From a virus: a stretch of 25,192 bases of DNA. The notes under the pieces were generated by a model. It worked only from the letters and a program-made list of their open reading frames with translations. It was not told the DNA's origin and searched no databases. The translations under genes were made by a program, and so were the position numbers. The stretch is from the IMG/VR virus record IMGVR_UViG_3300042731_006629, positions 1 to 25,192 of that record; one strand, given 5' to 3'. Positions 1-25,192 of the stretch are shown here, piece after piece (the first letter of the stretch is position 1; each line of letters starts with the position of its first letter).

Positions 1-7
1 TTTTCAT
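1..7 (-). CDS. Start of a further downstream gene, cut by the window edge
   Basis: An ATG lies on the minus strand 7 bases from the window edge. It is preceded by GGGAG with six bases between (mRNA GGGAGAAACCAATG), the same layout as the other genes here. It begins Met-Lys, and nothing more can be read. It would be the gene after the lysine-rich micro-ORF in the same late operon. Confidence 0.35.
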
Positions 8-34
8 TGGTTTCTCCCTGCTTACGCAAAAGAT

Positions 35-91
35 TTACTTAGGTTTTTTCTTAGTACCCTTTTTGGTACCGCACGATTTCTTTTTCCCCAC
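35..91 (-). CDS. 18-residue lysine-rich micro-ORF
   Basis: A GTG start follows AAAGGAG at seven-base spacing. This ribosome binding site overlaps the TAA of the tail-collar fibre gene, so translation could be coupled. The frame encodes an 18-residue peptide, MGKKKSCGTKKGTKKKPK, and ends at TAA. Nine of 18 residues are lysine and there is one cysteine. The next gene starts 27 bases further on. Its function is not recognised. A peptide this basic could bind nucleic acid or a polyanionic surface, or translation through it could simply couple its neighbours. It is too short for most gene finders. Support comes from the strong ribosome binding site, the tight fit between two genes, and the Lys/Gly/Thr-only composition. 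Confidence 0.5.
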   Translation of the reverse strand: MGKKKSCGTKKGTKKKPK

Positions 92-103
92 GGTGATTCT
101 CCT

Positions 104-1261
104 TTAATATTTTACTTCCGCATTGATGACGTAGGACGGCTGTACATTATTTGCGTCGGCGGCATTCAACAAATTAGATAAGGTGTGTGTGTGGCCACCG
201 TCGGAACCCGTTGGTGATGTTCCGCCTGTGTTTGTGTTAAGTGCATTCGTATTTAATTCTGAAGTTAGCACCCCGCTACCACCACTTGATCCACTGGCGG
301 CTTGTGTTGATAAATTCAATACATGCGAATGCGCTAGTAGTGCTGTTGGATCACCACCGCCACTTGTGTGATCTGAATAACCGGCAGTATTTACATTAGT
401 TGATCCTGTTATTGCGTGCGTATGTGATCCGAAGGTGTGGGAGTGGGAGGCTATGTCGTGTGTATGTGCTTGTATTGTATGTGAGTGGTCGGTTATTGTG
501 TGAGTATGGTCAGGCTCTGTACTTACGGCAATCGTCGCTGGATCATGGCTGTGAGCACCTGATGCTTTTACACCATACGTTTTTCCTATTGCATCGAAAT
601 CAGCATCACCAGCGTCAAGAACTACAAATGTTTTACCTGACGGGTCTGGGAGCGTTACAGTATCGTGTGTGTCAAAATCTTCTAGTCCAGTATTAGGTGA
701 TACCAGCTTTAGAATGTCAAATAATTCCCGATATTTTTCTCCCTGATACGTTGCTACAGATGAAGTGTCTCCGATGGTATCGCCATTAAGTAATAACCAC
801 CCTTCGTCAGCAGTAGCTTTAAATGTATTTCGTATCGTACCTGGCGGAGTTTGTTCATAAAAGTGAAACTTTGGACGAATATCGGTGATATCATCTTGCT
901 CAACCACAACAGAGGCAGTTTCTGTAACCTTTACATACGCTACCGGGTATGCGGTGTTACGTGGTAGTGCTGGAGCACCGTCCCAAGGGGATGCTGTATC
1001 CGGCTGTGCTGTCCCCTCTAATACTTGTATGGTTCCTGCTTTATCAATGTATACTAGATCATACCTAAGTTGGCTGGCACCGACAACATTAAAAGCCACG
1101 GTAGTTTGCTGTGTTTTATAAATAACCTGACTATCTAGTGATTTTGATATCCAACCGGCGCGTACGGTAATTTGATTCCCCGGCGGTGTTTCCGGCTCCG
1201 GGGCAAAGTATTGGGCAGAACCCAATTGTAAGTGTCTTGATGGTACTGTTGGATAGCCCAT
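104..1261 (-). CDS. Tail fibre / short-fibre protein with tail-collar domain and histidine-rich (HxH) tip
   Basis: This 385-residue virion protein is a likely receptor-binding fibre. Residues 1-130 form a beta-rich N-terminal region. About 141-233 match the phage tail-collar domain, with GWLLLNGDTIG at 154-164, KYRELFDIL at 177-184 and VTLPDPSGKTFV at 202-213. From 237 to 359 it carries eight HxH motifs, five of them in perfect heptads (252-286). The C-terminus (NNVQPSYVINAEVKY) resembles the usual collar-protein ending QPsyvin. In the T4 gp37 tip, HxH motifs bind iron along a trimer axis, so a metal-stabilised trimeric tip is inferred here. The ATG overlaps a TAA that directly follows the TAG of the upstream gene, and AAGGGGG serves as ribosome binding site. 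The fibre role is well supported; the receptor is unknown. Confidence 0.85.
   Translation of the reverse strand: MGYPTVPSRHLQLGSAQYFAPEPETPPGNQITVRAGWISKSLDSQVIYKTQQTTVAFNVVGASQLRYDLVYIDKAGTIQVLEGTAQPDTASPWDGAPALPRNTAYPVAYVKVTETASVVVEQDDITDIRPKFHFYEQTPPGTIRNTFKATADEGWLLLNGDTIGDTSSVATYQGEKYRELFDILKLVSPNTGLEDFDTHDTVTLPDPSGKTFVVLDAGDADFDAIGKTYGVKASGAHSHDPATIAVSTEPDHTHTITDHSHTIQAHTHDIASHSHTFGSHTHAITGSTNVNTAGYSDHTSGGGDPTALLAHSHVLNLSTQAASGSSGGSGVLTSELNTNALNTNTGGTSPTGSDGGHTHTLSNLLNAADANNVQPSYVINAEVKY
404..508 (-). repeat. Five in-frame heptads encoding H-[ST]-H-x-x-x-x
   Basis: Residues 252-286 of the collar fibre read as five consecutive seven-residue units: HTHTITD, HSHTIQA, HTHDIAS, HSHTFGS, HTHAITG. 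Three more HxH motifs lie outside the run, at 237-239, 311-313 and 357-359. The period is exact. In a parallel trimer this would stack one six-histidine site per heptad, a geometry known for metal binding in phage fibre tips. Confidence 0.85.
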
Positions 1262-1263
1262 TA

Positions 1264-2070
1264 CTACCCCCTTCGCGTAAAGTAGAAAACGTCGCCTGGA
1301 TTGGCAACGAAGCCAACAAATTTTATACCCTTTGTGCTACCAACCACACTTTCATAATAGTTGGTATTATAATACATACGGAGGTGGTTCATGTGCGCGT
1401 CAAGATTTTTTGCTCCGATAACAAAATCAATCGGTATTTCTATTTCAGTTTCACCGCCGGAGGTAGAGGTGTATTCATAATCTTGTGTCACCGCAGAAGC
1501 ACCGTAAAGGGCAATACCTGAACAACCATCATTATGATCAGCCACGTTGAAAACAAGCGTCCAGCTTATATTTAGTGCGAATGCGTTTGTCTTGACAATT
1601 GGATTAAATGTCTTTCGTGCAAACATCAGGCCAGCGCCAAATGGGTCGCTAAATAGTCCTGCTTCGGTATAGGTGTAGCCGTTACCTTCAGTAGTTAACC
1701 ACTGGGCAGAGTATGTAGCGGTATTTGTTGATACACTTCCGGAAATTGCTTTCCGCTGCCCGGTTGTTTGTTCCAAGTTTGTATCGGTTAATGCCGGAGT
1801 TGTCGCTGGGCTTGGATCTCCTAATTCAATATAGGACATCGTTCTTGTGCCGAGTGTCATATATGGCATAATTGTCTCAGCCTGGGTGACTACCTTATTC
1901 TTATCATCAACAAGAACTTCCCGGCGACCGTCTGGGTATACTGCTTCTATTTTAACATGTCCCTCAGCCACCGGCACCCGATCTGCGCAGGCGATAGTTG
2001 CCTTTCCCTTGCCTTTTGGAGGGCCATACTGTTTCAGCAAAATTCGTCTTAATTTATCTGCTGGATTCAT
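1264..2070 (-). CDS. Tail fibre / baseplate-attached structural protein
   Basis: 268 residues, not assigned to a named family. After a basic N-terminus (residues 1-25), residues 35-95 look like a beta domain. Residues 136-174 (EAGLFSD to WTLVF) match a pattern I associate with phage tail-fibre N-terminal or linker domains. A Ser/Thr/Gly-rich hinge at 198-206 leads to a C-terminal beta domain (208-268) ending GDVFYFTRRG, like small fibre-tip modules. It sits between two other fibre-like genes, three bases after the preceding stop, with its ribosome binding site (AGGAT) inside the end of the previous gene. The fibre or adaptor role rests on position and composition. It could equally be an adaptor joining the collar fibre to the baseplate. 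Confidence 0.55.
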   Translation of the reverse strand: MNPADKLRRILLKQYGPPKGKGKATIACADRVPVAEGHVKIEAVYPDGRREVLVDDKNKVVTQAETIMPYMTLGTRTMSYIELGDPSPATTPALTDTNLEQTTGQRKAISGSVSTNTATYSAQWLTTEGNGYTYTEAGLFSDPFGAGLMFARKTFNPIVKTNAFALNISWTLVFNVADHNDGCSGIALYGASAVTQDYEYTSTSGGETEIEIPIDFVIGAKNLDAHMNHLRMYYNTNYYESVVGSTKGIKFVGFVANPGDVFYFTRRG

Positions 2071-2073
2071 TTT

Positions 2074-2505
2074 TTATCCTATCACTACGATTTTTCCTGT
2101 TTGTGGGCTACCGTGTGTTACAACTACTTGATTCACGCTGGTGTGTTGTATACTTGCCGGCGACAACAGATAACCAGAGCTATTTTGCACTTGCACTAAC
2201 GGATGCACACCAAAACCATGCGTGAATGTCCATACAGCAGCAGGAGTAGTTATTGTAAGCTCATCTCGCTGCAAAGTTCCCGAAGTGCTGAATATATCCT
2301 TTATGGTAACCCAGGAACTATCTTTGTAGATTTGCCACAACCACACGGTAGATGACTGTTTATACACCCGTTGCATACCGTCCCTGGGATTCAAGGGATA
2401 AGCAGCATCCTCCGTGAAGTTGGTAGTAGCCAGTGCCGCAAAATTTGCTTGAATCTCTAAAGCGTCGGCGGGGTTCCCTACCGCCGGTACGTTAAAATCA
2501 AACAT
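2074..2505 (-). CDS. Small tail-fibre-like protein
   Basis: 143 residues. The N-terminal part has NPADALEIQANFAAL (11-25) and YPLNPRDGMQRVY (36-48), typical of short attachment segments of phage fibres. The C-terminal part (about 90-143: FTHGFGVHPLVQVQNSSGY, then VVVTHGSPQTGKIVVIG) matches a beta domain often found at fibre C-termini. It begins three bases after the gpI-like gene's stop, with GGTGG as ribosome binding site. It probably forms a short trimeric fibre or adaptor on the baseplate periphery. Being placed right after gpI fits, since gpI-type proteins usually link baseplate wedge to fibre. Receptor and symmetry cannot be read from sequence. Confidence 0.55.
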   Translation of the reverse strand: MFDFNVPAVGNPADALEIQANFAALATTNFTEDAAYPLNPRDGMQRVYKQSSTVWLWQIYKDSSWVTIKDIFSTSGTLQRDELTITTPAAVWTFTHGFGVHPLVQVQNSSGYLLSPASIQHTSVNQVVVTHGSPQTGKIVVIG

Positions 2506-2508
2506 ATT

Positions 2509-3708
2509 CTACCACCATTCTGTCGGCCTTCCGTCCGTAAACTCAATCTTTAGTGCGTCGATCGGATTTAGCTCGAATACGCACGGGTCGTCAATTACTT
2601 GTGTAATACTTGTTGTGGCTCCCGTTTCGGTGACCACAAAACTATCCTCTACTCCAGGTGCGCAGTCTCCAAGGATCATGTTGGTTTCAAAGTTACGCTC
2701 CTCCATAGCCTTTGACGGCCCACAAATTTTATTATCCGTGCAAAAATCTTCTACTTCGTCGGGCACATCCAGCACAATAAAAACCAGGCGAACGAGAACG
2801 TGGATGGGTCTGATCATCTCTAGTCTTTCAAGTATTTTTTGTAGTTTGTCAGAATCAAACCCGAACTCCCCGCCCTCGTCCAACAGGAAAAAAACTTCTA
2901 AATCTATTCTTGCAGCTCTATAGGGGAAGTCACTGGTTATGTGTTCATAGTATGCTGTTACATTATCGGTGGTTGTTGCTGGAAACGCTAAATTATATTT
3001 TCCGTTAGCGTAGTTTATACTGCCAGTACCACCATCCTTTGAAATTAAATCACCATAATTTGATGAGTAACGATCGTCATTGTCTCGGAAAACAACAGTA
3101 CCTGAACGTATTCTAATTGTTCCTGGTTTTATCGGAGTGTTTGATAATTGGCCAGCATAGTCAGTCAGACCAGAAGAACCAATAACCTCCGATACTTCCT
3201 CCGTTTCATACTGAGTTCTCCGATAATTATTATCAGCCTCGTTTAGGTCTTTCTTCCATAGTGGATATGGGATTGCCTTAAACCCAATCATTCGGTAAAA
3301 CACTTCCCAGCTTACCGGTGTTCCCTTATTTGTGTATAGTTCAAATATACTTTTGATGATTTCTCTTTTTGTTTCAACGTCGGCGTCTTCGAGTGGGTGG
3401 CCAAACGATCCAGCCATATAATCCAAAAACTCTTCCGGGCATGTATCCGGGTCAATTAGCGATAGTAACCCTTCAATCTCTTCTAAGCGTTTTGTCTCCT
3501 CCGTTTCAATTACGTAGAATAGGTTTTTGATCACCGGCATCATGCCTAATTCATTCCAGGTAGCACCGCTATTCCAGGTAAAATTTGGATCATTCCAAAA
3601 GTTAACCGGGCCTTGGATCGGGTTATCCAGATCCTCTTCGATAATCTTGGGGATAAGGCGCTTATATAATTCAGCTCGCAGGTTGTTGGTTAAATCACTA
3701 CTGGCCAT
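2509..3708 (-). CDS. Baseplate wedge / tail protein I (P2 gpI-like) with inserted beta module
   Basis: 399 residues from the chosen ATG. Residues about 10-155 match tail protein I: a helical region with RLIPKI, then IDPDTCPEEFLDYMAGSFG, then EIIKSIFELYTNKGTP and GFKAIPYPLW. gpI acts downstream of gpJ in the wedge and anchors fibres. Residues about 191-255 are an inserted copy of the module also found in capsid, sheath and gpJ. After it come ERLEMIRPIHVLVRLVFIV, as in gpI relatives, and a C-terminal extension with four cysteines. The longer start at 3720 has only a weak upstream GAAG; the ATG at 3708 has GAGG six bases upstream. The gene overlaps the gpJ-like gene by 11 bases, implying coupled translation. 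Confidence 0.75.
   Translation of the reverse strand: MASSDLTNNLRAELYKRLIPKIIEEDLDNPIQGPVNFWNDPNFTWNSGATWNELGMMPVIKNLFYVIETEETKRLEEIEGLLSLIDPDTCPEEFLDYMAGSFGHPLEDADVETKREIIKSIFELYTNKGTPVSWEVFYRMIGFKAIPYPLWKKDLNEADNNYRRTQYETEEVSEVIGSSGLTDYAGQLSNTPIKPGTIRIRSGTVVFRDNDDRYSSNYGDLISKDGGTGSINYANGKYNLAFPATTTDNVTAYYEHITSDFPYRAARIDLEVFFLLDEGGEFGFDSDKLQKILERLEMIRPIHVLVRLVFIVLDVPDEVEDFCTDNKICGPSKAMEERNFETNMILGDCAPGVEDSFVVTETGATTSITQVIDDPCVFELNPIDALKIEFTDGRPTEWW
2944..3138 (-). repeat. Shared virion beta module, copy in gpI-like protein
   Basis: The encoded segment has KPGTIRIRSG, then DLISKDGGTGSINYANGKYN, then LAF and AYYEH. This follows the order PGT/S - acidic Asp/Gly turn - GxIxYxxG - LxF - YY seen in the sheath, capsid and gpJ copies. 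It interrupts the gpI-like fold between two conserved gpI regions. Confidence 0.7.
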
Positions 3709-6625
3709 ATATATCCTCATCTAGCGGCATTTCTTCTAATGAAACGGTGGAGAACGACGGCATCGTTTGGTGATCAATCGGTATATCCTTGCAATTGGAT
3801 TCCATGAATGGATCATACCTTATCTGCATGGTTCTTCCAGTGGTAGATGGTGTTGCAATCAGTGTCTTGTAACGGCCACTACGGTGATCTAAGTATCCAT
3901 ATGGATAAAGCTCCCCAACATCACCGTGGAACCTTCCTAGATTGTCGGCAAAAATGTAAATATCATAGTCTGTTGTACCCATGATAAATGAACTAAAAGC
4001 AGTGTAAAGAAGTAAGGTCATCGGGGTTTTTTGTATCATAAAATCTTGACCGGCGGCTGCTTCTGGAGCTGAAACAAAATGTAGTGTCCCCGTTGATGGG
4101 CTTGCATCATGTGTTACTGTACTAACGAAACTTTTGTTTAAACTCTCCCCGTCGAGCTGCCCTTGGGAGCTGTCCCAGGCATCATATATAGTTACGCTAC
4201 TAGTTGTTAAATCTGATAAAACATATTTCGTCCTGCCGATGGCATCTTCTGTTGCCAGGTTTACTGCCGATCCACCACCGCCAGAAGCGGTTCTAACTTC
4301 ATAATCAAATTCTTTTCTTGAACCATCAGGCGCTTGGAGTAGTCGTCCATAATAAGTTGTTGTCGATACCGGCGGCGGGGTGGTGTTCCAGGTAAAATTT
4401 ACCACTCCCGTATCATAATCTATTTCACCGCCAGGTTGAACATCACCAACAATATTCCCCTCGCCATCGTCCTTGGCAATAATGTTTCCCCCAGGTTGTG
4501 TTCCATAATTGTCATAACCCCCAATGAAAACAACCTGGTATGGGGAATAGGGTAGAAACTCTTCTGGAAGAGTCAAATTTACCGTAATACCACCGCAAAT
4601 ACCAATAGGGCGGCGCTCAACTATCGGCTGAAATGATAGGATACCATCAATCTTGCTGTTCACTATCTCATGCGTTGCGCTACTATGCATATAAGCATAC
4701 GTTCTAGCTTCTGCGGTTATGTATGTAGTGTTGCTTGGCGGATCTGAAAAGGAAACGATAAAGTATCCAGTATCATAATCTATGATTTTGGTTGCTGAGG
4801 TATCTATGTCCCCTTGGAATCCATTACTACCATCGTCGCTAATTGTTTGTTCACCTGCTGTTAATTTGAAAGTTCCCGGTACAATGGTAGTTCCGTATTC
4901 GACAACAAATCTATCAGAAAACTCTACTGTAGCGTTGTCGCCCACACCCTTATCAATTGTTTCTAGTTTTGAACCGTACACTCTTGTAAGTGTCGCCAGG
5001 GATATATAGCGGTTTTCCATTATCTTCTGAGCAATTAGGGTTAAAGATAGGTCTTGACCAGGGATAACAAAGGTGGAGTTGAAATGTGTTTGTAGTAGCG
5101 TTGTAACTGAATCTACCACAGCGGCCGGCGTTCGATTGTTTGTTAGCTTTACTATAGCTTCAACGTCAAAATATATAATGGCCCCATCAATAATTTCTAC
5201 AGGGACACACTCTAACGCCCTGGTGCGCATGTGATTTTTAAGTGCCCGCTTTAATGGTGTCGACGGGGTGGTAAGCCTACCCGCCGAGTCCCGACTCCAT
5301 ACGGCAATTTCTACGGTATTCTCTTCTGGTACGGATCTCTTTAATTTTGCCGATGTAAATGTTGGTGATCCGTAAACGGGATCAGAGAACTTCTGGGAAA
5401 TTATATCAAACTCCGTTTTCGTTACAGCGCGTCTATTGGTTGTAGCAAATTTTGGTGCATTTAGCTTAACACTCTCCAATGTTTCTATTGGGTTACCGCC
5501 GGTACCTGCCTCATGGTTATATGCACGGACATTGATACTCGATCCAGATGGTAAATACCCACGAACATTGTAGTCCATCTCGCCGCGCTCTAAGTTACCA
5601 GCAACGCCACCACCAACGCGGTAGGCAACGGTAACTGTAGCACCATTAAGCGGAATTACTCCAGCATTTCCATCACCAAATTTTATTGCTACTCGTCCGT
5701 TACTATTATAAGTGGCCGTATACCTCTTTTGTGGACCAGATATCATATATATTACATCAATACTACTTTGATCCGTAGGGGCAGCCTCATGCTGTAATCG
5801 ACCAAATCTTATGATAGTTTCACCATCTGTAGTTTGTTCAGCTATAAATTCTTTTGGTGCGTCGGTGTAGTTTTCTACCTGTGACCACATTTCACCATTT
5901 ACATAAACAACTAAACAGTCCTCATCATTCGGGTCTATAATAGCATATTGATCTTCAAGAGTGACAACTTGATAGTCCAATCCAGTTCCGGTGAATATAT
6001 CCCTGCCCCTGGCTGTTCCTTCTATATTTATTAAGGAAGTTGCCTGTTTCCACTCAGCATCAAGGATTGTAACTACAATTGACCCCTGGATGATATTATC
6101 GCGCAGTAATTGAAAGGTTTGATAGGACGTACCGTCTGAGACAAAGGTATCTGTAAAGGATTCTCCTTCTACAAAGACAATTATGTCTTCAGTGGAATCG
6201 TCCGGCCAGGATGACTTACCGGCAGGGATAACATAGGTTTCTGCTGCCTCAAAAGTAAGATCGCCAACGGTTGCTTTTTCGCCTTTGTTTATTGTTATAG
6301 CCGCTACCTGCGGCGGACTTGGGTATAGGGTTACTGCTACCGATGCTGGAGTTGGGCGTTTTCGTTCATAGCCGAATTGTTTTGCATGATATCCTATCGC
6401 CTCTGGTAGATCGGCCAGTTCAGAAAATACATTTCTAGCAATCATATCAAGGTAGTATGAGCTTTGACCGTGTGAGTAGGCGACTACATCCAGAATAGCC
6501 ATAGCTATGTCGGTCTTAGTAAATTCAAGCCAGCTATTTGCGTAGCGGGCTTTTACTAACTGCATCATAGATGCGCGAACATTCTCATACGTTCGATCTG
6601 TATAGGTTATTTCTGGAGAAGTCAT
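3698..6625 (-). CDS. Baseplate wedge protein, gpJ / T4 gp6-like, with repeated beta modules
   Basis: 975 residues, far longer than P2 gpJ (about 300) and longer than T4 gp6 (660). The N-terminus (1-90: FTKTDIAMAILDVVAYSHGQ, YYLDMIARNVF) and the core about 290-560 (IKFGDGNAGVIP, VAYRVGGGVAGN, RRAVTKTEFD, TRALECVPVEI) match the Baseplate_J family, which builds the iris-like inner baseplate ring. From about 560 onward it carries copies of the module shared with sheath and capsid: clear at 560-644 and 709-760, weaker at 886-937, and possibly degenerate at 808-865. The gene starts after the gp25 stop with AGGA as ribosome binding site. The repeats make the C-terminal 400 residues look like an outward extension. 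The family assignment is firm; the role of the extension is not. Confidence 0.88.
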   Translation of the reverse strand: MTSPEITYTDRTYENVRASMMQLVKARYANSWLEFTKTDIAMAILDVVAYSHGQSSYYLDMIARNVFSELADLPEAIGYHAKQFGYERKRPTPASVAVTLYPSPPQVAAITINKGEKATVGDLTFEAAETYVIPAGKSSWPDDSTEDIIVFVEGESFTDTFVSDGTSYQTFQLLRDNIIQGSIVVTILDAEWKQATSLINIEGTARGRDIFTGTGLDYQVVTLEDQYAIIDPNDEDCLVVYVNGEMWSQVENYTDAPKEFIAEQTTDGETIIRFGRLQHEAAPTDQSSIDVIYMISGPQKRYTATYNSNGRVAIKFGDGNAGVIPLNGATVTVAYRVGGGVAGNLERGEMDYNVRGYLPSGSSINVRAYNHEAGTGGNPIETLESVKLNAPKFATTNRRAVTKTEFDIISQKFSDPVYGSPTFTSAKLKRSVPEENTVEIAVWSRDSAGRLTTPSTPLKRALKNHMRTRALECVPVEIIDGAIIYFDVEAIVKLTNNRTPAAVVDSVTTLLQTHFNSTFVIPGQDLSLTLIAQKIMENRYISLATLTRVYGSKLETIDKGVGDNATVEFSDRFVVEYGTTIVPGTFKLTAGEQTISDDGSNGFQGDIDTSATKIIDYDTGYFIVSFSDPPSNTTYITAEARTYAYMHSSATHEIVNSKIDGILSFQPIVERRPIGICGGITVNLTLPEEFLPYSPYQVVFIGGYDNYGTQPGGNIIAKDDGEGNIVGDVQPGGEIDYDTGVVNFTWNTTPPPVSTTTYYGRLLQAPDGSRKEFDYEVRTASGGGGSAVNLATEDAIGRTKYVLSDLTTSSVTIYDAWDSSQGQLDGESLNKSFVSTVTHDASPSTGTLHFVSAPEAAAGQDFMIQKTPMTLLLYTAFSSFIMGTTDYDIYIFADNLGRFHGDVGELYPYGYLDHRSGRYKTLIATPSTTGRTMQIRYDPFMESNCKDIPIDHQTMPSFSTVSLEEMPLDEDIYGQ
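3715..3718 (-). promoter_or_regulatory. Ribosome binding site that decides the gpI-like start
   Basis: GAGG on the mRNA, six bases before the ATG at 3708. The in-frame ATG at 3720 lies immediately around this site and has only a weak match upstream, so the shorter protein is preferred. Confidence 0.6.
3815..4948 (-). repeat. Shared virion beta module, two clear and one weaker copy in gpJ-like protein
   Basis: Copy 1 (about 4694-4948) has VPGTFKL, ISDDGSNGFQGDI and IIDYDTGYFIVSF. Copy 2 (about 4346-4501) has AKDDGEGNIVGDVQPGG, EIDYDTGVVNFTW and TYYGR. Copy 3 (about 3815-3970) is weaker: DNLGRFHGDVGE, YLDHRSGRYKTLI and IRYDP. Each follows the order DDGxGxLxGD, then IDYxTG, then a hydrophobic strand, then a Tyr-rich strand. 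Confidence 0.7.
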
Positions 6626-6627
6626 AT

Positions 6628-7011
6628 TTAATTCCTAGAAATAGATACAGGAGCCTGTTGTTGTTTTTGGTATTCATCGTCACGGTCACGGTAGCCAACC
6701 CAAAGGACTACTCTTCTATTAGTCGGGTCTTCTTTTATTGTAACAGAGGTAACATTTATTCGCGGATCATTACGCTCCAGGTCATACACAGCGTAGTAGA
6801 ATAACAAGTTCATTGTTGTATCGTCTATCGGCTCGAAGACTAAAGATGGTATATGTGAACCAAAATCGGGATCATACACAATACTACCAACCGGAGTAGA
6901 GAGTATTAATTGAATAGCAGATGAGATGGACGACTTCCTATTTTTATTACCCAATACTCCGCGAACACTTTGGGTGAATGGAAGTGCTGGCCCAGACTTT
7001 CTGCTATCCAT
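6628..7011 (-). CDS. Baseplate wedge protein, T4 gp25-like
   Basis: 127 residues from the ATG. The gp25/lysozyme-like family is shown by IQLILSTPVGSIVYDPDFGS leading into IPSLVFEP (49-61), followed by a helical stretch and ERNDPRI (79-85), which corresponds to the conserved EPRI motif, then beta strands with VTIKEDP and RVVLWVGY. gp25 is a conserved wedge component that links gp6/gpJ to sheath and hub; the family is named for lysozyme but is structural. An in-frame TTG directly precedes the ATG. The ATG is preferred because GGAGG lies seven bases upstream and the ATG overlaps the TGA of the spike gene (TGATG), a coupled arrangement. Its place between spike and gpJ is the standard order. Confidence 0.88.
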   Translation of the reverse strand: MDSRKSGPALPFTQSVRGVLGNKNRKSSISSAIQLILSTPVGSIVYDPDFGSHIPSLVFEPIDDTTMNLLFYYAVYDLERNDPRINVTSVTIKEDPTNRRVVLWVGYRDRDDEYQKQQQAPVSISRN

Positions 7012-8051
7012 CAACTCGCCTCCACATTTTGGGTTACGTGCAGTAGTTCTATCGCCTGTGGCAGTGGCTTTTCTGATGGTGTCGGTGAACCGGGCCCCGG
7101 CGCATATAAATGCGTATGGGTATTAAATAAGTCCATAAATGCTTTATTTGTTAGCTTCTGTGCTTTAGCTTCCACTCCCATTTTTATTGTATTTGCCAGT
7201 AGTAATGCTGTGCCTGCCACGTTCATGGTTAGTGCTGCTTGAAAAGCCAATGTACAAGCACCGGCTACGGTGAGGGCTAATGTGGCCAGTGCCGATATAG
7301 CCACAGCTCCGGCTGCTGATACCGTTAGCAGACCACCAGAGGAAATAAGCATATTTAGGCCACTGATGATTGAGCAGTTAAGCCCAGTTATCATTGAATA
7401 GCTAAGACCGACAGTTTCATTTTTTGTTGTTGCCACTGCTGTAGTCATGGCCCCGCCAACATCAATTCCCAAATTTGCTCCACTTTTAACGTCTGTATTT
7501 ACACCGCTTTCAAGCTCTATATTTGTTCCTGCTGTACACTTGTAGGATACGCCTACTTGTTTTTCATGAGTAGTTGTTGTTGTCTCTGTATAATTTCCCA
7601 GGCAGTTTACTTTCACTTCTTTTGAATTTGGGAGTAAAGTAACCGATTGGTTAGCCATATCCTGAACTGCTATTTTTGGTTCGGCTGCTAAATCGGAAAT
7701 TAGGATCATATTGCCACCAGGCGATTTAAACAGGTAGTTTTCTGGGGTTGGGTTATAGCCGCTTGCATGTTCGGTAGTAGCCTCTTCTGCGGTTATCCAA
7801 CAACCAAGCCAAATTGGATACTTCACATCATTCTGCCTAAAGCCGACCCACACTCCGGCACCAACGTCTGGGACGACAACAAGTCCAGACTGTTTGCTGG
7901 CAAAAGGTAGGCACGGATATGCCCAAGGAAGATGTTGGTCTGGGATACCGTTTAGTTCAGTCCCGTACACCTGTGGCACTCTAACTTGTATCTTCCCGCG
8001 CTTATCCGGGTCAATATTATTTACAACTTTTCCGGGAAATATACCGTACAT
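7011..8051 (-). CDS. Baseplate central spike, gpV / gp5-like, without lysozyme domain
   Basis: 346 residues. Residues 1-95 form an OB-fold: GIFPGKVVNNIDPDKRGKIQ, RVPQVYG, LPWAYPCLPF, VVVPDVGAGVWVGF and PIWLGCW. This is the hallmark of gpV/gp5/VgrG spike proteins. Residues about 105-290 are short repetitive strands rich in Gly, Ser, Thr and Val, expected to make a trimeric beta-helix. About 240-287 are very hydrophobic, probably the helix interior and not a membrane segment. Near the C-terminus is THTHLYAPGPGSPTP, with histidines at 312 and 314 like the iron-binding HxH of P2 gpV tips. The T4 gp5 lysozyme domain is missing. The ribosome binding site is weak (TTTGGAT), so it may depend on coupling to the hub gene. 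Confidence 0.85.
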   Translation of the reverse strand: MYGIFPGKVVNNIDPDKRGKIQVRVPQVYGTELNGIPDQHLPWAYPCLPFASKQSGLVVVPDVGAGVWVGFRQNDVKYPIWLGCWITAEEATTEHASGYNPTPENYLFKSPGGNMILISDLAAEPKIAVQDMANQSVTLLPNSKEVKVNCLGNYTETTTTTHEKQVGVSYKCTAGTNIELESGVNTDVKSGANLGIDVGGAMTTAVATTKNETVGLSYSMITGLNCSIISGLNMLISSGGLLTVSAAGAVAISALATLALTVAGACTLAFQAALTMNVAGTALLLANTIKMGVEAKAQKLTNKAFMDLFNTHTHLYAPGPGSPTPSEKPLPQAIELLHVTQNVEAS

Positions 8052-8053
8052 AG

Positions 8054-9274
8054 CTAATCCAAACTAATAGCAGTAAGCACAGAGTAAGCATTCTCTGTAT
8101 TGTTAGTTATATCATAAGCGTCAATGTTAGTAATTCCAGATAAATTTGACCCAGTGGCAAAAATATTTCCGAAATTAAATGACTTTCTAAACCCACCTAT
8201 ATAAGTTGAAAGCCCGTAATTTTCACCTGGGTTGGCTGAGTATATGTGCAAAATTTCATACACCGGATACCTGCCGTTACAAGCAGATTCTTTCCCATCT
8301 GGATCAACGGCTGACACAGAAATTATATCACATAGTCCAATTCCAACATCACCTGGAAGGCTTATATTGAACGAAAAATATTTTGATGTCTCTTCTATCC
8401 ACTTCGCTGTAGCAGTGGTTATTTCATAATCTGTAGTGACTATATGTTTTCTACTACTTCCGTACTCGCGTGGTAGTCTACCGGACAGCGTTGGCACGGC
8501 GCTATCTGGAACCGTATAGAGAACCGTCTGTTTTGTTTCTAAATCAAATCCGATTACACTTAGTGTACAAGCCCCATTATCTTCTGCACTTCCATTGAAC
8601 CTAAAATTGATATCTTCTAACCTGTCATCGCCTGATCCTATACCGTAGTTCCTCACCGCTGGGTCAGAATATTCTATTGTTTTGGTTATAAGCTTTTGAT
8701 TTTCAACGTAGAACCAAACATTCTTTTGAGTATTTGTGGTTAATATTTGATGGCGAATTCTTTGAATGAAATGCCAGTCGGTTTCGCCACATTGAAACCA
8801 TGTTCCCTTTTGCGATAATTGAGCACGTTCCTGATCAAATACCAGGTTATTTCTTTGGGCAATCTTTGCCAAGATGGTAGAAACATTTTCTTCAGTATAA
8901 GCGCACCACCGGTCAGTCTCTTTTAAGTTATCGACCAGGCTTATTACCTCTAGTTTTACTACCGGAGCCGAACCACGATAATATAATCCAGCATTCTCTA
9001 CTTTGAACATTCGCCAGTCGGTAGACTTCTCTACGCCGTCCTTTGTAGTAGTCATCCGAATGGCCCTTGTCGTGTCGGAATAACATAAATCTTCTAGCTC
9101 GTTAATAGTCTTTGGCAGTAGTTCTAGTCTTATGGACATAGTACCGGTAATTAACGATTCATGCCACTCAATACCCTGGACATACTCGCTAATGTCAGTG
9201 CCGCGTATGTTAGTTTGTGATACACTAGAAATGGCATCGCTAATATCTATTCTAAGTCCATGAAAACTAGGCAT
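8054..9274 (-). CDS. Baseplate hub, P2 gpD / T4 gp27-like
   Basis: 406 residues. It forms the trimeric hub that adapts the six-fold tube to the three-fold spike. The signature is FQCGETDWHFIQRIR at about 160-174, the gpD/VgrG/gp27 motif (Q..ETDwxFi.RL). Upstream strands include DISEYVQGIEWHESLITGTM and a beta-barrel region with VVKLEVISLVDNLKETDRW. The C-terminal 200 residues, with RYPVYEILHIYS, fit the second hub barrel. It overlaps the gp53-like gene by 8 bases and ends two bases before the spike gene, so hub and spike are made together. The weak ribosome binding site (GGAT) again suggests coupling. No enzymatic residues are evident. Confidence 0.82.
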   Translation of the reverse strand: MPSFHGLRIDISDAISSVSQTNIRGTDISEYVQGIEWHESLITGTMSIRLELLPKTINELEDLCYSDTTRAIRMTTTKDGVEKSTDWRMFKVENAGLYYRGSAPVVKLEVISLVDNLKETDRWCAYTEENVSTILAKIAQRNNLVFDQERAQLSQKGTWFQCGETDWHFIQRIRHQILTTNTQKNVWFYVENQKLITKTIEYSDPAVRNYGIGSGDDRLEDINFRFNGSAEDNGACTLSVIGFDLETKQTVLYTVPDSAVPTLSGRLPREYGSSRKHIVTTDYEITTATAKWIEETSKYFSFNISLPGDVGIGLCDIISVSAVDPDGKESACNGRYPVYEILHIYSANPGENYGLSTYIGGFRKSFNFGNIFATGSNLSGITNIDAYDITNNTENAYSVLTAISLD

Positions 9275-9596
9275 TTGTACTATCCAATAACGCTGCTTTG
9301 ATATTTTCTATTTTAGGGACAATTACTCTTAAACCAGGAACTACCTCTTCGGCGATGTTAGCAATCCCGTTTATACTAGCAATAGCCCAAAAAAGGGAGC
9401 GGTCATCATACCTGGCGTCGGCCAAAAAGTCTAATGTACCGCGCCAGGACTGCTTTATGGTTACTATTTCTTCGTCACCATCCAACACAATGCTCGGCTT
9501 ATTCCATATACCCCAGAAAGTCTTCCCATCTTTGGTATATAATGCCGTTTTTTTATACCGGCTGTTTTCTTCGATTGCAACATTTATTGTAGCCAT
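9267..9596 (-). CDS. Baseplate wedge protein, T4 gp53 / LysM-like
   Basis: 109 residues. It contains SRYKKT, FWGIWNKPSIVL, then WRGTLDFLADARYDDRSLFW and AIASINGI (51-78) and VVPGLRVIVPK (85-95). The order W.G.LD.lA.rY.D..LfW.I...N.I, then a proline-glycine turn and a final hydrophobic strand, is the gp53 and LysM-type wedge pattern. These small proteins clamp wedges around the hub; peptidoglycan binding should not be assumed. Its ATG overlaps the TAA of the preceding gene (TAATG), and the ribosome binding site is weak, so it is likely coupled. The neighbours, a tube-initiator-like gene before it and the hub after it, agree. Confidence 0.75.
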   Translation of the reverse strand: MATINVAIEENSRYKKTALYTKDGKTFWGIWNKPSIVLDGDEEIVTIKQSWRGTLDFLADARYDDRSLFWAIASINGIANIAEEVVPGLRVIVPKIENIKAALLDSTNA

Positions 9597-10237
9597 TATT
9601 GTACTCTGGTTTTTGTTGCTTGATCTACTGTGGTAACATCGCCAGAACTTAACGGTCGTTTTTCTATTAACTCGGCGACATCATACCAGTCTGGGTAGAA
9701 ATCAAATATTCGTTTTATCGACAAATTTACATCAGCCGATCGCGGTCTGGCCGTTTCCGGATGAAAAGGCCCTTTCCATACGGTCGTTATTCTCGTTACT
9801 TTACCGGTGATTGTTAGGAACCTACCTATTGTTATCAAAACATAAGGTGGTTCGCCTGCCAAGATAATCTTTCTATTACTGCTTATCCTTCTCCTTTTAG
9901 GTTTTGGTAAGCATAATGCCTCAAGCCAGCGTACTTTTTTCTCCATATCCTGGAGCATCGCGTCGTAGTTTACTACCCCAGCTATTCCATTTACCACTGT
10001 ACTAGGAGCTGTTAAGTCTGCATTAAGACCAGCATAGAACGTAAGTTTTAGGTTAAAAGCATCATAATCACCACTGCTATAGTGCGCCGCAGTAGTCGCA
10101 GACGTTCTGCCTCTTCTAGGACGATAAGCTACATTATACCCCTCAGAGATAGTCTCTGGAAACGACTCAAATCGAAGACGCTGTGTCGGCTCATCTCTTA
10201 ATGCAATTGAACACTGGATTGGTGGGCTTACTGTCAT
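9596..10237 (-). CDS. Baseplate protein, tube-initiator / contractile-tail tube-like
   Basis: 213 residues. RLRFESFPETISEGYNVAY (20-38) followed by a stretch of beta strands with FNLKLTFYAGL, a helix around DAMLQDMEKKVRWLEAL, a basic loop (PKPKRRRISSNRK), then PPYVLITIGRFLTITGKVTR and PRSADVNLSIKRIF. This layout resembles the tube-initiator and CIS-tube-domain proteins that sit between tape measure and LysM/gp53 genes in contractile tails (T4 gp48/gp54 role, Afp7 N-terminal type). The protein would cap the hub and nucleate tube assembly. It starts at an ATG with GAGGTGAT just upstream, three bases after the tape measure stop. The role is inferred from pattern and position; no exact ortholog is recognised. 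Confidence 0.6.
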   Translation of the reverse strand: MTVSPPIQCSIALRDEPTQRLRFESFPETISEGYNVAYRPRRGRTSATTAAHYSSGDYDAFNLKLTFYAGLNADLTAPSTVVNGIAGVVNYDAMLQDMEKKVRWLEALCLPKPKRRRISSNRKIILAGEPPYVLITIGRFLTITGKVTRITTVWKGPFHPETARPRSADVNLSIKRIFDFYPDWYDVAELIEKRPLSSGDVTTVDQATKTRVQ

Positions 10238-10240
10238 CTA

Positions 10241-12517
10241 TCACCTCACGAACCCATGTAAGGTAAACGCTACCTTAGGGCTACTGTAAACTACTTGTGG
10301 AGCTACTGGTTTTGCTTCTAAAACCTTAGCAATCCTTTTCAGTACAGCAAGTGTTTCACTTTCGTGTTTCGTTTCAATTTCACTTGGTGTTACCAACTTT
10401 ATCTCTGGTAAAAGTGTAGGTACTATCTTCTGTAAAATTTCCTTCTTTAGTGGGATTACAGCTTCTGGGCCAGCCTCGCCAGCCACGGCAAGTGTTGGTT
10501 TAGTAACAATACCGCCAAACTGGAGATAACGTGGGGCTGGTAGGTGAAGTATATCCTTCAGTCGATCATCTATTAAGGGCACTTTCCAATTGAGAATTGC
10601 ACGGAGAGGCGCAATAATTGATTTATTTATAAGCTTTTTAATAACTTCAATACTGGTCATCATTACACGTAGCATTGATTTAAATATCCCGGATATTTCC
10701 TTTCCTATCTCTGGGAATCCAAAAAATTCTTTAATCGTAGTCCATGTGTTTTTCAGCCAATTAAATACAGAAAGAAATCCGCTTTTCATTTTATCCCATG
10801 CCATTTTTGAATATTTCACTATTGTGTCAAAAATGTCTTTGGTTTTATCTAAAATAGATGCCCCGTACTTTTCTATATAGTACCCGATAATATCTGATAA
10901 AGAGCTGACCAAAGTAGATAGTAGGTTTACAACAGATGTTAATGCTCTAATCATACCGGGAGCTAGTAATTTAGAAACTACTAGCGCGGTTAGTTTAATC
11001 AAAATTCCCATAGCTGGTGCAAGTGCCGTCACAAGTTTTCCTACAGATACAATTAGCTCTGAAAGAGCCGGTAAGATAATGGGTAAATCTTTTTGTAGGG
11101 ATTTAAATACTGTGAGTAGTGCTTCAGAAATAGCTTTAAGTATAACAACCCAACTCTTTCCTACTGATTTGAAAAGGGATGAAATTGCCGGTAATAATGT
11201 CTTGAGTATATTGGATAAAATTGGGATAACTGTTTTTATGATGTTTGTAAATATAGGAAAAATTTCTTTGGTAAGATCGCGGAACACATCAAGAAGCATT
11301 CTGATAAAAGGCATTATTAGAGGAACAACATCTTTTACCAAAATAGTAGCAATCTCACCTACAAGAACACCAATATCCTTGGCGAATTCAGCTACGGTTT
11401 TAAAAATATCGGTGAACACAGATGACTCAGCGGTCATGTCGGAGAACCACGATAGTCCTTGCTTCATCAGTGTTGCTAAAACTTTTATTACTGGGACAAG
11501 CACACGGGCCAAAAGCGGCCCAAGCTCCACAGCCAGGTCGTACATTATATCGGAAAGAGGCATAAGAGCGGTTTCTAAAGTTTCGCCAATTATGTCAAAT
11601 CCCTGAAATAATTTTGCGGCAGATCCCCTCGCCCCAAAGAAAAATGATTTTATCGTGTGCAAAGCCGAAGATAGCCCGGTAACTTCTAACGTGATTTTTC
11701 CTAATTTATGCACACCTTTTAGCGCTGCACCAATTCCGGTTATCTTACCGAATACCGCCGCAGCTCCACTTACAGAATCCCATAACGACCCGCCAAATTT
11801 TACTACTGCTGCCGTAACATTTTTAAATGCCTTACCAGCGAACATAACTCCTGAACTTAAAATATCGTAGGTTTTCCTGGCTAGATTTACCACGCGAGCT
11901 ACCGACTCCCCAAGGAATAAAACGGTGGAGATGGCACCGGTAGACACATCCTTGAGAAAGTCGAATGTTGCTGTGATGGTCTTAATGGCCACTGGGATCT
12001 GTTGGGAAATGAACCCGGTAATAGCTAGTACGCCAGTGGTAACCGGCCCTTTTACGTATTCATTTAGCAGTTGCGCCGAGCTTTTTATTAGTGTCGGGAT
12101 AGACTCTTTTACTAGGCCAGCAGTTAACTTTGTTAAATTACCGGCAATTGAACCAGTAGCGCCGCCAATTAAATCGACGGCACCCATAACTGGTGAAACA
12201 AGATACGTTCCTATTGACTCCTTTAGACCAGAATAGTTCTTTACCAAAACGTCTGAAAAGGAGTTTATCCAATCTCCAGTAAACGCCAGGGCATTATTGA
12301 ATACTTTCTGCGCCCCAGTAACGTAGGTTTTAGATAGATCGGCTACAGCACTAAACGCACTCTTTGATTTGGCAACAACAACATCATAGCTTTTCTTTAC
12401 ACCTTCAACCATCGTGGTAGCTATCTTCTCAGTCTTGGTCATCTTGTCTTCTAGTGGTTTAAGGTCGTTTAGTTGCAAAGCAAGCTCAATTGTACTTTTA
12501 TAGCTTGGAGGAGGCAT
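10241..12517 (-). CDS. Tail tape measure protein
   Basis: 758 residues, mostly long amphipathic and hydrophobic helices, as in tape measure proteins that fill the tube lumen and set tail length. Near the C-terminus is GGIVTKPTLAVAGEAGPEAV followed by IPLKK, a widely conserved tape measure motif. No lytic transglycosylase or peptidase motif is seen. At roughly 1.5 angstrom per residue a tail of about 110 nm would be expected, an inference only. The ATG overlaps the TAA of the small frame before it (TAATG) and has AAGGAG six bases upstream. Lying directly after the chaperone genes and before the hub genes is the canonical order. Confidence 0.9.
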   Translation of the reverse strand: MPPPSYKSTIELALQLNDLKPLEDKMTKTEKIATTMVEGVKKSYDVVVAKSKSAFSAVADLSKTYVTGAQKVFNNALAFTGDWINSFSDVLVKNYSGLKESIGTYLVSPVMGAVDLIGGATGSIAGNLTKLTAGLVKESIPTLIKSSAQLLNEYVKGPVTTGVLAITGFISQQIPVAIKTITATFDFLKDVSTGAISTVLFLGESVARVVNLARKTYDILSSGVMFAGKAFKNVTAAVVKFGGSLWDSVSGAAAVFGKITGIGAALKGVHKLGKITLEVTGLSSALHTIKSFFFGARGSAAKLFQGFDIIGETLETALMPLSDIMYDLAVELGPLLARVLVPVIKVLATLMKQGLSWFSDMTAESSVFTDIFKTVAEFAKDIGVLVGEIATILVKDVVPLIMPFIRMLLDVFRDLTKEIFPIFTNIIKTVIPILSNILKTLLPAISSLFKSVGKSWVVILKAISEALLTVFKSLQKDLPIILPALSELIVSVGKLVTALAPAMGILIKLTALVVSKLLAPGMIRALTSVVNLLSTLVSSLSDIIGYYIEKYGASILDKTKDIFDTIVKYSKMAWDKMKSGFLSVFNWLKNTWTTIKEFFGFPEIGKEISGIFKSMLRVMMTSIEVIKKLINKSIIAPLRAILNWKVPLIDDRLKDILHLPAPRYLQFGGIVTKPTLAVAGEAGPEAVIPLKKEILQKIVPTLLPEIKLVTPSEIETKHESETLAVLKRIAKVLEAKPVAPQVVYSSPKVAFTLHGFVR

Positions 12518-12726
12518 TATTTACTCCTTATCTTCTCCATTTTCTGCTTTAGCTCTAAAGCCTGTTGTTGCTGCTCGCGCTCAAGTTCTTTACCATATTC
12601 ATGATACCGATAAAGAAAATCATCGCGTTGATTTGGTGTCATGCTCGCCCAGTCATTCCACGACTGTTTGGCGTAGACCATCATGCGAAATCGCTGCTCC
12701 CGGAGATGGTCAAGAGCCGGAAGCAC
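12517..12726 (-). CDS. Small frame before tape measure; likely the frameshifted C-terminal part of the tail assembly chaperone
   Basis: 69 codons from a GTG, ending where the tape measure gene begins. The product is helical and highly charged, with HLREQRFRMMVYAKQSWNDW, MTPNQRDDFLYRYHEYGKEL and a Glu/Gln-rich end (EREQQQQALELKQKMEKI). There is no Shine-Dalgarno sequence before the GTG. The paired ATGs at residues 15 and 16 have only GGGAG about 12 bases upstream. The frame is open back to a TAG only nine codons before the tape-proximal hairpin, and overlaps the end of the zinc-finger chaperone gene around a slippery run. In many tailed phages the second chaperone is made as such a fusion, here about 311-312 residues in total. 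An independent short protein remains possible. Confidence 0.65.
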   Translation of the reverse strand: MLPALDHLREQRFRMMVYAKQSWNDWASMTPNQRDDFLYRYHEYGKELEREQQQQALELKQKMEKIRSK

Positions 12727-12740
12727 CTGCGCGAAAAAAG
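12695..12740 (-). promoter_or_regulatory. Candidate programmed frameshift site (U6C slippery run plus 9-bp hairpin)
   Basis: The mRNA reads GAC-UUU-UUU-C in the chaperone frame (U run at 12734-12739). Seven bases later comes a stem: UGCUUCCGG (12717-12725) pairs with CCGGGAGCA (12695-12703) over nine base pairs with one G-U, around a 14-base or shorter loop. The second frame is +1 (equivalently -2) relative to the first. A +1 slip of Phe-tRNA from UUU to UUC, or a -2 slip from UUU to UUU, would each join the frames. The run lies inside the overlap bounded by the TAG of the second frame and the TGA of the first. Confidence 0.6.
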
Positions 12741-13453
12741 TCTAACGGAAGTTTAGTGTGAAACTCATGCCCACATGCACACTTTATTGGTAACCTTGGA
12801 TCGTATCCGGTATCTCTCTTCGCTATCTCACCGCGCAAATGTCTTAAATCGAAACCCAGTGCTCTTTTTACCCACATCGTGGTCTTTATCGGAGTACTGC
12901 TTACACCATCAATCATCATGATCTGCTGTGCTGTAGCATAGGATAGAGGTTTCTTTTGGTGATCTGGTATCTTTTTATCTTTCTTGTATTCAATGGTGGC
13001 GTTGATATTTCTTACCCGAAGGTACTGCAAAAGTACCTTTTCTCCACTCCTTGGAAGGGTTACCTCAAATGGCTCCTTGTACTCTTCTATTTCATCAGCG
13101 GTAGTGTACTGCATCGCTGAGAAGTTAACTGTATGGGGTTCTTGTCTTGGGCATCTTGGGCATTTAGGCGTAACTGTTATTTGTGGAGAATAACTCTCTG
13201 CAAAAATATTGATCATGACAGCCAACCAATCGGTTAGCAACAAATCAACAATCGCAAACTTGTTTGGAAATACCGTGAGTTGCTGAGTTATATGCTGAAG
13301 GATGGGGAGTGTGTTTTCCTCCCCTTCTTCAGTGGCAGCAAGAAGTTCTTCCTGCTCACCACGTATTGGTTTGAGTACTACCTCCCCATTGGGTATAGCA
13401 TCTCCGTACAACTTACCCAGGGAAGGCAGTACAAATGGAATTGAATAGTTCAT
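12710..13453 (-). CDS. Tail assembly chaperone / T4 gp26-family-like protein with zinc-finger cysteines
   Basis: 247 residues, between tail tube and tape measure, where tail assembly chaperones are encoded. The N-terminus starts IPFVLPSLGKLYGDAIPNGE, the pattern of a family of myovirus baseplate/assembly proteins related to T4 gp26/gp51. Two cysteine pairs, CPRC at 98-101 and CACGHEF at 225-231, could bind one zinc ion. Residues 50-90 are helical and hydrophobic. It ends LPLDFFRAGASGS; the two phenylalanine codons are the slippery run of the candidate frameshift site. The ATG has AAGGGTG upstream. Whether it acts as chaperone (wrapping the tape measure) or as baseplate hub assembly factor is not settled by sequence; position and the frameshift favour the former. 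Confidence 0.65.
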   Translation of the reverse strand: MNYSIPFVLPSLGKLYGDAIPNGEVVLKPIRGEQEELLAATEEGEENTLPILQHITQQLTVFPNKFAIVDLLLTDWLAVMINIFAESYSPQITVTPKCPRCPRQEPHTVNFSAMQYTTADEIEEYKEPFEVTLPRSGEKVLLQYLRVRNINATIEYKKDKKIPDHQKKPLSYATAQQIMMIDGVSSTPIKTTMWVKRALGFDLRHLRGEIAKRDTGYDPRLPIKCACGHEFHTKLPLDFFRAGASGS

Positions 13454-13484
13454 AGTTCACCCTTATACTGTTTACGCTTTAAAC

Positions 13485-14078
13485 CTAGCTGGTACCTAAT
13501 AGTTTACCAGCCGCAGAGTTTACCGTACCAACTACGGCACCCCCGCCGATAAACTCCTCCTCTATCCAGTCACAGGAGAAATTCATTGTTATTTTTACGA
13601 TGTTACCACCATCATAATTTATCCTTGGCGGCGGCGGATCGCTTGTTGGCCACACTCCAGAGATAATGTAAGATGCCCTTTCCACACCGTCTGGCCCGAA
13701 CAGGACAGCGTATGCGTCCCTTTTCAAGTCTGACGGCAACAGCCCAAGGCCAGTTCTTTCATTGTATACCTTGTCAAACCATTGATGCAAAATATCTCTT
13801 TGTCTTCCATCAATGTAATCTACAAATTCGCAACTGAATGTTGTTATCGCGCTTGGGCGTCCTGGAACATTTACCGACCCCTTCAAGTAATTGATTGTCT
13901 GGGGAGGCACCGACCTTGGTGATGGCAAATCGAAAGAAGATAAAGCTAGCATTAATACCTCACGACCGCCGGGCACAAGGTCGTTAATCTGAAACTCTAT
14001 CATACCCCCATCATCCAACTGCGGGTTTTGTCCGGACATTGCCAGGCGTCGTGCATTGAAATCATAAGGCAAAACCAT
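13485..14078 (-). CDS. Tail tube protein, T4 gp19-like
   Basis: 197 residues. It forms the inner tube inside the sheath. The features are an N-terminal loop (MVLPYDFNARRLAMSGQNP), then beta strands including MIEFQINDLVPGGREVLML, INYLKGSVNVPGRP, a central strand-helix unit around TFSCEFVDYIDGRQRDILHQ and WFDKVYN, and YIISGVWPTSDPPPPRINYD, followed by IVKITMNFSCDWIEEEF. The strand pattern ending in a ...i.mtfscD... motif is typical of gp19-like tubes. It lies directly after the sheath gene with the best ribosome binding site of the window (AGGAGGTGACTC before ATG), fitting a protein needed in about hundreds of copies. Confidence 0.85.
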   Translation of the reverse strand: MVLPYDFNARRLAMSGQNPQLDDGGMIEFQINDLVPGGREVLMLALSSFDLPSPRSVPPQTINYLKGSVNVPGRPSAITTFSCEFVDYIDGRQRDILHQWFDKVYNERTGLGLLPSDLKRDAYAVLFGPDGVERASYIISGVWPTSDPPPPRINYDGGNIVKITMNFSCDWIEEEFIGGGAVVGTVNSAAGKLLGTS

Positions 14079-14088
14079 GAGTCACCTC

Positions 14089-17061
14089 CTAGCCTAACGG
14101 TGCCACTTCGTCAAAGGAAGTGGTCAACGGAGTATGGATGAGTTGGAATTCGATTTCCTCCGCCGGCTGTTTAAATTGGATGAATACCTTACACACAAAT
14201 TGCCTTGCGGCAATCACATCTGCCGTGTTGGTTGTGGCGTCACAAACTACACGATAATTCTCTATCCCACGCTTCCGCTTGATAGGTTCAAGAATACCAC
14301 GCACCATTGACCGCGCCTCTCTCCACAAAACTTCATCGTTGATTTCAAAAGGTAAATACCTACCTTTTAAGATGAGTGCGTTTGCAATGAGATTGGTAGT
14401 CCACCTTGTGGACAAAATGTCAGTAGCCGTTGCTTCTCTGGCCATTGTCGAGTGGCCATAGCAGTATAGCCCAAGGCCAGCAAAATCAACAAAGGAGTTC
14501 ACAACCTCTATTCTTGTGCCATTTAATCCAGAAATAGCCGCACGTTGGGCCTTATCCGGAGAGTAGCGGATTTCTACAACATCGTCAAGATCACCCCGCC
14601 GCAGACCGGCGATAGGAAACCACGCTTCAAAATTCCTTTCTACTCTTCCAAGTAGAGCAGCTACTTGTCCTTCTCCAGGCTCCCATACTTCAGCATCGAC
14701 ATATTGATCGTAGTACTTTGTCCACGGGAAGATGGTGAACATGTGAGAAGAGTTGATAGTAGCGAGCGGCGGATAAGGAATAAGTGCCGTCGGTACGGCG
14801 ACACCACCGGGCGTTGCAGCGTTGTATTCGCCATTGGTGAAGTCGCGTGCATCATATGGATTTTCAAAATCAGGTATAGAAAATAACCATACGGCGTTTC
14901 TTCCTTCAGATTCGGAAAGTTCTTGACCAGCAAGCTGTACTTGTCGGTGCCACATACCAGGAGCACTCAAAAAGTGAACTGGGACGGTTTCCGGATTGGA
15001 AAACAATTGAAGTCCGGTATAAGACGGGCCTACATGCTCACCAATTACATCGGCCATAGTGAAAGCGCCATCCATGCCGAGTTTTTGTCCGAGGCTGGAA
15101 TCGTATGAAACATCCAGCTCACCAGTAACACCAGTCTCTTCAATGGTAACATAGTCAGATCCATTGGTAGCATCATTAACAGTTTCTACAACTTTAGCTA
15201 CAGTAGTTAATGCATTGAATGTTTCAACGGCGGTGGCTCCAGAGCCATTATTGAACATAACACGAAACCGATACCATTGATCCGCTGGGTTTGTAGTTGG
15301 AGTATTCGGATCTTTATCCAACCAGCAGAAAAAGCCGTCGGTTATGGTGGTTCTTTCATTCCCTATATCACCACAGTATTTGCAGGTGGTATGGAGAACG
15401 ATTGAGTCGTAGTATATTTGGATAGGGAAACCGAGTGCCGGCGCTCCGGTAAACGTCAAAGTGTATGCCCCGGTGTAGTAGTTTATTGTTCCAGACCCAC
15501 CGGCACCGGTTAAAGTACCATCACCATTGTCGGTAAGCGTCGCTCCCGACCCGTGAACAACGACCACCGATCCAATTTTTATCGGGTATTCGTTCAGTGT
15601 CCCTGTGAAAGCTGTTTCTGAAGCATCACCAAACTCAGCTACAGTTGTATGGCGGAAAACCGTTTCAAACGATCCAGCATTTTCCAACCCAGGCACATGA
15701 TCACCAGTAGGGGTTAAGGTAAAAACAAGTGTCCATGCCCCTGTTTGATAATTTATCGTACCAGCAACTTTATCACCAGCAAGAACGCCTGAGCCATTAT
15801 CAACTGCCGTCGTCTTGAAGGTGGCCATAATAGGCTCTAGGTTCTTAACATTACTAGTGAAAGTTACAGCTATTGCGCCAGAGGTGTAGTTTATCGTGCC
15901 AGACGAAATATCACCAGAGAGGTTGCCGTCGCCGTCGGTGTCGGTTGCAGTCATGGCAGCGTTGGCGGTACTAACTGTGGATATAGAAATACTTCCAGGG
16001 ACAATCGGCCCGCCGACAGTAACGGAATAAGCCGCCGTTAATCCGTCGCCGATATCAAGTTGATCCTCCCGTGGCATATAGATGGTAATATACTCTGGTC
16101 GGGAACCATATCGAGAAAGCGTTCCTTCGTAATTGGTGGTGCCGTCAGAGGCGCTTCCAATTATCTCATATGTGCCGGCGTAATACGTAACCGTCGTCGC
16201 CAACGTCGGCGCAGCCGCAAAAGTTAACGACCACTCTCCAGTTAGGTAATCTACAACACCAGTACCAGAAACAGATCCGGTAAGAACACCGTGCCCGTCG
16301 TCGGTGAATGTTTCGGTGCCGTCGGCTACTGTCATAGTTCCTGGAGCAATGTACCTTCCCTCGCTACCAGAATAGGACGTAGTTGCCGACGCCGCAATAG
16401 TATAAGACCATAAATTCTGAGCGCCGATGCCGCCGGTAGATGAATCTGATCTCGTAGACGCGAATGCGCCATCGTCGCCGCCGGCAAGGACAAGCGGAAC
16501 AAGCTGGCCAGTTGTGCTATTCACGGTAGAATCTGGAAATGTCGTTCCCGCGCTTGCGTGCAGTGTGGCATTAATATAGTTGGAATTATTGTTTATCGTA
16601 GTTTCGACGTTTGAGTTCGTCACGTTGTCAAACCGTTCCACACGGACTCCGCGAAAGTACACCCACACGTTGTACGACGATGTACTATTATGGGTGATAT
16701 TTACTTTGATATCGGTGTTTCCCCATGTACCGGATGACTTAGCATCGAAGCGGATAAAATCTACCTCGGTGCCACTTATAGATTTTCTCTGAACAGCGTA
16801 GGCGGTACTCAGTAGTGTTCCTGCAATCCTGACAACTTTTAGCTGGTTGCCATACTTTAGGTATCTGATCCCGGCACGCATACAATACTGATTATTTACT
16901 GGCCGGCCATGATAGTTGACGAAGTTTCCAGGGTCGGTAAACGTAGTCAACTGATCTGTAGGCCCCTTTGCCATTGGCCCGATGATACCGAAAATGGCAG
17001 AACTGCCACGCGGTAGGTACGCCGCCAGGTCATATTCAGTAACGGTTACACCTGCTGCCAT
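14089..17061 (-). CDS. Tail sheath protein, T4 gp18-like, greatly enlarged by inserted modules
   Basis: 990 residues from the chosen ATG, against 659 for T4 gp18. The N-terminus (VTVTEYDLAAYLPRGSSAIF, GPMAKGPTDQLTTFTDP, NYHGRP) and C-terminal third (FLSAPGMWHRQ, IAGLRRGDLDD, ISGLNGTRIEVVNSFVDFAG, EINDEVLWREARSMVRGIL, YRVVCDATTNT, FIQFKQPAEEIEFQL) match contractile sheath proteins. Residues about 239-552 hold three full and one partial copies of the module shared with capsid and baseplate; these should project from the sheath surface. After them is CKYC at 560-563 with another Cys near 579, a possible small metal site. An upstream in-frame ATG would add nine residues but has no ribosome binding site; AAGGAG sits six bases before the chosen ATG. 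Confidence 0.93.
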   Translation of the reverse strand: MAAGVTVTEYDLAAYLPRGSSAIFGIIGPMAKGPTDQLTTFTDPGNFVNYHGRPVNNQYCMRAGIRYLKYGNQLKVVRIAGTLLSTAYAVQRKSISGTEVDFIRFDAKSSGTWGNTDIKVNITHNSTSSYNVWVYFRGVRVERFDNVTNSNVETTINNNSNYINATLHASAGTTFPDSTVNSTTGQLVPLVLAGGDDGAFASTRSDSSTGGIGAQNLWSYTIAASATTSYSGSEGRYIAPGTMTVADGTETFTDDGHGVLTGSVSGTGVVDYLTGEWSLTFAAAPTLATTVTYYAGTYEIIGSASDGTTNYEGTLSRYGSRPEYITIYMPREDQLDIGDGLTAAYSVTVGGPIVPGSISISTVSTANAAMTATDTDGDGNLSGDISSGTINYTSGAIAVTFTSNVKNLEPIMATFKTTAVDNGSGVLAGDKVAGTINYQTGAWTLVFTLTPTGDHVPGLENAGSFETVFRHTTVAEFGDASETAFTGTLNEYPIKIGSVVVVHGSGATLTDNGDGTLTGAGGSGTINYYTGAYTLTFTGAPALGFPIQIYYDSIVLHTTCKYCGDIGNERTTITDGFFCWLDKDPNTPTTNPADQWYRFRVMFNNGSGATAVETFNALTTVAKVVETVNDATNGSDYVTIEETGVTGELDVSYDSSLGQKLGMDGAFTMADVIGEHVGPSYTGLQLFSNPETVPVHFLSAPGMWHRQVQLAGQELSESEGRNAVWLFSIPDFENPYDARDFTNGEYNAATPGGVAVPTALIPYPPLATINSSHMFTIFPWTKYYDQYVDAEVWEPGEGQVAALLGRVERNFEAWFPIAGLRRGDLDDVVEIRYSPDKAQRAAISGLNGTRIEVVNSFVDFAGLGLYCYGHSTMAREATATDILSTRWTTNLIANALILKGRYLPFEINDEVLWREARSMVRGILEPIKRKRGIENYRVVCDATTNTADVIAARQFVCKVFIQFKQPAEEIEFQLIHTPLTTSFDEVAPLG
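15406..16347 (-). repeat. Shared virion beta module, array in tail sheath (three full, one partial copy)
   Basis: Copy A (about 16177-16347) has IAPGTMTV, FTDDGHGVLTGSVSGTG, VVDYLTGEWSLTF and TYYAG. Copy B (about 15817-16002) has IVPGSISIS, DTDGDGNLSGDISSGT and INYTSGAIAVTF. A shortened copy (about 15718-15819) has VDNGSGVLAGDK and TINYQTGAWTLVF. Copy C (about 15406-15582) has IKIGSVVV, DNGDGTLTGAGGSGT, INYYTGAYTLTF and IYYDS. Confidence 0.85.
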
Positions 17062-17067
17062 TATAAT

Positions 17068-17073
17068 CTCCTT
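17068..17073 (-). promoter_or_regulatory. Ribosome binding site that decides the sheath start
   Basis: AAGGAG on the mRNA, six bases before the ATG at 17061. It overlaps the stop of the tail terminator gene and lies inside the nine-codon extension of the alternative start at 17088, which argues for the shorter protein. Confidence 0.75.
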
Positions 17074-17770
17074 ATTTTTCTTCGACAACGGTGACAGTTA
17101 TTGGTTCCCCATCTTCAGTGTATACTTCGTAACGTATTTGATGGACGAGAGGAACCGAGTATGGCTGATAAGGTAACCAGCCGTGCAAAACACAACTTAC
17201 TGTGTGTCTTATATCCTTTTGATCGAGTGTAGTCTGAGTTACCGTGCTATTGTCAACTACATTCTCGTAATTTATTCTGCTCTTCTGCTGCCCAAGATAT
17301 TGAGCAAATTTGAAAACATTGTTTGGCGGTTGATACCACCTGGAGTCAGCAAAGTCTATAGTTATCCAAGCCTTTTGCAACCTAAACAGCGATTGCAATT
17401 GGAATAGTAAAAAATTTGCCTGGGCCAAGTCTATTGTGTATATATTTACATCAACCCCAGATGTAACAGCTTGGGGTTTTTGAACAGCAACACCAATCCC
17501 TTCTTCTGGTAGTAGTGGTATTCGATAATGCGACGGATTATTTAACGCTGTGTCAGGAGTAAACGGCTCACGCCAGATGGCGATAAATGGGTACGGGATA
17601 GAAGTGGCACCAACAGCTTTACTTCTATCAACACCCCTATTTTTCTTTAACCACTGTTGTGCTTGGGAGTGTGCTCTATCAGCACCTCCCTTAACAACAG
17701 GGACAGGAGCACCGTTCCATTTTAATTGACCAAAGAACCTGATTAGTGCATCGTCGTAAATATCAAACAC
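17072..17770 (-). CDS. Probable tail terminator / neck protein, T4 gp15-like
   Basis: 232 residues, directly upstream of the sheath gene, as gp15-type terminators are in T4-like clusters. The N-terminus (IYDDALIRFFGQLKWNGAPV, then PVVKGG) and the motif IPYPFIAIWREP at about 58-69 recall gp15, where an early 'RR..' helix is followed by a 'rvPIxYa' strand. The C-terminal strand DIRHTVSCVLHGWLPYQPYS resembles the ...ieftl.v.gWlypp.. of gp15. The role would be to cap the tube and sheath and join them to the neck. It starts at GTG, five bases after AGGAG. The similarity is from remembered patterns and modest; a plain neck connector is the alternative. Confidence 0.45.
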   Translation of the reverse strand: MFDIYDDALIRFFGQLKWNGAPVPVVKGGADRAHSQAQQWLKKNRGVDRSKAVGATSIPYPFIAIWREPFTPDTALNNPSHYRIPLLPEEGIGVAVQKPQAVTSGVDVNIYTIDLAQANFLLFQLQSLFRLQKAWITIDFADSRWYQPPNNVFKFAQYLGQQKSRINYENVVDNSTVTQTTLDQKDIRHTVSCVLHGWLPYQPYSVPLVHQIRYEVYTEDGEPITVTVVEEK

Positions 17771-17778
17771 ATAAACTC

Positions 17779-18957
17779 CTATGAGCTAAATACTACATAA
17801 ACGTCACCACTTAAATCTTCTGTTCCACCAGAGGTTGCCCAAGAACCATCAGATGTTCCTTGTCCACCGATATACTGCCCAGCGACAAAACTGTACCCGG
17901 CAGTTCCGTACGCAACCGCTGCGTAGTTTTCGGTTGTATGTGTTGAGTTATTTAATTGGATATCCAAACCGGTTGGGGTAACAGCCGTGCCATTTATTGA
18001 TGGCTCAAACGTAAAAGTACCTCCGGTACATGCTTCAGTAGATGCTATTGTAGATGAAACAATATACCCCGGCCTTGGTGCTAGGTAACCATTTCTAGCA
18101 CCACTTTGGTCTTTCATCTGAAAATTTGACGTACTCGCCGGGAACCCTCCGCGATAAATAAAACTGTACACTGGAGTAGCCCGCGCTAAGTCACTCTGCA
18201 CAAGAAATGGGTTAGTAGCTGACGGTGAATTAGCGGCATCAGCCGCCGCCTCTTGATCAGCGGTTAGGTGATAATACTCGGTTGAACCGTTACCGCCCTG
18301 TAACCCCGATAGATTATTGTGGGTGGTTACGCTTCCAAATACCGACCATGATGTATTAAATATGTAAAGGGCGTCCTGATCTTCAACCCAAGTTGCCCAC
18401 CCCTCATTAGGGGATTGTCCGGTTGTTGATGAACCATCGTAAGTGTATATTTCGTTATTCGCCGTATATGTTCCGCTGTTCCCGGTAGTGTCGGTTCCGC
18501 TATTTTTAAAGATATACCTATCATTTGTTGTAGCTGCCGTTCCCGCATCCCAAGATCCACCGGACTCCTCATATAAAACATTATCAAAGGTATTTACGCA
18601 TTTTTCCCCTGTGGACGGTGTACCAGTTGGAGCACCGGTTGTAGTTTTTACATAATTTACATTATGCGTAACGCTATCTTGCCAATCCACACCTTGTTTT
18701 AGCTGATCCACATACTGTTTATCCGCAACCGGGTTGGAAGCAGACAACGCGTTTGGAGCGTTCGCTAGTGCTGCTGTTTGGTCAGTTGTAGGAACTCGCG
18801 GATCGGTTGTTGTCATAAAGACATTAGTACCGTCCGGCGATCCATACGAACCGGCGTTAGCAGCTTTTTCATCTGTTGAATTGATTAATAAATGGTCAAA
18901 TGATATATCTGGCGTTGGACTTCCATTTAATAATCTAAAATAATTATTAGCAGCCAT
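17779..18957 (-). CDS. Fibre-like virion protein (candidate collar whisker or head fibre), longer paralogue
   Basis: 392 residues, fibre-like throughout. Residues 60-85 have ALSASNPVADKQYVDQLKQG, a widespread phage fibre linker motif (NPva.K.YVD). Residues 212-235 have HNNLSGLQGG followed by EYYHLTADQE, another common fibre motif. The C-terminal domain (about 282-392) has FEPSINGTAV and YSFVAGQYIGGQ and is paralogous to the two domains in the gene before it. Lying between neck genes and the tail terminator, not with the baseplate fibres, suggests attachment to neck or head, as with T4 fibritin. AGGA is spaced six bases from its ATG. A baseplate fibre encoded out of place cannot be excluded. 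Confidence 0.6.
   Translation of the reverse strand: MAANNYFRLLNGSPTPDISFDHLLINSTDEKAANAGSYGSPDGTNVFMTTTDPRVPTTDQTAALANAPNALSASNPVADKQYVDQLKQGVDWQDSVTHNVNYVKTTTGAPTGTPSTGEKCVNTFDNVLYEESGGSWDAGTAATTNDRYIFKNSGTDTTGNSGTYTANNEIYTYDGSSTTGQSPNEGWATWVEDQDALYIFNTSWSVFGSVTTHNNLSGLQGGNGSTEYYHLTADQEAAADAANSPSATNPFLVQSDLARATPVYSFIYRGGFPASTSNFQMKDQSGARNGYLAPRPGYIVSSTIASTEACTGGTFTFEPSINGTAVTPTGLDIQLNNSTHTTENYAAVAYGTAGYSFVAGQYIGGQGTSDGSWATSGGTEDLSGDVYVVFSS
17782..18114 (-). repeat. INGT-type beta domain, single copy (collar-fibre family)
   Basis: C-terminal about 110 residues: GYIVSSTIAS, then FEPSINGTAV, LDIQLNN, YSFVAGQYIGGQ and VYVVF. The order of motifs equals that in the two domains of the neighbouring 329-residue protein (KPTINGT, a Leu/Val-rich strand, an F-(V/S)-AG-x-x-(I/L)-G motif and a final hydrophobic strand). 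Confidence 0.65.
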
Positions 18958-18981
18958 ATTTCTTCCTACATAACAGTGCTT

Positions 18982-19971
18982 TTACACATAACAAATCATC
19001 ATGTTAGCCCTACAGCTTACTGTCGGGCCGAAAATTGCATTTGTTGCCCCTTGAAGACCCAATAAACTTCCAGCGGAAAAGAAAAACGCTGGGTCTTTTG
19101 CTTCAGATGCATTATCGTATTGGGGATTTCCAGTATTGAAAGTCAAATCAAGACTGGTATCAACTATTGGCGTTCCATTGATTGTTGGTTTTATCACCAT
19201 CTCTCCAGAGGTGCAAACAGGGAAAAGCAGTGCAGAGGTGGCTGAAAAGTAACCGTCCTGTTTTGCTACGATGCCATTACCTATGCCGCCTGTCGGCTTT
19301 ATTACTGCCGTAGTATTTGCTGGAAAATACCAATAACCAAAGTCATACGTAGCATACCTATCACCATAGTCACAGATATAATCAAGTTTGCAATACAGCA
19401 TTACTCGGATATCTACACTGGCCGGTAGTGTAGCGGCATCACCAAATGCCTGTGCACCTATAGTATTTCCAGCCACAAAGTCAAAAGCAGAAATTGGTAT
19501 AGTTAATGTGGCCGAGTTGTGCTGCGGGCTTCCAGGAGAAGGAGCGAGTCTAACATTTAGTAGCGACGAAGTAGCTACCGTACCATTTATCGTTGGTTTT
19601 ACATCAATAAAACCAGCAGTTAATGGTGTAGATACGGTAACATCCATAGATATTATTGTTCCATCTATCGTTGCTGGCGTTTCATCAATAATTCCCGACC
19701 GTTCTCTAATAGTAGTAGCTGTTGGTACAGTGGTGTCATAAATATAGCGCACATAATCATACTCAGAGTACATATTATTTGCACTACCACCGCTACCGAT
19801 CGGTTCCCAAGTTAAAGAACCTCCGATGTATACTCCTGCTGTCGGCCCTGTGGTAACATATAGAATTCTACCAGTATAACTGGCGTCCCATGTAGGAAGA
19901 GATGCTACCTGTTCTAGTTTTAAGTTGAGCGCTTCAAAAAGCGAACAATTTTGGTTACCACTCCACAACAT
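18982..19971 (-). CDS. Fibre-like virion protein with two copies of the INGT domain
   Basis: 329 residues. The N-terminal 60 residues (SLPTWDASYTGRILYVTTG, then VYIGGSLTWEPIG) show the GRi.Yvt...gvyiG...W pattern of phage fibre or virion-surface proteins. Two tandem domains follow. The first (about 84-194) has DVKPTINGTV and FDFVAGNTIGAQ; the second (about 222-328) has VIKPTINGTP and FFFSAGSLLGLQ. The same domain ends the neighbouring gene's product. There is no signal peptide or membrane segment. It begins with GGAG five bases before ATG and stands right after the neck genes, so collar or head-surface fibres are inferred. The INGT motif could also be a carbohydrate-contacting loop, but nothing in the sequence proves this. 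Confidence 0.55.
   Translation of the reverse strand: MLWSGNQNCSLFEALNLKLEQVASLPTWDASYTGRILYVTTGPTAGVYIGGSLTWEPIGSGGSANNMYSEYDYVRYIYDTTVPTATTIRERSGIIDETPATIDGTIISMDVTVSTPLTAGFIDVKPTINGTVATSSLLNVRLAPSPGSPQHNSATLTIPISAFDFVAGNTIGAQAFGDAATLPASVDIRVMLYCKLDYICDYGDRYATYDFGYWYFPANTTAVIKPTGGIGNGIVAKQDGYFSATSALLFPVCTSGEMVIKPTINGTPIVDTSLDLTFNTGNPQYDNASEAKDPAFFFSAGSLLGLQGATNAIFGPTVSCRANMMICYV
18988..19722 (-). repeat. INGT-type beta domain, two tandem copies
   Basis: Copy 1 covers about 19390-19722 and copy 2 about 18988-19308. Shared motifs in order are KPTINGT, a hydrophobic strand (LLNVRL / LDLTF), a Pro-Gln-x-Asn turn (SPQHNSA / NPQYDNA), an F-x-AG-x-x-x-G motif and a final strand ending in a Cys-containing hydrophobic run (VMLYC / MMICYV). 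Confidence 0.75.
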
Positions 19972-19985
19972 AACTTCTCCGGACG

Positions 19986-20711
19986 TTATTTAATTTTCTG
20001 TATTGCAGATTTAAGCGCACGCGCTTTTACTGCCTCACCCAACTTTTCCAATTCCAACTTTAATCGGCGCATTGCCGGTCGCCAATGAGGTCGAGTAGGC
20101 AATTTAACAGTAACTTCCTTCCCGTCTTTTTTTACCACAACGCTTCTAGCACCGAATTCGTGAGCTATGGCTATTGTTGATAGCGGGACTTTCGTTTCTT
20201 TGTGTAACCGATTCGCTACGGTAACTACATAATAAGTCCCCTCGTTCGGGTCTTTTCTTTTCCGAACAACAATTCCGTTTACGTAATCGCCAGTTGCAAG
20301 TAAAATTCTAGGGTCGCGCTTTCTTTTAATCTTCCTTTTTAAATACTTTTTTCTTAATGGACGGTGTATAAAGGGGAACCTTTCCGCTATAGGTTCGGGT
20401 GTCTGTCTGGGCTGTATATAGTTTTTTCTTCTTTTAATTAGATCCGGTTCTATTCGCTTTTGTTCATCAGGGATATCGGGTATCTCTTTTGGATTTTTCT
20501 TTTCTCGATACAGTACTGGCCTTCCTAGTTCGGGAACCTGGGCAAGTAGTTTATCTATTATGTAATCCTTAAGGCTATAGGCCAAAATACGTAATTGTAT
20601 AGCAGTAGCTTCAAGGTATTCTTTCGTATAGTCAAGGATGAAAGGGTTTACCCTCTTCACCTTAAAAGTTCTGTTTCCTATATTTACCGTAGATACTACT
20701 TTTAGTGCCAA
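19986..20711 (-). CDS. Head-tail joining / tail completion protein, HK97 gp10-like
   Basis: 241 residues. C-terminal motifs match the HK97 gp10 / P2 gpS / Mu gpG virion morphogenesis type: TGDYVNGIVV (140-149), YYVVTVAN, IAHEFGAR (182-189) and LPTRPHWRPAMRRL (204-217), the i.EFGt...PaRPf.r.a pattern. These proteins bridge the neck and tail terminator. Between about 60 and 135 there is a long, very basic proline-rich insertion (RPLRKKYLKRKIKRKRDPR), unusual for the family and possibly contacting DNA or an acidic capsid surface. The start is TTG, within the last ten bases of the preceding gene, with GGGG seven to eight bases upstream; no better start exists nearby. Confidence 0.6.
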   Translation of the reverse strand: MALKVVSTVNIGNRTFKVKRVNPFILDYTKEYLEATAIQLRILAYSLKDYIIDKLLAQVPELGRPVLYREKKNPKEIPDIPDEQKRIEPDLIKRRKNYIQPRQTPEPIAERFPFIHRPLRKKYLKRKIKRKRDPRILLATGDYVNGIVVRKRKDPNEGTYYVVTVANRLHKETKVPLSTIAIAHEFGARSVVVKKDGKEVTVKLPTRPHWRPAMRRLKLELEKLGEAVKARALKSAIQKIK

Positions 20712-21316
20712 TTACGTTTCCCCAAGATATCTGTAGTTATCGGCCGTATTCCGCCTGATACGTTGGCGCTGTCTTCTTTAAGTAGTGTAGCTGTTCCTTG
20801 CCACTTTATCACTCGCTGGACTGGTTCATAAAATCCATCTTGTGGGGTTGTTATGTCGTTTATCTCATAAAGACTACTATCCCATTGGAAGACATCGGCC
20901 GCCTGTGGAAGATAAAATCTGAAATCGGTAATTCCAGGGTCGGTGGTGTCGTATAGTTCTCCTAAGCGAATACACTCTGCTAAATCTATGGAGAATTCAA
21001 CCGGAATTTCATCTTCTACACCACGGTAGTCAAGCTCTTTCTCTTTGGCTCTATGGTTGACAAATATATATGCTGGTACCGGGTCATCAAATCTTCTAAA
21101 TTGGCCTTGGGACTCTCTGGTTACAGGCTCCACATTTGCAGTGTCACGCTTAAACCGCCAAAAATACTTTGGTGTAATTTTTGACCGAGCAGCTCCAAGT
21201 TGTACCTGGATCACATGCCTGAGAAGTGCGTTCGAATTATAACGCCGTATCTCCTCATTTCTTGGGAATAAGTCCTTCAACTCACTCCTGGTAGATTGCT
21301 CTTGCTGCGTGCTCAC
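20702..21316 (-). CDS. Probable neck / head completion protein, T4 gp14-like
   Basis: 204 residues from the chosen GTG. The best match to T4 gp14 is the segment FRFYLPQAADVFQWDSSLYE (about 132-151), followed by INDI and GFYEPVQRVIKWQG, corresponding to gp14's IYFPMDNSLFEI...DPFY pattern. gp14 with gp13 forms the neck that closes the filled head. Earlier regions (RRFDDPVPAYIFVNH; EIPVEFSIDLAECI) are beta-rich. A longer frame opens with TTG at 21343 but lacks a ribosome binding site; GGAGG lies ten bases before the GTG at 21316 and seven before a TTG one codon earlier, so either is possible. The gene overlaps the preceding one by 35 bases. Confidence in the gp14 link is moderate. Confidence 0.5.
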   Translation of the reverse strand: MSTQQEQSTRSELKDLFPRNEEIRRYNSNALLRHVIQVQLGAARSKITPKYFWRFKRDTANVEPVTRESQGQFRRFDDPVPAYIFVNHRAKEKELDYRGVEDEIPVEFSIDLAECIRLGELYDTTDPGITDFRFYLPQAADVFQWDSSLYEINDITTPQDGFYEPVQRVIKWQGTATLLKEDSANVSGGIRPITTDILGKRNWH

Positions 21317-21968
21317 CAAATGCTTTCCTCCATAACCAAACAACCATTGCTGCAGAAAATTCTAACGCATTTATAGCGCTTGTCGCTGGGTACTCAATAA
21401 GTGGGGGAACAAACCAATTTGACGGATTTAATGCTACTAACCAACACCACCGTTTATACACACCAAGTTTTCTATGCTTTGGTAATAATTCCTCTTCTTC
21501 TGCTTCATATTCAACACCATACAAAGCTTTGCTTACTGCTCGTATGTCTAACTCTTTGTATACATTTCGTATGGCGTTATATATTGGCCACTTACGCTGG
21601 ACACCAGCGATTTCTCGATGTGCTCTCTTGAGCTTTTGGATAATTTGGCGTCCTTTTCGGATGATGATACCATCGTTAGGGGTGGCCGACTTTATCGCCG
21701 TTGGCGGTTTAAATATATATTTAAGTAATTTAAGAGTTCCGCTGAATACACCTTCGGTAAGTTTTGGCATCTGGTAATCGCTAAATATGTTGTTCCAGTA
21801 CTCTGCTCTTTCTTTGTTCTCCTTGAGATTGTCAAGAGCGTACCTGCTTACCATACTTAACATTATCGGATCTGTTGGGAGAACATCAGGAATGGCTACC
21901 CCTTCCTGAAGTGCTGCTTTTATAAACCACGCATAGAACGATCGTGAAAGTGCCAGAGGATTTGCCAT
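21282..21968 (-). CDS. Unknown protein between neck genes
   Basis: 228 residues, no recognised family. Helical N-terminus (1-60, with NLKENKERAEYW), a basic stretch (104-140), an acidic cluster (EAEEEELL, 155-162), an aromatic-rich segment (171-187, several Trp) and a hydrophobic helix (196-213). No signal peptide. The hydrophobic helix alone does not make a convincing membrane protein; burial in a virion complex is more likely. It sits between the gp13-like and gp14-like genes, overlaps the latter, and starts at an ATG with AGGA seven bases upstream. A structural or assembly role in head closure is inferred from place alone. Confidence 0.7.
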   Translation of the reverse strand: MANPLALSRSFYAWFIKAALQEGVAIPDVLPTDPIMLSMVSRYALDNLKENKERAEYWNNIFSDYQMPKLTEGVFSGTLKLLKYIFKPPTAIKSATPNDGIIIRKGRQIIQKLKRAHREIAGVQRKWPIYNAIRNVYKELDIRAVSKALYGVEYEAEEEELLPKHRKLGVYKRWCWLVALNPSNWFVPPLIEYPATSAINALEFSAAMVVWLWRKAFGEHAARAIYQE

Positions 21969-21977
21969 AATAAATTC

Positions 21978-22691
21978 CTAATAAATTGGTTTCGCCGGCA
22001 TGTGTCTTAAGTTCTTGTCCAAATTCTCTTTTAATTCCCGTATTGCCGCCTCGCCTTCGTTTTGAAGTTCTGAATAGTCAACGGTGATGCTGCCGGCAGC
22101 AGCGGGGATTGGGCCAAACTTTCTAAGTTTTCTCGCTGCGGCCAGTTTTGCATAACCAAGACATCCATCTAAGAAGTCTGCTTCCAGGTGAAACGGGATG
22201 TGCTCTACGGTCATCGGAGTCAGTATTAGAGCTTTAGCTAATATATTTGCTGTAGTATTTGTTTCGATCATCAATAATTTAGTAGTTTCGTTCCACCGGA
22301 AAACGGGTTTAGCCCCCAAAAAGTGAGCATACCTATCGGCGGCGACCGCTTGTTTAAAATACCGACGCGGGCCGCGATGTCCCATATACCTCTCTAGGAA
22401 ACTTGACCGATAAAGAGGATGATCGAAGTTATTCTCCGAATCTTGTGTACTTACATCAACAACACGGGTTCCATCAGGAACATCTAAAGTTACTTGATAA
22501 GTGCCGGTTATTCTGCCAAGATCATACCACAACCAGTTCGGGCGGTATTTATTAAAAAGCATTAAGCATCGTTTGATTGCATGGTCAACATCGCTGTCGA
22601 TGAGTTCCACACTAAATCCTTCTCCGCCTAAAGACATTCTAATATTCGACCGCCACTCAGCTAGTGTTTTTTCGCTGGCTGTGGTTTTCAT
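21978..22691 (-). CDS. Probable neck protein, T4 gp13-like
   Basis: 237 residues. The N-terminal region (about 12-58) has RSNIRMSLGGEGFSVELIDS followed by DVDHAIKRCLMLFNKYRPNW. This follows the gp13 pattern in which a R..LG helix is followed by v.vEl.d..ld.ai..al..y..Y. The middle has beta strands (TYQVTLDVPDGTRVVDVSTQ) as in neck connectors, and FLDGCLGYAKLAAARKLRKF begins a helical C-terminal part. gp13 binds the portal-proximal neck. The gene has a strong ribosome binding site (AAAGGAG, six bases before ATG). The pattern match is from memory. Another head-tail connector type is the main alternative. Confidence 0.5.
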   Translation of the reverse strand: MKTTASEKTLAEWRSNIRMSLGGEGFSVELIDSDVDHAIKRCLMLFNKYRPNWLWYDLGRITGTYQVTLDVPDGTRVVDVSTQDSENNFDHPLYRSSFLERYMGHRGPRRYFKQAVAADRYAHFLGAKPVFRWNETTKLLMIETNTTANILAKALILTPMTVEHIPFHLEADFLDGCLGYAKLAAARKLRKFGPIPAAAGSITVDYSELQNEGEAAIRELKENLDKNLRHMPAKPIY

Positions 22692-22693
22692 AT

Positions 22694-23155
22694 TTATCTC
22701 CTTTGGCCAGAGGCCAGGCCGCCGGCAATGGTTCTTTGATGTCTAACAGACCGTATTTTCATCAGGCGCTGCTGCGCCTCTTCCTCTGGTATATGTTTCA
22801 GTCGGCTTTTCCTGATAATGTCTAGCTCTATAAGATAGTCCTTTGGGAGCTTATTGCATAACTGTATGCCGGCGATGTTATGTTTTGTCACCAGCTCTCG
22901 GTAGTATTTACCTTTGATCCGGTCACCCTGGTAGAGTGTCCGGGTCGTGTAGCCGGCTACTTTATCATCGTCCTCTTTCACGGGAAGAGTGAGTGGCCTT
23001 TCAGTAGTATTGATGATCAAATCGTCTGCACAATTATCAGGATCTAACTCCCAAAAGGCCAGCTCCTCATCTATGGTTGTCTCGTCGGCTGCTGCAACCG
23101 TTACCTGAGTAAGCTCATCTATGATGGCCGCTTCTTCGTCTTTTCTTTTAGCCAT
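22694..23155 (-). CDS. Unknown charged protein downstream of the capsid gene
   Basis: 153 residues, no recognised family. The first 65 residues are acidic (DEEAAIIDELTQ; ELDPDNCADD; KEDDDK), and the last 50 are basic (KSRLKHIPEEEAQQRLMKIR, then SVRHQR). The middle has YTTRTLYQGDRIKGKYYREL, likely beta strands. Opposed charge at the two ends is compatible with an adaptor in the head, for example on the capsid surface or at the connector. The gene starts after the only sizeable intergenic gap, with AAGGAG nine bases before ATG; the ribosome binding site lies in the 3' arm of an inverted repeat. Confidence 0.7.
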   Translation of the reverse strand: MAKRKDEEAAIIDELTQVTVAAADETTIDEELAFWELDPDNCADDLIINTTERPLTLPVKEDDDKVAGYTTRTLYQGDRIKGKYYRELVTKHNIAGIQLCNKLPKDYLIELDIIRKSRLKHIPEEEAQQRLMKIRSVRHQRTIAGGLASGQRR

Positions 23156-23166
23156 AATGCTCTGCT

Positions 23167-23183
23167 CCTTATTTAAAATAAGG
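23167..23183. repeat. Inverted repeat covering a ribosome binding site
   Basis: The sequence is CCTTATTT-A-AAATAAGG on the plus strand (perfect eight-base arms). On the mRNA the 3' arm AAAUAAGG contains the start of the AAGGAG ribosome binding site of the next gene. No U run follows, so it is not a classical terminator. The stem is AU-rich and would be weak. Confidence 0.5.
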
Positions 23184-23213
23184 GGCGCGTTTAGTTTATT
23201 TTGGGTGCGTTTA
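23183..23213. repeat. Eleven-base direct repeat in the post-capsid gap
   Basis: GGGYGCGTTTA occurs at 23183-23193 (Y=C) and 23203-23213 (Y=T), starting 20 bases apart, about two helical turns. It lies between the capsid stop and the inverted repeat. No regulator can be named. Confidence 0.45.
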
Positions 23214-23220
23214 ATATGGG

Positions 23221-24648
23221 TTACAGGTTAATCGCCGTGTAGGTACCCATCATTTGGGAATTCACTTCGTGGATGGTGTACTCGGTCAACATGGCGACAT
23301 CCTTGCGAAGTCCTTTCTGGTGAACAGGAGAGCGGTAGAAAGGAATATAAGTGGCCAAAACAGCCGCCGTATTGACAATCCCGTCACCTTTGTAGGTTAA
23401 CATACCTGACGCATCCGGGAACGTCGGGTCTGCAATACAGGTGATGTTGTGCATAGAAAGAGTACCAGATTTCACCGGCCCAGCCATAGAGTCCGACTTC
23501 ATCGGAGCACCTTCTGATTGAAATCCCCTGGTATACTGTAGCAAGAACCAGGTGTCTGGAGAGTGAACCAGAACATTCGGACGAACTCTCTGGGTGTTCT
23601 TCCAAATTTCGTGCTGGGTTCTGGCCAGCAGGATACCGAAGCTATCTAGGTGATCACGGTAGGTGATCCCAGTGGGAGTAGCATTGTCGAAAACGAAGCT
23701 ACCACCGGAAGCTACCCGACGCAGGTGGTTGACCACATGTTTAAAGCGTTCGGCATTGATAATTTTGGAGCCGGCATCTAATATGGTAGGCTCGGCGTCA
23801 ATCCCCCAATCGGCGGAAAGATCCATAGTAGATTGGATACTCCACTCTGCCATGAGAGCACGCGGTTGTGCTTCTACGGTGACAGATCGAAGGGCGATGC
23901 CATACTTCGGCAGCTCCAGGGCCATTTCTACATTGTAACCATAGCTGATTTTCAGTGGGCCAGTTGTGGTTCCAGAAGTTACCAGACCCATAGCTCCGGT
24001 AACATAGTTGATGGTATTCGTGTAGGAACCGGTTGGCGATCCGACGTCGCCGATGAGATTTCCATTCCTGTCATCGTATATTTTCAGGTTGCCATCAGTG
24101 ATCTCAACAGAACCAGGTATTACCGTAGTGTAGGCCGCGGTTCCCAAGTACTGAGTACCACCGGACGCTCCTAAAGGCTCATTGTTTACGCGATGGGATG
24201 AAAAGTCATCGGTGCCGATGAATCCTCTCAAGGCGTCAAACACTCTGGTGCCTACCGGAAGTGCGCCCTTGGATTTTTCGGTTTGGATGTCCAAGTAATG
24301 AATTCTTCCAGATCTACTCGGTAGTGGTTGTTCGGAAATAACCAGTCCGGTAAGATCCTCGGCGATGGAGTAGGTAATCATGGCTAGGCTGTTTTTTATC
24401 CACCTGGGGATATTGGCGCGGGAAGTTTCCGTCAGGTCAGCCATCGTCTTCCTGACAAAGTTGTCGCACATAATGGCGGCGTAAGTTTTGGTATAGTCAT
24501 CTGCCTCGGCCAGAGGAGCAAGTACATTGCTTGGTTTTTTCCAATCAAAGTCTGGCATGGAAAAATTCTGGAAGCTTTCAACCAGTCCCTTGTGCCGATT
24601 TATGAGTTGATTTACCTCTGGGTAGTTGTTTGATGCTGTTTTTAACAT
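23221..24648 (-). CDS. Major capsid protein, T4 gp23-like, with inserted beta module
   Basis: 475 residues (T4 gp23 has 521). It forms the HK97-fold hexamers of the head. Segments matching gp23-type proteins include AEDLTGLVISEQPLPSRSGR leading into IHYLD (about 96-120, the Q-P-...-P-T-G-L-x-Y region) and AEWSIQSTMDLSADWGIDAE (267-286, like the YSIELAQDL..iHGldA motif). Residues about 168-239 are an extra module shared with sheath and baseplate proteins, at a point where gp23 has its own inserted domain. No clear protease cleavage site can be named, though head-protease processing is known for gp23. GGAGGT lies five bases before ATG and overlaps the end of the scaffold-like gene. Confidence 0.85.
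   Translation of the reverse strand: MLKTASNNYPEVNQLINRHKGLVESFQNFSMPDFDWKKPSNVLAPLAEADDYTKTYAAIMCDNFVRKTMADLTETSRANIPRWIKNSLAMITYSIAEDLTGLVISEQPLPSRSGRIHYLDIQTEKSKGALPVGTRVFDALRGFIGTDDFSSHRVNNEPLGASGGTQYLGTAAYTTVIPGSVEITDGNLKIYDDRNGNLIGDVGSPTGSYTNTINYVTGAMGLVTSGTTTGPLKISYGYNVEMALELPKYGIALRSVTVEAQPRALMAEWSIQSTMDLSADWGIDAEPTILDAGSKIINAERFKHVVNHLRRVASGGSFVFDNATPTGITYRDHLDSFGILLARTQHEIWKNTQRVRPNVLVHSPDTWFLLQYTRGFQSEGAPMKSDSMAGPVKSGTLSMHNITCIADPTFPDASGMLTYKGDGIVNTAAVLATYIPFYRSPVHQKGLRKDVAMLTEYTIHEVNSQMMGTYTAINL
23932..24147 (-). repeat. Shared virion beta module, copy in major capsid protein
   Basis: LGTAAYTTVIPGSVEITDGN, then IYDDRNGNLIGDVGS, then INYVTGAMGLV and KISYGYN. It keeps the order PGSVxI - DDxxGNLxGD - INYxTG - hydrophobic strand - Tyr-rich strand. 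Confidence 0.8.
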
Positions 24649-24662
24649 GTCTTACCTCCGGA

Positions 24663-25192
24663 TCAACATTTTTTACGAAATTCACACATTCGTGTGAAGA
24701 CATCTTCTTTTTCGTGCGCTGATCCGTCGGTGACGGTGCCAGCACGTTTTTTCTCCTCCTCCAGCCGTTTATGTACTGATTTTTCTTTTTTCGGCGGCGG
24801 AGGGGTAATTACGCTTTCTTTTATTTTGTCAGTCGGCGTGATTGTAGCTTGCAGCTCCAGAGCTGCCTCCTTTAGCGCCGTAACTGTAGTACTCTTTTTC
24901 AAAATTGGCCTGAACTTTTCCAGTTCTGGCTTGTGCCGAAGGAGGGAGTTTAGTTCATATTCAACGAGTTTTCTTTCAAAAAGAACGGTCATCTCGTCAT
25001 TAAGTACCCGCAAACTATTGTTTTCAGTAACCAACCTCTCATTTTCCTTGATGAGATTTGCTACGTGCTCCCTCAAATCGGATATTTTCTTTTCTTTCGC
25101 GAGGAGCTTTACGGATTCATCTGTAGGCTCCACCACTGCTGTAGTAAGGGGCACTTCTTGTCCTCCTTCTGCTATAAGTTCTTGTACTGCTG
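24663..25192 (-). CDS. Prohead scaffold / core protein, probably cut by the window edge
   Basis: The readable part has about 175 codons and stays open to the window edge. It is a strongly predicted coiled coil from about 40 residues in (KEKKISDLREHVANLIKENE, then RLVTENNSLRVLNDEM), followed by a Lys/Glu-rich region and ending FRKKC. Placed just before the capsid gene, this is the position and composition of phage scaffold proteins (T4 gp22 type) or of the scaffold half of a protease-scaffold fusion. A GTG at 25154 has AAGGAGG seven bases upstream, so a shorter product of 163 residues starting MPLTTAVVEP is plausible, either the whole gene or an internal start. Which applies cannot be told here. 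Confidence 0.6.
   Translation of the reverse strand, partial: AVQELIAEGGQEVPLTTAVVEPTDESVKLLAKEKKISDLREHVANLIKENERLVTENNSLRVLNDEMTVLFERKLVEYELNSLLRHKPELEKFRPILKKSTTVTALKEAALELQATITPTDKIKESVITPPPPKKEKSVHKRLEEEKKRAGTVTDGSAHEKEDVFTRMCEFRKKC
25162..25168 (-). promoter_or_regulatory. Strong ribosome binding site for a GTG start inside the open scaffold frame
   Basis: AAGGAGG on the mRNA, seven bases before GTG at 25154. The surrounding frame is open upstream to the window edge (13 more codons, no stop), so this could be a true gene start or an internal start producing a scaffold-only form. Confidence 0.5.

Follow-up and report, generated by a model that had tools for sequence, protein, structure and literature searches.

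Two neighbouring genes that share a repeated domain

The window, i.e. the whole stretch of 25,192 bases from an uncultured virus record that we analysed, carries T4-like structural genes on the minus strand. In minus-strand order these encode the capsid protein, an Ad2/gp13-like protein, a Neck1-like protein, two proteins that we call A and B, a presumed tail terminator, the sheath, the tube, a hub-like protein, the tape measure, the baseplate proteins and, last, the fibres (Table 1). A and B are adjacent on the same strand with 24 nt between them. In the tight run from the Neck1-like gene through A and B to the presumed terminator the gaps measure 8-24 nt, and a ribosome-binding-like sequence precedes both A (GGAG, Shine-Dalgarno-like) and B (AGGAAG). 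The earlier note had named the two flanking genes a neck gene and the tail terminator. The first name finds weak backing in a match to phrog_222, whereas the second derives from the place of the gene before the sheath, searches of Pfam/PHROG-type libraries having returned no family match for its product. Orthology of the neck genes with those of Listeria phage LIS04 and Streptococcus phage GXN1 was not shown (hhalign probability 0.5, 2.0 and 0.1%), so the apparent insertion of A and B between Neck1 and terminator relative to LIS04 is a description of gene order alone.

Table 1. Features of the window discussed in the text. The A13 profile includes the three window copies as rows, for which it gives E 5e-32 to 4e-26.
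Feature	Position	Strand	Basis
T4-like major capsid protein	23221..24648	-	phrog_138, E 1e-14
Ad2/gp13-like neck protein	21978..22691	-	phrog_211, E 2.7e-7
Neck1/tail-completion-like protein, upstream neighbour of A and B	19986..20711	-	phrog_222, E 2.5e-4, weak support
Protein A, 329 aa	18982..19971	-	ORF list; ~60 aa N-terminal part and two tandem INGT jelly-roll domains (fold predicted)
INGT copy 1, in A	19375..19776	-	A13 profile, E 6.9e-27
INGT copy 2, in A, C-terminal	18985..19359	-	A13 profile, E 4.4e-26
Protein B, 392 aa	17779..18957	-	ORF list; fibre-like N-terminal and middle region, C-terminal INGT domain
NPVADKQYVD string in B, residues 75-84	18706..18735	-	string match
NLSGLQGGNGSTEYYHL string in B, residues 215-231	18265..18315	-	string match
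INGT copy 3, in B	17782..18177	-	A13 profile, E 5.2e-32; modelled
Presumed tail terminator, downstream neighbour of A and B	17072..17770	-	position only
Tail sheath	14089..17088	-	phrog_23, E 1e-47

A and B share one domain of ~125 residues, the INGT domain, present as two tandem copies in A and as a single C-terminal copy in B. Pairwise local scores of the three copies are 105, 111 and 130, and none of the 1000 shuffles made for each pair reached the observed score (top shuffle score per pair, 65-69). BLASTP aligns A with B at E 3e-11 and 7e-9, and the pattern G-x13-T-x-G-x5-P-x-INGT occurs exactly three times in the window, with 0 occurrences expected. A profile scan of the window record found no fourth copy. 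The claim of the earlier note that one beta domain occurs three times in two adjacent proteins is thus borne out, although the copies are nearer 125-130 residues than the ~110 first given.

Both of the strings that had been read as fibre linkers are indeed present in the longer protein, starting at residues 75 and 215 of B; the first, NPVADKQYVD, is a putative linker of this kind. EYYHL was absent from 15,966 fetched ORFs. With its N-terminal and middle regions followed by a C-terminal domain, B has the fibre-like architecture originally proposed for it. Neither A nor B has a PHROG match, and B scores 16.7 bits against DUF2793, below the cut-off of 27.

The window holds other repeats. Four virion proteins contain inserts of a second repeated domain (DGNGxLxG..GTINYxTGAxxLTF, phrog_6128-like): the capsid protein, the sheath (several copies), and the products of 3698-6625 and 2509-3720, a gp6-like wedge and a tail-protein-I-like protein. 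At the corresponding place, a similar stretch is present in the capsid proteins of LIS04, GXN1, phiXF1 and Colly_1. By eye, the putative short tail fibre at 104-1261 bears a run of HSH/HTH motifs, which we presume to resemble the metal-binding tips of T4-type fibres.

The INGT family and its predicted fold

No family in Pfam, PHROGs, NCBIfam or the cultured-phage records searched covers the INGT domain. A tblastn search of 50,697 phage records gave no relatives for A, B or three family relatives, and a single weak match for the middle region of B (Roseobacter phage, E 5e-3). Direct searches of IMG/VR viral contigs with A, B, the capsid protein or the three-copy alignment, and of genome contigs with the three-copy alignment, returned no relatives either; the PDB searched by sequence contained none (best E 0.52), and no INGT domain lay nearby in a sheath-based set of 80 loci. 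Relatives were reached through degenerate DNA pattern scans of IMG/VR. The pattern G-x13-T-x-G-x7-INGT picked out at least 119 stretches in viral contigs, and a profile of the three window copies, run on the ORFs of these stretches, recognised at least 12 contigs at E <= 1e-6 (best 9e-15); by itself this profile detects other family members with E down to 1e-15. Used as a seed, an alignment of five relatives yielded 67 loci in viral contigs and three in MAG contigs of bacteria, which bear the labels Omnitrophota, Anaerolinea and Nitrospirota. In the relatives tested, the domain has no PHROG match, and Pfam matches are absent or far below the cut-off. The INGT module is an undescribed family, absent from the libraries searched and common to capsid-adjacent proteins and fibre tips. 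Eight phage records, cultured or named and either related or T4-like, all lack it, and hence there is no orthologue of known location. A literature search for TNF- or C1q-type phage capsid or neck domains returned nothing directly relevant. In a domain tree the three window copies group together; the tree has long branches, mostly capsid-adjacent rows and no support values, and we drew no conclusions from it.

A model of the copy in B, built from a 58-row alignment, is all-beta, with pLDDT 87 and pTM 0.81 (a 3-row alignment gave a pLDDT of only 38). The best Foldseek matches in the PDB were C1q-like domains, the exosporium protein ExsFA, Pam1 capsid chain H and the KHP40 trimeric cement protein, with E from 1e-4 to 1e-3 (for the TNF/C1q-like jelly roll, E 1.3e-4 and probability 1.00). 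The VIA comparison aligned the model with 4-1BB ligand (Z 8.6, rmsd 3.1, 115 residues aligned), the phi812 central spike knob/petal (Z 8.4, rmsd 3.0, 119), chain A of the cyanophage A4 portal-tail complex (Z 8.4, rmsd 3.4, 121), the KHP40/KHP30 trimeric cement proteins (Z 8.3, rmsd 3.0-3.1, 105-108) and the carbohydrate-binding domain (CBD) of the A-1(L) short tail fibre (Z 7.7, rmsd 3.4, 118), rows that are tied within 1 and whose highest Z is barely above the usual background of unmatched models; Pam1 capsid chain H followed (Z 7.0, rmsd 3.4, 113). Sequence matches to the INGT domain are absent from KHP30/KHP40 cement (7dn2, 7dou) and Pam1 (7eel_H), as well as from the cellular proteins of the same fold class (the C1q/TNF family, BclA and ExsF). 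Going by the model, the domain belongs to the TNF/C1q-like jelly-roll class and presumably forms a homotrimer, and the predicted fold alone favours neither capsid nor tail. The nearest predicted structures in BFVD that have names are annotated, for instance, as minor tail proteins, tail fibres or collagen-like proteins; none of the best 50 matches listed is named a decoration protein.

Genes around the relatives

The relatives are mostly stand-alone proteins of ~145 residues encoded directly downstream of the major capsid gene. In the seeded search the INGT domain lies at most 100 nt downstream of a capsid-protein match in 57 of the 67 loci, a count biased towards the context of the seed, which is itself capsid-adjacent; ORFs were taken from stop to stop, and a few of these gaps are hence negative. 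The distance is 1.0-2.2 kb in four loci, and six lack a capsid match: four of them start less than 200 nt from the end of the locus, and the other two encode large spike/fibre proteins. Among seven upstream proteins tested, four match Phage_capsid (PF05065) and six a PHROG major-head family, the seventh (L270) having no match in Pfam or PHROG. The next downstream gene with a family match encodes a head-tail adaptor (phrog_442) in L101 and L169. Two consecutive INGT genes occur in 5/67 loci, so duplication of the domain is not peculiar to the window.

The 12 contigs listed from the looser scan, with L095 placed through L254, comprise nine copies near a capsid gene, two spike/fibre tips (a pectate-lyase spike in L162, and L104) and one contig too short to place. 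Taking all searches together, the domain forms the C-terminal tip of a spike or fibre in a minority of the relatives: L162/L271, L104, L159, L122, L274 and L279. L136 and L209 had been read by eye as DUF2190 capsid cement, a reading that we dropped when Pfam did not confirm it. The record of L175 has, besides its capsid-adjacent INGT protein, a second and weaker copy within a protein of 228 aa whose gene follows the tail genes (L307:7650-8333).

A stricter pattern, with a conserved proline added, was scanned to completion for a sample with less bias than the seeded one; it gave 25 stretches, of which the three-copy profile accepts 12 at E <= 1e-6 (duplicates: L139/L320, L131/L197 and L318/L319). 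Six follow the capsid gene directly (L101, L196, L201, L316, L318 and L319) and four come one or two genes after it (L109, L139, L320 and L131). L197 is a 6.6-kb contig without a capsid gene whose protein is identical to that of L131. No known spike domain marks any of the 12 as a spike or fibre tip, in a sample whose pattern selects a subtype and may disfavour such tips.

The last of the 12 is L321. Its record of 38,210 bases is T4-like (terminase, portal, protease, capsid with phrog_138, Ad2 neck protein with phrog_211, sheath and tube), and its INGT gene lies between the capsid and neck genes. This interval contains the genes for PhoH, for proteins of 618 and 421 aa (the latter matching a head-decoration family, phrog_3018, E 9e-8), for a 206-aa protein tipped by the INGT domain and for two collagen-like proteins called tail fibres by PHROG, as well as two genes of auxiliary-metabolism-like type. 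The INGT match is modest, at 34 bits for the A10 profile and 1.3e-9 in a second search. Of the cases found, L321 resembles the window most closely and speaks for a head/neck reading, though tail-fibre-like genes share the interval.

Two further observations concern the capsid side of these loci. Proteins with lipoprotein-like starts (...CRQTPTPEPT or ...GCSPRENICFNC) are encoded between the capsid and INGT genes in L109, L139 and L131 (L304:9388-10020), at least two of them consecutively in L139. L196 and L316 have capsid polyproteins of ~915 aa (L196:3545-6298 and L316:2-2737) that join, in one frame, a 2'-5' RNA ligase/LigT-like domain, head-protease matches and the major capsid domain; the LigT-like Pfam match is above the cut-off in L196 only. 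A packaged 2H phosphoesterase would be unusual.

Possible place of A and B on the virion

As fibre genes beside neck genes, A and B recall T4 fibritin (wac), the analogy drawn in the earlier note. It does not hold as homology: fibritin is a coiled coil, whereas A and B are beta-rich and unrelated to it in sequence (crude heptad scores 0.53 and 0.42 versus 1.0 for wac; best similarity about -1 bit), and they lie downstream of the gp13-like gene, whereas wac is directly upstream of gene 13. We therefore rejected A and B as fibritin homologues. Fibritin is described as evolving by exchange of its C-terminal modules, Ig-like ones included (PMC3797505). The C-termini of A and B are INGT domains. 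The T4 order, 12-wac-13, also demonstrates that a baseplate fibre gene can adjoin neck genes. Conversely, the neck-fibre genes of the myophage A-1(L) are reported to lie far from its other structural genes (PMC10966104), so such genes need not sit near neck genes. Position alone is thus a weak guide both ways.

That A-1(L) fibre, gp82-gp81-gp80, is described as a trimeric chain of globular beads made by three small adjacent gene products (PMC10966104). Its genes are remote from the structural genes, whereas A and B lie within the capsid-neck-sheath run. The distal bead, gp80, matches the family profile faintly (8.0 bits, a score matched by 2/5000 shuffles and 18/15,876 background ORFs; hhalign probability 2.8%), and gp81 and gp82 have no profile match; this resemblance may be a lead but is not proof. 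In its account of gp80, the same paper describes a carbohydrate-binding module and reports no host binding (PMC10966104), so a receptor role is not to be assumed. Other collars offer further parallels. The Milano collar protein gp13, numbered next to neck 1, is described as having two jelly-roll-like domains and no helices (PMC10491603); it forms disulfide-linked rings without fibres, unlike the fibre-like A and B, and the likeness is one of description. The NPS of lactococcal 936 phages, encoded upstream of mtp and located at the neck by immunogold (PMC4759559), is an accessory whisker protein whose gene is inserted between those for head and tail; it comes from siphophages, and the comparison with A and B is by gene place only. 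In XM1, trimeric collar spikes are described as bound to the head-completion and terminator proteins (PMC10457771).

The reading that we favour, with a probability of roughly 0.6, is that A and B are virion appendages of the head-neck region, on the collar or on the capsid surface near the portal vertex. Since the INGT domain is mostly encoded beside the capsid gene elsewhere, A and B are probably head/neck appendages rather than ordinary baseplate fibres, and their place inside the capsid-neck-sheath run of the window supports this. The head/neck association proposed in the earlier note thereby gains support from the capsid-adjacent relatives and L321, support that stops short of proving a location on the particle itself. 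The INGT unit would be a trimerising TNF/C1q-like jelly roll. In most relatives found it makes up a small head protein by itself, from a gene beside that of the capsid, and this protein plausibly decorates the capsid. In the window the unit would have been duplicated to give, in A, a protein with two beads and, in B, the globular head of a fibre with a stalk. We infer that the N-terminal parts of A and B may attach to rings of the neck or capsid as the virion assembles, leaving trimeric knobs to point outward, as two beads in each chain of A and as one stalked knob in B. The knobs could reinforce the head-tail joint or reversibly contact surfaces.

A and B could instead be fibres attached to the baseplate or tail, with jelly-roll receptor-binding tips and an accidental place between neck genes and sheath. 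We consider this unlikely, though it is a serious candidate given that in T4 the baseplate fibre gene 12 adjoins wac and 13 and that the closest predicted viral structures, in the best 50 listed, are mostly tail proteins where they have names. In other records C-terminal INGT copies form the ends of fibres and of a pectate-lyase spike, the CBD of the A-1(L) short tail fibre matches the predicted fold, and the architecture of B resembles that of a tail fibre. Yet the window already has a separate fibre set after its baseplate genes (104-2505), most relatives found are head-module genes, and the INGT gene of L321 lies between capsid and neck genes, even if beside PHROG-named tail fibres.

A third reading is that A, with its tandem domains and little stalk, and perhaps B, is a cement covering the whole head as in KHP30 or GP4. 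Stand-alone relatives occupy the usual place of cement genes and the predicted fold matches KHP30/KHP40 cement; cement trimers of GP4, KHP30 and Pam1 are described at three-fold axes (PMC9698820). We nevertheless find this improbable for proteins that are larger and stalked, tandem or fibre-like members of a neck cluster, unlike the stand-alone relatives, and whose genes lie ~3.3 kb and five genes away from the capsid gene rather than next to it; the capsid protein of the window has, moreover, another inserted domain of its own. A non-structural role for one or both proteins, or one as mere assembly aids for fibres, is very improbable: although no homologue with a proven virion location emerged from the 50,697 phage records and eight named records, the domain occurs as part of spikes and in late structural gene runs, and A and B lie close-packed among genes for virion proteins, each with its own ribosome-binding-like sequence.

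Beyond the favoured placement of A and B as head-neck appendages, a wider picture can be put forward tentatively. One exchangeable trimeric jelly-roll module might serve as capsid decoration, head/neck appendage and receptor-binding tip of spikes in unrelated phages. The T4-like lineage of the window might have captured such a module from capsid decoration, then duplicated and stalked it into a two-protein, bead-chain neck fibre as in A-1(L). Defining the family provides a sequence route to head/neck appendage genes of uncultured phages that are otherwise orphans, and the window offers a testable case of a capsid-type module turning into a neck fibre.
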